NCBI GenBank assembly: GCA_902776945.1 | Contig: CACYSH010000004.1 | Coordinates: forward strand, 7,170-61,674 | Origin: an uncultured Ruminococcus sp. | GTDB lineage: Bacteria; Bacillota; Clostridia; Oscillospirales; Ruminococcaceae | Length of the DNA: 54,505 nt | Direction of reading: 5' to 3' | In this document: one piece after another, positions 1 through 54,505 of the stretch | How positions within the stretch are numbered: position 1 is the first letter of the stretch | Layout of the letters: every line of letters begins with the position of its first letter | Made by a program: the position numbers and the translations under genes | Notes under the pieces: generated by a model | What the model saw: the letters and a program-made list of their open reading frames with translations, nothing else | Database searches by the model: none | What the model was told of the DNA's origin: nothing

Positions 1-140
1 TTAGGCGATTTTCATATATGGGTGCGCATTGCGTGTCCGTGAACGCCCCACAAAATCGCGATTTTTACGACATTTTAGAATAGGTTAATGCGTATGGGGG
101 CAAGCCCCGACCCTACAAGATATTGTAGGTCAAAAAAGGT
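1..140. repeat. Dispersed GC-rich intergenic repeat, family B (copy 1)
   Basis: This non-coding stretch carries the modules 'gcgcattgcgtgtccgtgaa', 'aatcgcgatttttac' and 'ttaatgcgtatggggg', followed by a short palindrome around 'gggcaagccc'. The same modules in the same order recur at about 43790-43890, and parts recur at 4376-4740 and 18120-18290. The copy is cut by the window edge. I see no open reading frame or promoter in it. Transposition history is unknown. Confidence 0.7.
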
Positions 141-155
141 TAGCAGACAAATCTA

Positions 156-614
156 TTATTTATTATCTTTATCCCCGCGCTTTTTATCCGCAAGTGAAAT
201 TATCCCGCAGATTATCCACCCGACTGCCGTAATATAGAAAAACCTCTGAAAGCAAGCGGGTATAAGCGAATTGAAAACCACCGTATCAAGCACATATTTC
301 TCCTGCAAATGCGCCGCGCAGTACACGACAAACCCGCCGTAAGCCGCAAGGAACGAAAGCAGATTGTGCTGCACAAAACGGTAAATGCGCTGTTTGCCCG
401 TGTCCTTTCGCCCGAAATAAACGTACTCCGCAAGAGCGATCGCCGCCGTTATCAGCAAGGCTATCCCCGCCGCGGGACTGACTTCGGTGCTGTACGGCTT
501 AGGCTCGCCCCCCGGTCGTGCGAACACCGAGAAAACGCCCGCGTAGAACATCGCCGCCGTATTCAGCACCGCCGCAAGCCCTGCGAAAATCCACGTCTTT
601 ACGCCGAAGCCCAT
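156..614 (-). CDS. Small hypothetical membrane protein, four predicted TM segments
   Basis: This is a 152-aa protein of unknown function. It has hydrophobic segments near residues 8-28, 47-66, 82-102 and 119-141, separated by short charged loops, and a strongly basic C-terminal tail (KKRGDKDNK) that is probably cytoplasmic. Its ATG lies 1 bp after the trmFO stop codon, and its Shine-Dalgarno AAGGAG is inside the last codons of trmFO, so the two genes are translationally coupled. It is the last gene of the dprA-topA-trmFO strand run. I recognise no family signature, and no enzymatic role can be assigned. Confidence 0.75.
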   Translation of the reverse strand: MGFGVKTWIFAGLAAVLNTAAMFYAGVFSVFARPGGEPKPYSTEVSPAAGIALLITAAIALAEYVYFGRKDTGKQRIYRFVQHNLLSFLAAYGGFVVYCAAHLQEKYVLDTVVFNSLIPACFQRFFYITAVGWIICGIISLADKKRGDKDNK

Positions 615-615
615 G

Positions 616-1938
616 TCACAGCTCCTTTATAAAGCGGTCGAGGTCGGCAAGCCCCCGCAGAGCAAGAGCTTCGTAACGTTCCTGCTTTCCTTTGATACGG
701 TTTTCGAGCGGCGGCAGAACGCCCATGTTGCTGCCCATTGGCTGAAAATCCGTCACTGTCTCGTCGCTGATGTAGTTCGCCAACGCGCCGAGCATGGTCG
801 TTTCGGGGAGAATCGCAGGCGGCAGACCCTTAACATCACGCGCCATGTTTAGTCCCGCAAGAATACCGCTCGCCGCCGATTCTATGTAGCCCTCAACGCC
901 CGTCATCTGCCCCGCAAAGTACAGTTCGGGGCGCTCGCGCATACTGAACCGCGCCGTCATGAGCTTCGGCGAATTGATGAACGTGTTGCGGTGCATAACG
1001 CCGTACCGCAGGAACTCGGCGTTTTCAAGCCCCGGTATCATCGAGAACACGCGCTTCTGCTCGCCGAATTTGAGGTTCGTCTGAAAGCCCACAATGTTGT
1101 ACATAGTGCCGCCCGCGTTCTCGGCGCGGAGCTGCACTACCGCGTAATACTTCTGATTCGTGACAGGGTGGCGTATACCGACAGGCTTTAAGGGACCATA
1201 GCGCATTGTGTCCGCGCCGCGTTTGGCAAGCACTTCCACAGGCATACAGCCCTCGTAGACCGTAAAGCCGTCGCGCTCGTTTCCGTCAAATTCGTGGAGC
1301 GGGGCGCTCCCGGCGTGGACAAGCTCCTCGTGAAAGCGCTCGTACTCGTCCTTTTCCATAGGGCAGTTGATATAGTCAGCCTTGCCCCTGCCGTAGCGCG
1401 AAGCGAAAAACGCCTTGTTCATATCAATGCTTTCGAAGCTGACTATCGGAGCCGCCGCGTCGTGGAAGTGGAGATACTCCCCTCCGATAAGCCGCCCGAT
1501 ACTCTCCGAAAGCGCGTCCGAAGTAAGGGGACCCGTTGCGATGATAACGCGACCGTCGGGTATCTCCGTGACCTCGCGCTCCTCGACCGTTATAAGCGGG
1601 TGAGAGCGTATACGCGCCGTCACCTCGTCGGAAAAGCGCGTTCTGTCAACAGCCAGCGCACCGCCCGCCGACACCCGCGCACGTTCGGCGCAGAGCATGG
1701 TCAGCGACCCCAGCCGCCGCATTTCCTCTTTGAGCATACCCGCCGCCGAGCCGATACGCTCTGCTTTCAGCGAATTGGAGCAGACAAGCTCCGCAAAGCC
1801 CTTGTACTTGTGGGCGGGGGTGTATTTCGCGGGCTTCATCTCGAAAAGCCGCACGGGTATTCCCGCCTGTGCTAACTGCCAAGCGGCTTCGCAGCCGGCT
1901 AAACCCGCGCCTATTACCGTAATATAATTATCTTTCAT
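616..1938 (-). CDS. trmFO: Methylenetetrahydrofolate-tRNA-(uracil-54-C5)-methyltransferase TrmFO
   Basis: TrmFO is a cytoplasmic flavoprotein that makes m5U54 (ribothymidine) in the tRNA T-loop, using methylene-THF as carbon donor and FADH2 as reductant. The N-terminal FAD-binding motif GAGLAG is at residues 10-15. The catalytic-cysteine contexts are both present: LVCSNSLKAE puts Cys at residue 53, the position used in the B. subtilis enzyme, and a second Cys lies in EGCMPVEVLAKRG. The 440-aa length is normal. It follows topA and dprA, as in many Firmicutes. ATG at 1938 is taken as the start; an in-frame TTG at 1944 is possible. No clear Shine-Dalgarno site is visible, because a repeat element lies directly upstream. 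Confidence 0.96.
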   Translation of the reverse strand: MKDNYITVIGAGLAGCEAAWQLAQAGIPVRLFEMKPAKYTPAHKYKGFAELVCSNSLKAERIGSAAGMLKEEMRRLGSLTMLCAERARVSAGGALAVDRTRFSDEVTARIRSHPLITVEEREVTEIPDGRVIIATGPLTSDALSESIGRLIGGEYLHFHDAAAPIVSFESIDMNKAFFASRYGRGKADYINCPMEKDEYERFHEELVHAGSAPLHEFDGNERDGFTVYEGCMPVEVLAKRGADTMRYGPLKPVGIRHPVTNQKYYAVVQLRAENAGGTMYNIVGFQTNLKFGEQKRVFSMIPGLENAEFLRYGVMHRNTFINSPKLMTARFSMRERPELYFAGQMTGVEGYIESAASGILAGLNMARDVKGLPPAILPETTMLGALANYISDETVTDFQPMGSNMGVLPPLENRIKGKQERYEALALRGLADLDRFIKEL

Positions 1939-1944
1939 TATCAA

Positions 1945-2141
1945 TAGTCAATCAATAGTTAATAGTTAATAGTGAATAGTGAATAGTTAAGGTGCGCCTG
2001 CGGCGCGAATTATGCGCAGGCTTCGCCGCGCACTGAATAGCCCTTATGAGCAGAAACATTTTTGCGGTGCGTCCGCATAATATCGTCCGCGTAAGCGGAC
2101 ACCATAACTATTCACTATTAACTATTCACTATTCACTTTTT
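1945..2141. repeat. Heptamer-flanked hairpin repeat, family A (copy 1)
   Basis: Five tandem 7-mers (AATAGTT/AATAGTG, 1954-1988) on one side and four inverted 7-mers (AACTATT/CACTATT, 2106-2133) on the other enclose a roughly 115-bp core. The core contains hairpins such as GTCCGCGTAAGCGGAC. It fills the whole gap between the topA stop and the trmFO start. About 100 bp of the core recurs almost unchanged, in inverse orientation, at 8800-8895. The architecture is MITE-like, but no target duplication can be defined. Confidence 0.85.
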
Positions 2142-4229
2142 TCAGTTCTCCGACAAGTCCTTCTCGTACCCGCAGCCTTCCTTGTGGCAGACCAGCTTGC
2201 CGTTCTTGCCGCCCTTGCGGAAGAGCGTGCTGCCGCAGGTGGGGCATTTGTCCGCCGTCGGCTCGTCCCATGTCATGAAGCGGCAGTCGGGATTCTTCTC
2301 GCAGCCGAAATACTTCTTGCCCTTCTTCGACTTTTTGAGCAGCACCTTTCCCCCGCAGAACGGACACAGCCCGCCCGTATCGTGAACGACGGGCTTTGTG
2401 TTGGTACACTCGGGGAAGCCCGTACACGCAAGGAATTTCCCGAATCGTCCGAGCTTTATGACCATAGGCTTTCCGCAGACCTCGCATATCTGATCGGTCT
2501 CCTCGTCGGGGACTTTAATGCGCTTGTCCTTCATAGCCTCTTCCGCCTTTTCAAGCTCCTTCTCGAAATCGCCGTAGAACTCCTTTATGGTCTCCTTCCA
2601 CTGCATTTCGCCGTTTTCCACCTTGTCGAGGTCACTCTCCATATTCGCCGTGAACTTCAAATCAACTATCTTGTTGAAATGCTCGCTCATCAGCTGATTC
2701 GTCACCTCGCCGAGCGACGTGGGTTTGAGCTGTTTGCCGTCGCGCTCGACATAGTTACGCGCCAAAATAGTCGTGATAGTCGGAACGTATGTCGAGGGTC
2801 TGCCGATTCCCGTTTCCTCGAAAGCCTTTACAAGAGCGGCTTCGGTGTAGCGCGGGGGCGGCTGAGTAAAATGCTGATTGCCCTCTAAGCTGACGAGCTG
2901 CGCCTCCGCGTCCTTCTCTATGCCCGTAAGGTCGTTTTTAGATTCGCTTTCGTCGTCCTTTGTTTCCTCGTAAAGCACCGTAAAGCCGTCGAACCTGATA
3001 GAATAGCCCGAAGCCTTGAAAACGCAGCCGTTAGCTTCAATGTCAACAGAGACCGTATTCAGCTGGCACTTAGCCATCTGGCTCGCCATAAAGCGCTCCC
3101 ATATCAGCTTGTAGAGCTTGTACTGGTCGCTTGTCACGCCGCTCGCCTTTACCATATCGGGAGTAAGCTCGGGGTGGGTCGGTCGGATAGCCTCGTGAGC
3201 GTCCTGAGCGTTGCCCTTTGTCTTGTACTTGTTCGGCTCGTCGGGGATATATTCCTCGCCGTACTTCTTTCTGATATATTCGTAAGCCGCCGCCCGCGCT
3301 TCGTCGCTGATACGCTGGCTGTCGGTACGCATATATGTGATAAGCCCGACGGGACCCATATCCTTGATGTCAACGCCTTCGTAAAGCTCCTGCGCCACCT
3401 TCATCGTGCGGCGTGCCTGGAATGAAAGCCTTTTTGAAGCCTCCTGCTGCAAGGTCGAGGTAGTAAAGGGCGCGGCGGGAGACTTGCGGCGGACGCTTTT
3501 CTTCACGTTCGTAACGATAAACTTAGCGCCTTCAAGACGGTTCAGCACCGCGTCGGTCTGTTCTTTTGAGCCAAGCTCCGCCTTTTTGCCGTCAACGGTT
3601 TCGAGCTTTGCCGAAAAGGGCTTTTTCATGGCGGCGGTCTTGAACTGCGCGTCCACCGACCAGTATTCGGTAGACACGAACTTGCGTATCTCCTCTTCGC
3701 GGTCGCAGATCATCTTTACCGCGACTGACTGCACTCTTCCTGCCGAAAGTCCGCGCCGTATCTTCCGCCACAGGAACGGCGACAGCTTATAGCCCACTAT
3801 CCTGTCAAGCACGCGCCTTGCCTGCTGCGCGTCAACGAGGTTCATATCTATCTGACGGGGCGCACTCATACCCGCCTTAATGCCCGTTGCGGTAAGCTCG
3901 CGGAATGTCACGCGGTTCTTGTCATTTAAATCGAGCTTCAAAATCTGCGCCAAATGCCACGAAATAGCCTCTCCCTCGCGGTCGGGGTCTCCCGCGAGAT
4001 AAACATGGTCGCACTTTTTGGCGAGCTTGGTTATCTCTTTTATCGTGGTCTCTTTATCCTTGATATTTATATAATGCGGCTCAAAGTCGTTTTCAATATC
4101 AACGCCGAGCTTCGACTTCGGCAGGTCGCGCAGATGACCCTTTGAAGCCACTACCTCATAATTACCGCTGAGGTATCTTTTTATCGTCTTCACCTTTGTA
4201 GGCGACTCAACTATAATAAGATCGGACAA
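2142..4229 (-). CDS. topA: DNA topoisomerase I (type IA)
   Basis: This enzyme relaxes negatively supercoiled DNA through a transient 5'-phosphotyrosine on single-stranded DNA. The Toprim start LIIVESPTKVKTI is at the N-terminus and the active-site context GLITYMRTDS places the catalytic Tyr at residue 299. Three C-terminal four-cysteine zinc modules occupy roughly residues 575-690, including CEVCG, CPFCGG and CPTCG. The 695-aa length is typical of Firmicutes. The start codon is TTG at 4229, with GGAGGG about 6 nt upstream. It lies between dprA and trmFO in the usual order. Its stop codon directly abuts repeat family A. Confidence 0.97.
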   Translation of the reverse strand: MSDLIIVESPTKVKTIKRYLSGNYEVVASKGHLRDLPKSKLGVDIENDFEPHYINIKDKETTIKEITKLAKKCDHVYLAGDPDREGEAISWHLAQILKLDLNDKNRVTFRELTATGIKAGMSAPRQIDMNLVDAQQARRVLDRIVGYKLSPFLWRKIRRGLSAGRVQSVAVKMICDREEEIRKFVSTEYWSVDAQFKTAAMKKPFSAKLETVDGKKAELGSKEQTDAVLNRLEGAKFIVTNVKKSVRRKSPAAPFTTSTLQQEASKRLSFQARRTMKVAQELYEGVDIKDMGPVGLITYMRTDSQRISDEARAAAYEYIRKKYGEEYIPDEPNKYKTKGNAQDAHEAIRPTHPELTPDMVKASGVTSDQYKLYKLIWERFMASQMAKCQLNTVSVDIEANGCVFKASGYSIRFDGFTVLYEETKDDESESKNDLTGIEKDAEAQLVSLEGNQHFTQPPPRYTEAALVKAFEETGIGRPSTYVPTITTILARNYVERDGKQLKPTSLGEVTNQLMSEHFNKIVDLKFTANMESDLDKVENGEMQWKETIKEFYGDFEKELEKAEEAMKDKRIKVPDEETDQICEVCGKPMVIKLGRFGKFLACTGFPECTNTKPVVHDTGGLCPFCGGKVLLKKSKKGKKYFGCEKNPDCRFMTWDEPTADKCPTCGSTLFRKGGKNGKLVCHKEGCGYEKDLSEN

Positions 4230-4754
4230 ATTATTCCCTCCGTTTTTTCTTTTTCAATTCTATACCATAAATGAGCGTCTGTGAATTTTCCCTCACGCTG
4301 CCCTTCGCAAATCACGTTGATTTCGGGGTCACACGGACGCACAATGCGCTCCACTACATTATATTCAATGGAAAAATCGTGCCGAGCGGCGGGGGCAAGC
4401 CCCCATTTGCATTAACCTAACTTAGAACCATTGAAAATACGGTGATTTAGTGGTTATTCGGGCGAAACGGGCGGGAGCAAGCCCCCGCCCTACACCTGAT
4501 TTTGTGCGGGTTACATATTGTAGGTTAATGCGTATGGGGCAAGCCCCCGCCCTACAAACATTGTGCGGGACGGTTGGCGGATTCGTGACGGCGGGGCAAT
4601 TCACCTACGCGCAATGCGCGCCCCTGCATTAAAGTGCAAAAATCAAAGTCGTTTACTATAACAGGTCGTGTCGTCCGGGGCGGACAGGTCGGGGCAAGCC
4701 CCGACCCTGCAAGGTTTTTCATGGATAAAATTCTTTCCAATACATGACGAACCG
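4230..4754. repeat. Gene-free 525-bp gap with family B repeats
   Basis: This is the spacer between dprA and topA. From about 4376 to 4740 it is filled by family B modules: 'cggcgggggcaagccccc', 'ttagaaccattgaaaatacg', 'ttaatgcgtatggggcaagc' and 'gtcggggcaagccccgac'. The first two modules recur together at 43670-43730 and 18130-18190. The remaining part, 4230-4375, has a possible TATAGAAT -10-like sequence for topA (about 4257-4264 on the minus strand), but I cannot place a convincing -35. There is no supported gene here. Confidence 0.65.
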
Positions 4755-5987
4755 TTATGATCTTTTATAACGCTTTCCCGAAAGCTCCGTTATATACCCC
4801 TCAAGCATAAGATCGGTGAGTATCTGCACTAACTCCGGAATGCCCATTTCCAGCTCCTCCGAAAGCCTGTTTATATGTATCGGCGTATCGCTCTTCTCAA
4901 ACAGCTCCCACAGCCTTTTCTCGTCCTCCGAAAAGCCGCTTATATCTATTGTAGCAGACATTTCCGATTTATGCAAGCCCTCACTGACATTTTTTTGCTC
5001 ATTTTTTGTAATTGTTCGCGGGGCTGTCACCTTTTTTGCCGTTTTCGCCGACTGTTCCCGCACGGGCGCGGCTGACGGCGGCACTGTCGGCACCGATACC
5101 GGCGCGGCTGCCTTTATCCCCAGCGCCGCCGTCACCTCGTCCGCCGAAAAAACAGGCAGCGCCCCGCCCCGCAAAAGATCGCGCTGACCGAAAAATCTGC
5201 CGTCGTAAATGTCGGCGGGCGGCACCGTCAGCACGGGCTTGTTCATCGCCCGCGCTATCTCCGCATTGTTAAGCCCCCTGCTGCCGGTCCGGCATTCTAT
5301 GAACACCACCGCCCGCGCCAGTCCGCAGAGCAGACGGTTTCGGCGCTCGAAAGGTATCCTGCCGTAATCCGCAAAGGCGGTAAATTCCGAAACGACCGCC
5401 CCATGCCCCGCTATCTTGCCGACCTGCTCGGGCGCGTACTGATCGCTGAAAATACCTCTGCCAAGCACCGCCGCAGCCATGCCCTTTTCGGCGGCAGACT
5501 CCGCCGAAACAGCGTCAATGCCGTTTTCAAGCCCCGTCACGATGGTAACGCCGCGCTCCGCAAGCTCTCCCGCAAGACGCTCGGCTGTTCTTACCGAGCC
5601 CGCCGTCGGCGTGCGCGTCCCGACGATAAGCACAACGGGACGCTCCTTCGAAAGCGCCGATACATCGCCCCTGACATACAGCACAATGGGCGGGTCGGCT
5701 ATCCTGCGAACGTCTGCGGGATAGCCCGCGCTGCTGTATGTAACGACATTTACGCCCGCCTGTCTGCAACGTTCGAGAAGCTCCGCCGCCGCCGAAAAAG
5801 GCATAGTCCGTTTTTTGCGCTGCGCGTCGGTAAGGCTGTCGTCGAGCCTGCCCTCCGCGAGTTCCCGCGCAAAGCCGCTCACGCGCTCGTATCCGCGGCA
5901 CAGCTTCCAGAACGAGGACACCCCCGCCCCGAAAAGTATACTCAGCCATATCCAGTAAACGCGGCGGTCGTCAAAGCTCTCTGTCAC
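4755..5987 (-). CDS. dprA: DNA-processing protein DprA (Smf), divergent
   Basis: DprA binds incoming single-stranded DNA and loads RecA during natural transformation. The Rossmann-like core runs over about residues 60-285, with VGTRTPT (usual form GSR), TGLENGIDA (usual GLARGID), FERRNRLLCGL (usual FPRRNR) and RTGSRGLNNAEIA. The C-terminus (about 335-410) is a DprA-type winged helix. A 50-residue Ala/Pro/Lys-rich linker joins the two. The 410-aa length is longer than the minimal family size. The start is GTG at 5987, overlapping the upstream methyltransferase gene by 17 bp. The core motifs are unusually altered, so activity in transformation is uncertain, although the fold assignment is secure. 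Confidence 0.9.
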   Translation of the reverse strand: MTESFDDRRVYWIWLSILFGAGVSSFWKLCRGYERVSGFARELAEGRLDDSLTDAQRKKRTMPFSAAAELLERCRQAGVNVVTYSSAGYPADVRRIADPPIVLYVRGDVSALSKERPVVLIVGTRTPTAGSVRTAERLAGELAERGVTIVTGLENGIDAVSAESAAEKGMAAAVLGRGIFSDQYAPEQVGKIAGHGAVVSEFTAFADYGRIPFERRNRLLCGLARAVVFIECRTGSRGLNNAEIARAMNKPVLTVPPADIYDGRFFGQRDLLRGGALPVFSADEVTAALGIKAAAPVSVPTVPPSAAPVREQSAKTAKKVTAPRTITKNEQKNVSEGLHKSEMSATIDISGFSEDEKRLWELFEKSDTPIHINRLSEELEMGIPELVQILTDLMLEGYITELSGKRYKRS

Positions 5988-6768
5988 GTCCGCTCATCTC
6001 CCATACAAGAATAGTCCCCGCGATAGCGGCGTTAAGCGATTCGGTGCTGCCGCGCATTTTTATCGTGACCCTTCCGCTGCAAAGCGAAGCAGTCTCCTCC
6101 GCAAGTCCCCTGCCCTCGTTGCCGATGACGACGGCACAGCCGCCCGAAAAATCGGTCTGCGAAACGCTCTGCCCGCCCCTCACGACGGCGGCGAGGGTCT
6201 TTATCCCGCTTTCGGCAAGCACCGCCAGCACACGGCAAACGTCCTTCTCAATGAAAACATCAACTTTGGTAAGACTTCCCATACACGAGCGAACAGTCTT
6301 GGGGTTGTAGAGGTCGGCGCAGTTTCCGCTCAGGATAACGCCCGAAAGCCCCACGGCGGCGGCTGTCCTTATCATCGTGCCGAGATTTCCCGGATCTTGC
6401 AGCTCGTCCAAAACGAGGTATTTCCCGGACGGGAGCGCGTCGCCGAGCGGCAGATCGAGCTTTTTCACGACCGCGAACACGCCCTGCGTGCTGCCTGTAT
6501 CGGACATCTTATCCGCCACCTCTTCGGTGACGGTAAAGCGCCTTTCGGCGGGGACAAGCGCCAGCCGCCCCGTATCGAGCAGCCCCGCGTATTTTTCGAG
6601 CGCGGATTCGGTGCAGAAAAGCGCCGTTATATCGGCTTCGCCCGCAATATCGACTATCCCGCGCATACCCTCCGCGACGAAAAGCCCCAGTTCGGCGCGG
6701 GCTTTTCGGCTTTCGGCGAGCTTGCGGTACTGTTTTATTTTCGGATTGTCCTTACTTGTTATCAGCAT
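5971..6768 (-). CDS. TrmH-family (SpoU) RNA 2'-O-methyltransferase
   Basis: This 265-aa SPOUT methyltransferase probably ribose-methylates 23S rRNA or tRNA with S-adenosylmethionine. An N-terminal SpoU substrate-binding region (ITSKDNPKIKQYRKLAESR) resembles the RlmB/TsnR type. The three SPOUT motifs follow: QDPGNLGTMIRTA, VIGNEGRGL and STESLNAAIAG, which build the knotted cofactor site. The ATG at 6768 is chosen because GGGAGGTG lies 6 nt upstream; a longer frame upstream would overlap the GNAT gene. It overlaps dprA by 17 bp. The exact nucleotide target cannot be told from sequence. Confidence 0.92.
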   Translation of the reverse strand: MLITSKDNPKIKQYRKLAESRKARAELGLFVAEGMRGIVDIAGEADITALFCTESALEKYAGLLDTGRLALVPAERRFTVTEEVADKMSDTGSTQGVFAVVKKLDLPLGDALPSGKYLVLDELQDPGNLGTMIRTAAAVGLSGVILSGNCADLYNPKTVRSCMGSLTKVDVFIEKDVCRVLAVLAESGIKTLAAVVRGGQSVSQTDFSGGCAVVIGNEGRGLAEETASLCSGRVTIKMRGSTESLNAAIAGTILVWEMSGRDREL

Positions 6769-6788
6769 TTTTCGGCACCTCCCGCGCT

Positions 6789-7316
6789 TTAAAGCTCTAT
6801 CCAATACCTCTGAATAACGCCGCATTTACCGAGACCCGCCTCGTCCGCGACCTCGTTTTCAAGCCTCGCGAAGCATTTAAGTATCGTGCGGCGCGAGGCT
6901 TCATTGTCCTTATCGCAGGTGACGAGCAGCCGTTTCTCCCCGCGAGCCTTAGCCTTTTCGATGAGAAGCCGCAGCATTTCCGAACCGTAACCCTTACGGC
7001 GCTCGGTTCTGCGGACGGTATAACCCGTATGTCCGCCGTATTTCAACAGAAAATCCGAAAGCACATAGCGATAGTCGATTATCCCGACCACCTTGTTGTC
7101 CGACTCTCTCACCGCGAGAAAAACGTCCGACGGAGAGCAATTTTCGCCGTAGAGCTTTTTCATCAGCGTGTGATTATCGCACCATTCGGCATAGCTTTGA
7201 GCCTTATCAAGCCCCGCGCAGCCGTCAAAGCCCTCGCCGTCCGCAAGCATTTCGGCGCGAAACTCCATGACCTGCGCTTCGTATTCGGGTGCCGGAAGTA
7301 TCAGTTTTATGTCCAT
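6789..7316 (-). CDS. GNAT family N-acetyltransferase
   Basis: This 175-aa protein has the GNAT acetyl-CoA fold. Central strands VFLAVRESDNKVVGIIDYR are followed by the pyrophosphate-loop motif A, seen as VRRTERRKGYGSEMLRLLI (R-R-x-G-x-G/S pattern), and the C-terminal region carries NEASRRTILK. The substrate is unknown; the long acidic N-terminus resembles antibiotic- or amino-acid-modifying members. The ATG at 7316 is chosen because an upstream in-frame codon falls inside the rplT terminator. The gene sits 14 bp past that terminator and 20 bp before the methyltransferase gene, so it probably depends on read-through or an unseen promoter. Confidence 0.85.
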   Translation of the reverse strand: MDIKLILPAPEYEAQVMEFRAEMLADGEGFDGCAGLDKAQSYAEWCDNHTLMKKLYGENCSPSDVFLAVRESDNKVVGIIDYRYVLSDFLLKYGGHTGYTVRRTERRKGYGSEMLRLLIEKAKARGEKRLLVTCDKDNEASRRTILKCFARLENEVADEAGLGKCGVIQRYWIEL

Positions 7317-7331
7317 ACTTATCACCAAAAT

Positions 7332-7365
7332 AAAAAAGCGCACAAGCCGCGTAAAGCCTGTGCGC
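7332..7365 (-). terminator. Rho-independent terminator after rplT
   Basis: On the minus strand GCGCACAGGC pairs with GCTTGTGCGC (arms 7356-7365 and 7338-7347, one G-U pair) around an 8-nt loop, and is followed by TTTTTT (7332-7337). It closes the infC-rpmI-rplT operon 15 bp after rplT. Confidence 0.9.
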
Positions 7366-7379
7366 AAAAGATACTTATA

Positions 7380-7733
7380 TCAGAGTGCAGCCTTTGCCTG
7401 CTCGGCTATTGCGGTGAAGCCTGCGGGGTCGCTGATAGCGATCTCGGAAAGCATCTTTCTGTTGAGAGCGATGCCCGCCTTCTTGCAGCCGTTCATAAAG
7501 GTGGAGTAGTTCATGCCGTTAAGATTCGCGGCGGCGGAGATTCTGGTGATCCACAGTCTTCTGAAGTCTCTCTTCTTCTGTCTTCTGCCGATGTAGGCAT
7601 ACTGACCGGACTTCATAACAGCCTGCTTCGCCATCTTGAAGTGCTTGCTCTTTGCACCGAAATATCCCTTAGCGAGCTTCAGGATCTTGTTTCTTCTCTT
7701 GCGAGTCATCATCGCGCCCTTAATACGAGCCAT
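7380..7733 (-). CDS. rplT: 50S ribosomal protein L20
   Basis: L20 binds 23S rRNA early in large-subunit assembly and, in Bacillus, represses its own operon through the infC leader. The 117-aa protein has the family pattern: a basic N-terminal helix ([22 protein letters not shown]), then [16 protein letters not shown] and NGMNYSTFM. The Shine-Dalgarno AGGAGG precedes the ATG by 9 nt. It is the last gene of the infC-rpmI-rplT operon and is followed by a strong terminator. Confidence 0.98.
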
Positions 7734-7776
7734 AGTTTATTACCTCCTGTTAATTACATCAAGTTGTTACTGCGGC

Positions 7777-7977
7777 TCAGTGCTTGTAAGGAATGAGCGC
7801 CTTTACGTTTGCAAGATTGGTCTCGTCGGCATAACCTGCGCCGCGGAGTATTCTCTTGCGCTTGTGATCCTTCTGATTAAGTCTGTGTCTCTTATTGATG
7901 TGCTGATACTTCACCTTTCCGGTACCGGTAACGGTAAAGCGCTTCTTTGCACCGGAATGAGTCTTGATCTTGGGCAT
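7777..7977 (-). CDS. rpmI: 50S ribosomal protein L35
   Basis: L35 is a small, very basic 66-aa large-subunit protein. The family signature [20 protein letters not shown] is at the N-terminus, followed by [16 protein letters not shown] lies 9 nt before the ATG. It lies 24 bp after infC and 43 bp before rplT, in the universal operon order. Confidence 0.98.
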
Positions 7978-8001
7978 AATATTTATCCTCCTTGTTATTT
8001 A

Positions 8002-8520
8002 TTACTTCGACGATCTGGGAGAAACGTACATAACGTAGCTTCTGCCCTCCATCTTGGGCTGCTTATCAACAACACCTGTCTCCGAAACAGCCTCGGCGAA
8101 CTTTTTCAAAAGCTCCTCGCCGAACTGCGGGTGAGCGACGGTTCTTTTGCGGAAGCGTACCTCCACTTTAAGTCTGTCGCCGTTTTTCAGGAATTTCACA
8201 GCCTGATTGACCTTCGTTTCGAAATCGTGGGTGTCGATAGTTGACGACATCTTGATCTCCTTGACGTCCATTACCTTCTGGTTTTTCTTAGCTTCCTTTT
8301 CGCGCTTCTGCTGTTCGAAGAGGAACTTTCCGAAATCCATGATCCTGCACACGGGGGGATTGGCGGTCGGGGCGATCATCACAAGATCGTGATCCTCCGC
8401 ATAAGCCTTTTCGAGCGCAGCCCTTGACGGCATGATACCAAGCTGATTCCCTTCGGAGTCGATAACTCTGATCTCCTTCTCGCGGATATCCTCGTTTACC
8501 TTATAATCCTTGTTGTTAAT
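8002..8520 (-). CDS. infC: Translation initiation factor IF-3, probable AUU start
   Basis: IF-3 binds the 30S subunit, prevents premature 50S joining and proofreads start codons. The N-terminal domain has NEDIREKEIRVIDSEGNQLG and the linker region has MDFGKFLFEQQKREKEAKKN; the C-terminal domain carries KNGDRLKVEVRFRKRTVAHP. Residues align with normal IF-3 starting at I-N-N-K-D-Y-K-V-N-E. At that place the only in-frame start candidate with a well-spaced Shine-Dalgarno (GGAGG, 9 nt upstream) is ATT at 8518-8520; no ATG, GTG or TTG fits. AUU starts are known in infC of other bacteria, where they allow autoregulation. The resulting protein is 172 aa, a normal length. Confidence 0.93.
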   Translation of the reverse strand: MNNKDYKVNEDIREKEIRVIDSEGNQLGIMPSRAALEKAYAEDHDLVMIAPTANPPVCRIMDFGKFLFEQQKREKEAKKNQKVMDVKEIKMSSTIDTHDFETKVNQAVKFLKNGDRLKVEVRFRKRTVAHPQFGEELLKKFAEAVSETGVVDKQPKMEGRSYVMYVSPRSSK

Positions 8521-8542
8521 AACACTACACCTCCAAGCTGAT

Positions 8543-8579
8543 AAAAAGCGGACACAGAACATTTCCGTTCCGTATCCGC
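8543..8579 (-). promoter_or_regulatory. Transcription attenuator in the infC-rpmI-rplT leader (L20 leader type)
   Basis: On the minus strand a 13-bp stem, with two G-U pairs and a 6-nt loop (arms 8567-8579 and 8548-8560, GCGGATACGGAAC with GTTCTGTGTCCGC), is followed by TTTTT. It lies 23 nt before the infC start codon and about 115 nt after the promoter. The position and form match the L20-controlled leader attenuator known in Bacillus. A competing upstream hairpin CCGGAATGCGTTTTCCGG (8593-8610) could take part in switching. L20 binding itself is inferred. Confidence 0.85.
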
Positions 8580-8701
8580 ATAATATACATAATTCCCGGA
8601 AAACGCATTCCGGCAAGCTGATATTCACACGGCAGCCTTTCCACAGCCAAAGCGGCGTTCAAGGCGAGAACGGTCATAGTTCTTCTTTCTGTCACCATAA
8701 T

Positions 8702-8730
8702 ATTATACACCCATCGCCGCCCCGTGTCAA
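8702..8730 (-). promoter_or_regulatory. Consensus promoter of the infC-rpmI-rplT operon
   Basis: The minus strand has a perfect -35 TTGACA (8725-8730), a 17-bp spacer and a perfect -10 TATAAT (8702-8707). Transcription should start near 8695, giving a leader of about 175 nt before infC. Confidence 0.92.
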
Positions 8731-8770
8731 GCGGCAAGCGTGTAAATTTTCCGTGAACGCGCAAAAAAGT

Positions 8771-8911
8771 TAAAAGTGAATAGTTAATAGTTAATAGTTA
8801 TGGTGTCCGCTTACGCGGACGATATTATGCGGACGCAAGCGCCGCAAAAATGTTTCTGCTCATAAGGGCTATTCAGTGCGCGGCGAAGCCTTTTATACAC
8901 TATTCACTTTT
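8771..8911. repeat. Heptamer-flanked hairpin repeat, family A (copy 2)
   Basis: Three tandem AATAGTT units (8779-8799) lead into a core that is nearly identical to the reverse complement of copy 1, including GTCCGCTTACGCGGAC and 'gcaaaaatgtttctgctcat'. Inverted units CACTATT/CACTTTT (8898-8911) close it. The element runs up to and touches the stop codon of the MoxR-type gene. Near-identity over about 100 bp suggests recent copying or conversion. Confidence 0.88.
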
Positions 8912-10485
8912 TAGGTTATCGGGTTCTTGCGCCACTTGTCTCTCGGGTCTTCTACGGTGTAGTTGATCTTGAGGGTATCAAACAGGCTCAGGTCGGGACT
9001 GGGAATAGGACCGGTCGGGTCGCCCATGAATCTTTCAAGACCATAGGTCTGAATGAACTTCTTGGCGTTGCCGTTCATGTAAAGATTGTTGAATACATTG
9101 GAAAGCTCGTCGCTCGCGCCGTATACTTCAAGGATAAACTTGACAACGTTGAAGAATACCGAGATAGAGCCGCTCGTCATGCCGCGTATCTCCTTGACCT
9201 TCTCATCGTACATCTGCATAACAAGGAGTATCGCTCTGCGGTTGTCGCGGCAGTCGGTGGTCTTGTCGAGATAGTCTTCAAGGGTATGGATTATCCAGCG
9301 CTCGACCTTCTTGTTGGACGAGCTGATAACACGCGCTATGATCTTCTTTTCAAGCTCGCGCTGACGGAACATGATCTTGTTCGAGAATACCTCACGGTTC
9401 GAGAAGCCCTCGCCCAGTCTCTCAACGCTGTCCTGGAGCAGCGGCAGCATTTCGGTAAGAAGTCTCGTCCACTCGCGGGAAAGCTGCATAGCACCCGAGC
9501 ATTCGGCGGTGAGTATGTCAAGGAAGATAGCCTTCGCCTCGCTGTCAAGACTCTTTGCGGTCGCCTTGATCTCGGAGGACGCTCTGCCCTGGAGTATATC
9601 GGTAATATCCATGCCGTCCTTGATCTCGTTGTAATATCTGTAAAAGTCCTCGTAGTCAACGGCGATGTCGTGATCCTGAATGTACTGCTCGATAAGGATA
9701 AGGTCAACGGGAATGCCGCCGCGCTCGTAGAGGTTAATCATCTCGGACATATCCTCCCACGCACGCGAGGTAACGAAGTCGGGGGTGGCGTTCGGGTTGA
9801 GCTTCTTCTTGGCGATCATGTCGTCCTCGGGGTCAACGCCGTAGAAATTATCGGGATTGAGCGTAAGGAACGAGATTATCGAAGTATGTATCTGCGCCTT
9901 GAGAGCGAACTCCTTCCAGCAGGTAAATTCAGGCTCGCAGTCTACCTTTTTAAGACGGTCGAGGGTCGCGATGTCAAATTCGGTAACGGCGTGGTTGTAC
10001 TCGGGAGGGTTTCCGGCGGTCGCAACTACCCAGCCTTCGGGTATCTGATGCTTACCGAAAATTTTGTACTGCAAGAACTGGAGCATCATGGGAGCAATAG
10101 ACCTGTCAACGCAATTGATCTCATCGAGGAAGAGCAGACCCTGACGAATGCCGGTTTCCTCCATTGTCTCATAGATGTTCGCGATAACCTCGGACATGGT
10201 AGATTCGGAAACCTTTACCTCGCGTCCGATGAAGTTCTTGTCAACGATCATGGGCTGACCGATAGCGGATTCACGGGTCTGGTGCGTCATAGCGTAGGAC
10301 ACAAGGTTTATCTGCAAGTCCTGCGAGATCTGATCCATGATAGCGGTCTTGCCTATTCCCGGAGGACCCATCAGGAACACGGGACGCTGTTTTTCGAGCG
10401 ATATTTGATAATCGCCCCATTCGTCGGTAAGCAGATAAGATTTTATAGCGTATTCTATCTGCTCCTTTGCCTCTTTGATATTCAT
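8911..10485 (-). CDS. MoxR-type AAA+ ATPase, orphan
   Basis: This 524-aa protein is an AAA+ ATPase of the MoxR/AAA_5 type, a group that usually works as a metal-insertion or assembly chaperone together with a VWA-domain protein. Walker A GPPGIGKT is at residues 40-47 and Walker B LLFLDEIN at 117-124. The sensor-1-like stretch VVATAGNPPEYN and an arginine-rich helix after LDRLKKVD follow. The last 250 residues are helical, without a recognised domain. ATG at 10485 follows GGAGG by 11 nt. It has its own consensus promoter and is monocistronic here: no VWA gene is adjacent on either side, and a repeat occupies its 3' flank. Confidence 0.88.
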   Translation of the reverse strand: MNIKEAKEQIEYAIKSYLLTDEWGDYQISLEKQRPVFLMGPPGIGKTAIMDQISQDLQINLVSYAMTHQTRESAIGQPMIVDKNFIGREVKVSESTMSEVIANIYETMEETGIRQGLLFLDEINCVDRSIAPMMLQFLQYKIFGKHQIPEGWVVATAGNPPEYNHAVTEFDIATLDRLKKVDCEPEFTCWKEFALKAQIHTSIISFLTLNPDNFYGVDPEDDMIAKKKLNPNATPDFVTSRAWEDMSEMINLYERGGIPVDLILIEQYIQDHDIAVDYEDFYRYYNEIKDGMDITDILQGRASSEIKATAKSLDSEAKAIFLDILTAECSGAMQLSREWTRLLTEMLPLLQDSVERLGEGFSNREVFSNKIMFRQRELEKKIIARVISSSNKKVERWIIHTLEDYLDKTTDCRDNRRAILLVMQMYDEKVKEIRGMTSGSISVFFNVVKFILEVYGASDELSNVFNNLYMNGNAKKFIQTYGLERFMGDPTGPIPSPDLSLFDTLKINYTVEDPRDKWRKNPIT

Positions 10486-10549
10486 TAATACATTACCTCC
10501 ATAATGGATGAACTGTTTTACGCACAATTCATAAATATATTACCTATCT

Positions 10550-10578
10550 ATTATAATATATCACGAAAACTTTGTCAA
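10550..10578 (-). promoter_or_regulatory. Consensus promoter of the MoxR-type gene
   Basis: The minus strand has TTGACA (10573-10578), a 17-bp spacer and TATAAT (10550-10555), with the ATG about 60 nt downstream of the -10. This is a perfect housekeeping-sigma match. Confidence 0.9.
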
Positions 10579-10665
10579 CCGTTGAATTGAGCTTTGTAGG
10601 ATTGTCCAAACTTTCAGGCTTTCATATAGTCATTTTGCCGATAAATTTTTCCCGGAGGTTCAGAC

Positions 10666-10694
10666 TTGACAAGTGCTGTAAATAATGATATAAT
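10666..10694 (+). promoter_or_regulatory. Consensus promoter upstream of the 66-aa gene
   Basis: TTGACA (10666-10671), 17 bp, then TATAAT (10689-10694) form a perfect promoter. The next plus-strand gene starts at 10988, so the transcript would have an unusually long leader of about 290 nt made largely of family B repeat. Confidence 0.88.
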
Positions 10695-10696
10695 AT

Positions 10697-10945
10697 GGAC
10701 AGCAGGGGCGTACCTGCAACCCGTTCTAAGGCGCGTTAATTCGCACCGACGGGCAATTTCACGGGCGAGCAACGCTCGCCCCTACAATACAAATCCGATG
10801 TAGGGTGGGAGACAGATTCGACCCCCGCCGCCTTCCTCGCCATTTTACCGCCGCCAACTGACCGCGCCGATTGACCCATACCGCTAAAAGACCTGCCGTC
10901 CGACAGAACGGCGGGGTCGAACCTGCCCCCGCCCTACAAGCCTAA
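10697..10945. repeat. Family B-like GC-rich repeat in a long leader
   Basis: Most of this leader consists of modules related to family B: 'gggcgagcaacgctcgccc', 'gtagggtgggagacagattc' and 'ggcggggtcgaacctgcccc'. They form several potential hairpins. I see no conserved riboswitch core. The repeat lies between promoter and gene, so it is transcribed. Confidence 0.55.
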
Positions 10946-10987
10946 ACAGCAAAAAGACTGAAATATTTTGAAAGAGGAGTTGAGATA

Positions 10988-11188
10988 ATGGCTGTATCAT
11001 CTGTATTATTAGCTCAGTTTGCCCAGTACATGGAATGTTATCCTTATTTTGATGAACCGGGATATGATGGTATTCATAATGGCGGCTGGAAGTGCTTGAA
11101 AAAAAACGCACCTAAGAAAGCAAAAGAAGCATATGAAAAATATCTTAAAATGGAAGAAGAAGCCAAGAAGAAACATCTGAAAATATAA
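10988..11188 (+). CDS. Small hypothetical protein (66 aa)
   Basis: This is a 66-aa soluble protein without a recognised family. The N-terminal half is hydrophobic and aromatic (VLLAQFAQYMECYPYFDEPG). The C-terminal half is a highly charged Lys/Glu helix (KKAKEAYEKYLKMEEEAKKK) that could form a coiled coil or bind nucleic acid. Support for a real gene is strong: AGGAG 9 nt before the ATG, a perfect promoter upstream, and a rho-independent terminator 4 bp after the stop. Function is unknown. Confidence 0.75.
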   Translation: MAVSSVLLAQFAQYMECYPYFDEPGYDGIHNGGWKCLKKNAPKKAKEAYEKYLKMEEEAKKKHLKI

Positions 11189-11191
11189 ATC

Positions 11192-11220
11192 AAAGCTCCC
11201 GCCACGCGGGGGCTTTTAAT
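11192..11220 (+). terminator. Rho-independent terminator after the 66-aa gene
   Basis: AAAGCTCCCG (11192-11201) pairs with CGGGGGCTTT (11207-11216) with one G-U pair and a 5-nt loop, followed by a T-rich tail. Confidence 0.85.
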
Positions 11221-11261
11221 TTTACCGCTTCGGGCGCGGGGGGGCGCTTTTCCGGGATATT

Positions 11262-11340
11262 CGCATAAAATGCGTTACATTGTATATTTATGCGCATATC
11301 AGGTATAAATATACATCAAATCAGCATGAATTGTGCATAA
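11262..11340 (+). promoter_or_regulatory. Tandem ARG-box-like palindromes upstream of argG
   Basis: Four AT-centred imperfect palindromes lie in 79 bp: CGCATAAAATGCG (11262-11274), TGTATATTTATGCG (11281-11294), GGTATAAATATACA (11302-11315) and TGAATTGTGCATAA (11327-11340). Each resembles the ArgR/AhrC operator half-site pattern TGAAT-N4-ATTCA. They sit just upstream of the argG -35 box. ArgR-type arginine-dependent repression is the likely role. No argR gene is in the window. Confidence 0.7.
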
Positions 11341-11364
11341 AATGTTAAATTTATCGAATAACCC

Positions 11365-11392
11365 TTGACAAACCGCGTAAAAGGTGTATAAT
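11365..11392 (+). promoter_or_regulatory. argG promoter
   Basis: TTGACA (11365-11370), a 16-bp spacer and TATAAT (11387-11392) give a near-perfect promoter about 70 bp before the argG start. Confidence 0.9.
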
Positions 11393-11469
11393 AGACTTGT
11401 ACAAAGAAGAAAATGCCCCGCAAAAAAGCGCGGCATAGATCATAAACGTTTCGATCGGAGGAATATCCA

Positions 11470-12705
11470 ATGGCAAAAGAAATCAAAAAGGTAGTGCTTG
11501 CTTACTCGGGCGGACTTGATACTTCCATAATCATTCCGTGGCTCAAAGAGAATTACAACAACTGCGAGGTGATCGCGGTTTCCGGCGATGTGGGTCAGGG
11601 TACCGAGCTTGACGGTCTCGAAGAAAAGGCTATCAAGACAGGCGCTTCGAAGCTCTACATCGAGGATCTTAAAAAGGAATTCATCGAGGAATACGTTTAC
11701 CCCACCGTTCAGGCGGGCGCTGTTTACGAGAACAGATACCTTCTCGGCACTTCGTTTGCGCGTCCTATCATCGCTAAGAGAATAGCTGAGATCGCTCTTA
11801 AAGAGGGCGCTGACGCTATCTGCCACGGCTGCACCGGCAAGGGCAACGATCAGGTTCGCTTCGAGCTTGCCATTAAGAGATACGCTCCCGATATGCAGAT
11901 AATCGCTCCCTGGAGAATATGGGACATCAAGAGCCGCGATCAGGAGATCGACTACGCAGAGGCTCACAATATACCGCTCAAAATAAATCGCGAGACAAAT
12001 TATTCAAAGGACAAGAACCTCTGGCACCTTTCGCACGAGGGTCTCGACCTTGAAGACCCCGCCAACGAGCCGCAGTACAACAAGCCCGGTTTCCTGGAGC
12101 TTGGCGTTTCTCCCGAAATGGCTCCCGACAAGCCGACCTACGTTACCATTCACTTCGAGAAGGGCATTCCCACCGCTGTTGACGGCGTTGAAATGGACGG
12201 TCCCGCTCTCGTTGGCAAGCTCAACGAGCTTGGCGGCGCTAACGGCATCGGTCTTGCCGACCTTGTTGAGAACCGTCTTGTCGGCATGAAGAGCCGCGGC
12301 GTTTACGAGACTCCCGGCGGAACCATTCTCTACCACGCTCACGACGTTCTCGAAACCATTACCCTTGACAAGGAGACCGCGAGAATCAAGCAGTATCTTT
12401 CGATCAAGTTTGCGGACATCGTTTACAACGGTCAGTGGTTCACTCCCCTGCGCGAAGCGCTTTCCGCTTTCGTTACCGAGACGCAGAAGACCGTTACCGG
12501 CGACGTTAAGCTCAAGCTCTACAAGGGCAATATCATCAACGCGGGCGTTACCTCGCCGAACACTCTGTACGACGAGGAAGTTGCGACCTTCGACGAGGAC
12601 GATGTTTACGATCAGAAGGATTCTGCCGGATTCATCAACCTGTTCGGTCTGCCGATAAAGGTAAGGGCGAAGCTGGAGCAGAAGCGCGGCGGAAGCATCG
12701 AATAA
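11470..12705 (+). CDS. argG: Argininosuccinate synthase
   Basis: ArgG condenses citrulline and aspartate with ATP to argininosuccinate, the penultimate step of arginine synthesis, in the cytoplasm. The ATP pyrophosphatase P-loop AYSGGLDTS is at residues 11-19. Further family signatures are [15 protein letters not shown] and SYSKD-type [15 protein letters not shown]. The 411-aa length is normal. GGAGG lies 9 nt before the ATG. It is the first arginine gene of the region and has its own promoter and probable ArgR operators. Codon use is markedly optimised compared with the neighbouring small genes. Confidence 0.98.
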
Positions 12706-12730
12706 TTACCAATCGCATTTATAAAATCCC

Positions 12731-12768
12731 TGCGGCGGTCGCATTGTATGTTTCCGCCGCATATTTCA
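12731..12768 (+). terminator. Possible terminator after argG
   Basis: TGCGGCGG (12731-12738) pairs with CCGCCGCA (12754-12761), followed by TATTTCATT. The stem is strong but the T-tract is broken, so termination may be partial. The next gene starts 45 bp further on. Confidence 0.55.
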
Positions 12769-12813
12769 TTATATACACTCATTTTTTTCAGATAAAAAAG
12801 CTGAGACAGTCAA

Positions 12814-13283
12814 ATGAGGATCTTAAATCAACCGATCACAAAAATTATTTTCCTGATAGTGGGTATCATCGCGCTGATAATTATTTGCACGCGCTTCGGT
12901 ATTGATCTATTTAAACAATCCAAATGCACCGCCGAGACCGACGCTGTGATAACCGCCATTGATACCAAAAAGGTAAAGCGCCCCGGCAAGAACAGAGCCA
13001 TGTCAAGCTATTACGCTACGGAGTATTATCCCGTGTACAGCTTACCGCGGACGGCACCGAATACTCCGGCTCGGACGAGTGGGCTTCACGCTCCGAAAAG
13101 GATTACTATCACAAGGGCGGAATTGTAAAAGTCCATTATCAGCCCGACGACCCCTCGAACAATTTTGTTGCATACGTTATCATATTCAGATACTATAACC
13201 TGCTGGCGGCAGTAGTGATCTGCCTGCCCCTCGGGGTTATAGGGGTCACGTCATGGCTGAAAAACAAAAAAATAAGGAGATAA
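12814..13283 (+). pseudogene. DUF3592-type membrane protein, frameshifted
   Basis: The first frame gives an N-terminal TM helix (IIFLIVGIIALIIICTRFG) and then YYPVY at the junction. One base after GTG-TA (about 13036-13038) the homologous reading continues in another frame as QLTADGTEYSGSDEW, then VKVHYQPDDPSNNFVAY, a second TM segment and TAA at 13281-13283. The composite would be about 156 aa and parallels the intact 160-aa DUF3592-like neighbour in every block (YYPV, the VH/IHY-PDDP motif, C-terminal TM). Restoring one missing base, for instance a second C in TACCAG, repairs it. This is either a genuine pseudogene or a sequencing error. Confidence 0.82.
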
Positions 13284-13379
13284 ATGAAAATAGCAAGAAA
13301 AACTATTAACGTAAGCCCGAAGGTCGTTTCATTATTCGGGTATGGAAAACAGGTCTAATAAAATAACAAAAGGAGATTT

Positions 13380-13862
13380 ATGACAAAAAATAAAGGAATA
13401 TCGGGCAGAGCGTTCGGGATAATATTCCTGATAGTGGGACTGCTTGTGGGCATCGGCGGCACTTTCGCCGTGAAAAAATCATTGAATGATCAGAAAAAAT
13501 GCACGGAAACGACTATCGGCACCCTCGTCCGCTATGACGAAAAGCTGGAAACGAACAGCAACAAGAGGAACGCAGGCGGCGGTTCAAGGAAAACCATGAA
13601 GATACGTTATTACCCCGTGTTTGAATTCACGGTGGACGGCGGGAAATATTCCATCGTGGACGGCAACCTGGCAAAGGAGACCATGCCATACGAGATCGGC
13701 GCGACAATAGAGATCCACTACGACCCCGACGACCCCGACAACAGCTACATCGTTCCGGTATCGGGCGCGTTTATAGTATTCCCCATTGTGATAGGCGGCA
13801 TTTTCTCGGTGATAGGGCTGCTCGTGGCTGCGGGCGTACTGAAAGTAAAGAACAAGCACTGA
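13380..13862 (+). CDS. DUF3592 domain membrane protein
   Basis: This is a 160-aa protein with two TM segments (about 9-31 and 129-152) enclosing an extracytoplasmic or luminal beta-rich domain. The domain has the DUF3592 pattern RYYPVFEFTVDGGKY and IHYDPDDPDNSYI. The family is widespread but of unknown function. AGGAG is 6 nt before the ATG. Its upstream neighbour is a frameshifted paralogue, so the pair came from a tandem duplication. A 24-codon frame in the 97-bp gap between them (13284-13358) has no independent support. Confidence 0.85.
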   Translation: MTKNKGISGRAFGIIFLIVGLLVGIGGTFAVKKSLNDQKKCTETTIGTLVRYDEKLETNSNKRNAGGGSRKTMKIRYYPVFEFTVDGGKYSIVDGNLAKETMPYEIGATIEIHYDPDDPDNSYIVPVSGAFIVFPIVIGGIFSVIGLLVAAGVLKVKNKH

Positions 13863-13922
13863 CAAGTCGGTCAGTTAAACAGATTTGACAAGAAAAAATT
13901 TTCCGGAGGAAAGAGTAACAAT

Positions 13923-14522
13923 ATGTCAGAACAGGCAAGTGATATTTTTTGGTATAATGACAAGAAATTTTACCTGATAGACTGCGAAAAAGGCAAAAGT
14001 CTGATAGCCTCAGCAGATTTTAATTTATATTGTGATATTTCCAGTTCAGGCTGTTGGAGAGGCTATACGGCAGAATACAGACTGTTAGGAAAAACATTAT
14101 TTGGAGTAAAGTCCGTCCGCAAATACATATATGCTGACTTTTCAGACCCCTTTAAAGACCCTTTTGAAGACCCTGATATAGAAGATTTTAAAGTTACATC
14201 AAACGAAAAGCTGATGAAATACACCGGCAGCGTAGTTATAGCCGCTAATAACAGAAAGAAAAAATGGCATGAAAATACCGATTTTCTTTCCTGCTATTTA
14301 AATTTTGATAAAGCATACGAACTATATTTTGTTGACGGGGAATTGACCGAAGTAAGAGACCTGTATCGTGCTATCATAGACTGGAGATTAATAGAAGCCT
14401 ATAACGCTGTATTTGAAAGAAAAGAAAGTTTATACAGGAAGTATTATATAGATGGGTTTGCAAAAAAATACTTAAAATATGAGTATGAGTTTAATTCATA
14501 TAAATGGAGAGAGCATTATTAA
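13923..14522 (+). CDS. Hypothetical protein, AT-rich (199 aa)
   Basis: I do not recognise a family. The protein is soluble and rich in Tyr, Asp and Lys, with motifs such as WYNDKKFYLIDCEKGKSLI at the start and YKWREHY at the end, and no signal peptide or TM segment. The gene is clearly more AT-rich than the arginine genes around it, with A/T-ending codons, which suggests separate ancestry or transfer. Its size, acidity and position as a lone cargo gene would fit an immunity-type protein, but nothing in the sequence proves that. AGGA lies before the ATG and argH follows 25 bp later. Confidence 0.75.
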   Translation: MSEQASDIFWYNDKKFYLIDCEKGKSLIASADFNLYCDISSSGCWRGYTAEYRLLGKTLFGVKSVRKYIYADFSDPFKDPFEDPDIEDFKVTSNEKLMKYTGSVVIAANNRKKKWHENTDFLSCYLNFDKAYELYFVDGELTEVRDLYRAIIDWRLIEAYNAVFERKESLYRKYYIDGFAKKYLKYEYEFNSYKWREHY

Positions 14523-14547
14523 TTGATTTTTTAACGGAGGAAATAAA

Positions 14548-15933
14548 ATGGCAGATATGATTTGGGCGGGACGCTTCACCAAGCAGATAGACGAGCGCGT
14601 GAACGACTTTAATTCGTCGATAAAATTCGATTCGCGTATGTACAAAAGCGACATTGAAGGCTCGATAGCTCACGCGACGATGCTCGGCAGCTGCGGCATA
14701 ATCGACAAGGGCGAGAGCGAAAAGATAATCGAGGGACTGAAAGGCATTTTAGCCGATATTGAAAACGGCTCGCTGCCCTTCGACCCCGCCGCAGAAGACA
14801 TTCATATGTTCGTCGAGAGCGAGCTTACAAAACGGCTCGGCGCGACGGGCAAGAGACTTCACACCTCCCGTTCGAGAAACGACCAGGTAGCCGTTGACAT
14901 AAGGCTCTGCCTGCGCGACGAGGTAAAGGAGATTCGCGCTTACGTCAAGGAGCTTATCGGCACGATCATCACCCTCGCGGAGGGCAACCTTACCACCGTA
15001 ATGCCCGGCTACACTCATTTGCAGAGAGCGCAGCCCATAACTTTCGCGCACCATGTTCTCGCCTACGCGCAGATGCTCGCCCGCGACATCGGCAGACTTG
15101 ACGACGCGGCAAAGCGCATGAACGTAAATCCTTTAGGCTCATGTGCGCTTGCGGGAACGACCTACCCCATTGACAGGCAGATGACTACCGACCTGCTCGG
15201 CTTCGGCGAGGTAATGGGAAATTCGCTCGACGGCGTTTCCGACCGCGATTTCTGCATTGAGCTGGCTTCGGCTATCTCGATACTCATGATGCACCTTTCG
15301 CGCTTTTCGGAAGAAATTATTCTCTGGTGTTCGTGGGAGTTCAAATTCGTGGAGCTTGACGACGCATACGCTACCGGCTCGTCGATCATGCCGCAGAAGA
15401 AAAACCCCGACGTTACCGAGCTTATCCGCGGCAAGACAGGGCGCGTTTACGGCGACCTCAACACCCTCCTCACGATGATGAAGGGCTTGCCGCTTGCCTA
15501 CAACAAGGATATGCAGGAGGACAAGGAGGCTATCTTCGACGCGGTGGACACCGTGAAGCTCTGCCTGAAAACATTCATTCCCATGCTTGCGACAATGCGC
15601 GTTATCCCGCAGAATATGCGGGCGGCGGCGGCAAGGGGCTTTATCAACGCCACCGACTGCGCCGATTATCTCGTTAAAAAGGGTATGCCCTTCCGCGACG
15701 CTTACAAGGCTACGGGAACGCTTGTTCACATCTGCATCGAAAAGGGCTTGACCCTCGAAACGCTGCCGCTTGACGAATACAAGGCGGTCTGCGATATTTT
15801 CGATAACGACGTTTTCGACGCTATCAGCCTTGACACCTGCGTTATGCAGAGAAACAGCGAGGGCGGTCCCGCTCCCGACGCGGTGAAGAAGCAGCTGGCG
15901 GCGCTCAAGGGAAAACTCGATGCGCTTGGTTAA
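14548..15933 (+). CDS. argH: Argininosuccinate lyase
   Basis: ArgH splits argininosuccinate into arginine and fumarate, the last step of arginine synthesis. The fumarase/aspartase-superfamily signature GSSIMPQKKNPD is near residues 277-288, containing the catalytic serine loop. TSRSRNDQVA and HLQRAQPITFAHH are also present. The 461-aa length is normal. GGAGG lies 7 nt before the ATG. The end overlaps the next membrane-protein gene by 14 bp, which implies translational coupling. Confidence 0.98.
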   Translation: MADMIWAGRFTKQIDERVNDFNSSIKFDSRMYKSDIEGSIAHATMLGSCGIIDKGESEKIIEGLKGILADIENGSLPFDPAAEDIHMFVESELTKRLGATGKRLHTSRSRNDQVAVDIRLCLRDEVKEIRAYVKELIGTIITLAEGNLTTVMPGYTHLQRAQPITFAHHVLAYAQMLARDIGRLDDAAKRMNVNPLGSCALAGTTYPIDRQMTTDLLGFGEVMGNSLDGVSDRDFCIELASAISILMMHLSRFSEEIILWCSWEFKFVELDDAYATGSSIMPQKKNPDVTELIRGKTGRVYGDLNTLLTMMKGLPLAYNKDMQEDKEAIFDAVDTVKLCLKTFIPMLATMRVIPQNMRAAAARGFINATDCADYLVKKGMPFRDAYKATGTLVHICIEKGLTLETLPLDEYKAVCDIFDNDVFDAISLDTCVMQRNSEGGPAPDAVKKQLAALKGKLDALG

Positions 15934-16372
15934 AAAGCCGATAAAGAGCTTTCTGCTGGCGGGCGTTTACCTTGCGGCGTGGCTAATAATCGCGGCAGGG
16001 TTTAAGCTGCTTGCGGACGAGCTGTTAAATTCGACCATTTTGCATATCGCGTTTACTATGATGATAATGCCTGCGGCGGCGTTTGTGATACCGTTCATGT
16101 ACACACGGCGCGGCTGTCAGCGGCTGTGGCTCGCGGGGTATCTTCTCGCGGCGGCGCTGGTGCTTTACATCGGGTTCGGATACAATGAATTGCAGCCCGA
16201 TTTTATGGCGACGAATATAATATGCGGGTTCTTCGGCTTCGGCACGGGCGGGATAATCCTTAAAGAGCCGCAGGCTTCGGCGCAGATAGCCTGCGATAAT
16301 GCAAAGAAGATAGCGGAGGAGCAGGCGGAAAAGAATTATCAGCCGATAACCGCGGCGAAAAAAAAGAGGTAG
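15920..16372 (+). CDS. Hypothetical membrane protein (150 aa)
   Basis: The protein has four hydrophobic segments (about residues 10-29, 37-60, 69-86 and 97-113) and a basic cytoplasmic tail ending in KKKR. It overlaps argH by 14 bp, so it is probably translated from the argH message. No family is recognised. It forms a three-gene block of small unknown genes between argH and argC together with the next two. Confidence 0.7.
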   Translation: MRLVKKPIKSFLLAGVYLAAWLIIAAGFKLLADELLNSTILHIAFTMMIMPAAAFVIPFMYTRRGCQRLWLAGYLLAAALVLYIGFGYNELQPDFMATNIICGFFGFGTGGIILKEPQASAQIACDNAKKIAEEQAEKNYQPITAAKKKR

Positions 16373-16378
16373 CCCGAT

Positions 16379-16687
16379 ATGCACCATTTCCCCATACTTC
16401 AAGAGCTTTTTCAATCCGACAGCGTTATAATACTGCTGATAGGCGCGGTCATCGGCGCGGTGATCTTCTGCACAGCGAAAGAGCCTAAGAAGATTAGCCG
16501 GGGGCTTATCATAAGCATTATAATATACGCCACCTGCGAGGGCTTGTCGAATATCAGAACGAATTATTTCCTTGAACTGATCCTGCTTTTCGCAGGAACG
16601 GCGGCATTAGGCGCGGCGGCAAGCGCTGTTATCTGCATGATAATTAAACGGCGGCAGCAAGCCACTGCCCTGCACAGAAAGGAATAA
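16379..16687 (+). CDS. Hypothetical membrane protein (102 aa)
   Basis: Three hydrophobic segments (about residues 16-31, 42-57 and 63-88) and a basic tail make this a small integral membrane protein of unknown function. GAGGT lies 8 nt before the ATG, inside the end of the preceding gene. The spacing of 6 bp to both neighbours indicates one transcript. Confidence 0.65.
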   Translation: MHHFPILQELFQSDSVIILLIGAVIGAVIFCTAKEPKKISRGLIISIIIYATCEGLSNIRTNYFLELILLFAGTAALGAAASAVICMIIKRRQQATALHRKE

Positions 16688-16692
16688 CGACC

Positions 16693-17091
16693 ATGAACGA
16701 GGAAGAAGCAAGAAAAATAGCAGAGCCGGTAGTCGAGGGCGTTGTAAACTGCATGGCGGAAAAGAATTACGCGGAGATCGAAAAGTATGCGGCGTTCTGC
16801 GACGATATGATACCGCGCGATGTTTTCATTGATGCGGCGGAGGATTATCTGGTGGATAACGGTCTTGACTGCTATGACAGGTACGGAGCGCCCAATAATT
16901 TCAAGCCGCAGTATGATATCTCACTTTATCATCAGCTTGAGATATATGTATACGATAACGGCACAGGCTTCGGCGCGGAATACGACCTGACCACAAACGG
17001 CGAACTGAACGATCTAACGCTGATGCTGGAATTTCGCCCCGACGAAAACGGCGTACTTCAACCATACATCGAGGACATACACGTTCTGTAA
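16693..17091 (+). CDS. Hypothetical acidic soluble protein (132 aa)
   Basis: This 132-aa, strongly acidic protein has no signal peptide or TM segment. The N-terminal helical part (EEARKIAEPVVEGVVNCMAE) and later strands (HQLEIYVYDNGTGFGAEYDL) resemble small alpha/beta proteins of unknown function. It may belong to a DUF family, but I cannot name it with certainty. It lies 5 bp after the upstream gene and 26 bp before argC, so it should be co-transcribed. Confidence 0.7.
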   Translation: MNEEEARKIAEPVVEGVVNCMAEKNYAEIEKYAAFCDDMIPRDVFIDAAEDYLVDNGLDCYDRYGAPNNFKPQYDISLYHQLEIYVYDNGTGFGAEYDLTTNGELNDLTLMLEFRPDENGVLQPYIEDIHVL

Positions 17092-17117
17092 AATATTTAC
17101 GAAAGAATGATAAAAAA

Positions 17118-18059
17118 ATGAAAACAAAAGTATTTATAGACGGCAGCGCCGGAACTACCGGCTTACAGATTTACGAGCGCATGGCAAAGCGCGATGACAT
17201 CGAACTTATCACGCTCACCGAAGAGAACCGCAAGGACGCGAATGCAAGAAAAGAGGCTATCAATTCCTCCGACATTACGTTCCTCTGCCTGCCCGACGCG
17301 GCGGCTGTCGAGGCTGTTTCTCTTGCGGGCGACAAGGTGCGCATTATCGACGCTTCCACCGCCCACCGCACCAACGATGCCTGGGCTTACGGCTTTCCCG
17401 AGCTTTCCGCCGAACACCGTGCGGCGATCGCTGATTCAAAGAGAGTGGCGAATCCCGGCTGCTACGCCAGCGGATTTATCTCGCTCGTTTACCCGCTTGT
17501 AAAGGCGGGAGTTATCCCCGCCGATTACCCCGTTACCTCTCACGCGGTGTCGGGTTACAGCGGCGGCGGCAAGAAGATGATAGCCACTCTGGAAGGCGCT
17601 GACAAGACTTTCGAAATGAACTCTCCGCGCCAGTACGCGCTCGGTCAGGCTCACAAGCATATCCCCGAAATGCAGAAGATATGCGGTCTGACCTACCGCC
17701 CCATGTTCAACCCCATTGTTGACGACTACTACGCGGGAATGGTCGTAAGCGTGCCGATAATCGCGAGAACTCTGCCGAAAAAGTACACCCCCGCCGACAT
17801 CAGGGAGATACTCGCGGCGCATTACGAGGGTCAGCGCTTTGTCAAGGTAATGGAGCTTGGCGGCACCGAAACGCTGCCCGACGGGTTCCTTCCTGCAAAC
17901 ACGCTTGAAGGCACCAACAATATGCAGCTGTTTGTTTTCGGCAATGACGAGCAGATCCTGCTTTGCTCGCGGCTCGACAATCTCGGCAAAGGCGCTTCGG
18001 GCGCGGCGGTGCAGAACATGAACATCATGCTCGGTCTTGACGAAGGACTGGGACTTTAA
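17118..18059 (+). CDS. argC: N-acetyl-gamma-glutamyl-phosphate reductase (short type)
   Basis: ArgC reduces N-acetylglutamyl-5-phosphate to the semialdehyde with NADPH. The nucleotide-binding motif GSAGTTGLQIYERM is at the N-terminus and the catalytic cysteine lies in NPGCYA (Cys115). The 313-aa length and the motif spacing mark the shorter 'type 2' ArgC rather than the 345-aa type. The Shine-Dalgarno is weak (GAAAG), so translation may depend on upstream coupling. The stop codon is followed at once by family A 7-mers (AATAGTG). Confidence 0.97.
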   Translation: MKTKVFIDGSAGTTGLQIYERMAKRDDIELITLTEENRKDANARKEAINSSDITFLCLPDAAAVEAVSLAGDKVRIIDASTAHRTNDAWAYGFPELSAEHRAAIADSKRVANPGCYASGFISLVYPLVKAGVIPADYPVTSHAVSGYSGGGKKMIATLEGADKTFEMNSPRQYALGQAHKHIPEMQKICGLTYRPMFNPIVDDYYAGMVVSVPIIARTLPKKYTPADIREILAAHYEGQRFVKVMELGGTETLPDGFLPANTLEGTNNMQLFVFGNDEQILLCSRLDNLGKGASGAAVQNMNIMLGLDEGLGL

Positions 18060-18290
18060 AAGTGAATAATGAATAGTGAATAGTTGATGTGCTATAAATA
18101 ACTATTGTTAGATAAAGCCTTGACACGAGGACGGCGTGAGGCGAACCCCATTTGCACTAATCTAATTTGGAACCATTGGAAATACGATGATTTCAGGGTC
18201 ATACGGGCGAGCATGGCACGAACTGCGTTCGTGCAGTCGCCCGTGAATGCCCCGCCAAACCGCGATTTTTCAGTTATAGTACTGTGAATA
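18060..18290. repeat. Composite repeat after argC (family A 7-mers plus family B)
   Basis: Directly after the argC stop come 'aagtgaataatgaatagtga' and AATAGTT (family A units, about 18061-18085). From 18105 family B modules follow: 'gataaagccttg', 'ccccatttgcactaatctaa', 'ggaaccattggaaatacgat' and 'cgtgaatgcccc'. The order matches 43640-43730. A hairpin GCACGAACTGCGTTCGTGC (18217-18235) lies within it. No gene is seen. Confidence 0.75.
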
Positions 18291-18353
18291 CTATTTACCA
18301 TTTTGCCATTGTTTGTATCTGCTCCCGTTTTACGGGACAAAAGGAGTACATAT

Positions 18354-19298
18354 ATGTTTTGTCCGAACTGCGGGACTAATCTTCCCGACGATGGAAAAAC
18401 AAAATTCTGCGTAAACTGCGGCACGCCCGTTACCATTATCAGCCCCGAAAGAGAATACGACGATTTTCCGAAGGCTCCCGGCATCGGCAGAGCCTGCGCG
18501 GTCATAATCTGCCTGCTGCTTATCGCGGGGGGCGCTGCCGGAGGGATACTGTACTTCGCGGATCACGGTCTCGAACTGCCGCAAAAGGCTGCCGTGACCT
18601 CCGAGCAGGCTGCCACAGTTTCCTCGATAACCGATGATACGCCGACAGACAAGCCCGCCGAAAGCGTTTCTTCGGGAAAGACGAAATCTGCGGGCGGGTA
18701 CGGCATTGTGGACAGGCGTTTTGATTTCGTCACCCCGAACGGGCTGGACACCTACGTTAAAGTGCATTTCAACCGCGAAGCATACGAGCTTTACCACGCA
18801 AAGCCGCGTTATTATCAGCCCGACGAATTTATCTACTACATCGACAACCCCGTAAACGACGAGGTTGTAAGCGCAATGTCCGACGCGATGATGCAGCTTG
18901 CCGACGAGCAGGAATATTCGCACAAGGAGCTTGCTTACATGGCGATAAGGCTTGTGCAGTCGATCTCCTACGTCAACGACAAGGACTCGACGGGCAGGGA
19001 GGATTATCCGAAATACCCCATTGAGACCGTTTACGAAATGGAGGGCGACTGCGAAGACCTTTCGATACTTCTTGTAGGGCTTTTGCGGAAAATGGGATTT
19101 GAAACGTGTTTTGTGGTTTTTTCCGACCATGTGGGAGTCGGGATAAGGCTTGATGACGCGGAAAACGGAACATATTTTGAATATGACGGGGTAAAATATT
19201 ATTATGTCGAAACGACTGCCGACGGCTGGAATATCGGGGCGTATCCCGAGGAATTAAGCACGGACGCGAGGTTATATTTCATCAAAAAGAAAAAATAA
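18354..19298 (+). CDS. Zinc-ribbon membrane protein with transglutaminase-like domain
   Basis: The 314-aa protein starts with a four-cysteine zinc ribbon (Cys3, 6, 19, 22; CPNCG...CVNCG), followed by one TM helix at about 47-68, a Ser/Thr-rich linker, and an external domain. That domain has a transglutaminase/cysteine-protease-like triad: EGDCEDLSILL (Cys233), FSDHVGVGI (His259) and VETTADG (Glu286/Asp290). It may therefore cleave or cross-link an envelope protein or peptide, but the substrate is unknown. ATG at 18354 follows AGGAG by 8 nt; a longer frame upstream lacks a ribosome site. It sits between argC and argJ. Confidence 0.82.
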   Translation: MFCPNCGTNLPDDGKTKFCVNCGTPVTIISPEREYDDFPKAPGIGRACAVIICLLLIAGGAAGGILYFADHGLELPQKAAVTSEQAATVSSITDDTPTDKPAESVSSGKTKSAGGYGIVDRRFDFVTPNGLDTYVKVHFNREAYELYHAKPRYYQPDEFIYYIDNPVNDEVVSAMSDAMMQLADEQEYSHKELAYMAIRLVQSISYVNDKDSTGREDYPKYPIETVYEMEGDCEDLSILLVGLLRKMGFETCFVVFSDHVGVGIRLDDAENGTYFEYDGVKYYYVETTADGWNIGAYPEELSTDARLYFIKKKK

Positions 19299-19309
19299 AA
19301 TTTTGAACC

Positions 19310-19440
19310 GCAAAGCCCACGAAAACCGCAAAACGCGGGCATATCAAAAGTCTTAGGAAGGGGGTCGGCACGAACAAGTTCGTGCAGGGATAACCCTTCT
19401 TCAGAAGGGTTTCCCCCGGGATCTGAGCGGTTCAGGCAAT
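19310..19440. repeat. Family C repeat (GCACGAACTTGTTCGTGC type), copy 1
   Basis: The element contains a 'caaaagtcttagga' module, the palindrome GCACGAACAAGTTCGTGC (19367-19384), an 'aacccttcttcagaagggtt' hairpin, and short terminal inverted repeats TGAACCGC/GCGGTTCA. The same modules recur at 40620-40735 and 49925-50050, with relatives at 33915-34013 and 35313-35480. Confidence 0.8.
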
Positions 19441-19469
19441 CAAAATTAAGAAAGAAAGTGTTGGGATAA

Positions 19470-19565
19470 AAATAAAATCGGCAATTTAAAGAAAAGTGAA
19501 CAAAAACACAGAAAAGAATAGCTCTGCAAAATTGAGCGTAAACAAAAAAATTGCCGATTTTATTT
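19470..19565. repeat. Family D 96-bp element with 18-bp terminal inverted repeats, copy 1
   Basis: A perfect 18-bp inverted repeat (AAATAAAATCGGCAATTT at 19470-19487 and its complement at 19548-19565) encloses an A-rich centre with 'gctctgcaaaattg'. A second copy lies at 20684-20770, on the other side of the following lipoprotein gene, in the same orientation. The sequence between this element and 20646 is thus bracketed by direct copies. The 19566-19857 spacer holds no recognised gene. Confidence 0.85.
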
Positions 19566-19857
19566 CGTGAAAAAACGCAGCGATTTTCGTGAAAAGAAGC
19601 GCGAATGTCAGAAAATCGCGGCGTTAGAGGCAAACACGGGCGTGAGTTGGCTCTGTCCACAACATACAATTTACACGGCGGGGTTCTGCCACATCATGAA
19701 GATACTGCAAAGCGCACGGATTGCTCGTTTGCTCCGCTCGCTTCGCGGATTTCTTTCACGACTTTGCTTTTTTACTTTTTATTACAATTATTTCAAGAAC
19801 ACACCGCGGACAACCGCTTATTATAAATTTGACAAAAAACAGGAGTACTGATAAAGA

Positions 19858-20646
19858 ATGAACAAAAAACTGACAGCGATACTTTCCGCCGCACTGATTC
19901 TTACCGGGTGCGCCGGAAATAAGATCGAAATATCAAAGGAGCCGGGAGAATTTACCGCTGCCACAAGAATTGAGGCTACCGAAACGCAAGCGCCCTTCGC
20001 ACTGACTACCGCTCCGACAGAATCCGCTCCCGCTAAACAAAAGCAGGTAAAGGTCAACGAATACGGACTTGTCGATCAGTACTTCCGCGATTCGCTGACG
20101 AACAAATGGAACGAGCTTATCGCACAAAGGAATTTCGTTTCGGAGGTCAGGTTCCTCGAAAAGGGCGACGACGGGAAATGGTACTTCTGGTACGAGGAAA
20201 AGAACGAGATCAAAGGCAGAGACCGTCATCAGCAAAAGCTCGACGACCCGAAAAGCCTTAATTACTCGTCGGACATCTACTACCTGCGCGACACGCAAAA
20301 GCATTATGTGGCGTTCGGGCTTGACTGGAACACCTTCACCTATACGGTGCTGCTCGACGTTGACGCAGACTACGAAAACAATCTGCTCGACCAGTCCATG
20401 CCAAGCAGGCTGTTTTACGGCATAGACGATCTTGAAACTGCCGTTTACTACGGCTACGCCACAAACTCAGAAACAGGCATAACGGTTGAAAAATTCATGA
20501 TGGAAGACGTGGTATACGAATTTTACTACGACAAGAACGGAATGCTTGTGGAAGCTCAGTACGACGGGCATCTTGCAAAGGTCAAGAGCTTTGAGACGAA
20601 CTGCCCCGATATTATGATACCCGCGAGCTTCAAGTTCGTTCAGTAA
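19858..20646 (+). CDS. Lipoprotein of unknown function
   Basis: The 262-aa protein has a typical lipoprotein signal (basic MNKK, hydrophobic core, lipobox LTGC with Cys18) and is therefore predicted to be anchored outside the membrane. A Thr/Ala/Pro-rich linker spans about residues 34-62. The remaining domain is rich in Asp, Tyr and Lys and contains LVDQYFRDSLTNKWNELI. I recognise no family. AGGAG lies 12 nt before the ATG. The gene is an island between two copies of family D, upstream of argJ. Confidence 0.8.
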   Translation: MNKKLTAILSAALILTGCAGNKIEISKEPGEFTAATRIEATETQAPFALTTAPTESAPAKQKQVKVNEYGLVDQYFRDSLTNKWNELIAQRNFVSEVRFLEKGDDGKWYFWYEEKNEIKGRDRHQQKLDDPKSLNYSSDIYYLRDTQKHYVAFGLDWNTFTYTVLLDVDADYENNLLDQSMPSRLFYGIDDLETAVYYGYATNSETGITVEKFMMEDVVYEFYYDKNGMLVEAQYDGHLAKVKSFETNCPDIMIPASFKFVQ

Positions 20647-20683
20647 CAGCAAATAATTTTGTCAGCTATAAATAAGCATTTTC

Positions 20684-20770
20684 AAATCGGCAATTTAAAG
20701 AAAAAACGACAAAAACAAGCAAAGTGAATGATTCTGCAAAATTGGACGGAAACGGACGAATTGCCGATTT
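20684..20770. repeat. Family D element, copy 2
   Basis: This 87-bp element has 12-bp perfect terminal inverted repeats (AAATCGGCAATT at 20684-20695; complement at 20759-20770) and the internal 'tctgcaaaattg' module of copy 1. It starts 38 bp after the lipoprotein stop. The flank to 20938 also holds 'gaacaaagttc' (20793-20803), a small palindrome. Confidence 0.8.
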
Positions 20771-20938
20771 TAATTTGCGGGAAGAGCTGTCTGAACAAAG
20801 TTCAGACCGGCGATATTTCGCAAAGAAGCTGCGCGGGTCAGAATACTTCTACCAAAACAGAACCGCATTTTGCACAATTGCCGAAAACGCTCGTTTATAG
20901 TTTGTCAGCTTAACAAATACAAAAAAGAGGTAATTATC

Positions 20939-22231
20939 ATGAAACAGATCATATCGGAAAATTACGGCAGCTTCGAATACACCGAAGGCGGCGTGTGCGC
21001 GGCTAAAGGCTTCAAGGCAAGCGGCTATTACTGCGGCATAAAGGCTTTTATGAAGACAGGCGCGGACGGCAACGAAAGCCCTCTGCCCGGACAGAAGAAC
21101 GATATTGCGCTTATGGTCGCGGACGCCCCCTGCAACACCGCAGGCGTTTATACCTCTAACAAGGTAAAGGGTGCGCCCGTTGTCGTTACAAAGAATAATC
21201 TTGCGGCAAGCGGCGGAAAGTCCAGAGCCGTGATAGTTAATTCCGGCAACGCCAACACCTGCAACGGCGACGGCGAGGAAAAAGCTAAGGCTATGTGCGG
21301 TCTTGTCGCGGAAAAGCTCGGTATCGCTCCCGAAATGGTCATTGTTGCCAGCACGGGCGTTATCGGTCAGGTGCTTCCGCTTGAACCGATAAAGAAAGCT
21401 ATCGACCCGCTTTTTGAAGGGCTTTCCTACACGGGCAACGAGGCAGCCGCGACCGCTATCATGACCACCGATACGGTCAAGAAGGAATACGCCGTAAAAT
21501 TCACCGCAGGCGGCAGGGAATGCTTCATCGGCGGCATGGCAAAGGGCAGCGGAATGATCCACCCCAACATGGCGACGACGCTCAACTTCATCACCACCGA
21601 CTGCGCGGCAAGCCCCGAGATTCTGCAAAAGGCGCTGAGCGAGGTGGTCAAGGTGACGTACAACTGCCTTTCGGTTGACGGCGACCAGTCCACCAACGAC
21701 ACCTGTATGCTTATGTCCAGCGGACTTGCGGGCAATGCGGAGATAACCTCCGAAGGCGAGGACTTTGACACTCTCCGCGACGCGCTGTATCAGGTAATGG
21801 CGAATCTTACAAGAATGCTTGCAAAGGACGGCGAGGGCGCAACAAAGCTCGTTACCTGCGTTTGCAGCGGCGCTCCCGATCAGGATACGGCGATAGTCAT
21901 AGCCAAGAGCGTTATCCGCTCGCCTCTTGTAAAGTGTGCTATGTACGGCGCGGACGCAAACTGCGGACGTATCCTCTGCGCTATGGGCTACGCCGAGACC
22001 GACTGCGACGTTACCGAAGCCGATGTTTACTACATCTCGAACGGCAAAAAGATACTCGTCTGCGAAAAGGGTCTCGGGCTGAAATTTGACGAAGACCTCG
22101 CCAAGGAGATTCTTAGCGCCGACGAGATAGAGATTTACGCCGAGCTTCACAGGGGTACGGAAACCGCCGTTGCGTGGGGCTGCGACCTTACCTATGATTA
22201 TGTCAAGATCAACGGGGATTACCGGACTTGA
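20939..22231 (+). CDS. argJ: Bifunctional ornithine acetyltransferase / N-acetylglutamate synthase
   Basis: ArgJ recycles the acetyl group from N-acetylornithine to glutamate and, in bifunctional members, also acetylates glutamate with acetyl-CoA. It is made as a precursor that cuts itself at a conserved A-T bond. Here HPNMATTLNF places the new N-terminal nucleophile at Thr213. IMTTDTVKKE and GDQSTNDTCM are other family signatures. The 430-aa length is normal. AGAGG lies 9 nt before the ATG. No argA or argE is nearby, which fits a cyclic pathway closed by ArgJ. The stop codon is followed by an AT-rich 'ttaaatagtat' motif and a broken antitoxin-like gene. Confidence 0.97.
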   Translation: MKQIISENYGSFEYTEGGVCAAKGFKASGYYCGIKAFMKTGADGNESPLPGQKNDIALMVADAPCNTAGVYTSNKVKGAPVVVTKNNLAASGGKSRAVIVNSGNANTCNGDGEEKAKAMCGLVAEKLGIAPEMVIVASTGVIGQVLPLEPIKKAIDPLFEGLSYTGNEAAATAIMTTDTVKKEYAVKFTAGGRECFIGGMAKGSGMIHPNMATTLNFITTDCAASPEILQKALSEVVKVTYNCLSVDGDQSTNDTCMLMSSGLAGNAEITSEGEDFDTLRDALYQVMANLTRMLAKDGEGATKLVTCVCSGAPDQDTAIVIAKSVIRSPLVKCAMYGADANCGRILCAMGYAETDCDVTEADVYYISNGKKILVCEKGLGLKFDEDLAKEILSADEIEIYAELHRGTETAVAWGCDLTYDYVKINGDYRT

Positions 22232-22243
22232 TTAAATAGTATA

Positions 22244-22586
22244 AACGCCGATGAGCTTACACGGGAAGAATTTGCGGCAGAAATAAAAAAAGGTCTTGAC
22301 GATATTGATACTATTCCTCGACCAAATTCGCAACAAGATTCACCACCCTGAACACGATGGTTGCATTAACCATGTTAATGCCAACAAGTTCGTACCGTCG
22401 TCTTCCTCCTCGACTAACGCCAGTTAGCCTTCGTTGTCATCGGTCTGAACTATGGTTCAGACAGCACTCGTGTCCATGGCGGCGAATCTTGTCACGAATT
22501 TGGTCGAGGAATAGTATGAAAACGGCAGAATCATGACCGATAAAGAGGTCTATGAAGATGTCGAAAGATTTATTGATTCGCTGTGA
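22244..22586 (+). pseudogene. Antitoxin-like gene remnant, interrupted by a MITE-like element
   Basis: Translation from 22244 gives NADELTREEFAAEIKKGLDD-I-D and, after 22517, continues as E-NGRIMTDKEVYEDVERFIDSL and stop (22584-22586). Removing the inserted element and one AT joins the two halves in frame as DDIDENGRIMTDKEV. The rebuilt C-terminal tail resembles small type II antitoxins (RelB/ParD-like tails with an acidic helix and a DEV/KEV motif). The N-terminal DNA-binding part is missing, because argJ ends just before it. No toxin gene follows. The family assignment is tentative. Confidence 0.6.
22308..22517. mobile_element. MITE-like element with perfect 23-bp terminal inverted repeats
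   Basis: The 23 bp at 22308-22330 (starting ATACTATTCCTCGACC) are the exact reverse complement of 22495-22517. The inverted similarity continues imperfectly inward for about 25-30 bp more ('aacaagattc' matched by 'gaatcttgt'). The element is about 210 bp, has no transposase gene and is flanked by AT on both sides, which fits a short target duplication (the outermost AT may be target rather than element). It interrupts an antitoxin-like reading frame. Confidence 0.85.
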
Positions 22587-22644
22587 AACGACAGGTCGGC
22601 AACCATAATATAGCCGACAAATTAACATAAAGGAAGTAATAGAA

Positions 22645-23502
22645 ATGGAAATATCAAACGAAACACGGTCGCAGATACTTGTTGACGCGCTGCCTTACAT
22701 ACAGAAATACCATGACAAGGTGGTAGTAGTAAAGTACGGCGGCAACGCCATGACGAACAACGAGCTTAAAGAAGCCGTTATGGAGGACATCGTTCTGCTT
22801 ACAGAAGTTGGCATAAAGGTGGTTCTCGTTCACGGCGGCGGTCCCGAGATAAACGCTATGCTCAAAAGAGTGGGCATCGAAAGCAAGTTCATCGGCGGAC
22901 TGCGTTACACCGACGCGGAGACAATCGACATCGTGAAAATGGTTCTCGCCGGAAAGCTCAACAAGGAGCTTGTTTCGGCACTCCAGCTGCACGGCGCTAA
23001 AGCGCTGGGTCTCTGCGGCATAGACGGTCAGATCCTTATGGCGGAAAAGCTCGCGGGCGAGGTCGATCTCGGCTACGTCGGGCAGATAAAGAGCGTTTCC
23101 ACAAAGCCGATAATCGACGCGCTGAACGCGGGCTATGTGCCGATAATCTCGACTGTTGCGACATCTGCCGACGGCACCTGCTACAACATCAACGCCGACA
23201 CTGCCGCCGCAAGGATCGCAAGCTGTCTCCGCGCCGAAAACCTTATCTTAATGACCGACATTGCGGGACTTTTGCAGGACAAGGACGACCCCTCGACGCT
23301 TATCCCGTCGGTAAACGTCAGCGATGTGCCGTATCTTAAAAGCACGGGCGTTATCAGCGGCGGCATGATACCCAAGATCGACTGCTGCGTTGAAGCCGTC
23401 AGACGCGGCGTTAAGCGCACGACTATCATTGACGGACGCATTCCGCACTCGATACTCATTGAGCTGCTTTCGAACGAGGGCGCGGGTACGGAGTTTATCT
23501 GA
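22645..23502 (+). CDS. argB: Acetylglutamate kinase
   Basis: ArgB phosphorylates N-acetylglutamate with ATP, usually the feedback-controlled step in organisms using ArgJ. The amino-acid-kinase fold is seen as VVVKYGGNAM near the N-terminus, VLVHGGGPEINAML, the substrate region GGLRYTD and the late NINADTAAARIA and GVISGGMIPKI motifs. The 285-aa length with an extra N-terminal helix (SNETRSQILVDALPYIQKY) is the arginine-sensitive hexameric type, so feedback inhibition is likely. AGGAAG lies 9 nt before the ATG. argD follows 79 bp later. Confidence 0.98.
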   Translation: MEISNETRSQILVDALPYIQKYHDKVVVVKYGGNAMTNNELKEAVMEDIVLLTEVGIKVVLVHGGGPEINAMLKRVGIESKFIGGLRYTDAETIDIVKMVLAGKLNKELVSALQLHGAKALGLCGIDGQILMAEKLAGEVDLGYVGQIKSVSTKPIIDALNAGYVPIISTVATSADGTCYNINADTAAARIASCLRAENLILMTDIAGLLQDKDDPSTLIPSVNVSDVPYLKSTGVISGGMIPKIDCCVEAVRRGVKRTTIIDGRIPHSILIELLSNEGAGTEFI

Positions 23503-23581
23503 ATCAGACGGCGGGGAACAAACCTTACACCTCCCCATACAGAAATTATTTAACAATTGATATGATAAGAAGGTAATTAAA

Positions 23582-24760
23582 ATGACTACTATCGAACAAT
23601 TCAACGAACACGTTATGGGTTCATACGGACGGTACGACCTTGTGCTTGAAAAGGGCGAGGGGCGCACCGCTACCGACGAGGACGGCAAGCAATACACCGA
23701 CTTCGGCTCGGGCATCGGCACCAATTCGCTCGGCTACTGCAACGACAAATGGGTAGAAGCCGTCTGCGCACAGGCGCACAGCATCCAGCATACCTCGAAT
23801 TATTACTACACAAAGGTTCAGGCTGATTTCGCAAAAACGCTCTGCGAAGCCACCGGCTACGACAAAATGTTCTTCGGCAACAGCGGCGCGGAAGCCAACG
23901 AATGCGCTATAAAGATCGCAAGGAAATACAGCTTCGACAAGTACGGCGCGGACGCGGAGCGCAACATCATCGTGACCCTCGAAAACAGCTTTCACGGACG
24001 GACAATGGGTACCCTCTCGGCGACGGGTCAGGACGTTTTCCATAACTACTTCTTCCCGTTCCTGCCGGGCTTCGTGAACGCAAAGGCTAACGACATCGAC
24101 GACCTTAAAAATGTGCTTGCGCAGAACAAAGGCAAGGTATGCGCCGTTATGTTCGAGTTCGTTCAGGGCGAGGGCGGCGTTGTTCCGCTGACAAAGGAGT
24201 TCGTAAACGCTATCTTTGAGGAGTGCGCAAAGGACGATATTCTCACCATTGCCGACGAGGTACAGACAGGCGTGGGACGGACAGGCACTCTGCTCACCTG
24301 CGAGCAGTACGGCGTAAAGCCCGACATCACCACGCTTGCAAAGGGTCTTGCGGGCGGAATCCCGATAGGCGTTTGCCTTGCGGATAAGAAGTGTTCGGGC
24401 GTGCTTACCCCAGGCACTCACGGCTCGACCTTCGGCGGGAATCCCATTGCCTGCGCGGGCGGAAACGCCGTGCTTGCGACCGTTTTAGAGGACGGCTTCA
24501 CCAAGAGCATTCGGGAAAAGGGCGAATACTTCCGCAAAAAGCTCGCCGAGATCCCCGAAGTAGAGGGCGTGGACGGTCTCGGGCTGATGATCGGCGTTCG
24601 GCTGAAAAGCAAGAAGGCGGGCGACATCGCAAAGGCTTGTCTCGAAAAGGGTCTGCTGATACTCACCGCTAAGACCAAGCTGCGTTTCCTGCCGCCGCTC
24701 AACATCTCTTATGAGGAGATCGACCGCGGCATGGCGATACTTGCGGAGATACTGAAATGA
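23582..24760 (+). CDS. argD: Acetylornithine aminotransferase
   Basis: ArgD is a class III PLP aminotransferase that converts N-acetylglutamate semialdehyde and glutamate to N-acetylornithine and 2-oxoglutarate. The Schiff-base lysine is in TTLAKGLAGG (Lys254). GNSGAEANECAIKIARKY (cofactor phosphate site), FHGRTMGTLSATG and ADEVQTGVGRTG are typical. The 392-aa length is normal. Its stop overlaps the next gene's ATG by 4 bp (ATGA). The related ornithine aminotransferase and GabT are less likely, given the arginine cluster. Confidence 0.97.
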   Translation: MTTIEQFNEHVMGSYGRYDLVLEKGEGRTATDEDGKQYTDFGSGIGTNSLGYCNDKWVEAVCAQAHSIQHTSNYYYTKVQADFAKTLCEATGYDKMFFGNSGAEANECAIKIARKYSFDKYGADAERNIIVTLENSFHGRTMGTLSATGQDVFHNYFFPFLPGFVNAKANDIDDLKNVLAQNKGKVCAVMFEFVQGEGGVVPLTKEFVNAIFEECAKDDILTIADEVQTGVGRTGTLLTCEQYGVKPDITTLAKGLAGGIPIGVCLADKKCSGVLTPGTHGSTFGGNPIACAGGNAVLATVLEDGFTKSIREKGEYFRKKLAEIPEVEGVDGLGLMIGVRLKSKKAGDIAKACLEKGLLILTAKTKLRFLPPLNISYEEIDRGMAILAEILK

Positions 24761-25566
24761 ACAACATTTCGGGCGATAAGATAGACGGCTTTAAAACCGA
24801 GGAATTTCGCACGGCGTTCGACTGGAGCAAGACCTCCGGAGATTACGCCAAATACCGCGACATTTACCCCGCCGAGTTTTACGAAAGTCTCCATTCGTTC
24901 GGGATAGGCACGGCGGGACAGCGGGTGCTTGATCTCGGCACGGGAACGGGCGTTCTGCCGCGAAATATGCTGCAATTCGGCGGCAAATGGACGGGCAGCG
25001 ATATTTCAGGCGGTCAGATAGAACAGGCGAAAAAGCTCTCCGCAGGCACGGGTATAAACTTTATCCGTACTGCGGCTGAGGACATCGACCTTCCCGACGG
25101 CAGCTTCGATGCGGTGACGGCTTGTCAGTGCTTCTGGTACTTCGACGCGAAAACGCTTGTCCCGAAACTTGACAGGCTGCTTGTATCGGGCGGAAAGCTG
25201 GCGGTCATGGAAATGGCGTGGCTGCCCTTCGACGACGAGCTTGCGGGCGCGTGCGAAAGGCTGATACTGAAATACAATCCCAAATGGACGGGCTGCGGCT
25301 ACACCCGCCGCGAGGTACACATTCCCGACGAGGTACTTGAACGCTTCGACATAGTAAAGCGCGAAGGCTTCGATGTGAACGTTCCCTTCACGCGGCAAAG
25401 CTGGCACGGACGGCTCAAAGCCTGCCGCGGCACGGCGGTCTCGATGACCCCCGAACAGCTTGCGGCGTGGGAGCGTGACGATATGGCTCTGCTTGAAGAA
25501 AAGGCTCCCGAACAGTTCACGATACTCCACCATGCGGCGTTCTGCATACTGGAGAAAAAGCAATGA
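24757..25566 (+). CDS. Class I SAM-dependent methyltransferase
   Basis: This 269-aa protein has the Rossmann methyltransferase motif I VLDLGTGTGVLP, the acidic motif DIS in WTGSDISGGQIEQAKKL, motif II with LPDGSFDAVTACQCFWYFD and motif III LLVSGGKLAVMEMAW. The layout matches the ubiE/Methyltransf_11 type, whose substrates are small molecules. The substrate here is unknown. It overlaps argD and the next gene by 4 bp each (ATGA junctions), so it is translated as part of the argB-argD message. A metabolic link to arginine is not established. Confidence 0.88.
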   Translation: MNNISGDKIDGFKTEEFRTAFDWSKTSGDYAKYRDIYPAEFYESLHSFGIGTAGQRVLDLGTGTGVLPRNMLQFGGKWTGSDISGGQIEQAKKLSAGTGINFIRTAAEDIDLPDGSFDAVTACQCFWYFDAKTLVPKLDRLLVSGGKLAVMEMAWLPFDDELAGACERLILKYNPKWTGCGYTRREVHIPDEVLERFDIVKREGFDVNVPFTRQSWHGRLKACRGTAVSMTPEQLAAWERDDMALLEEKAPEQFTILHHAAFCILEKKQ

Positions 25567-26030
25567 GACGAAATGACCGTGAGATCTCGGCTCCCGATAT
25601 TATCGAAAAATTCATAGCGGGCGAGAGAATAATCCGCATCGCTTTCGTTGACGACGGCGATATTTATATCGTTCCCGTAAATTACGGATATACGCTTACA
25701 AACGGTAATTACACGTTTTACTTTCACGGCGCAGCGGCGGGCAGAAAGTTTGAGCTTGCGCAGAATGAACCGACCGTCGGCTTTGAGATAGACGGCGCGT
25801 ACAAGCTGCTTGAAGCGGATAACGCCTGTGATTTCAGTGCGGAGTTCATGAGCGTTATCGGCACGGGGCGGCTCAAAGTGCTTACCGAAAAAGCCGAAAA
25901 AACCGCCGCTCTAAATATGCTGATGAAACAGAACACCGGGCGCGGAGATTGGGATTTTGACGAAAAAACGCTAAAAGCCACCGCCGTTTACGAGCTTGCG
26001 GCAGATAAATTATCCTGCAAGGCAAAATAA
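25563..26030 (+). CDS. Pyridoxamine 5'-phosphate oxidase-like flavin-binding protein
   Basis: This 155-aa protein has the split-barrel flavin-binding fold of the PNPOx-like/NimA group: RIAFVDDGDIYIVPVNYGY, then TFYFHGAAAGRKFELAQNEPTVGFEID and FMSVIGTGRL. NimA-type members reduce small molecules such as nitroimidazoles; the substrate here is unknown. Its start overlaps the methyltransferase gene by 4 bp. It is probably the last gene of the argB-argD-methyltransferase transcript. A family A repeat remnant follows its stop. Confidence 0.87.
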   Translation: MRRNDREISAPDIIEKFIAGERIIRIAFVDDGDIYIVPVNYGYTLTNGNYTFYFHGAAAGRKFELAQNEPTVGFEIDGAYKLLEADNACDFSAEFMSVIGTGRLKVLTEKAEKTAALNMLMKQNTGRGDWDFDEKTLKATAVYELAADKLSCKAK

Positions 26031-26037
26031 AAATAAA

Positions 26038-26088
26038 CATCGGCGAAGCCGATACCATAACTATTCACTATTCACTTTTCACTGTAAA
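26038..26088. repeat. Family A repeat, partial copy
   Basis: A short hairpin ATCGGCGAAGCCGAT is followed by 'accataactattcactatt' and 'cacttttcactgtaa', the right-hand 7-mer arm of family A. It fills the gap between the PNPOx-like gene and the argF ribosome site. Confidence 0.75.
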
Positions 26089-26112
26089 CTTTTATTGAAA
26101 GGACGAACATAC

Positions 26113-27024
26113 ATGAAGCATTTACTTAAACTCCTTGACCTCTCGAAAGAGGAAATACTTGACATACTGAACCTTGCCGACCAGCTAAAATACGAGAACA
26201 AGAACGGCATCGAACACAAGCTGCTGGCGGGCAAGACTTTAGGCATGATATTCCAGAAGTCCTCGACCCGTACCCGCGTGAGCTTTGAAACGGGTATGTA
26301 TCAGCTCGGCGGACAGGCGCTGTTCCTCTCGAACCGCGATTTGCAGATAGGGCGCGGCGAACCCGTGCAGGACACCGCCCGCGTGCTTTCGCGCTACCTT
26401 GACGGCATCATGATACGCACTTTCGAGCAGAAGGAAGTCGAAGACCTCGCGGGCTACGGCTCTATCCCGATAATCAACGGTCTTACCGATTTCTGCCACC
26501 CCTGCCAAGTGCTTGCCGACCTTATGACTATCCGCGAGCATAAGGGCAGACTGGACGGCTTGAAGCTCACCTACATCGGCGACGGCAACAACATGGCGAA
26601 CTCGCTTATTGTCGGCGGCTTGAAGGTCGGCATGACCGTTGCTATTGCCTGCCCGAAGGACTATCAGCCCGACCCGCAGGTGCTTGAATTTGCCAAGGCT
26701 TACGGCGACAAGTTCATTCTTACCGATGACATTCTCGCCGCCGCAAAGGGCGCGGACGTTATTTACACCGACGTTTGGACTTCTATGGGCGAGGAAGCCG
26801 AGACCGAAAAGCGCAAGATAGCGTTTAAGGGCTTCCAGGTAAACGACGAAGTAATGGCTGTAACGAACCCCGGCGCTATGGTTCAGCATTGTCTGCCCGC
26901 CCACCGCGAGGAAGAAATTACCACAAAGGTATTTGAGGAACACGCCGATGAGATCTTTGACGAAGCGGAGAACCGTCTGCACGCGCAGAAAGCCGTTATG
27001 GTCAAGGTTATGGGCGGCAAATAA
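26113..27024 (+). CDS. argF: Ornithine carbamoyltransferase (anabolic)
   Basis: ArgF makes citrulline from ornithine and carbamoyl phosphate in the cytoplasm. The carbamoyl-phosphate loop SSTRTR is at residues 50-55, the ornithine-side motifs FCHPCQVLADL and NNMANSL follow, and HCLPAHRGEEI appears as HCLPAHREEEI near the end. The 303-aa length is normal. ATG at 26113 is chosen because AAAGGA lies 10 nt upstream and the family start is M-K-H-L; an upstream in-frame extension reads through repeat DNA. The stop TAA shares its last A with the ATG of the next gene. Confidence 0.97.
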   Translation: MKHLLKLLDLSKEEILDILNLADQLKYENKNGIEHKLLAGKTLGMIFQKSSTRTRVSFETGMYQLGGQALFLSNRDLQIGRGEPVQDTARVLSRYLDGIMIRTFEQKEVEDLAGYGSIPIINGLTDFCHPCQVLADLMTIREHKGRLDGLKLTYIGDGNNMANSLIVGGLKVGMTVAIACPKDYQPDPQVLEFAKAYGDKFILTDDILAAAKGADVIYTDVWTSMGEEAETEKRKIAFKGFQVNDEVMAVTNPGAMVQHCLPAHREEEITTKVFEEHADEIFDEAENRLHAQKAVMVKVMGGK

Positions 27025-27557
27025 TGGTAGGGACGCATATAGTTTCAAAGATAAGCGGCGAGGACTACAAGCGCACGTTGAAAGGCGACGTCCTGGAAAA
27101 TCCGCGATTTTGGATATTGCTCGTCTTTTTTGCGGGGTTTACAGTATTTTATCTCGGAGACTTTATCTATACCTTTGTCGCAGAGAGAAAGATCGATGTC
27201 TTTGATATTGTATTCTTAGCGTTATTCATCTTTTTTCTTGTGAATCATATACTTGACCCCCAAAAAAAGATCGAACTGTACTATGCAAGGCTGATACAAT
27301 TTACCGGCAGCAGCGACATAATACATGACATCACGTTTGAGGAAGACCGTATAGTAATGATCTCCCAAAGGGACGGCAAACCTGAATATACTCCCTACGA
27401 TCAGAATCAGAAGCTGCTCGTATATCCCGAATACGTCGTGCTCATAAGTTCAACAGGCGGTATCTATATAACCCGCGACAATCTCCCCGACTGGGACAAA
27501 TTCACGGGCTTTATGCTTGCCAAGTCTCCCAAGCTGAAAATAGTACACAGAAAATAA
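27024..27557 (+). CDS. YcxB-like membrane protein
   Basis: This 177-aa protein has a short cytoplasmic N-terminus, two TM helices (about residues 30-51 and 60-76), and a C-terminal domain resembling the YcxB family (IIHDITFEEDRIVMIS...YDQNQKLLVYPEYVVLI). The family has no established function. It overlaps argF by 1 bp and therefore depends on argF translation. The end lies 5 bp from the convergent gpr gene, with no clear terminator between. Confidence 0.78.
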   Translation: MVGTHIVSKISGEDYKRTLKGDVLENPRFWILLVFFAGFTVFYLGDFIYTFVAERKIDVFDIVFLALFIFFLVNHILDPQKKIELYYARLIQFTGSSDIIHDITFEEDRIVMISQRDGKPEYTPYDQNQKLLVYPEYVVLISSTGGIYITRDNLPDWDKFTGFMLAKSPKLKIVHRK

Positions 27558-27562
27558 GCCGC

Positions 27563-28390
27563 TCACGAGCCGATAAGCGAAGCTATCTCCTCATCGGTGA
27601 ACGCGGGGTACAGCAGATGATTGACGGCGGCGGCGATAAGCGAGGCAGCGGCTTCGGCAAGACTGTCGGCGCAGCGCGGCATGACGAGCATCTCGCTGTC
27701 GGGCAGGCGCGAGACCGTCGGCACGCCTATTGAAGCCACCCTCACGCCGAGAGTGCGCTTTGAAAGCTCCTGCCGCGAGTTCCCCACGCCGCTGCCGGGC
27801 GCTATGCCCGACGAGCTTATCTGAATGCTTTTGCCCATGTTGCGCGGGTCGGCGCAGGCGAGCGCGTCGCAGACGATGACCTGCGCGGGGCTGACCTTCG
27901 AGCAGACGGCGGCGGTAATTTCCGCGCTTTCAAGCCCGGTCTGCGCCGTCACGCCTGCCGCAATGACGGTAGTTTCGCTCATGCCCGACGTATCAATTTC
28001 CAGCGGCAGGCGCTTGAAATGGCGCGTGGCAAGCACCCTGTCGGCGGCGAGAGGACCTATGCAGTCGGCGGTCATGCGGCGGTTGCCAAGCCCCGCGAAC
28101 AGCACGCGCCCGGTATCGCCGCACACGCTTTGCAGCTCGCGGGCGAGGGTGCTTATGCGCCCTGACAGACCCGCGCTGTACTCCCACAGCGGCACTTCGG
28201 GAACGAGCGTGACATATCTGCCGACGGGCTTGCCAAGGCGCTTTGCGGCTGCGGAGGTGGTTATCTCGGTCTCGGTTATCGTAAAGCCCGAGAGCTTGTC
28301 ATAGCGTTTGCGCGAGACAACGCCTTCGAGCTTTCCGGCGCGGGTCGCGTCCTCAAAGGCTTCAAGCGCAAGGTCGGTGTTAAGTGCCAT
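27563..28390 (-). CDS. gpr: GPR endopeptidase (spore germination protease), short C-terminus
   Basis: GPR is an aspartic-type protease that degrades small acid-soluble spore proteins during germination and is itself made as a zymogen. The N-terminal TDLALEA matches the propeptide cleavage region. Both conserved aspartates are present, in GLGNRRMTADCIGP and VIVCDALA, and GIAPGSGVGNSRQEL is a family signature. At 275 aa it is much shorter than the roughly 370-aa Bacillus enzyme, lacking most of the C-terminal third. AAAGGAG precedes the ATG. It stands divergent to rpsT, as in many Firmicutes, and implies a sporulating or recently sporulating lineage. Confidence 0.93.
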   Translation of the reverse strand: MALNTDLALEAFEDATRAGKLEGVVSRKRYDKLSGFTITETEITTSAAAKRLGKPVGRYVTLVPEVPLWEYSAGLSGRISTLARELQSVCGDTGRVLFAGLGNRRMTADCIGPLAADRVLATRHFKRLPLEIDTSGMSETTVIAAGVTAQTGLESAEITAAVCSKVSPAQVIVCDALACADPRNMGKSIQISSSGIAPGSGVGNSRQELSKRTLGVRVASIGVPTVSRLPDSEMLVMPRCADSLAEAAASLIAAAVNHLLYPAFTDEEIASLIGS

Positions 28391-28473
28391 TGTTTCATGC
28401 TCCTTTGTTGTTTTGTGGTCGTTTCTGTAACAAAAAATTTACATCTCGGACGGTCGTTTTATGAGAAAAACGC

Positions 28474-28502
28474 TTGCAATCCGCCCCGTGATATGATATA
28501 AT
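28474..28502 (+). promoter_or_regulatory. rpsT promoter
   Basis: TTGCAA (28474-28479), 17 bp, then TATAAT (28497-28502) lie about 105 bp before the rpsT start. Confidence 0.82.
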
Positions 28503-28608
28503 ATTAACAGTGCTTGTTTAAATAGCTGCCGTGTGTTCCCTCTCAGTCATACGGTTAGTTTATCCGAATAAGTGATGATTATTCAAGAAAAAAGGGAGGT
28601 TTACGAAA

Positions 28609-28863
28609 ATGCCTAATATCAAATCCGCTAAGAAAAGAGTAAAGGTCAATGAGGCTAAGGCTCTCCGCAACAAGGCTGTCAAGAGCGATCTCAAGACCGC
28701 GCTGAAAAAGGCTGCTCTTGCCGTAGAGAACAACGCCGAGGACAAGGAAGCAGTTGTTAAGGCTGCTGTCAAGAAGGTTGACATGGCTTGCTCGAAGGGT
28801 ATCATTCACAAGAATAATGCCGCGAGAAAGAAGTCTGCTCTGGCTAAGTCTCTTGCCAAGTAA
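28609..28863 (+). CDS. rpsT: 30S ribosomal protein S20
   Basis: S20 is an early-binding helical small-subunit protein. The 84-aa sequence has the family pattern MPNIKSAKKRVKVNEAKALR at the N-terminus, IIHKNNAARKKSALAKSL at the C-terminus, and 20% or more lysine. AAGGGAGG is 10 nt before the ATG. It is monocistronic between a promoter and a strong terminator. Confidence 0.98.
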   Translation: MPNIKSAKKRVKVNEAKALRNKAVKSDLKTALKKAALAVENNAEDKEAVVKAAVKKVDMACSKGIIHKNNAARKKSALAKSLAK

Positions 28864-28885
28864 TCGGTAATTACACGAATATTGC

Positions 28886-28918
28886 AAAGCACCCGTTTGA
28901 CCCGACGGGTGCTTTTTT
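28886..28918 (+). terminator. Rho-independent terminator after rpsT
   Basis: AAAGCACCCGT (28886-28896) pairs perfectly with ACGGGTGCTTT (28905-28915) around an 8-nt loop, followed by T residues to 28918. Confidence 0.93.
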
Positions 28919-28981
28919 ATGTAATGCGTACTGCGTGGAATGAAAGGTATGCGCCCGGGAATGTAAGCTGTTCGGGAGGGG

Positions 28982-29010
28982 TTGCATTTTTGGGGCGGGT
29001 AAGATATAAT
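28982..29010 (+). promoter_or_regulatory. Promoter of the LytTR regulator operon
   Basis: TTGCAT (28982-28987), a 17-bp spacer and TATAAT (29005-29010) lie 70 bp before the LytTR gene. The small palindrome GTCATGACAT (29040-29049) sits downstream of the start point and could be an operator. Confidence 0.75.
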
Positions 29011-29080
29011 AATATCAGACCAAGAGACAAAAGGTCAATGTCATGACATAGAAAAGAAAATAAGAAAGGAGCTGCTGCCA

Positions 29081-29527
29081 ATGAGAATAAAGCTAATGGT
29101 CAGCGAAAAACGCTACTCGGAGATAGCAAAAGATCTGATCGCCAAGGGATTCGAGATAGACGATGCGGCGGAGCTTATCATGTCGGAAAAAAATGTCTAC
29201 GCCGAACGGCTCATCGGCAGACGCGGCGACGAAATATTCCGCCTTAAAACCACAGAAATAAGCCACATCGAGAGCTTTTCCCACGACGTAATCGCTCACT
29301 GCGGCGGCACAGAATACAAAATAACCGAACGCCTGCGCCGCTTGGAAGAGATCCTCGACCCCGCAGAGTTCATAAGGATAAGCAACTCGGTCATCGTGTC
29401 GGCAAATCACATAAAAAGCATAAAGCCCGCACTCGGACAAAAATTCGTCCTCACCATGTCGGACGGAAGCAAAACGGACGTTACACGCACATACTATTAC
29501 ATATTCAAGGAGTTCATAGGCATATAG
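29081..29527 (+). CDS. LytTR-domain DNA-binding regulator
   Basis: This 148-aa protein ends in a LytTR DNA-binding domain (about residues 50-148), with ISHIESFSHDVIAHC, LEEILDPAEFIRISNSVIVS, ANHIKSI and the final FVLTMSDGSKTDVTRTYYYIF. The N-terminal 45 residues are a small alpha/beta segment, not a receiver domain. Such stand-alone LytTR proteins usually pair with a membrane protein encoded next to them, which is the case here (16 bp downstream). Regulation of its own operon is likely by analogy. GGAG lies before the ATG. Confidence 0.9.
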   Translation: MRIKLMVSEKRYSEIAKDLIAKGFEIDDAAELIMSEKNVYAERLIGRRGDEIFRLKTTEISHIESFSHDVIAHCGGTEYKITERLRRLEEILDPAEFIRISNSVIVSANHIKSIKPALGQKFVLTMSDGSKTDVTRTYYYIFKEFIGI

Positions 29528-29543
29528 AAAGGAGACATGAACT

Positions 29544-30302
29544 ATGGCAACAACGAATTATTTCAAGCTCTTGCTGCTGCTTTTCATACCGGCTTTGATA
29601 GCGGGGGCGGCGACGGTGATTTATCTGCCGATATACAAAAAAAGAATAAACTCGCGGCTTTCGCAGTTCGGCGAAAAACTTGACGGCGATATGAAGCCGA
29701 TAGCTACTCCGACTAAATATTTCCTGATCTTCTGCCTGTTCACAGTGGGGGCAATGGCGTTAGGCATGATAATATTCTATAACGCGGCAAACAGCAAAAA
29801 AAGAACAACGCTTGAATCCGTTGATGTAGCGGAATTTTGGATACAGTCAAGGGACTTTCCCTCGCTGCTCGACAAGTACGAGCCGGGCGAAGAGCTGCCC
29901 GGGTATCATCTGAATCATGTCCATAGTGAAAACGACATCGAGATATATTTCTACGCAAGCGATTCGGCGGAGTATTCGGGATTTCCCGACGGAATTATCG
30001 GCATAATGTACACGGGCAGCGACGAACAGTATCTCGGACTTGATGCGGAGTACCGTCAAACCGGCGTATCGCGTATTTACGATTATGGAGGCTCCAATCG
30101 GTTCCGTACCTACGACGAGCCGCTTAAATGGTTCACCTTCGATATAATGAATTTCTTCGGCGAGCTTGACTTAACCGTGAGAACGATGAAGAAAGCCGAT
30201 TCGCCCTTTGACAACAACGACGAGCTTTTCACCGGAAAGACGGCTGAACTTCATGTCAAACTCGACGAAGAATATCACATAGAAAACTGGTTTGACGAAT
30301 AA
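29544..30302 (+). CDS. Membrane protein partner of the LytTR regulator
   Basis: This 252-aa protein has two TM helices (about residues 8-28 and 58-80) and a large, acidic, Tyr-rich C-terminal domain that is likely outside the cell. I recognise no family. It follows the LytTR gene by 16 bp with AAAGGAG upstream and ends at a strong terminator, so the two genes form a closed two-gene operon. This resembles LytTR regulatory systems in which the membrane partner inhibits the regulator, but the partner differs from the usual DUF3021 type. Confidence 0.75.
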   Translation: MATTNYFKLLLLLFIPALIAGAATVIYLPIYKKRINSRLSQFGEKLDGDMKPIATPTKYFLIFCLFTVGAMALGMIIFYNAANSKKRTTLESVDVAEFWIQSRDFPSLLDKYEPGEELPGYHLNHVHSENDIEIYFYASDSAEYSGFPDGIIGIMYTGSDEQYLGLDAEYRQTGVSRIYDYGGSNRFRTYDEPLKWFTFDIMNFFGELDLTVRTMKKADSPFDNNDELFTGKTAELHVKLDEEYHIENWFDE

Positions 30303-30305
30303 CAA

Positions 30306-30345
30306 AAACCGTGCGCAGGATGATCTCCCGCGCACGGCGTTTTTA
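30306..30345. terminator. Bidirectional terminator
   Basis: CCGTGCGC (30309-30316) pairs with GCGCACGG (30330-30337). A-rich flank on the left (AAAAA) and TTTTTATT on the right let it stop both the LytTR operon (plus) and galE (minus). Confidence 0.9.
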
Positions 30346-30352
30346 TTAGGAT

Positions 30353-31366
30353 TTACAGCCCGTCGGGATTGCGCTCGATAAAACGCCAGCCGTCCTCACA
30401 CATCTCGTCGATGCCGTACTTCGCTTCCCAGCCGAAAAGCGCCTTTGCCTTTGAAGCGTCGGCATAGCACCAAGCGATGTCGCCCGCACGGCGCGGCATT
30501 ATCTTGTAGGGAAGTTCCCTGCCGCAAGCCTTTTCGAAAGCGTGAAGAACGTCAAGCACACTCGAACCCTTGCCCGTACCGAGGTTCACCGCTTCAACGC
30601 CCTTGTGCGAAAGAACATAGTCCACCGCGCAAAGATGACCGTTTGCAAGGTCGGTGACATGGATATAATCGCGCACGCCCGTGCCGTCGGGAGTGTCGTA
30701 ATCATTGCCGAAAACGCCCAGAAACTCGCGCTTGCCGACCGCAACCTGCTGTATGTACGGGAAAAGATTGTTCGGTATGCCGTTCGGGTCTTCGCCGAGA
30801 AGTCCGCTCTTGTGAGCGCCTATCGGGTTGAAGTAGCGCAGAAGGGCTATGCTCCATTCGGGGTCGGCAACTGCAACGTCGCGGAGGATCTGCTCGATCA
30901 TTACCTTTGTGTAGCCGTAAGGGTTTGTCGAGGTGTGGGTGGGCATGGTCTCGACGTAGGGAACGGGGTTGTCCACGCCGTAAACGGTCGCCGACGAGGA
31001 GAAAACTATCCTCTTGCAGCCGTGCGAGCGCATTGCTTCGATGAGAACAAGCGTTCCTGTGATGTTGTTGTGGTAATACTCGACGGGCTTTTCTACGCTT
31101 TCGCCTACTGCCTTTAGCCCTGCGAAGTGGATGACCGCGTCTATTTTATGTTCGTCAAAGACATTGTTCATTGCTGCCGCGTCGAGAATATCGCCCTTAA
31201 TAAATACGAAATCCTTGCCGGAGATTTTTTTGATGCGTTCGAGGGCTTCGGGTTTGGAGTTTGAGAAATTGTCGTAAATTACGATTTCGTGACCTGCTGC
31301 AAGAAGTTCGATGCAGGTGTGGCTGCCGATGAATCCGGCACCGCCGGTAACAAGTATTTTTGCCAT
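30353..31366 (-). CDS. galE: UDP-glucose 4-epimerase
   Basis: GalE interconverts UDP-glucose and UDP-galactose with a tightly bound NAD, feeding galactose use and surface polysaccharides. The NAD loop GGAGFIG is at residues 8-14. The catalytic region SSSATVYG and the YxxxK motif in NPYGYTKVM are present, as is the C-terminal GTGKGSSVLDV. The 337-aa length is normal. ATG at 31366 is chosen because GAGGT lies 6 nt upstream; an upstream frame is repeat-derived. It is a single gene ending at the bidirectional terminator. Confidence 0.97.
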   Translation of the reverse strand: MAKILVTGGAGFIGSHTCIELLAAGHEIVIYDNFSNSKPEALERIKKISGKDFVFIKGDILDAAAMNNVFDEHKIDAVIHFAGLKAVGESVEKPVEYYHNNITGTLVLIEAMRSHGCKRIVFSSSATVYGVDNPVPYVETMPTHTSTNPYGYTKVMIEQILRDVAVADPEWSIALLRYFNPIGAHKSGLLGEDPNGIPNNLFPYIQQVAVGKREFLGVFGNDYDTPDGTGVRDYIHVTDLANGHLCAVDYVLSHKGVEAVNLGTGKGSSVLDVLHAFEKACGRELPYKIMPRRAGDIAWCYADASKAKALFGWEAKYGIDEMCEDGWRFIERNPDGL

Positions 31367-31394
31367 GATTTGACCTCTTTTCTTTTTTGTAAAC

Positions 31395-31480
31395 GAACAG
31401 CAAGCGGAGCGAAGCGTCCGCAATAAACCGCCGAAGGCGCTCCGCAACTATTCACTGTTCACTATTAACTATTAACTGAC
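31395..31480. repeat. Family A repeat, partial copy
   Basis: The module 'gagcgaagcgtccgc' and a GC-rich arm are followed by 'caactattcactgttcacta' and two AACTATT-like units. It fills the space between galE and the zinc-ribbon gene and runs into the stop codon of the latter, whose TAA is inside a 7-mer unit. Confidence 0.72.
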
Positions 31481-32193
31481 TCTTCGGCGCTGATAACGCC
31501 CGGCGCATAGCCAAGCTCCATCAGCCGCCAACTAAGCCCGATATGCGCCGTATAAGCGTGCATACGGAAAGTCTCACTCCCCGCCGAGCCTTCAAAAGTC
31601 ACATCAAGCACCACGCACTCCGCTTCGGAAATGGTCGGCACACTCCCATAAGCGGCGCGGTACTCGTCCATGCTGTAACTCTGCATCTTCTCGGTCGAGA
31701 GTATCTTGTAGCTCACCACAAAATCGCTGCCGTATTCCTCCGCAAATGGCGCACGGAACTCGTCCATGTACTCCCGCTCGGATAAGCCCGTTTCGCGCAG
31801 GTCGGCAATGATAGCGTTTTTCTGCTCTTTGGAATGACAGCCAGCATACTTGCCGAAATCGCGCTCGTTCACCGAACGGAAAAACGTGTTCACGACCTCC
31901 GCGCTGCTGTTGCCCGCGCCGAAAAGCCCCGAACCCGCAAGCGTCCAGCCGATAAGCAGCGCCAGCGCCACAGCAAGCACGATAAGCAGACGAACCTGCT
32001 TCGGGTCGCGCTTCTTCCCCCTGCCGCCGGAGGACTGCGGCTTTTTCCCGCGCTCGTCGGGGGGGACGTAGCTGTTTGACTTTTTCCTGTACTTGTCGGC
32101 GGCATGAGTTTTCAGCTTCGGGTCGCCGTAGCCGCAATGCTCGCAAAACTCGCCCTTGTATTCCTTTCCGCAGGATACGCATATCTTCGCCAA
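31465..32193 (-). CDS. Zinc-ribbon membrane protein of unknown function
   Basis: The 242-aa protein begins with a zinc ribbon (CVSCGKEYKGEFCEHCG), a basic linker rich in Lys/Gly/Ser, one TM helix (about residues 68-86) and an external domain of about 150 residues. That domain has an NTF2/DUF4878-like pattern at its start (SSAEVVNTFFRSVNERDFGKY). The TTG at 32193 is chosen as start: GAGGGGGTG lies 6 nt upstream, while the upstream in-frame codons overlap the promoter. The build is like that of the transglutaminase-like protein at 18354-19298. The function is unknown. Confidence 0.78.
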   Translation of the reverse strand: MAKICVSCGKEYKGEFCEHCGYGDPKLKTHAADKYRKKSNSYVPPDERGKKPQSSGGRGKKRDPKQVRLLIVLAVALALLIGWTLAGSGLFGAGNSSAEVVNTFFRSVNERDFGKYAGCHSKEQKNAIIADLRETGLSEREYMDEFRAPFAEEYGSDFVVSYKILSTEKMQSYSMDEYRAAYGSVPTISEAECVVLDVTFEGSAGSETFRMHAYTAHIGLSWRLMELGYAPGVISAEESVNS

Positions 32194-32224
32194 CCGCTGC
32201 ACCCCCTCGCCGATTTCTTCTATA

Positions 32225-32253
32225 ATTATAACACACTTTGCGCGGTTTGTCAC
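32225..32253 (-). promoter_or_regulatory. Promoter of the zinc-ribbon gene
   Basis: On the minus strand GTGACA (32248-32253), 17 bp, then TATAAT (32225-32230). It overlaps the upstream in-frame region, which supports the downstream TTG start. The rest of the 32254-32518 gap is AT-rich and holds the divergent MATE upstream region, with only a weak TTGCAA/TATAAA pair near 32438-32458. Confidence 0.8.
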
Positions 32254-32518
32254 CCATTTTGTGTGATGATTTTTCTTATGTATAACAAATATGATTTATG
32301 CTATCCGCGCATACAGCGGCAATATGTCAATATATTTTTGAGAAAAAGCAACAGCAGCGACAGACGTTTATAAATAATACACAAATATCGTCATCTAAAT
32401 TTATAGATTAATCACAAAATATGTGTTGCAAAAGTCCCCTAAAAGTTATAAAATACAAATCCGAACAAAAACACGTTATTTCATATTTTTACAAAGATCC
32501 AGGGAGATGAGCAATACC

Positions 32519-33904
32519 ATGACAAAAGACATGACAAAAGGCAGACCGCTTTCGCTGATAATCGGCTTTTGTCTGCCGATGATCTTCGGAAATATATTCC
32601 AGCAGCTGTACAATATGGTCGATTCGATAATCGTCGGGCAGTACGTCGGCGTAAAGGCTTTCGCGGGCGTGGGTTCGGTCGGCGCGGTGTATTTCCTCGT
32701 TATCGGCACGGCGACGGGTATGTGTTCGGGCTTTTCGATACCCGTAGCGCAGAAATTCGGCGCGAACGACCTGAAAGAAATGCGGCGCACGGTCTACAAT
32801 GCCGAACTGCTTTCGGCGGCGCTGGCGATAATTCTTACGGCGGTGACGGTGATTTTCTGCAAGCCGCTGCTGCGCCTTATGCAGACCACGCCCGACACGT
32901 TCGAGTTCGCTTACTCGTACATAGTCGTGATATTTATGGGTATTCCCGTGACGATGTTCTATAACCTGATGTCAGGGATCCTCCGCGCACTTGGCGACAG
33001 CAAAACGCCGCTCAAATACCTGCTTATCGCTTCGGGGCTGAACATCGTTTTTGACCTGCTTTTCATAATTGCGCTGGGCTTTGGCGTGACGGGTGCCGCC
33101 GCCGCGACGGTGCTTTCGCAGGCGATCTCGGGAGTGATGTGCTTTATCTACATGAAGCGCCGCCTGCCCGTGCTGGTATATCAGGACGGCGAAAAAGCAG
33201 TCGATACCGAGCTTATGAAGCACATCGCGGCGCTCGGGCTGCCAATGGCTTTCCAGTTCTCGATAACGGCGGTCGGCTCGATAATCCTTCAAACGGCGGT
33301 AAACACGCTTGGTTCAGTGGCAGTCGCGGGGATAAGCGCGGGTCAGAAGGTGCAGAACCTCGTTTCAGCGCCTATGGACACTCTCGGCGTTACTATGGCG
33401 ACATACGGCGGGCAGAATCTCGGCGCGAAGAAGATCGACCGTATACACGAGGGAACGCGGGTGGCTTTTGCAGTCTCAATGATCTACACGATAATCATTA
33501 CAGCCGTTGTTTTCTTTGCGGGCGAGACCATGACGCATATTTTCCTGCGGTCGGGCGACACCGATTACACGGCGATACTTGATGCCGTGCGGCATTTTCT
33601 GCGCGTTACCTGTTTGTTTTATCCTGTTTTGGGACTGCTTTTCCTGTTCAGGAATCTTTTGCAGGGACTGGGCTTTTCGCTGGTGACGATGCTTGCGGGC
33701 GCGGTGGAGTTAGCAGCGCGGATAATTGTGTCGTTTGGGTTTGTGTACCGTATCGGGTTTGATGCGGCGGTGTTTGCGGCTCCTTCTGCATGGACGGCGG
33801 CGTGTGTTTTGCTGATATTCATTTATCTGATAAAGATCAGGAGCCTTGACAGGCGGTTCTGTGTGAAGTCGGTTACGATAGGCAAACCGGCACATATAAG
33901 ATAA
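32519..33904 (+). CDS. MATE family efflux transporter
   Basis: This is a multidrug and toxic-compound extrusion pump, usually driven by Na+ or H+. The 461-aa protein has about 12 TM helices. The N-terminal family signature is seen as PLSLIIGFCLPMIFGNIFQQ with LYNMVDSIIVGQYVG next, and the second half repeats the pattern (IAALGLPMAFQFSITAVGS). ATG at 32519 is preferred, with GGGAG 12 nt upstream; ATG at 32507 is possible but has no spacing. Drug specificity cannot be told. The stop codon lies inside an AGATAAAAGATA motif like those at hisF and hisH. Confidence 0.93.
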   Translation: MTKDMTKGRPLSLIIGFCLPMIFGNIFQQLYNMVDSIIVGQYVGVKAFAGVGSVGAVYFLVIGTATGMCSGFSIPVAQKFGANDLKEMRRTVYNAELLSAALAIILTAVTVIFCKPLLRLMQTTPDTFEFAYSYIVVIFMGIPVTMFYNLMSGILRALGDSKTPLKYLLIASGLNIVFDLLFIIALGFGVTGAAAATVLSQAISGVMCFIYMKRRLPVLVYQDGEKAVDTELMKHIAALGLPMAFQFSITAVGSIILQTAVNTLGSVAVAGISAGQKVQNLVSAPMDTLGVTMATYGGQNLGAKKIDRIHEGTRVAFAVSMIYTIIITAVVFFAGETMTHIFLRSGDTDYTAILDAVRHFLRVTCLFYPVLGLLFLFRNLLQGLGFSLVTMLAGAVELAARIIVSFGFVYRIGFDAAVFAAPSAWTAACVLLIFIYLIKIRSLDRRFCVKSVTIGKPAHIR

Positions 33905-33914
33905 AAGATATTCA

Positions 33915-34013
33915 ACCTGCAAAGCAATGACCTCTTCCCAAGACTTTTGGTTTGCCCGCGCTTTGCAATTATTATTTTACTTTCTGATTTTGGTTTGTTC
34001 CTGCTTTGCAGGT
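33915..34013. repeat. Family C-related repeat with 12-bp terminal inverted repeats
   Basis: ACCTGCAAAGCA (33915-33926) and TGCTTTGCAGGT (34002-34013) form a perfect inverted repeat. Inside lies 'aagacttttggtttgcccgcg', truncated from the family C module. It separates the MATE gene from the rpe promoter. Confidence 0.78.
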
Positions 34014-34036
34014 CATAATCTTTAATCTTTTCTGCC

Positions 34037-34065
34037 TTGACTTTTCATCAGATATGTTGTATAAT
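34037..34065 (+). promoter_or_regulatory. rpe promoter
   Basis: TTGACT (34037-34042), a 17-bp spacer and TATAAT (34060-34065), 45 bp before the rpe ATG. Confidence 0.87.
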
Positions 34066-34109
34066 CAAATTATCAAACGTATCTTACTTTTGAAAGGGCA
34101 GGTAAAAGC

Positions 34110-34769
34110 ATGGAAAAGAAAAACAAAACGCTCGTCGCGGCATCTTTGCTGGCTGCTGACTTCTCACAGCTCGGCAAGGACATCGGACGAGTCGAACAGG
34201 CGGGCGCAGATTGGCTGCATTACGACGTTATGGACGGAACGTTTGTGCCGAATATCAGCTTCGGAAAGGTCGTGCTTGACAGTATCAAGGGAATTATCAC
34301 AAAGCCCGTGGACGTTCACCTGATGATCGACGACCCCGCACGGTATATAAAGGACTTCGCAGTAAAGGGCGTGGGTTCGGTGACAGTCCACCACGAATCC
34401 GCCCCCGACATACGCCCCGCACTCAAAGCCATTCGCGCCGCCGGGTGTCTCGCTGGCGTGTCTGTAAAGCCGAAAACGCCCGTAAGCGTTGTCGAACCGT
34501 ATATCGACCTTGTTGATATGATACTTATTATGACCGTCGAGCCGGGCTTCGGCGGACAGTCGTTCATGACCGATATGCTCGATAAGATCGCCGCCGCCCG
34601 CGCCCTCGCCGACAGTACAGGAAGAAATATCCATATTGAAGTTGACGGCGGAATCAACGACAAAACAGCCGCACTCGTCAAGGCACACGGCGCTGATGTG
34701 CTTGTTTCAGGCTCGTATCTTTTCAAGGCGAAAGACCCCGCCGCCGCTGTCAGTCTGCTAAAGGCATAA
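34110..34769 (+). CDS. rpe: Ribulose-phosphate 3-epimerase
   Basis: Rpe interconverts ribulose 5-phosphate and xylulose 5-phosphate in the pentose phosphate pathway. It is a metal-dependent TIM barrel. LAADFSQLGKD, HYDVMDGTFVPNISFG (metal His/Asp), VHLMIDDP and MTVEPGFGGQSF are all present, and the phosphate loop GADVLVSGSYLF closes the barrel. The 219-aa length is normal. AGGT lies before the ATG. The 3' end overlaps the convergent mecA-like gene by 12 bp, with no terminator visible. Confidence 0.97.
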   Translation: MEKKNKTLVAASLLAADFSQLGKDIGRVEQAGADWLHYDVMDGTFVPNISFGKVVLDSIKGIITKPVDVHLMIDDPARYIKDFAVKGVGSVTVHHESAPDIRPALKAIRAAGCLAGVSVKPKTPVSVVEPYIDLVDMILIMTVEPGFGGQSFMTDMLDKIAAARALADSTGRNIHIEVDGGINDKTAALVKAHGADVLVSGSYLFKAKDPAAAVSLLKA

Positions 34770-35264
34770 ACCGCCGAGAACGCTTTGGGGCGCGTCGGTG
34801 AGCAGCCTGCCGTATTCCCTGACCGCCGCCGCAAGCAGCTCCGAACGGCTGCCGCCGCGCAGAGAAACATCTGCCGCGAGCGCGTAGCCGTTCCCGAAGG
34901 AATACAGCTCCGCGTGAGCGTTCTCCGAAAGCCTGCCCGCCGCCGCGATGACTTCGGCGGGGGTTTTCATGAGCAGGACGGTCTCCGCGCCGTCAGGCTC
35001 GTTTTCCGCCGTGCGGCAGGACAATCCCCTGCCCGAAATATAGACCGCCAAGCCGCCGCTGTCCTCAAAGACTTCGGCGGTGAGCTTTTGCGGGTAGTCG
35101 GAGACAGTCCCCTCCGCGTAGAGCCTTGTCAGCACCGTTGCGATAAAAAGCCGTGCCGAAAGGCTCTCGGGGGAGAAGTCCGCGTAGTTCAGACCCAGCC
35201 GTGCGCATTCGTCCGCAGAAAGCCGCACGCGCACGCAGTCGGCGGACATAACATGAATATCCAT
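34758..35264 (-). CDS. MecA-like adaptor protein
   Basis: MecA proteins bring substrates to the ClpC unfoldase; in Bacillus they control the competence regulator ComK. This 168-aa protein has the family's N-terminal domain (MDIHVMSADCVRVRLSADEC, then LGLNYADFSPESLSARLFI) and a C-terminal domain with AELYSFGNGYALAADV. At 168 aa it is shorter than the 218-aa B. subtilis MecA, mainly through a shorter acidic linker. ATG at 35264 is chosen because GGTGAG is 6 nt upstream and the fold begins there. The presence of dprA in the window makes a competence role conceivable but unproven. Confidence 0.78.
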   Translation of the reverse strand: MDIHVMSADCVRVRLSADECARLGLNYADFSPESLSARLFIATVLTRLYAEGTVSDYPQKLTAEVFEDSGGLAVYISGRGLSCRTAENEPDGAETVLLMKTPAEVIAAAGRLSENAHAELYSFGNGYALAADVSLRGGSRSELLAAAVREYGRLLTDAPQSVLGGLCL

Positions 35265-35312
35265 AAAGCTCACCGCCCTTCTGATTACATAATATTCCAA
35301 AGTGAGCCGCAA

Positions 35313-35490
35313 TGACACAAAAAAGCGCAAAGCAGAACAAACCGAAATCAGGAAGTTAAAAATAATCGCAAAGTGCGGGCAAACCAAAAGTTACTAAACA
35401 GGCTATTAGAAAAGGGGCGGCACGAGCTTACTCATGCCACCCCTTACTAAAACTTTTGATTTACCCTAATTCTGCGCTTTTTGTGAGCTT
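35313..35490. repeat. Family C-related long inverted repeat
   Basis: CACAAAAAAGCGCA (35316-35329) and TGCGCTTTTTGTG (about 35474-35486) are near-perfect inverted ends. Within them lie 'gcgggcaaaccaaaagt' and its inverted partner 'acttttgatttaccc', around GGCACGAGCTTACTCATGCC. The remaining sequence to 35625 is gene-free and includes 'cctcctcgccatgcgacaca', faintly like the MITE centre at 22405-22430, and 'taatactatttaatcattg' right after the EIIA-like stop codon. Confidence 0.65.
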
Positions 35491-35625
35491 TGTGCAGCTA
35501 ACAGACTTTTTCGGGAACTACCGCACACCGCATGACAAAATCTTTTACCGTGCTGCTGCGTTGTCCTCCTCGCCATGCGACACAAGTTAGTTTCCGAGGA
35601 AGTCTAATACTATTTAATCATTGTT

Positions 35626-36105
35626 TTAAACCATTATCGTCATAACAGGAGTTTCTGCCTGCTTGATCCTGCCATACCTGATATTAAATGACGGACTTGT
35701 AAGACAATTGGTAACAACCACCGCCGCCGTGATGTCAGTCTCATTATCCGCAAGCTCCCACAACACACTCGATGTGGTCACACGCTCGCCCGGACAGACC
35801 CGACACTGCACATTCAGCTTATCGGCAGAAGAATCAATACCTATCGAAACGATCATTATCAGATTGTCCTCAGTCTTTATAGTAACGTCGCAGCCGCTGC
35901 CCGAAACGTCCTTGACAACGCCCGCCGCAGGTGCCGTAAATTTCCCGGAGGAAGGTCTTACCCCGAATCCGTCGCCCAGAATCATACTCGAAAAGACATC
36001 GTTCGAAAGCCTTTCAAGCGGTATGACCTCCCCCGCGCAGCAGGAAAATACGGTTTTGACATTACTGCTCCCTGTATCATTATCCGTTAAATTACGAAAA
36101 TGCAT
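35626..36105 (-). CDS. EIIA(Glc)-like domain protein lacking the phosphorylated histidine
   Basis: The 159-aa protein follows the glucose-type PTS EIIA beta-sandwich pattern: GEVIPLERLSNDVFSSMILG, GDGFGVRPSSGKFTAPAAG, then IKTEDN, VSIGIDS and CRVCPGERV. In working EIIA both the active-site His (H-[IF]-G-I-D) and its partner (H-A-[IF]-G) are conserved. Here the equivalents are Ser87 and Cys72. The protein therefore should not carry phosphate in the normal way, and may be a sensor, a binding partner or a decayed copy. No PTS EIIB, EIIC, HPr or EI gene is near. It is a lone gene. Confidence 0.85.
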   Translation of the reverse strand: MHFRNLTDNDTGSSNVKTVFSCCAGEVIPLERLSNDVFSSMILGDGFGVRPSSGKFTAPAAGVVKDVSGSGCDVTIKTEDNLIMIVSIGIDSSADKLNVQCRVCPGERVTTSSVLWELADNETDITAAVVVTNCLTSPSFNIRYGRIKQAETPVMTIMV

Positions 36106-36356
36106 AACCGTACCCCGCTTTCTTCTGTTAATAAAATATCATTCTTTTACTAACATTGCTATACTTATATTTTAACAAATTATTATGGAAAATGCAATAG
36201 CAATCCTAAATTTTTAAATTTTTTAATATTTTATTTGGAAGTAATCACAAATTTGTCCCAATATTCAAACTCTCAATTGTTTAGTTTGCCCTATTGCATC
36301 GTGATAGCCTACATATCATACTGCAAAGGTATACATTCAAGCCGATATAACGCAAG

Positions 36357-36385
36357 TTGAAAAATTCATAAATATAGGGTATAAT
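36357..36385 (+). promoter_or_regulatory. Promoter of the ABC-F gene
   Basis: TTGAAA (36357-36362), a 17-bp spacer and TATAAT (36380-36385) lie 50 bp before the ATG. The rest of 36106-36356 is AT-rich intergenic DNA with a possible minus-strand TTGCAT/TAAAAT promoter for the EIIA-like gene. Confidence 0.83.
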
Positions 36386-36435
36386 CTTTATTGTGCCGAA
36401 TGTCGGGCGCGATCCTCCCGAAAGGAAAGATAACA

Positions 36436-38373
36436 ATGCTTATAAATATCGAACATCTATATAAATACTTTAACGGCGAACCGCTGCTCAAAGACATCTC
36501 GTTTACGCTGAACGAGAACGAGACCGTCGGCATCGTCGGCAAGAACGGCTGCGGAAAGTCCACGCTGCTGAAGATCATTCTGGGCGAGCTTGATTACGAC
36601 AAATCGCCGACGGGCGAGGGCAGCATGACCGTCCGCGACTGCGCTGTGGGCTTTCTCGCACAGAACACGGGGCTTGATTCGCAGGCTACCGTCATCGAGG
36701 AAATGACCGCCGCTTTTTCAAAGCTCGCCGACATCAAAAAGCGCATGGACGAGCTTACCGAGAAAATGAGCGCCTGCGTCGGCGACGAGCTGGAATTTGC
36801 CGCTTCGGAATACAGTCAGCTTTCGTCCTACTTCGAGCTGCACGACGGCTACAATTTCGATTTCAAGATAAAGCAGATACTTAACGGCATGGGCTTTTCC
36901 GACCTTTCCTACGACCGCGAAATCTCCTCGCTTTCGGGCGGTGAAAAGACCCGCCTTGCGCTTGCAAAGCTGCTGCTCGAACAGCCCGAGCTGCTTATCC
37001 TCGACGAGCCGACAAACCACCTCGACTTCAAAACGCTGATATGGCTCGAAGGCTACCTGAAAAACTATCGCGGCGCAATAATCATCGTATCGCACGACCG
37101 CTATTTCCTCGACAAGCTGTGCAGCAGGATATGCGACATCGAAAACGGCTATCTTACCTCATACCGCGGAAATTACACCGAGTATGCGCGGCTGAAAGAA
37201 GCGGCAAATATCCGCCATCTGCGCGAATACGAGGCGCAGCAGCGGCAGATCGCCCAGCTTGAGGACTACATCGCACGCAACAAGGTAAGGGCTTCGACCG
37301 CGAAAATGGCGAAATCCCGCGAAAAGCAGCTCGACAAGATCGAGGTCATCGACCGCCCGCAGAACTTCGACACACCGCCGAAAATAAAGCTCGACTATAC
37401 CATTGAGCCAACAAAGGACATCGTGCGCGTGGTGGGCTGTCCGCTTGCGGTCGGCGAGGGCGATGAGCGCAAAACGCTTATCGAAAGCCTTGACCTGCAC
37501 GTCAGGCGCGGCGAACACGTTGCGCTCATCGGCGACAACGGCGCGGGCAAAACGTCCGTTCTAAAGCTGATACAGGGCATTATCCCGAAGGAATCGGGGA
37601 ATATTCTTTGGGGCAACAACGTCAAGTTCGCCTATTTCGACCAGGAACACGCGCAGCTGAACCCGCACGACACGGCGATCGAAGCGGTCTCGCGGCGTTT
37701 TCCGCAGATGACCGACGGCGAGATACGCAAGGCGTTGGCTTCGGTGCTTTTTCGCGGCGAGGACGTTTTCAAACCCATTTCGGTGTTGAGCGGCGGCGAG
37801 CGGGCGAAGCTCTGTTTTGCGATAATGGCGCTGACGCACGCTAATTTCCTTATCCTCGACGAGCCGACCAACCATATCGACCTGCACACCAAGGAGGTTC
37901 TGGAGGACGCGTTGAAAGACTTCGGCGGGACGATGCTGCTCGTTTCGCATGACCGTTATCTGCTGAATAAGACCGCGACGAGGATAATCGAAATATCGGG
38001 CGGCACGGTGCGTTCGTTTGACGGCGGATTTGACGCTTATATTGCCGCCGTTTCGGAGGAGGAAAAGGCGGAGCAGGAGCGCGAGGCTGCCGAAAAGCGC
38101 CGCCGTGATGAAGAAGCCGCCGCAAGCAGGAGCCGCGAGCAGTACAGGGGCAAGCAGCAGCGGGCGGAGGCGGCGAAACGTCGTCAGCGGGTGAAAGAGC
38201 TGGAGGACGAGATCGAGCGGCTGGAGAGCCTGATAGCGCAGTTGGAGGAAGAGATTTCCGACCCGGCGACGGCGGCAGATTTTGAGCTGATGAATGAGAA
38301 ATGTAATCAGCTTGAAAAGACAAGGGCGGACGTTGATAAGCTGACGGACGAATGGGCGGAGTTAAGCGAATAA
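36436..38373 (+). CDS. ABC-F family ATPase
   Basis: This 645-aa protein has two ABC ATPase domains and no membrane segments. Domain 1 has Walker A GKNGCGKS (residues 35-42), SSLSGGEKTRLALAKLLL and LLILDEPTNHLD. Domain 2 has GDNGAGKT, SVLSGGERAKLCFA and FLILDEPTNHID. A linker of about 80 residues joins them, and the C-terminus is a long charged coiled coil (about 545-645). ABC-F proteins act on ribosomes, and some protect against antibiotics. The length and coiled coil resemble YdiF/Uup rather than resistance types, but resistance cannot be excluded. AAGGAAAG precedes the ATG. Confidence 0.93.
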   Translation: MLINIEHLYKYFNGEPLLKDISFTLNENETVGIVGKNGCGKSTLLKIILGELDYDKSPTGEGSMTVRDCAVGFLAQNTGLDSQATVIEEMTAAFSKLADIKKRMDELTEKMSACVGDELEFAASEYSQLSSYFELHDGYNFDFKIKQILNGMGFSDLSYDREISSLSGGEKTRLALAKLLLEQPELLILDEPTNHLDFKTLIWLEGYLKNYRGAIIIVSHDRYFLDKLCSRICDIENGYLTSYRGNYTEYARLKEAANIRHLREYEAQQRQIAQLEDYIARNKVRASTAKMAKSREKQLDKIEVIDRPQNFDTPPKIKLDYTIEPTKDIVRVVGCPLAVGEGDERKTLIESLDLHVRRGEHVALIGDNGAGKTSVLKLIQGIIPKESGNILWGNNVKFAYFDQEHAQLNPHDTAIEAVSRRFPQMTDGEIRKALASVLFRGEDVFKPISVLSGGERAKLCFAIMALTHANFLILDEPTNHIDLHTKEVLEDALKDFGGTMLLVSHDRYLLNKTATRIIEISGGTVRSFDGGFDAYIAAVSEEEKAEQEREAAEKRRRDEEAAASRSREQYRGKQQRAEAAKRRQRVKELEDEIERLESLIAQLEEEISDPATAADFELMNEKCNQLEKTRADVDKLTDEWAELSE

Positions 38374-38431
38374 AGGACAGACAGGACACAGGCGCTGGAT
38401 CCCGTATCCTGTTCACACCGTTTTGAATCAA

Positions 38432-38470
38432 AAAGCCGCAGCACTTTCGGTACTGCGGCTTTGATCTTTT
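38432..38470. terminator. Terminator between ABC-F and a convergent gene
   Basis: AAAGCCGCAG (38432-38441) pairs perfectly with CTGCGGCTTT (38453-38462), followed by 'gatcttttt'. The A-run on the left makes some activity on the other strand possible. Confidence 0.85.
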
Positions 38471-38472
38471 TA

Positions 38473-39345
38473 TCAGTCAAGTCCCAAAAACTCCCAATAC
38501 TGCTTACTGGGCATCGAGGTCACAATGGATTCACGCCAGTTATCCTGCGGCGTAAGAAGGTAAACAAGCGCCAGCTCCTGCTTGCCGTCGTCCTTCTCCT
38601 TATAAGTCCAACCCACATCGGGAATTACCCCACGCACGCCTTTATTCGTTATGGTCTTTCTGATACCCTTCTGATTCAGCGAGAAATATTTCAGCTTGAT
38701 GTCCTGCCCGTTCGGCACAACATAAATGCGAACCTCGCCAGCGCCCGAGTTCTGAACATCGGTGAGATAGAAACGATAACGCCCGTCGGGAGAGATCGCA
38801 TTGTCGTCCGCGATGACCTCGAACAGATGTATCTGGTCGTTTTTGTAAAGCGAGAACACGGGCGACTCCTGCGTAAGCGACATATCGAGCTTTGTTTCAA
38901 CAGAGGAACCGCCCAGCAGCATATTACAAAGCACATAGGCAACTATTCCCAGCACATATAACAGCAGATATATCGTACCCATTATTACCTTGACTGTCTC
39001 GCCCGTCCCCGCAGCAAAGAATATGACAAGCGCCACAATGAACGGCGGAATTATCAGTATCCAGTTCTGATTGGCGATGTTGAACAGCAACAGGAAGAAC
39101 ACCACCGGCAATAGCGTCACACTTATCAGCCGCGTTACGAACCGCTCCCGCGTGTAGATCATCAGCACAAGGAAGATCAGCGAAGTCACGGCAAGCAGTA
39201 TAAAGAAGCTGCTCTGCTTGCCCGAAACGAACACAAGATCGTAAAGGAACGTGGCGTATGCGAGCAGCGCTATAACCGCTGCGTATGCTACGCAGAACAC
39301 CGCCACGCACCTCTTTAACCACACGTTGCTCAGTATTTTTTTCAT
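38473..39345 (-). CDS. Membrane protein of unknown function, downstream of an HlyD-like lipoprotein
   Basis: The 290-aa protein has five hydrophobic segments (about residues 12-36, 44-62, 70-89, 92-110 and 118-143) and a C-terminal external domain of about 140 residues. Strands such as DGRYRFYLTDVQNSGAGEVRI give that domain a beta-rich look. I recognise no transporter motif. It follows the HlyD-like gene by 43 bp on the same strand, so the two probably work together. No ATPase or permease gene of a classical efflux system accompanies them. Confidence 0.75.
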   Translation of the reverse strand: MKKILSNVWLKRCVAVFCVAYAAVIALLAYATFLYDLVFVSGKQSSFFILLAVTSLIFLVLMIYTRERFVTRLISVTLLPVVFFLLLFNIANQNWILIIPPFIVALVIFFAAGTGETVKVIMGTIYLLLYVLGIVAYVLCNMLLGGSSVETKLDMSLTQESPVFSLYKNDQIHLFEVIADDNAISPDGRYRFYLTDVQNSGAGEVRIYVVPNGQDIKLKYFSLNQKGIRKTITNKGVRGVIPDVGWTYKEKDDGKQELALVYLLTPQDNWRESIVTSMPSKQYWEFLGLD

Positions 39346-39388
39346 TTCTGTGAATATCTCCTCTCCGTCACAGCCTTGCTGTATAAGG

Positions 39389-40453
39389 TCAATTTATTAT
39401 TATCTGCTCGCCGCCCGACAGCCCGCTGACTATTTCGGTGCGGTCGCCGTCAACTATGCCCGTTTCAACGTCCTGCTCGACCTTCGTGCCGTCGATAAGC
39501 AGCTCGACATAACGCCGCTCCTTAGACTTCTTTACCGCCTTTGTCGGCACCACTACGGTATCGGGCTTGGCGTAAACGTCGAAGCAGCAATGCACGGGCA
39601 GGTCGCTCAAACCGTGATCTTTCTCCGGCTCGATGATATAAACCGTCGTCCTGCTGCCGCCGTAGCCGCCCTGCGTGGTGTCGATGACCTTGCCGTGCGC
39701 CGTCACCGTACCCTGTTCGAGCGTTACCTTCGTGCCGAAATTCACGTTTTCAAGCGGCTTGTCGGATTCGCAGAGTATATACTTCTGCGAACGGTCGGCA
39801 ATAGTTCCGAAAGCCTGCGACGACCGAACCTGAGCGCCCTCCAGTATTATGTTCTGAGCGCCGCGCTGAGATTCAATGCTTGTCCCGAACGAGGTGTTCC
39901 TGTCTGCCATAAACAGCCCGTCGCAGGGCGCAGTCACCTTGTAATCGCCCGCCGACGCTTCAAGATGCTCATATTCGAGCCTTAAATATTCCACGTCGGT
40001 CTTGGCAAGCTCCAGCTCCGCCGATGTCGCCTCGCCCGGGTCGGAAAGCAGCGTTCTGAGCGTTTTTTCCGCCTGATCGAGATAGACCTTCTTTTCTTCG
40101 AGCTTATCGTCAAGCTCCTTTGATTCAAGCACGCAAAGCACGTCGCCCTTTTTCACCTGAGCGTTTTCCTCGATGTTAAGCTCCTTGACAGTCCCCGACT
40201 GCCTGAACGAGAGCTTTTCATAGTAAGGATAGCCGAACTTGCCGTCGATGTAGTACCGCTCGGTAATGTCATCGACCTCCGCCGCCACAGTGTTGTAGGT
40301 GATCTCTGCCGCTTCGAAAATCGGGACTGCTATCTCGCCGCCCGTTTCCTGCGGCTCCTTCAAAGCGCAGCCGACGGCAAAGAAAGCCGCTGCAAGGGCG
40401 ATCAGGACAGAGCCTGCTATTCTGAGAGATACGCCGATATTTAACGTTTTCAT
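39389..40453 (-). CDS. HlyD/RND-adaptor-like lipoprotein
   Basis: The 354-aa protein has a lipoprotein signal (lipobox AVGC, Cys29) and the membrane-fusion adaptor layout: a biotinyl-lipoyl-like half motif (KLSFRQSGTVKELNIEENAQVKKGDVLCVLES), a coiled-coil hairpin (about 115-165), the second lipoyl half (YKVTAPCDGLFM) and barrel domains ending in VETGIVDGDRTEIVSGLSGG. Such adaptors link an inner-membrane pump to the outside. The next gene encodes a five-TM protein rather than a MacB or RND pump. It has its own promoter. Confidence 0.87.
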   Translation of the reverse strand: MKTLNIGVSLRIAGSVLIALAAAFFAVGCALKEPQETGGEIAVPIFEAAEITYNTVAAEVDDITERYYIDGKFGYPYYEKLSFRQSGTVKELNIEENAQVKKGDVLCVLESKELDDKLEEKKVYLDQAEKTLRTLLSDPGEATSAELELAKTDVEYLRLEYEHLEASAGDYKVTAPCDGLFMADRNTSFGTSIESQRGAQNIILEGAQVRSSQAFGTIADRSQKYILCESDKPLENVNFGTKVTLEQGTVTAHGKVIDTTQGGYGGSRTTVYIIEPEKDHGLSDLPVHCCFDVYAKPDTVVVPTKAVKKSKERRYVELLIDGTKVEQDVETGIVDGDRTEIVSGLSGGEQIIIN

Positions 40454-40500
40454 CAGTCGAAAAGCTCACCCCGATCTCGCTTTGCAATAAGCCACTATTT

Positions 40501-40529
40501 ATTATATCATTATTTTTTCCCGCGTGCAA
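40501..40529 (-). promoter_or_regulatory. Promoter of the HlyD-like gene
   Basis: On the minus strand TTGCAC (40524-40529), 17 bp, then TATAAT (40501-40506). GGGGTGAG lies between it and the ATG. Confidence 0.85.
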
Positions 40530-40619
40530 GTGAAAATTATCATATTGTAGGAATGCACAAAGTGCAGGCAAAAAAGCGCGGTAAAATCGTTGCTATTTAA
40601 GTATTTTTTAATAATGCCG

Positions 40620-40735
40620 CCTGCTTTTCCGGAGAAAACCCTTTTGAAGAAGGGTTATCCCCCTGCACGAACTTGTTCGTGCCAGCCTTCCTAAGACTTT
40701 TGGTTTGCCCGCGTTTTGCGTTTTATGCGTTTTAA
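40620..40735. repeat. Family C repeat, copy 2
   Basis: It contains 'cccttttgaagaagggtt', the palindrome GCACGAACTTGTTCGTGC (40666-40683) and 'cctaagacttttggtttgcc'. These are nearly identical to 49985-50052 and the reverse complement of 19330-19410. It separates the HlyD-like gene from the next minus-strand gene. Confidence 0.85.
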
Positions 40736-40743
40736 TGAAATAT

Positions 40744-41340
40744 TTAATTACCGCACGGCAAAGACCGCGCTTCGGGCTTTTTACCCACACCATTAAATAT
40801 ATTCGTTATTACCTGCGCTTCAAGATAACTCTGAAAATCCCTGTTCTGCGCATTCCATTCAGCCGTGTTTATCATGCCGTAATTGTAATGAACGCCGTTT
40901 TCGTCCCAGCGGCAGAGAAAAGCGCCGTTCTGCCCGCGCTCCACCGTGAAATACATAAACCGCGTATACTTCTTGTCATGTAAAAGGTAAATTCTGTAAC
41001 AAAGCGGTACAAGATCGGGATAGGGCATTTCCAGCATAGCAATAATATTATTCGGGTCGCAGATGTCCATAAGCGAAATGCGGAAATTCTCCATGCGGTA
41101 GGGACAATGTATCCTTCCGACCGAAAACATCAGCTTTTCAAAAATGAAAAAAATACCACCCGGCACAAGCAGATTGCCTATCAGCATTTTCGGGTCTCTG
41201 AAAAACTGCTCCCACAAAAAACGATGCTCCACCAGATACCGCCCTCTGCCGACAGGCGACGTTATATAAAACGGCACGGAGCCGCCGCCGTTTTTATTAA
41301 TATCTGTGTTTTTTATGAAGTTGTTATTATTATCAAACAT
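40744..41340 (-). CDS. Hypothetical protein (198 aa)
   Basis: I recognise no family. The protein has an Asn-rich start (FDNNNNFIKNTDINKNGGGS), one short hydrophobic stretch (MLIGNLLVPGGIFFIFEKLMF, about residues 52-72) that may be membrane-attached, and an aromatic-rich remainder (YTRFMYFTVERGQNGAFLCRW). AGGGGG lies 7 nt before the ATG. It is a lone gene between a family C repeat and the divergent Rrf2 gene. Confidence 0.72.
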   Translation of the reverse strand: MFDNNNNFIKNTDINKNGGGSVPFYITSPVGRGRYLVEHRFLWEQFFRDPKMLIGNLLVPGGIFFIFEKLMFSVGRIHCPYRMENFRISLMDICDPNNIIAMLEMPYPDLVPLCYRIYLLHDKKYTRFMYFTVERGQNGAFLCRWDENGVHYNYGMINTAEWNAQNRDFQSYLEAQVITNIFNGVGKKPEARSLPCGN

Positions 41341-41454
41341 ATTATCCCCCTTTATCCCTTGTTACAGATCAATGAAAAAACTGCATTAACAAGCCTATGC
41401 CCGTGTACGCTGCTGCAAGTTTTCCGGCAAACGGAGCAAAAATTTATCAGCCAC

Positions 41455-41493
41455 TTGACAAATCCAATCTACTGTATTATACTATAATTAGTA
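41455..41493 (+). promoter_or_regulatory. Promoter with palindromic operator before the Rrf2 gene
   Basis: TTGACA (41455-41460), 17 bp, then TATACT (41478-41483). A perfect 14-bp palindrome TACTATAATTAGTA (41480-41493) covers the -10 box. Rrf2 regulators commonly repress their own genes from such sites, so this is the probable operator. Confidence 0.8.
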
Positions 41494-41518
41494 TGACTTA
41501 TAAGGAGGCGTTATAACA

Positions 41519-41968
41519 ATGTTTATTTCCACAAAGGGCAGATATGCACTCCGGCTGATGCTCGGACTTGCCAAAGCAGGCGGTGAGGAACAGCCCGTTC
41601 CGCTGAAAAAAGTCGCCGAAAGCCAGAACATCTCGCTAAAATATCTGGAGCAGATCATACCTGCACTTTCACGAGCCGGATATGTCAAAAGCGTTCGCGG
41701 CTCACAGGGCGGCTACCGCCTTACCCGCGACCCGAAGGATTACACTATCGGCATGATACTCCGCCTGACCGAAGGCACACTGGCACCCGTTTCCTGCCTT
41801 GAGGACGAAAAGAACCTCTGCCCGCGTGCCGAATTTTGCGAAACGCTTTTCGTGTGGGAAAAGCTCTATACCGCGATAGCCGAGACCGCCGATGGCATCA
41901 CGCTCCAAGATGTTCTCGACCGCTCAGAGGGTAACGAAAGCGACGACGGCGGCGATTACTGCATCTGA
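41519..41968 (+). CDS. Rrf2 family transcriptional regulator with three cysteines
   Basis: This 149-aa regulator has the Rrf2 winged-helix domain (FISTKGRYALRLMLGLA, NISLKYLEQIIPALSRAG, VRGSQGGYRL). The ligand loop contains Cys93, Cys101 and Cys107 (SCLEDEKNLCPRAEFC), spaced as in IscR/NsrR-type [2Fe-2S] or [4Fe-4S] sensors. It may sense iron-sulfur status, nitric oxide or cysteine supply. Clostridial IscR usually precedes iscS-iscU; here the gene is monocistronic. AAGGAGG lies 10 nt before the ATG, and a terminator follows. Confidence 0.92.
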   Translation: MFISTKGRYALRLMLGLAKAGGEEQPVPLKKVAESQNISLKYLEQIIPALSRAGYVKSVRGSQGGYRLTRDPKDYTIGMILRLTEGTLAPVSCLEDEKNLCPRAEFCETLFVWEKLYTAIAETADGITLQDVLDRSEGNESDDGGDYCI

Positions 41969-41984
41969 CGACAAAACACCTTCT

Positions 41985-42015
41985 GCCCGGAGCCGTTCTC
42001 CGGGCTGTTTTATTT
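41985..42015 (+). terminator. Terminator after the Rrf2 gene
   Basis: GCCCGGAG (41985-41992) pairs with CTCCGGGC (41998-42005) around a 5-nt loop, followed by TGTTTTATTT. It overlaps the 3' end of the convergent kinase-like gene. Confidence 0.88.
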
Positions 42016-42636
42016 CCTTTTGTATTTATCGTCGATAATTTTCATATAGCCCATGATTATCTTAACGCAGGTCTCGTAATCAAGGCGTGTAGTGTTAAGA
42101 CAGATGTTATAGTTTCTTGCGTCCGTCCATTCGTTACCTGTGTAATGTTTGTAATAGGTGCTGCGCTCCTTGTCGGTCTTTTCGATCAGCTTGCGTGCGT
42201 CCTTTTCGCTGCCGCCGTAAGCCTCGCAGACGTTGTAAACGGCGGTGTCGCTGTCGCTGAAAATAAACAGCTTTACAATATCCGTTCTGTCGCGGAGGAT
42301 ATAATCGGCGCATCTGCCGACGATGACAGCAGGCTCCTTGTCGGCAAGCTCCCTGATTATTTTCGCCTGAAAATTAAAGAGGTTCCTGTCCGAGATGAAA
42401 TCGCGGCTGTCGGGGTCGATAACGCCGCCCTTGTAAACTCCGCCGCGCTTGATGAACAGGCGTTTGAGCTTTTCATCGACCTGATCGAAAAACTCCTCGT
42501 TTATGCCCGTTTCCTCGCTGGCAAGTCTCAGCAGATCCTTGTCGTAGTATTTAAATCCGAGAGCTTCGGAAAGCATTTTTCCGATAGTCCTGCCGCCGCT
42601 GCCCATGCCGCGTGCGATCGTTATTATCTGCGCCAT
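42010..42636 (-). CDS. Cytidylate kinase-like family protein
   Basis: The 208-aa protein belongs to the Cytidylate_kin2 group: IITIARGMGSGGRTIGKML is a modified P-loop, followed by LGFKYYDKDLLRLASEETG and PAVIVGRCADYIL. True Cmk enzymes differ in their N-terminal P-loop, and the natural substrate of this group is not settled. ATG at 42636 follows GGGGTG by 6 nt; a GTG three codons upstream overlaps that Shine-Dalgarno. It is a single gene convergent with Rrf2. Confidence 0.87.
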   Translation of the reverse strand: MAQIITIARGMGSGGRTIGKMLSEALGFKYYDKDLLRLASEETGINEEFFDQVDEKLKRLFIKRGGVYKGGVIDPDSRDFISDRNLFNFQAKIIRELADKEPAVIVGRCADYILRDRTDIVKLFIFSDSDTAVYNVCEAYGGSEKDARKLIEKTDKERSTYYKHYTGNEWTDARNYNICLNTTRLDYETCVKIIMGYMKIIDDKYKRK

Positions 42637-42818
42637 TCGTTTCACCCCTTAATACTATTCCTGTAATTTTATTATTGCATAAAGATATGAACTTTTCAAC
42701 CGCAGAAAACCCGCAAAACACGTTTTTTAACATTTTTTACATTTATATAAGATCGACGAAATGCTATCCGCCAATCTTGTCTATGCCTTGATGATTAAAT
42801 AGTATAAATAGTATTATG

Positions 42819-43499
42819 TCAGCCTCTTCTCGCCATGAACATATCGTAAAGGCTCCTGCCCTGATCTTCCGGGTCGAAGTCAACGTCGCGGGCGTGAGAC
42901 CGCCAGCTATTGTCCTCTGAAAGAATATTGTACGCCAGATTATGCTGGCTCCATTCGTAAACCATGTCTTCAGGGGTGCGGTAGCTTACATAGTCCTTGC
43001 CGTGTATAGGGTAAATTTCGATAAGCGCCTCGCAGATGATCCTCATATCGTCGCGCTGGTGGATAAGGTAAGAATCCTTTATCGTCCACCGTTCTGGATA
43101 CGCGGTGTAGATCGCCTCGAAAGTCCTGTCTCCGTAGACAAATTCGAAATCCCAGCCCTCGCCGGTCAGATCGGTCATTTCAAGGTCGTCGGCGGACGAA
43201 AGCAGACCTGCGGGCGCGTTCTCTGCGGAGTAGGGGTCTTCGGGTTCGGTCTCGTTGGTTATCTCGGTGCTTGTCGTTGTGGTGGTCGTGGTCGTTGTGG
43301 TTGTTGTAGTTGTCGTGGTTGTCGTGGTTGGTGCGGTTATCGTGGTTGAAATTGCCGTTGTACTCGCCGACGTTTCAGCCACGATTGTCTCTTCCGCCAA
43401 TGCTTCCGCGCTGTCTGCCTGTTTCCCGCAGCCGACAGCCAACAGCGAAAAGACCGCCGCCGCGATTATTGCCAATATTTTTCTTTTTGCGTTTTTCAT
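42819..43499 (-). CDS. Lipoprotein with poly-threonine linker
   Basis: The 226-aa protein has a lipobox (LAVGC, Cys24), then a stalk of 19 consecutive threonines at residues 58-76. A globular acidic domain of about 140 residues follows, containing GWDFEFVYGDRTFEAIYT and HGKDYVSYRTPEDMVYEW. The threonines use all four ACN codons in mixed order, so the tract is not a pure DNA slippage product. Such Thr stalks often carry O-glycans and hold domains off the cell wall. The domain family is not recognised. GGAAG precedes the ATG. Confidence 0.82.
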   Translation of the reverse strand: MKNAKRKILAIIAAAVFSLLAVGCGKQADSAEALAEETIVAETSASTTAISTTITAPTTTTTTTTTTTTTTTTTTTSTEITNETEPEDPYSAENAPAGLLSSADDLEMTDLTGEGWDFEFVYGDRTFEAIYTAYPERWTIKDSYLIHQRDDMRIICEALIEIYPIHGKDYVSYRTPEDMVYEWSQHNLAYNILSEDNSWRSHARDVDFDPEDQGRSLYDMFMARRG

Positions 43500-43532
43500 G
43501 ATGTTGCTTCCTTTTCTTGTTACTAAACATTT

Positions 43533-43905
43533 TTAGAATTGTCGGGCGGGGCTTGCTCCCGCCGCTTTCAACGTCGGTTCTGCTCCTCCGCTGCGATTTC
43601 GGGACACTCGCGCTATTTGTCAAATTGCATAAATTATTATTGTTAGATAAAGCCTTGCAACGAGGAAGGCGGGGGCAAGCCCCCATTTGCACTAACCTAA
43701 TGCAAAACTATTGAAAATACGGTGATTATTTGGTCGCACAGGTCGGGGCAAGCCCGACCCTACAAGAATTTTACGGCGCAAATATTGTAGGGCGCGCATT
43801 GCGCGTCCGTGAACGCCTGCAAATCCGCGATTTTACAGCATTTTTGAATAGATTAATGCGTATGGGGCAAGCCCCCGCCCTACACGCCTTGTGATAGTCC
43901 GGCTT
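43533..43905. repeat. Family B repeat, longest copy
   Basis: This 370-bp gene-free block joins several modules: 'gtcgggcggggcttgctccc', 'ttgttagataaagccttg', 'ggcgggggcaagccccc', 'aaactattgaaaatacggtg', 'cgcgcattgcgcgtccgtga' and 'attaatgcgtatggggcaag'. Subsets of these recur in the same order at 1-140, 4376-4560 and 18105-18290. It separates the his operon end from the lipoprotein gene. Confidence 0.8.
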
Positions 43906-43941
43906 TGTGCAAGTTGACGACACTGCTCATTTATAGTTTAT

Positions 43942-43965
43942 AAAAAACGCCGCTTCAACGGCGGC
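43942..43965 (-). terminator. Terminator of the his operon
   Basis: On the minus strand GCCGC (43961-43965) and GCGGC (43949-43953) form a stem around 7 nt, followed by G and TTTTTT (43942-43947). It lies 8 bp after the hisE stop codon. Confidence 0.85.
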
Positions 43966-43973
43966 ATTTTTAC

Positions 43974-44312
43974 TCAGGTGTTCTTATCCACCGTTTTCAT
44001 CTGCTTCAAATTCCCGATCTTCTCATTGCGCTCATCAAGGACTTTCTCGACATCAGCCCAGTCAAGCCCCTGATTTACACAAAGCACCATGACATGATAC
44101 AAAAGATCGTTTATCTCGTTTTTAAGCTCCTCATTATCGCCGTTCTTAGCCGCGATTATCGTTTCCGAAGCCTCCTCGCCGATCTTCTTGCATATCTTGT
44201 CCACACCCTTCTCATACAGATAACAGGTGTAAGACTTCTCGGGAGCGTTCCCGCTGTCAAAATCTGCCTTTCTCTGCTTTAATACCTCGAATATTTCCTG
44301 ATATACGGTCAT
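43974..44312 (-). CDS. hisE: Phosphoribosyl-ATP pyrophosphatase
   Basis: HisE hydrolyses phosphoribosyl-ATP to phosphoribosyl-AMP and pyrophosphate, the second step of histidine synthesis. The all-alpha NTP-pyrophosphatase motif KKIGEEASETIIAAKN and the second metal/helix segment ELKNEINDLLYHVMVL are present. The 112-aa length is normal for the stand-alone form. It starts 2 bp after hisI and is the last gene of the operon. Confidence 0.97.
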   Translation of the reverse strand: MTVYQEIFEVLKQRKADFDSGNAPEKSYTCYLYEKGVDKICKKIGEEASETIIAAKNGDNEELKNEINDLLYHVMVLCVNQGLDWADVEKVLDERNEKIGNLKQMKTVDKNT

Positions 44313-44314
44313 TA

Positions 44315-44665
44315 TTATTCCTCCTCGTTATACATCTCATTAAAGAAACAGCTGTAATTTCCCGTGTGACAGGCGGCACCCGTCTGCCTTACGTTCAGCA
44401 AAAGCGTGTCGTCGTCGCAGTCGCCGTAAATGCTTACCACCTTCTGCACATGACCGCTTGTAGCGCCCTTGTTCCAGAACTCCTGCCTTGAACGGCTCCA
44501 GTACCATGTGTAGCCCGTTTCGAGCGTCTTTTTAAGGCTCTCCTTGTTCATGTAGGCGAGCATAAGCACCGTTTTCGTGTCAACGTCGAAGGCTATCGCG
44601 GGGATAAGCTCCGACTTTTTGAAATATTTGTCAAGATCATTCAGATCAACTTTAATCTTGCTCAT
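44315..44665 (-). CDS. hisI: Phosphoribosyl-AMP cyclohydrolase
   Basis: HisI opens the adenine ring of phosphoribosyl-AMP, step three of histidine synthesis, using zinc and magnesium. The signatures [26 protein letters not shown], the acidic [10 protein letters not shown] and the zinc ligands in [12 protein letters not shown] are all present. The 116-aa monofunctional form matches the separate hisE. ATG at 44665 follows AAAGGAG by 6 nt; a longer frame overlaps the preceding gene. Confidence 0.97.
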
Positions 44666-44675
44666 AATAACTCCT

Positions 44676-45050
44676 TTATTCATCAATGACTGCGACCTGA
44701 TAATCGTCCTCATAGATTATTTTTCCGACATAATCGGTAAAAACAATATCATACGGTACTTTATACTTATCAAGAAGCGACATAAGCACCTCTGCCTTTT
44801 CTCGCATTTCGTTGAATCTTTCCGTCTTGAAATAAGTCACAGCACCCTGCGGATTGTCATTGTTGCCGCCGTAGAAAGGCGGTTCGGGAAGATGCTGTTT
44901 GAACCAGTTTTCAGTCATCTCATATATATAGGAATCCTCCGCAGAGTAAATCCCATCTCTGACCCTTCGCCAGTTAAGGATAAAAACTCCAACAGGCTTA
45001 CCTGTTCGATATGCAAGCTCACGTCCCTGTATCCGCATATACTTTTTCAT
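44676..45050 (-). CDS. Hypothetical protein inside the his operon (124 aa)
   Basis: I recognise no family. This is a small soluble protein with an aromatic-rich, mixed-charge sequence ([38 protein letters not shown]). No TM segment or signal peptide is seen. It starts 12 bp after the GNAT gene and ends 10 bp before hisI, so it is part of the same transcript. It is more AT-rich than the his genes. A role in histidine synthesis is not indicated. Confidence 0.7.
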
Positions 45051-45062
45051 AGTATCGTACCT

Positions 45063-45464
45063 TTATGTCCAAAGACTTGTTATGCACATCGGCGAGGACT
45101 CGGTCTCTCTTGTAAAGCCGCAGCTCTCATAAAAGCCGACCTCTTTGTTATACGAAACAAGCACAATCCTGAGATAATCGGCATACTTCTTCTTTGCCGT
45201 TTCGACGAGCGCCTTGCCTATACCCTGCCCCTGATATTCGGGGTCAACAAGCAGATAGTGGATATACGCCGTCATAACGCCGTCGTCCATAGCGCTCAGA
45301 AGCCCTATTAGCTTTTCGCCGTCCCATGCGGTAAGCACCGTTTCGTAATTCTTCATCGCCGTTTCGAGCTTTTCGGGATAATGCCCCGATGACCATTCGA
45401 CCGACAGGAAAAGCCTTTCCAGTTCAGCCGCGCCAAGCTCTTTATCTGATTTATATTCTATCAT
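45063..45464 (-). CDS. GNAT family N-acetyltransferase
   Basis: This compact 133-aa acetyltransferase has the GNAT core: LTAWDGEKLIGLLSAMDDG, then IHYLLVDPEYQGQGIGKALVETAKKKY (acetyl-CoA pyrophosphate loop Q-G-Q-G-I-G-K) and FYESCGFTRE. The closest architecture is that of small-molecule or peptide acetyltransferases; the substrate is unknown. Its ATG overlaps the NlpC/P60 stop codon by 4 bp (ATGA), which indicates coupled translation. Confidence 0.9.
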   Translation of the reverse strand: MIEYKSDKELGAAELERLFLSVEWSSGHYPEKLETAMKNYETVLTAWDGEKLIGLLSAMDDGVMTAYIHYLLVDPEYQGQGIGKALVETAKKKYADYLRIVLVSYNKEVGFYESCGFTRETESSPMCITSLWT

Positions 45465-46669
45465 ACTATGAACCGCACCGCCCTTGCTACGCGGAGCTGA
45501 CTGTTTTCATAGCTCCGTAAGTTCTCGATACGACAGGGGTGATTGGTCTTTCCGTATGAGCTTGTGAAATGTACGAACTGCCCGTCGCCGATGTACAGCC
45601 CCACATGACCTATTCCGTCGTTTACATAATCGGGATTCACTTGCTGATTGTTGGTGCTGCAAACAAAAAACAGCAGATCGCCCTTTTCAAGCGAATCAAC
45701 GTCCACCCGCGCCGAACTGTTTTTGAAACGGTACGTCCTTACACCGCCGCTGTAACCCGTCTGAACGATGTTGTCAAAGACCATGAGCTTGCCCGATGTG
45801 TTAGCCTGCGCCTCCGCGTTGTGTTCGAGATAAAAGCCTATCCGCAGATACGCCGCCTTTGTCAGCCCCGAGCAATCGGAAACAAGCGCCGAGCTGTTAA
45901 ACTGCTCCCCGCAGAGATAGTAGGTCTGATTCGGTACCCGGCTGGCGGCTATGGCAAAATTCGCCACTACGTTTCTTACGTTCTCTATCGGCTTGCGCGA
46001 AGCCTGCGCGGGCTTGACATATACATACCGATAGGAGTACAGCTGCTCCTGATTGGCGTTTTTGCCCGCCTTTGCGGGAACGGCGAGCTTGACATATCCT
46101 AACGCTGCGGAATCAATGCTTTTGCCCGCTATCGAGTCACCGCTTACGTCGCAGAGCTGCCCGCGAAAAACGCCGCTGCCCATTGTTCCCGCCGCCCGCA
46201 TCACGCCTCCCGAGCGTGTGTAGAACGTCGCGCCGTCCTTAATTGTATAATATGAATAATTGGAAGTGTTGACCTTTATCTCGGAGGAAAGCGCCGTGCC
46301 GCCCGATTCCGCCGTGACCTTGACCGTGTAGCGCGTATACGGCTTCAGATAGCTTGCGCCGTTGGTGGTAAATGTCAGCTTGCCCTCTGCGGATCTAAGC
46401 TCCGCGCCCGTCATATTTTTTACGGTTCTGCCGCTGATCTTTACGGCGAACGCCGCGCTGTCGGAGTAGCTTTTGTAATTGTCAACATATACTATGAGCT
46501 TGTCGCCGCAGTGAGCGCCTGCCGATAATCGCGGCGAGACCACCTGCGCCGCCGAAGCCGTTACAGCCGTACCGAAAACGCCAACCGTCTGCGCCGCAGG
46601 GAGACACATTCCCGATACCGCAAGGACTGCCGCCGCTGATACGGATAATATCTTTTTTTCTATACTCAT
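45461..46669 (-). CDS. Secreted NlpC/P60 cysteine peptidase-like protein
   Basis: The 402-aa protein has a Sec signal peptide (basic SIEKK, hydrophobic core, cleavage likely after TASA). A roughly 200-residue N-terminal region includes an Ig/FN3-like segment (PYTRYTVKVTAESGG). The C-terminal NlpC/P60 domain has the catalytic Cys in VSDCSGLTKAAYL (Cys266) and His in GIGHVGLYIGDGQFVH (His355). Such enzymes usually cut peptidoglycan stem peptides. It lies within the his operon, downstream of hisF and a family A repeat, and is coupled to the GNAT gene. Confidence 0.9.
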   Translation of the reverse strand: MSIEKKILSVSAAAVLAVSGMCLPAAQTVGVFGTAVTASAAQVVSPRLSAGAHCGDKLIVYVDNYKSYSDSAAFAVKISGRTVKNMTGAELRSAEGKLTFTTNGASYLKPYTRYTVKVTAESGGTALSSEIKVNTSNYSYYTIKDGATFYTRSGGVMRAAGTMGSGVFRGQLCDVSGDSIAGKSIDSAALGYVKLAVPAKAGKNANQEQLYSYRYVYVKPAQASRKPIENVRNVVANFAIAASRVPNQTYYLCGEQFNSSALVSDCSGLTKAAYLRIGFYLEHNAEAQANTSGKLMVFDNIVQTGYSGGVRTYRFKNSSARVDVDSLEKGDLLFFVCSTNNQQVNPDYVNDGIGHVGLYIGDGQFVHFTSSYGKTNHPCRIENLRSYENSQLRVARAVRFIV

Positions 46670-46727
46670 TTACTTCTCATTTCTCCTTATCGGTTTACAC
46701 CGCTGATCAGGAACACCCCCGCGCCGA

Positions 46728-46912
46728 CCAAGTGAACAGTGAAGAGTGAATAGTTATGGTATCGCCTTCGGCGATGATGGCACTTGCTAAAGCAAGTGCT
46801 TGCGGAGGCTTCGCCCCGCAAAAAGTTGTTGCTCAAAAGGGATAATCAGTGCGGCACGCAGCGTCCGCATAATACGCGCCGCAGACGCTCATTAACTATT
46901 AACTATTCACTT
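46728..46912. repeat. Family A repeat, copy 3 (divergent)
   Basis: The block begins with 'aagtgaacagtgaagagtga' and AATAGTTATGG and ends with 'attaactattaactattcac', the two 7-mer arms of family A. Inside are hairpins GCACTTGCTAAAGCAAGTGC (46780-46799) and 'atcgccttcggcgat', and a version of the core ('gttgttgctcaaaagggata'). It lies in the his transcript between hisF and the NlpC/P60 gene. Confidence 0.82.
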
Positions 46913-46935
46913 TATTGACCCGCTGACAGACAAAA

Positions 46936-46966
46936 CTATCTTTTATCCTTTATCTTCTTATCTTTT
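46936..46966. repeat. AAAGATA-type 7-mer array at the hisF stop codon
   Basis: Plus-strand units TATCTTT (46937-46943), TATCCTT (46944-46950), TATCTTC (46951-46957) and TTATCTTT run into the hisF stop codon. The same sequence, with preceding 'gacagacaaaac', is found at the hisG stop (51892-51940), and a shorter form at hisH (47870-47889). Confidence 0.85.
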
Positions 46967-47720
46967 ATCTCACGATTATGCCCTTACTGCGGCAGTCGTC
47001 CTTTACCTGCCCTACTGTCAGCTCGTGGAAATGGAACAGGCTTGCCGCCAGCGCCGCCGAGCAGTCGGTTTCAAGAAAAGCCTCCGCAAAATCGCCCAGC
47101 TTGCCCGCGCCGCCGCTCGCAATGACGGGTATCTTAACCGCGTCAACAACGGCTTTCAGCATCGGCAGGTCGAACCCGCCCCGCACGCCGTCGGTATCTA
47201 TCGAGTTTAAGCATATCTCGCCCGCGCCGAGCTGTTCGCACTTCTTCACCCAGTCGATAAGGTCAAGCCCCATGTCGATACGCCCGCCGTTGATGTAGAC
47301 TGTCCACTTGCCGGGACTTACCGCCTTAGCGTCCACGCCCACGCAGATGCACTGGCTGCCGAAAATATCCGCGCCGTCCCTGATAAGCTGCGGATTCTGC
47401 ACCGCCTGCGAATTGACCGATACCTTATCCGCGCCCGCACGGAGCGTATTGCGTATGTCGTCTACGGTCTTGATGCCGCCGCCGACCGTCAGCGGAACGA
47501 ACACCTTTTTCGCGGTCTCGCACACGACATCGAGGATAACTCCCCTGCCCTCGTGCGAGGCTGTTATATCATAAAATACTATCTCGTCAGCGCCCTGTAA
47601 GTTGTATTCATAAGCGCACTCAACGGGGTCGCCGACCTCCTTTATCCCCTCAAAATTCACGCCCTTGACGACCTTGCCGTCGCGCACGTCGAGACAGGGG
47701 ATTATTCTTTTTGCAAGCAT
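46965..47720 (-). CDS. hisF: Imidazole glycerol phosphate synthase subunit HisF
   Basis: HisF is the cyclase that joins ammonia from HisH to PRFAR, giving imidazole glycerol phosphate and AICAR. The TIM barrel shows the catalytic Asp11 in [15 protein letters not shown], the phosphate motifs VGGGIKT and IASGGAG, and [12 protein letters not shown]. The 251-aa length is normal. GAGGTGA lies before the ATG. A 166-bp gap holding a CRISPR-like repeat pair separates it from hisH, where many operons carry hisA. Its stop codon is in AGATAA, the start of a 7-mer AGATA repeat. Confidence 0.97.
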
Positions 47721-47739
47721 TACGTCACCTCATTGTTTA

Positions 47740-47829
47740 GTATCACCCCCGCGAGTGCGGGGAAAAGGTGGGGCGATAACGAATATGTCTATTTTGTCCA
47801 GGGTCAACCCCGCGTGTGCGGGGAAAAGG
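47740..47829 (+). CRISPR. Relic type I-E-like CRISPR: two repeats, one spacer
   Basis: Two 29-bp repeats (47740-47768 and 47801-47829) share 25 of 29 positions and enclose one 32-bp unique spacer (47769-47800), giving the exact 61-bp period of type I-E arrays. Each repeat has the I-E hairpin: CCCCGCGAGTGCGGGG and CCCCGCGTGTGCGGGG, with GGGGAAAAGG after it. The orientation is plus, opposite to the his genes. No leader or cas gene is visible. It may be a solo relic array, or a mobile repeat that resembles one. Confidence 0.72.
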
Positions 47830-47886
47830 CTTAGTACACCCTACCCGCGCCCGTTGCTTTAACCTGCTGGCAGACAAAGCTATCTT

Positions 47887-48495
47887 TTATCTTGTTCCGA
47901 TAAGCCCCGCGAAGTTTTCCAGTATCTTCAAGCCCGTCTTACCGCTCTTTTCGGGGTGGAACTGACAGCCGTAAACAAACTTTCCGTCCGAAACGACCGC
48001 CGGCACCTTCCCGCCGTACTCAACATAAGCGTTAAGTTCGCCGTCGGGACAGAACGCCTGATAAGAATGGACAAAATAAACAAAGTTATCGCCCAAGCCC
48101 TCAAACAGCGGGCAGGGGTTCGCGTATTCGAGCTTGTTCCAGCCCATGTGCGGTATTACAAGCCCGGTGTCGGGGATCTTGTCCACATAGCCCTTGACAA
48201 GCCCCAGACCCTCGCACTCCTCAAACTCGAAGCTCTTCTCGAAAAGCAGCTGCATACCTAAGCATATCCCCATGAACGGCTTTACCTGCGACTGCGCCTT
48301 TATTGTATCCACAAGCCCGCTTTCGCAGAGCTTTCTCCACGCGGCGGGGAAAGCTCCCACACCCGGCAGGATAAGCGCGTCGGCGGCTTCGAGGTCGCTC
48401 TTTTCGCTTGTCAGCTTGCTTTCAAGCCCGAGATAATCAAGCGCGTTCTTCACCGAGAAGATGTTCCCCGCGCCGTAATCAATAATCGCTATCAT
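47887..48495 (-). CDS. hisH: Imidazole glycerol phosphate synthase glutamine amidotransferase HisH
   Basis: HisH is the class I glutaminase that supplies ammonia to HisF. IIDYGAGNIFSVKNAL starts the fold, the nucleophile Cys lies in FMGICLGMQLLFE, and the His/Glu pair is in CQFHPEKSG. The 202-aa length is normal. The ATG directly follows the hisB stop codon, and AAAGGAG is inside the last hisB codons. The stop codon is in AGATAAAAGATA, a 7-mer repeat motif shared with hisF and the MATE gene. Confidence 0.97.
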   Translation of the reverse strand: MIAIIDYGAGNIFSVKNALDYLGLESKLTSEKSDLEAADALILPGVGAFPAAWRKLCESGLVDTIKAQSQVKPFMGICLGMQLLFEKSFEFEECEGLGLVKGYVDKIPDTGLVIPHMGWNKLEYANPCPLFEGLGDNFVYFVHSYQAFCPDGELNAYVEYGGKVPAVVSDGKFVYGCQFHPEKSGKTGLKILENFAGLIGTR

Positions 48496-49074
48496 TTATA
48501 ACACTCCTTTTGTGGAGAGCACTCCGCCGCCCGTTACCGTCATCGCGTCTTTTAGGGCGTGGGCGGCTGCCTTGAACATCGCTTCAATAATGTGGTGGTC
48601 GTTCTTGCCGTATTCCTCGCGCAAATGCAGCGTTATCCCGCTGTTCATCGCGAAAGCGCGGAAAAATTCCTCCGTAAGGCAGGTGTCGAACTCGCCGCAG
48701 CGGAAATCGGTAAACTTCGCGTTAAAGGCTAAAAACGGTCTGCCGCTGATGTCGAGCGCACAGAAGCTCAGAGCCTCGTCCATAGGCACGAACGCGCTGC
48801 CGTATCTCGCGATACCGCCCTTGTCGCCGAGCGCTTCCGCGACTGCCTTGCCGATACAGATACCTACGTCCTCGACGGTGTGGTGTCCGTCAACGTTCAG
48901 ATCGCCCTTGCAGCGAACGTCCAGATCCATACCCGCGTGAACGCCGAAAGCCGTCAGCATATGGTCAAAAAAGCCTATACCCGTGTCGATATTGACCCGC
49001 CTTTCGCCGTCCAGGCGCACGAACACCTCAATATCGGTCTCTTTTGTCTTGCGTTTTATTTCTGCTGTTCTCAT
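48496..49074 (-). CDS. hisB: Imidazoleglycerol-phosphate dehydratase (monofunctional)
   Basis: HisB dehydrates imidazole glycerol phosphate to imidazole acetol phosphate, with manganese bound by paired histidines. GIGFFDHMLTAF, GHHTVEDVGI and NDHHIIEAMFKA carry the metal motifs. The 192-aa protein lacks the histidinol-phosphatase domain found in enterobacterial HisB, so a separate phosphatase is needed. AGAGG lies 12 nt before the ATG, after the deacetylase gene. Confidence 0.97.
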   Translation of the reverse strand: MRTAEIKRKTKETDIEVFVRLDGERRVNIDTGIGFFDHMLTAFGVHAGMDLDVRCKGDLNVDGHHTVEDVGICIGKAVAEALGDKGGIARYGSAFVPMDEALSFCALDISGRPFLAFNAKFTDFRCGEFDTCLTEEFFRAFAMNSGITLHLREEYGKNDHHIIEAMFKAAAHALKDAMTVTGGGVLSTKGVL

Positions 49075-49094
49075 ACACTTTTACCTCTGTAAAT

Positions 49095-49790
49095 TTATAA
49101 AAACTCCGGCGGAACAAACTGCACGCCCTTATCAAGCAGATAGTCCACGAACTGCTTATAATACCCGGGAACAAGCTCCTCTGTCAGGTCGTGGGCGTGG
49201 AGCAGGATAATATGAAAGCCGCCGTCCGCGAGCATGGGCGCTCCGTTTTCGGGGGCGGGGTCGTTAATGCGCTTAAAAACGTCGTCCGCCGTGAAGCCGC
49301 TGCCCTTGCGGATATTGTACTCGCAAAAATCGAACGACCAAAGCGTGTCAATGTCCTTATCCAAGCCGTTTTCCTTCCAAAACGGAAAATTTATCCTGCG
49401 GTCGTCGAGCTTGTCAAAGCCCTTTTCGGCGAGATATTTTTGCAAATTTTCCTTATTTTCGCCGCCCTTGTCGCCGTAGGGAAAGCGGAACGGGCGGTAT
49501 TTGCGTTCCACGCCCGCGTCGTCGTAAAGCCTGTCGAGCAGTTCCTCGTTTTTCTCGATCTCATTCACACACTGTTCGAAAGTAAGCTCCGAGAATTTCG
49601 GGTGCGTAAAGCTGTGATTGCCGACGATAATGCCGTTTTTGAGCGCGTAGACCGCGTTTTCGTAATGATAGCCGACCATTTCGCCCCATGCGAACATCAG
49701 GGGCGAAATGCCCTTTTCGCCCAGGTAATCAACTATCGCGGGGGTATTTTTCGACGAAATATCGTCTATTGTCAGAACTGCTTCTATCAT
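49095..49790 (-). CDS. Polysaccharide deacetylase-like (NodB) protein
   Basis: This 231-aa protein has the NodB carbohydrate-esterase motifs: TIDD (Asp9/Asp10), the metal pair in GNHSFTHP (His59, His63), RPFRFPYGDKGG and IILLHAHD. There is no signal peptide, so it acts in the cytoplasm or on a soluble substrate, unlike most peptidoglycan deacetylases. The gene lies between hisD and hisB, 20 bp before hisB, and is co-transcribed. Substrate and link to histidine are unknown. GGGAG precedes the ATG. Confidence 0.9.
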   Translation of the reverse strand: MIEAVLTIDDISSKNTPAIVDYLGEKGISPLMFAWGEMVGYHYENAVYALKNGIIVGNHSFTHPKFSELTFEQCVNEIEKNEELLDRLYDDAGVERKYRPFRFPYGDKGGENKENLQKYLAEKGFDKLDDRRINFPFWKENGLDKDIDTLWSFDFCEYNIRKGSGFTADDVFKRINDPAPENGAPMLADGGFHIILLHAHDLTEELVPGYYKQFVDYLLDKGVQFVPPEFL

Positions 49791-49924
49791 GGCTTTTCTC
49801 CCTTACAGATGCTCTCCGGAAATATGCGGCTTATTGTATGGCGGGGGCGGGGGCAGGTTCGACTCCCGCCCGTGCCTTGCGCTGTTCAATTTGCTTTCTC
49901 CACATTGATTCGCTTAAACCCTAC

Positions 49925-50050
49925 GTTTGCGAGGGGAAGACCCTTTGCGGGCATCAACAAGTTGATGCAAACAAGTTCGTGCAAGAAGAAGGGTTGTCCC
50001 CTGCACGAACTTGTTCGTGCCGATCCCATTCCTAAGACTTTTGGTTTGAC
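49925..50050. repeat. Family C repeat, copy 3, inside the his operon
   Basis: It contains 'gcatcaacaagttgatgc' (a palindrome), 'gaagaagggttgtcccctgc', GCACGAACTTGTTCGTGC (50002-50019) and 'cctaagacttttggtttgac'. The sequence 49840-49880, just before it, is a family B fragment ('gggcaggttcgactcccgcc'). Together they fill the gap between the deacetylase gene and hisD. Confidence 0.85.
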
Positions 50051-50062
50051 CTCACTTATGAT

Positions 50063-51330
50063 TTATTTCTCAAATCTTACCTTTATTGCATTTGCGTGAG
50101 CCGTCAGACCCTCTCTCTCGGCAATAAGCACAATATCGTCCTTCGCCTGACAAAGCGCGTCCTCAGTATAATAAATGAAGCTCGAACGCTTCTCGAAGCT
50201 GTTCACCCCGAGCGGCGAGAAAAACCGCGCCGTACCGCTGGTAGGCAAAACATGATTTGGCCCCGCATAATAATCGCCAAGCGGCTCGGGAGCATAACTG
50301 CCCAAAAACAGCGACCCGACATTATCAAGCCTGCCGATATACTCCATAGGATTCTCAAACAGCACTTCAAGGTGTTCGGGCGCTAACTTGTTCGCTATCT
50401 CACAGGCGCGTTCGCGGCTGCCGCAGACTATAATAGCGCCGTAATTTGCGAGCGATTCGGCAATTATCTCCTTGCGGTCAAGATATTCCATCTGACGGGC
50501 AAGCTCCTTCACGGTCTCGTCGGCGAGCTTCTCGCTTGTGGTAACAAGGATAGCCGAAGCCAGTCTGTCATGCTCCGCCTGAGACATCAGGTCAGCCGCA
50601 ACAAACTTCGGGTCGGCGCTGTCGTCCGCAACTATAAGAATTTCTGAGGGACCCGCGATCATGTCAATATCGACCGTGCCGTAAAGCAGCTTTTTCGCCG
50701 TCGCCACAAAGATATTTCCGGGGCCCACGATCTTGTCTACCTTCGGGATCTCCTCCGTGCCGTATGCAAGCGCTGCTATCGCCTGTGCGCCGCCCGCCAA
50801 GAATACTCTGTCAACGCCGCAGCAGGCAGCCGCAACGAGAATATCCTTGTTCGGCGTGCCGTCCTTGAGCGGCGGCGTTACCATGATTATCTCCTTAACG
50901 CCCGCAATTTTCGCGGGAACGGCGTTCATCAGCACGCTCGACGGATAAGCCGCCGTGCCGCCCGGAACGTACAGACCCACTCTTTCAAGACCGCGCACGC
51001 GCTGACCCAGCACCACGCCGTTTTCCTTCGGGCTTACGAAGCTCTGCGACTTCTGACGCTCGTGAAAGTCCTTGATGTTCTCGATAGCGTTCAAAATAGC
51101 GTCGGTGAATGCGGGGTCGGCTTCGGTGAGCGCGTCGTTGATAACGTCGCGGGGAACTTCATAATATTGCGGCAGCTTGCCGTCGAATTTCTCGGTGTAA
51201 GGACGTTCTCTATTATCTCGGAAACGATTGCCGTAACCTTTTTATCGGTCTCGCCGCTGCGCTTTTCCACCTGCTTGAAAAATTCCTCTTCGGCGGTGCC
51301 GTCGGCGATTATCTTGCGAATTATATCCAT
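50063..51330 (-). pseudogene. hisD: Histidinol dehydrogenase with internal deletion and frameshift
   Basis: HisD oxidises histidinol to histidine in two NAD-dependent steps. The N-terminal frame starts at ATG 51330 (AAGGAG upstream), runs MDIIRKIIADGTAEEEFF...IVSEIIENV and then goes out of frame near 51210. Homology resumes in another frame with YTEKFDGKLPQYYEV, and continues intact to the end (GPGNIFVATAKKLL, GPSEILIVAD, APEHLEVLF, GPNHVLPTSGTA). The conserved G-D-x-A stretch that normally stands between the two parts (about 8 residues) is missing. The loss is 3n+1 bases, near 25. The gene is probably inactive unless the assembly is wrong here. Confidence 0.85.
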
Positions 51331-51344
51331 TATTTTACTCCTTA

Positions 51345-51830
51345 TCATATTGTCAGCAGGCAGCGTTCCGCCTGCTCTCTTGATTTAAAAATATATATGT
51401 TCTTCTGCGGGTACTTTTCCAAAAGCTCATAGATCACGGGCAGACATTCCGCAGAAAAATCCCTTATGAATCTTTCAAAATCCGGGTCTAACCTGTCCTC
51501 TTTCCACGGTATATCGGGGCGGTCTTTGCCGATACGCTCATGCGCTCCCGCAAGGCACACTTCAAGCGGAAAATCAAGCAAAAATACCGTATCGCAGGCA
51601 TTCAGCCGAGTTTCAATTGTCCGCTGATAGTTGCCGTCGATCAGCCACTTTTCACCCGACATTATCTCTGCCAAACGGCAGTCGAACTCCTCCCGCCCGA
51701 TGTGAGTTCTGTCGGGTCGGTGGTAGATCATGTCAAGGTGATAGAGCGGAAGACCCGTCCTTTCGCTCAAAGCCCTTGAAAACGTGCTTTTGCCCGCACC
51801 GGGACAGCCGATGACGATGACCTTTTTCAA
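51345..51830 (-). CDS. P-loop nucleotide kinase-like protein (FlaR/topology-modulation type)
   Basis: The 161-aa protein has a Walker A motif (IVIGCPGAGKSTFSRAL, residues 6-22) and the adenylate-kinase-like layout of the AAA_17/FlaR group: LPLYHLDMIYHRPDRTH, WLIDGNYQRTIETRL and FLLDFPLEVCL. Such proteins probably phosphorylate a small molecule; the substrate is unknown. The start is TTG at 51830, with GGAGGG 6 nt upstream. It ends 14 bp before hisD and is part of the his operon. Confidence 0.85.
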   Translation of the reverse strand: MKKVIVIGCPGAGKSTFSRALSERTGLPLYHLDMIYHRPDRTHIGREEFDCRLAEIMSGEKWLIDGNYQRTIETRLNACDTVFLLDFPLEVCLAGAHERIGKDRPDIPWKEDRLDPDFERFIRDFSAECLPVIYELLEKYPQKNIYIFKSREQAERCLLTI

Positions 51831-51891
51831 AGCAAGCCCTCCCGAAAAGCGGCGGACAGCACTTTAAGCTTCTGCAACTTTGACACATGGA

Positions 51892-51940
51892 CAGACAAAA
51901 CTATCTTTTATCTTTTATCCTTTATCTTCTTATCTTTTTT
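51892..51940. repeat. AAAGATA-type 7-mer array at the hisG stop codon
   Basis: 'acagacaaaac' is followed by plus-strand TATCTTT, TATCTTT, TATCCTT and TATCTTC (51902-51929), then TTATCTTTTTTA into the hisG stop codon. It is nearly identical to the array at hisF. Confidence 0.85.
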
Positions 51941-52568
51941 ACAGATTATCCCGCACCTTACGCACGAAATCCTCTATCTCCTTCTGGCGGAGCTTCATGC
52001 TTACCATATTGACGATAAGCCGCGCCGAGATCGGGCAGATGTCCTCGATGACCTCCAAGCCGTTTTCTTTAAGCGTGGTGCCTGTCTCGACAATATCCAC
52101 AATACCGTCTGAAAGCTCCAGCAGCGGCGCAAGCTCCACCGAGCCTTCTATCTTGACGATCTCAACGTCCATACCCTTTGATTCAAAGAAATTACGGGCA
52201 ATATTGGGGTATTTGGTAGCTATCGTCTTAACGTTATAGCCGCCGTAGAATTTCGAGCCTTTCTTTGTGGCGAGGGCGAATTTACAGCGTCCGAAGCCGA
52301 GATCGACTATCTCGAAGCACTTGCCCTGCATTTCCATTATGGTGTCCTTGCCGACCACGCCGATGTCGCAAACGCCATGCTCGACATAGGTGATAACGTC
52401 GTTTGCCTTAGCGAGAACTACCTCCATGTTTCCGTCGGGTACAGGGAGAATGAGCTTTCTGCCCTTCTCGCGGACGGCAGTGCAGTCGTAGCCGATCTTT
52501 TCGAGCAGCCCGACGGTATCCTTTTCGAGCCTGCCTTTTGTCAATGCTATCCTTAACGGTTTATTCAT
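51939..52568 (-). CDS. hisG: ATP phosphoribosyltransferase, short form
   Basis: HisG starts histidine synthesis by joining ATP and PRPP, and is the feedback-controlled step. The 209-aa short form lacks the C-terminal histidine-binding domain and needs HisZ, which is encoded two genes upstream. LRIALTKGRLEKDTVGLLE starts the fold, and DIVETGTTLKENGLEVI is the PRPP-binding loop. GGAAGAAATC lies before the ATG. Its stop codon abuts a 7-mer repeat array. Confidence 0.97.
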   Translation of the reverse strand: MNKPLRIALTKGRLEKDTVGLLEKIGYDCTAVREKGRKLILPVPDGNMEVVLAKANDVITYVEHGVCDIGVVGKDTIMEMQGKCFEIVDLGFGRCKFALATKKGSKFYGGYNVKTIATKYPNIARNFFESKGMDVEIVKIEGSVELAPLLELSDGIVDIVETGTTLKENGLEVIEDICPISARLIVNMVSMKLRQKEIEDFVRKVRDNL

Positions 52569-52626
52569 CTGATTTCTTCCTTTACTTAATGTAAATATTT
52601 CAGCTCACGCGCCTGCTGACGGGCGG

Positions 52627-53178
52627 TCATATCAGCTTCATCAGCTTGCAGTTTTCAATGCCGGCTTTCCAAAAATCCCTGCGGGGATAATTCTTTATCC
52701 GGCTGACGATACTCGAATTCATCGCCCCGTGTCCGACAATAAGAACGTCCTTACCCGCCCTGACCTGCGGCAATGCCGCTTCGTCAAGAAATTCACCCGT
52801 GCGGGCGAACAGCTCGTCAAGACTCTCGCCGCACGTTTCCGACGGCGTATAGCTTTCGGGGTGAAAGAAAAGCTCGTTTATCGGGCAATCGGGTATCTGA
52901 AAGCTGTTTTCTACCCCCTCGAACCGCCCGAAAGACATTTCAACAAGCCGTTCATCGGTAATTATCGGGACTTCCCGCCCGCGCAGAAGTATTTCGGCGG
53001 TCTCACGCGCCCTCACAAGCGGCGAACAGTAGCACACGTCGAAATGAACGTCCTTGTATTCGTCGGCGGCTTTTTCAGCCATACGCCGACCCTCGCCGTT
53101 CAGCGGAATATCCGTCCTGCCTTGCAGCTTGTGCAGGTCGTTCCAGTCGGTTCTGCCGTGACGTATTATATATAACAT
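52627..53178 (-). CDS. Histidine phosphatase superfamily protein
   Basis: This 183-aa protein is of the phosphoglycerate-mutase-like phosphatase type. The phosphohistidine is in YIIRHGRTDWN (His7 after Arg6), CSPLVRARETAEILL and the acidic EMSFGRFEG follow, and the second histidine is in LIVGHGAMN. It starts 3 bp after hisZ and lies between hisZ and hisG. No classical histidinol-phosphate phosphatase (HisB N-domain or PHP type) is in the operon, so this protein is a candidate for that step, but position is the only evidence. Confidence 0.9.
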   Translation of the reverse strand: MLYIIRHGRTDWNDLHKLQGRTDIPLNGEGRRMAEKAADEYKDVHFDVCYCSPLVRARETAEILLRGREVPIITDERLVEMSFGRFEGVENSFQIPDCPINELFFHPESYTPSETCGESLDELFARTGEFLDEAALPQVRAGKDVLIVGHGAMNSSIVSRIKNYPRRDFWKAGIENCKLMKLI

Positions 53179-53181
53179 GAT

Positions 53182-54378
53182 TTATAACTCTATCGTGTAC
53201 TCTTCCTCGCCGAGTACATATATCTTATGTATGCCCTTCGCGGCGGCATATTCTTTCGTATCGGCAAGCGTGGTGAAAAGACTGTTCTCCACCGTCTGCC
53301 CCTCGCGGACGAGCTTCTGCGCAAACGCCATCGACTCCACCACATAGCCCTTTTCGCCGAATACGATACAATCGGGCGTTTCGGGCTTCGGAGCCTCGCC
53401 GATCTTGCAGAGATACGTCGCCACCGCGTCGCAGTTCACGCCGAACCCGACTGCGGGACACTCCCTGCCGAACTCGCTTAACAGCTTGTCGTATCTGCCG
53501 CCTTTAAGAACGCTGTCGCCGATTCCCGTAAGATAGCCCTTGAAAACTATCCCCGTGTAGTAGTCGGTCTGCCTTACAATGCCTAAATCGACGATTATCT
53601 TGTCCTTATAACCAAGGCTCGAAAGGCGGTTGTAGACCACTTTCAACTCGTGCAGGATAGACTTGATATTGTCGTCGGAGCAGAGCCGCGCCGCCTTGTC
53701 GAAAACGTCCTCGCCGCCGAAAAGTCCGGGCAGCTTTTTGAGGGTCGCCGTAACCTCGTTGTCAGCAATGCCGTCAAGCAGGTCGTTCAGCGCGGGATAA
53801 TTCTTCGCATTGATAAGCACACGAATTTCCTCTTCGGTGCGTGCGTCAATGTTCAGCTTGCGGACAAGCTCCTTGAAGTAACCGATATGCCCTATTTCAA
53901 GGCGGAAATCCTTGCCGAAGCAGGCAAGAGCTTCCACTGCCGTACAAAGCGCTTCATAATCGGCGCGGCGGGTGTTTTCGCCGCCGATAAGCTCGATACC
54001 CGTCTGCACGACCTCGTCGGACTTGCCCTTCAAAAGCGCGTTATTCGTGAACACCGCCTGATCGTAGTAAAGTCTGAGCGGCAGATCGGATTCTTTAAGC
54101 CTTGTCGCGGCAAGACGCGCTATCGGGATAGTGTTGTCGGGGCGCAGGGTGATAAGCCTGTTTTTCGAATCGGTCAGCTTATACAAACTCTCCTGACGGA
54201 AGGTGCGCGAAGTGCCGAGAAAAACGTCGTAAAATTCCATGCAGGGCGTAACGACCTCGCTGTAACCGAAATGTCGGAAAAGCTCGGTAAGGCGCTTTTG
54301 CACGGTGCGCCGTGCAAGGCACTCCTCGAAAAGCAGGTCGCGTGTTCCCTCCGGGGTTATCAGATCGTATCTTTTCAT
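53182..54378 (-). CDS. hisZ: ATP phosphoribosyltransferase regulatory subunit
   Basis: HisZ is a histidyl-tRNA synthetase paralogue that binds short HisG and confers activity and histidine feedback. The class II synthetase core shows YDLITPEGTRDLLFEECLARR, motif 2-like LYYDQAVFTNN and the late GGRYDKLLSEFG. The 398-aa protein lacks the anticodon-domain features of HisS. ATG at 54378 is chosen because AAAGGA lies 9 nt upstream; ATG at 54387 overlaps that site. It is the first gene of the operon in the window. Confidence 0.93.
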   Translation of the reverse strand: MKRYDLITPEGTRDLLFEECLARRTVQKRLTELFRHFGYSEVVTPCMEFYDVFLGTSRTFRQESLYKLTDSKNRLITLRPDNTIPIARLAATRLKESDLPLRLYYDQAVFTNNALLKGKSDEVVQTGIELIGGENTRRADYEALCTAVEALACFGKDFRLEIGHIGYFKELVRKLNIDARTEEEIRVLINAKNYPALNDLLDGIADNEVTATLKKLPGLFGGEDVFDKAARLCSDDNIKSILHELKVVYNRLSSLGYKDKIIVDLGIVRQTDYYTGIVFKGYLTGIGDSVLKGGRYDKLLSEFGRECPAVGFGVNCDAVATYLCKIGEAPKPETPDCIVFGEKGYVVESMAFAQKLVREGQTVENSLFTTLADTKEYAAAKGIHKIYVLGEEEYTIEL

Positions 54379-54387
54379 ATTATTCAT

Positions 54388-54505
54388 TCCTTTACTTTGC
54401 TTTAATCAATGGTGTTAGTCCCAAAGTGGGTAGATGACAAAAATCAAATCTCTAACAATCCGTAATTTCGTACAGATGCGCTGGTGTACGAACCGTCAGG
54501 CTGAA
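54388..54505. other. Upstream region of hisZ (window edge)
   Basis: This 118-bp end piece has no clear -35/-10 pair, no T-box core (AGGGTGG-like) and no gene. CGTACACCAGCGCATCTGTACG (minus strand, 54467-54488) is a small inverted repeat. The true his promoter is probably outside the window. Confidence 0.5.

Follow-up and report, generated by a model that had tools for sequence, protein, structure and literature searches.

Type I-E spacers directed against housekeeping genes of the chromosome that carries them have been described before, as in Pelobacter carbinolicus, where an I-E spacer against hisS makes the system self-targeting; the same source lists mutation of the protospacer among the routes of escape from self-targeting and states that in some systems seed pairing suffices for binding without cleavage (PMC6990116). 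For the CRISPR4 repeat class, a 7-nt handle and a 61-nt crRNA are given, AA is the PAM predicted in silico from phage protospacers, and binding in vitro requires just A or T at position -1 (PMC3890593). An effect of the I-E* system on histidine utilisation has also been reported in Klebsiella (PMC12188710).

In this study, a two-repeat I-E mini-array lying between hisH and hisF was compared with these systems. Like the Pelobacter case, it has an I-E spacer that matches a chromosomal housekeeping gene, but the Pelobacter spacer belongs to an ordinary array, whereas here a two-repeat unit stands 239 bp from the matching site within one gene cluster (PMC6990116). With CreTA, as that source describes it, the locus shares two degenerate ectopic repeats round one spacer-like sequence, a type I Cascade and a partly matched neighbouring target; unlike CreTA, no toxin was seen, the target is the coding sequence of hisH, and the near-perfect match to a relative's gene points to direct capture (PMC9458426). 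The Streptococcus thermophilus CRISPR4 repeat agrees by eye with the array repeat of our genome at 25/28 positions, and the 28-nt repeat, the 33-nt spacer and the AA PAM are common to both, though the unit away from cas genes and leader is extra here and a Cas2-DnaQ-like fusion is present (PMC3890593). As with spacers known from archaea, ours matches the housekeeping gene of a close relative; the difference is that it also stands next to the resident orthologue, whose site is altered (PMC3285040). Self-targeting spacers and ectopic mini-arrays are therefore each known, while an array and its altered target side by side are unusual, and a limited search of the open-access literature returned no ectopic mini-array adjoining its matched gene with that target altered. 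We consider, with a little better than even confidence, that the locus is an ectopic I-E mini-array whose spacer was captured from hisH, that the resident hisH escaped lethal self-targeting through a one-codon deletion, and that the cas genes can act in trans.

The window, meaning the whole 54.5-kb stretch of DNA that was analysed, comes from contig C4; the assembly to which this contig belongs (4.0 Mb, 280 contigs, 93% complete) is called here the own genome; G-numbers denote congeners and L-numbers denote loci. The features of the his region are as follows.

46965-47720, minus strand: hisF, 251 aa, downstream of the mini-array
47740-47767, minus strand: repeat 2 (R2), 28 nt, 26/28 against the array repeat of the genome
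47768-47800, minus strand: spacer, 33 nt, hisH sequence
47801-47828, minus strand: repeat 1 (R1; upstream in the crRNA sense), 28 nt, 25/28 against the array repeat of the genome
47887-48495, minus strand: hisH, 202 aa, matched by the spacer and carrying a one-codon deletion
48496-49074, minus strand: gene directly upstream of hisH, 192 aa, which we take to be hisB

The direct repeats (47733-47768 and 47794-47829) have a period of 61 nt, and the whole unit spans 89 bp (47740-47828) of the 166-bp gap between hisH and hisF, and 19 nt separate the end of R2 from the start codon of hisF, which lies downstream. Both repeats keep the 6-bp stem CCCCGC/GCGGGG, and their changes are confined to the loop and the 7-nt handle: one in the loop and two in the 5' handle of R1, and one in each of these parts of R2. 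A sequence-only reading of this stretch had described two repeats 61 nt apart with 6-bp hairpins and of type I-E form, and both points were borne out by the likeness to the cas-linked I-E repeat and by the period, the register now being that of a 28-nt repeat and a 33-nt spacer, a CRISPR4-like I-E geometry. It had placed the array opposite to the his genes, and this has to be reversed: oriented by the cas-linked array and by the S. thermophilus CRISPR4 repeat, as given in the source, the repeats lie on the minus strand, the same as hisH and hisF (PMC3890593). In a scan of both strands of the window, only R1 and R2 reached at least 21/28 against the own array repeat, and the stem with a 4-nt loop occurs at six sites in the 4.0-Mb assembly, two of which are the mini-array. 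Nor do the 90 bp form a dispersed repeat, a possibility raised earlier, as a 131-bp query around the unit gave one full-length match in the own genome along with five short repeat matches. By eye, no leader was recognised beside the array, and the promoter-like matches there are ambiguous. An RNA structure of the hisH-hisF gap as such was set aside, with 26 of 200 shuffles folding equally well (z -1.05). Separately, a dispersed intergenic element (around GACAGACAAAACTATCTTTTATC) was observed at window positions 46929, 47873 and 51894, one of them near the mini-array, and once in G004 after hisF.

The statement that no cas gene is present holds near the array but not for the genome, in which contig C26 carries a full I-E operon of cas3, cse1, cse2, cas7, cas5, cas6e, cas1 and cas2; two repeats come after it, where the contig ends. 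All eight frames (Cas3, Cse1, Cse2, Cas7, Cas5, Cas6e, Cas1 and Cas2) are open and recognised, and Cas2e carries a fused DnaQ-like exonuclease domain (L031 9964-10839; NCBIfam matches both halves). The search for cas3/cse genes and same-repeat arrays that had been proposed was thus answered on C26, with further repeats on C138 and C21. The relatives are not devoid of I-E systems either: Cse1 was found in four of the 13 genus genomes, namely the own genome and three of its 12 congeners (G002, G004 and G005), so that G004 carries I-E cas genes too. Repeats of the own type (at most two mismatches) were seen in the own genome and G005; a less close look-alike is present in own C55, G004 and G007. 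A second, different Cas1 lies on contig C18 of the own genome (G000 C18 772-1644, minus strand, L027, 375-aa frame), and another CRISPR-Cas system may be present in the genome. A weak cas1-like match at 12070-12651 was taken as chance; it falls inside the frame 11470-12705, presumably argininosuccinate synthase.

The spacer had been called unique, but it is hisH sequence. When the 131-bp region was searched against 13 genomes of the genus, the own one included, an exact 30-nt match was obtained in G004 besides the repeats (E 8.5e-9 for that genome), and 29 nt of G012 matched at 90%; both hits fall within hisH. Against hisH of G004 the spacer agrees at 31/33 positions, with the PAM-proximal positions 1-30 perfect and mismatches at 31 and 33, and when it was scored over 32 nt in 82 his loci, G004 reached 31, G012 26 and the next best 25. 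Since the motif is conserved in the protein, shorter hisH pieces of other species also resemble it, one in L072 agreeing at 22/23. The resemblance of the spacer to the his neighbourhood is beyond chance, its score being reached by none of 4000 shuffled spacers and by one of 4000 real 33-mers taken from window positions 1-44000. The suggested comparison with phages and plasmids yielded no such source: no exact match to the 24-nt spacer core was present in viral_contigs, and the weak matches to three records in 'phages' and two in 'plasmids', at E 0.9 to 3, all covered less than 80% of the query. A phage or plasmid origin, for which no match was found in these three collections, was set aside, the match being hisH of G004 instead.

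Upstream of the G004 protospacer stands GAA, which gives an AA PAM, and the one other protospacer found in the genus, that of the G005 mini-array spacer, also has AA. The first base of the spacer is T, in agreement with the G002 and G005 arrays, where the base after the repeat, read at 39 repeats, is T in 31 cases and C in 8 (a few of these spacers being repeated or masked). Derivation of the PAM from viral targets was dropped; the G002 array gave partial matches to 11 records in 'phages', none of which was traced to single spacers, and in the PAM search no exact match was obtained for any of four single spacers, two from the G002 array, one from the G005 array and one from own C26. Though the spacer and its matching site stand 239 bp apart, as would suit a process without CRISPR in which part of hisH was duplicated and came to lie between two hairpin repeats, the exact 28/33/61 geometry, the AA PAM and the T first base fit Cas1-Cas2 capture and both repeats nearly reproduce that of the cas-linked array, and we regard such a duplication as extremely improbable. 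A CRISPR-guided transposon, with a home spacer kept by the target, was rejected, as the 166-bp gap is too short for one and the array is found on the side where the PAM stands; in these elements the home array lies beyond the far end of the target site. The source gives the position as downstream of the target (PMC6990116).

The resident hisH contains the equivalent of the protospacer, with the following coordinates.

48066-48067, plus strand: AA dinucleotide standing as PAM next to the resident site (GAA, like G004)
48068-48100, plus strand (crRNA-like strand): resident protospacer equivalent, shown as 33 nt

This site, which begins at 48068 and is separated by 239 bp from the near edge of R1 at 47828, matches the spacer at 14 of the first 15 bases, including 11 perfect seed bases, after which 3 nt are missing and bases are changed. 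Compared with G004, the resident hisH differs at the protospacer by a 3-bp (one-codon) deletion and two substitutions, so that the own HisH protein reads GDN-FVYFVH and that of G004 GDNEYVYFVH. Inside the protospacer, the spacer agrees with G004 wherever the two alleles differ, and this agreement also suits a form of immunity between lineages, in which the spacer came from transferred hisH DNA of a relative after the resident allele had diverged, and would block foreign his alleles with no escape needed; one source documents archaeal spacers directed at chromosomal genes of relatives (PMC3285040). That account leaves integration 239 bp from the resident site to coincidence, and an own ancestor is equally possible as the source of the spacer; we hold it to be unlikely, though worth keeping in mind.

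The seed match itself bears on whether the unit is an autoregulator similar to CreA, in which a crRNA from the his transcript would bind the resident hisH by its seed and Cascade would repress the operon without cleavage, as feedback. In the own 4.0-Mb assembly, AA followed by the seed without mismatch occurs in hisH only, while one site has one mismatch and seven have two (a reversed control pattern gave 3), the array copy being among the seven because it has no AA. This sole mismatch-free site, with its AA PAM, 11 perfect seed bases and 14/15 match, speaks for regulation, as do the placement of the array on the same strand as the his genes and the three changes in R1 against two in R2, whose direction is as in CreTA according to the source, though the difference is one base (PMC9458426). 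The target, however, lies in the coding region and not in a promoter, the unit was unseen in the relatives searched (among the matches listed), and a PAM-distal escape deletion would leave the seed as well, and we judge regulation of this kind doubtful, slightly more so than immunity between lineages.

The one-codon deletion of hisH is likely an escape from self-targeting, as judged from the alignment with G004. The two genomes are 95% identical in hisB, 91% in hisH and 90% in hisF, and over hisB-hisH-hisF (1.94 kb) the deletion in the protospacer is the sole internal indel, with one further gap at the C-terminal tail of hisH; by arithmetic, one random indel in 1.94 kb would fall in the 33 nt with a chance of about 1.7%. 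Against an escape, the gene upstream of hisB differs by several indels when the own genome is compared with G004, and the protospacer is no richer in substitutions than neighbouring hisH windows, so that the deletion alone stands out. A shorter loop in this stretch of HisH was seen in five of 109 others (L048, L133, L142, L146 and L147) and in none of G002, G004, G010 and G012, the set including 27 readable loci of the 29 family loci L122-L150 (L139 and L140 missing) and perhaps counting some genomes twice from two collections; the change is therefore tolerated without this array. A neutral deletion followed by capture from a relative's DNA yields the identical picture.

In the escape reading, which we prefer, Cas1-Cas2 would have taken the spacer from hisH, either from the own ancestral copy or from that of a close relative, and the I-E cas operon on C26 would serve the mini-array in trans. 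The his transcript would read through the array, and Cas6e would cut both hairpins to release a crRNA for loading on Cascade, which the crRNA would then direct, together with Cas3, to cut DNA with an undeleted hisH such as that of G004. The resident hisH would be spared because pairing there is expected to fail after about 15 nt, leaving at most a short R-loop; weak repression of hisH by such a partial R-loop is possible. Judging from position only, the cut at R2 would also release hisF mRNA with a short leader. On this best reading, an array beside its target gene is tolerated because the resident hisH is an escape allele. The 239-bp distance between array and target is unexplained by escape alone.

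The unit may be silent, given the two handle changes in R1, the lack of a recognisable leader and the ambiguity of the promoter-like matches. This touches on the suggestion that it is an inert relic, i.e., a mini-array from a past ectopic integration that has lost transcription or processing and whose repeats are drifting; the three changes in R1 and two in R2, and the existence of other stray units, would agree with decay, but both 6-bp stems are intact and 30 nt of the spacer continue to match the G004 allele without a mismatch, which makes us think a relic about as improbable as immunity between lineages. These estimates overlap, since a regulator and a relic can both follow an escape. Out of the three origins offered earlier (a decayed array, a seeded ectopic array, and a hairpin repeat recruited into a his mRNA), the seeded ectopic array is the best, though the hisH identity of the spacer and the altered resident site had been missed.

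As for the other stray units, a second I-E unit of two repeats lies near the end of own contig C138 (L032 6655-6743). At E up to 0.001 its spacer matched nothing in the 13 genus genomes, and viral_contigs contained no match to the 23-nt core of that spacer. Own C21 (L033 4483-4510) has a solitary I-E repeat, 27/28, beyond a hairpin resembling a terminator by eye. On G005 C37 (L163 1386-1589), a cas6 fragment (86% over 63 nt) is followed downstream by two repeats. The spacer of this G005 unit fits a gene on contigs C237 (30/33, with an AA PAM) and C217 of the own genome, which we take to be a VirB4-like conjugation ATPase. Ectopic units therefore occur in the genus, and at least one stray unit has the look of plain debris of defence. 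The idea that mini-arrays are in general directed at adjacent genes found no support, the C138 spacer being without a match and that of G005 C37 fitting the gene on C237/C217; of the stray units, only the his unit was seen to match a neighbour gene.

With regard to distribution, the unit was found in one genome only across the 13 genus genomes, the 82 his loci and the relatives among the matches listed. In the proposed comparison of the hisH-hisF gap in relatives, a scan of 82 his loci, a number of them shortened by contig ends, did not find the stem motif at all; in G004 the gap contains a 113-aa frame instead, membrane-like by eye (L037 1718-2059). In the survey of this gap, hisF was within 1.5 kb of hisH in 85 of 107 loci and not in the other 22; the two genes abut or overlap in L041, G002 (L128) and G010 (L123), and are spaced by 3 bp in G012 according to the listed coordinates. 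The junction between hisH and hisF seems to accept insertions.

A further, rather remote suggestion is that the locus is an allele-exclusion module similar to a toxin and its antidote, in which the mini-array attacks DNA with undeleted hisH and the linked deleted hisH serves as antidote. If this were true, linkage would bring joint inheritance and resistance to replacement by recombination, an incoming pair could convert the resident hisH of an I-E-positive relative in a manner similar to a gene drive, and the 239-bp spacing, which the other readings leave to chance, would be explained. The locus resembles a condensed record of CRISPR autoimmunity within a cluster of core biosynthetic genes, with repeats, spacer, PAM and altered target within 1 kb, and the unaltered hisH allele persists in the congener G004, itself with I-E cas genes. 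It offers a way to test how ectopic arrays originate, how an array comes to be placed beside its own target, and whether CRISPR polices housekeeping alleles between sister lineages.
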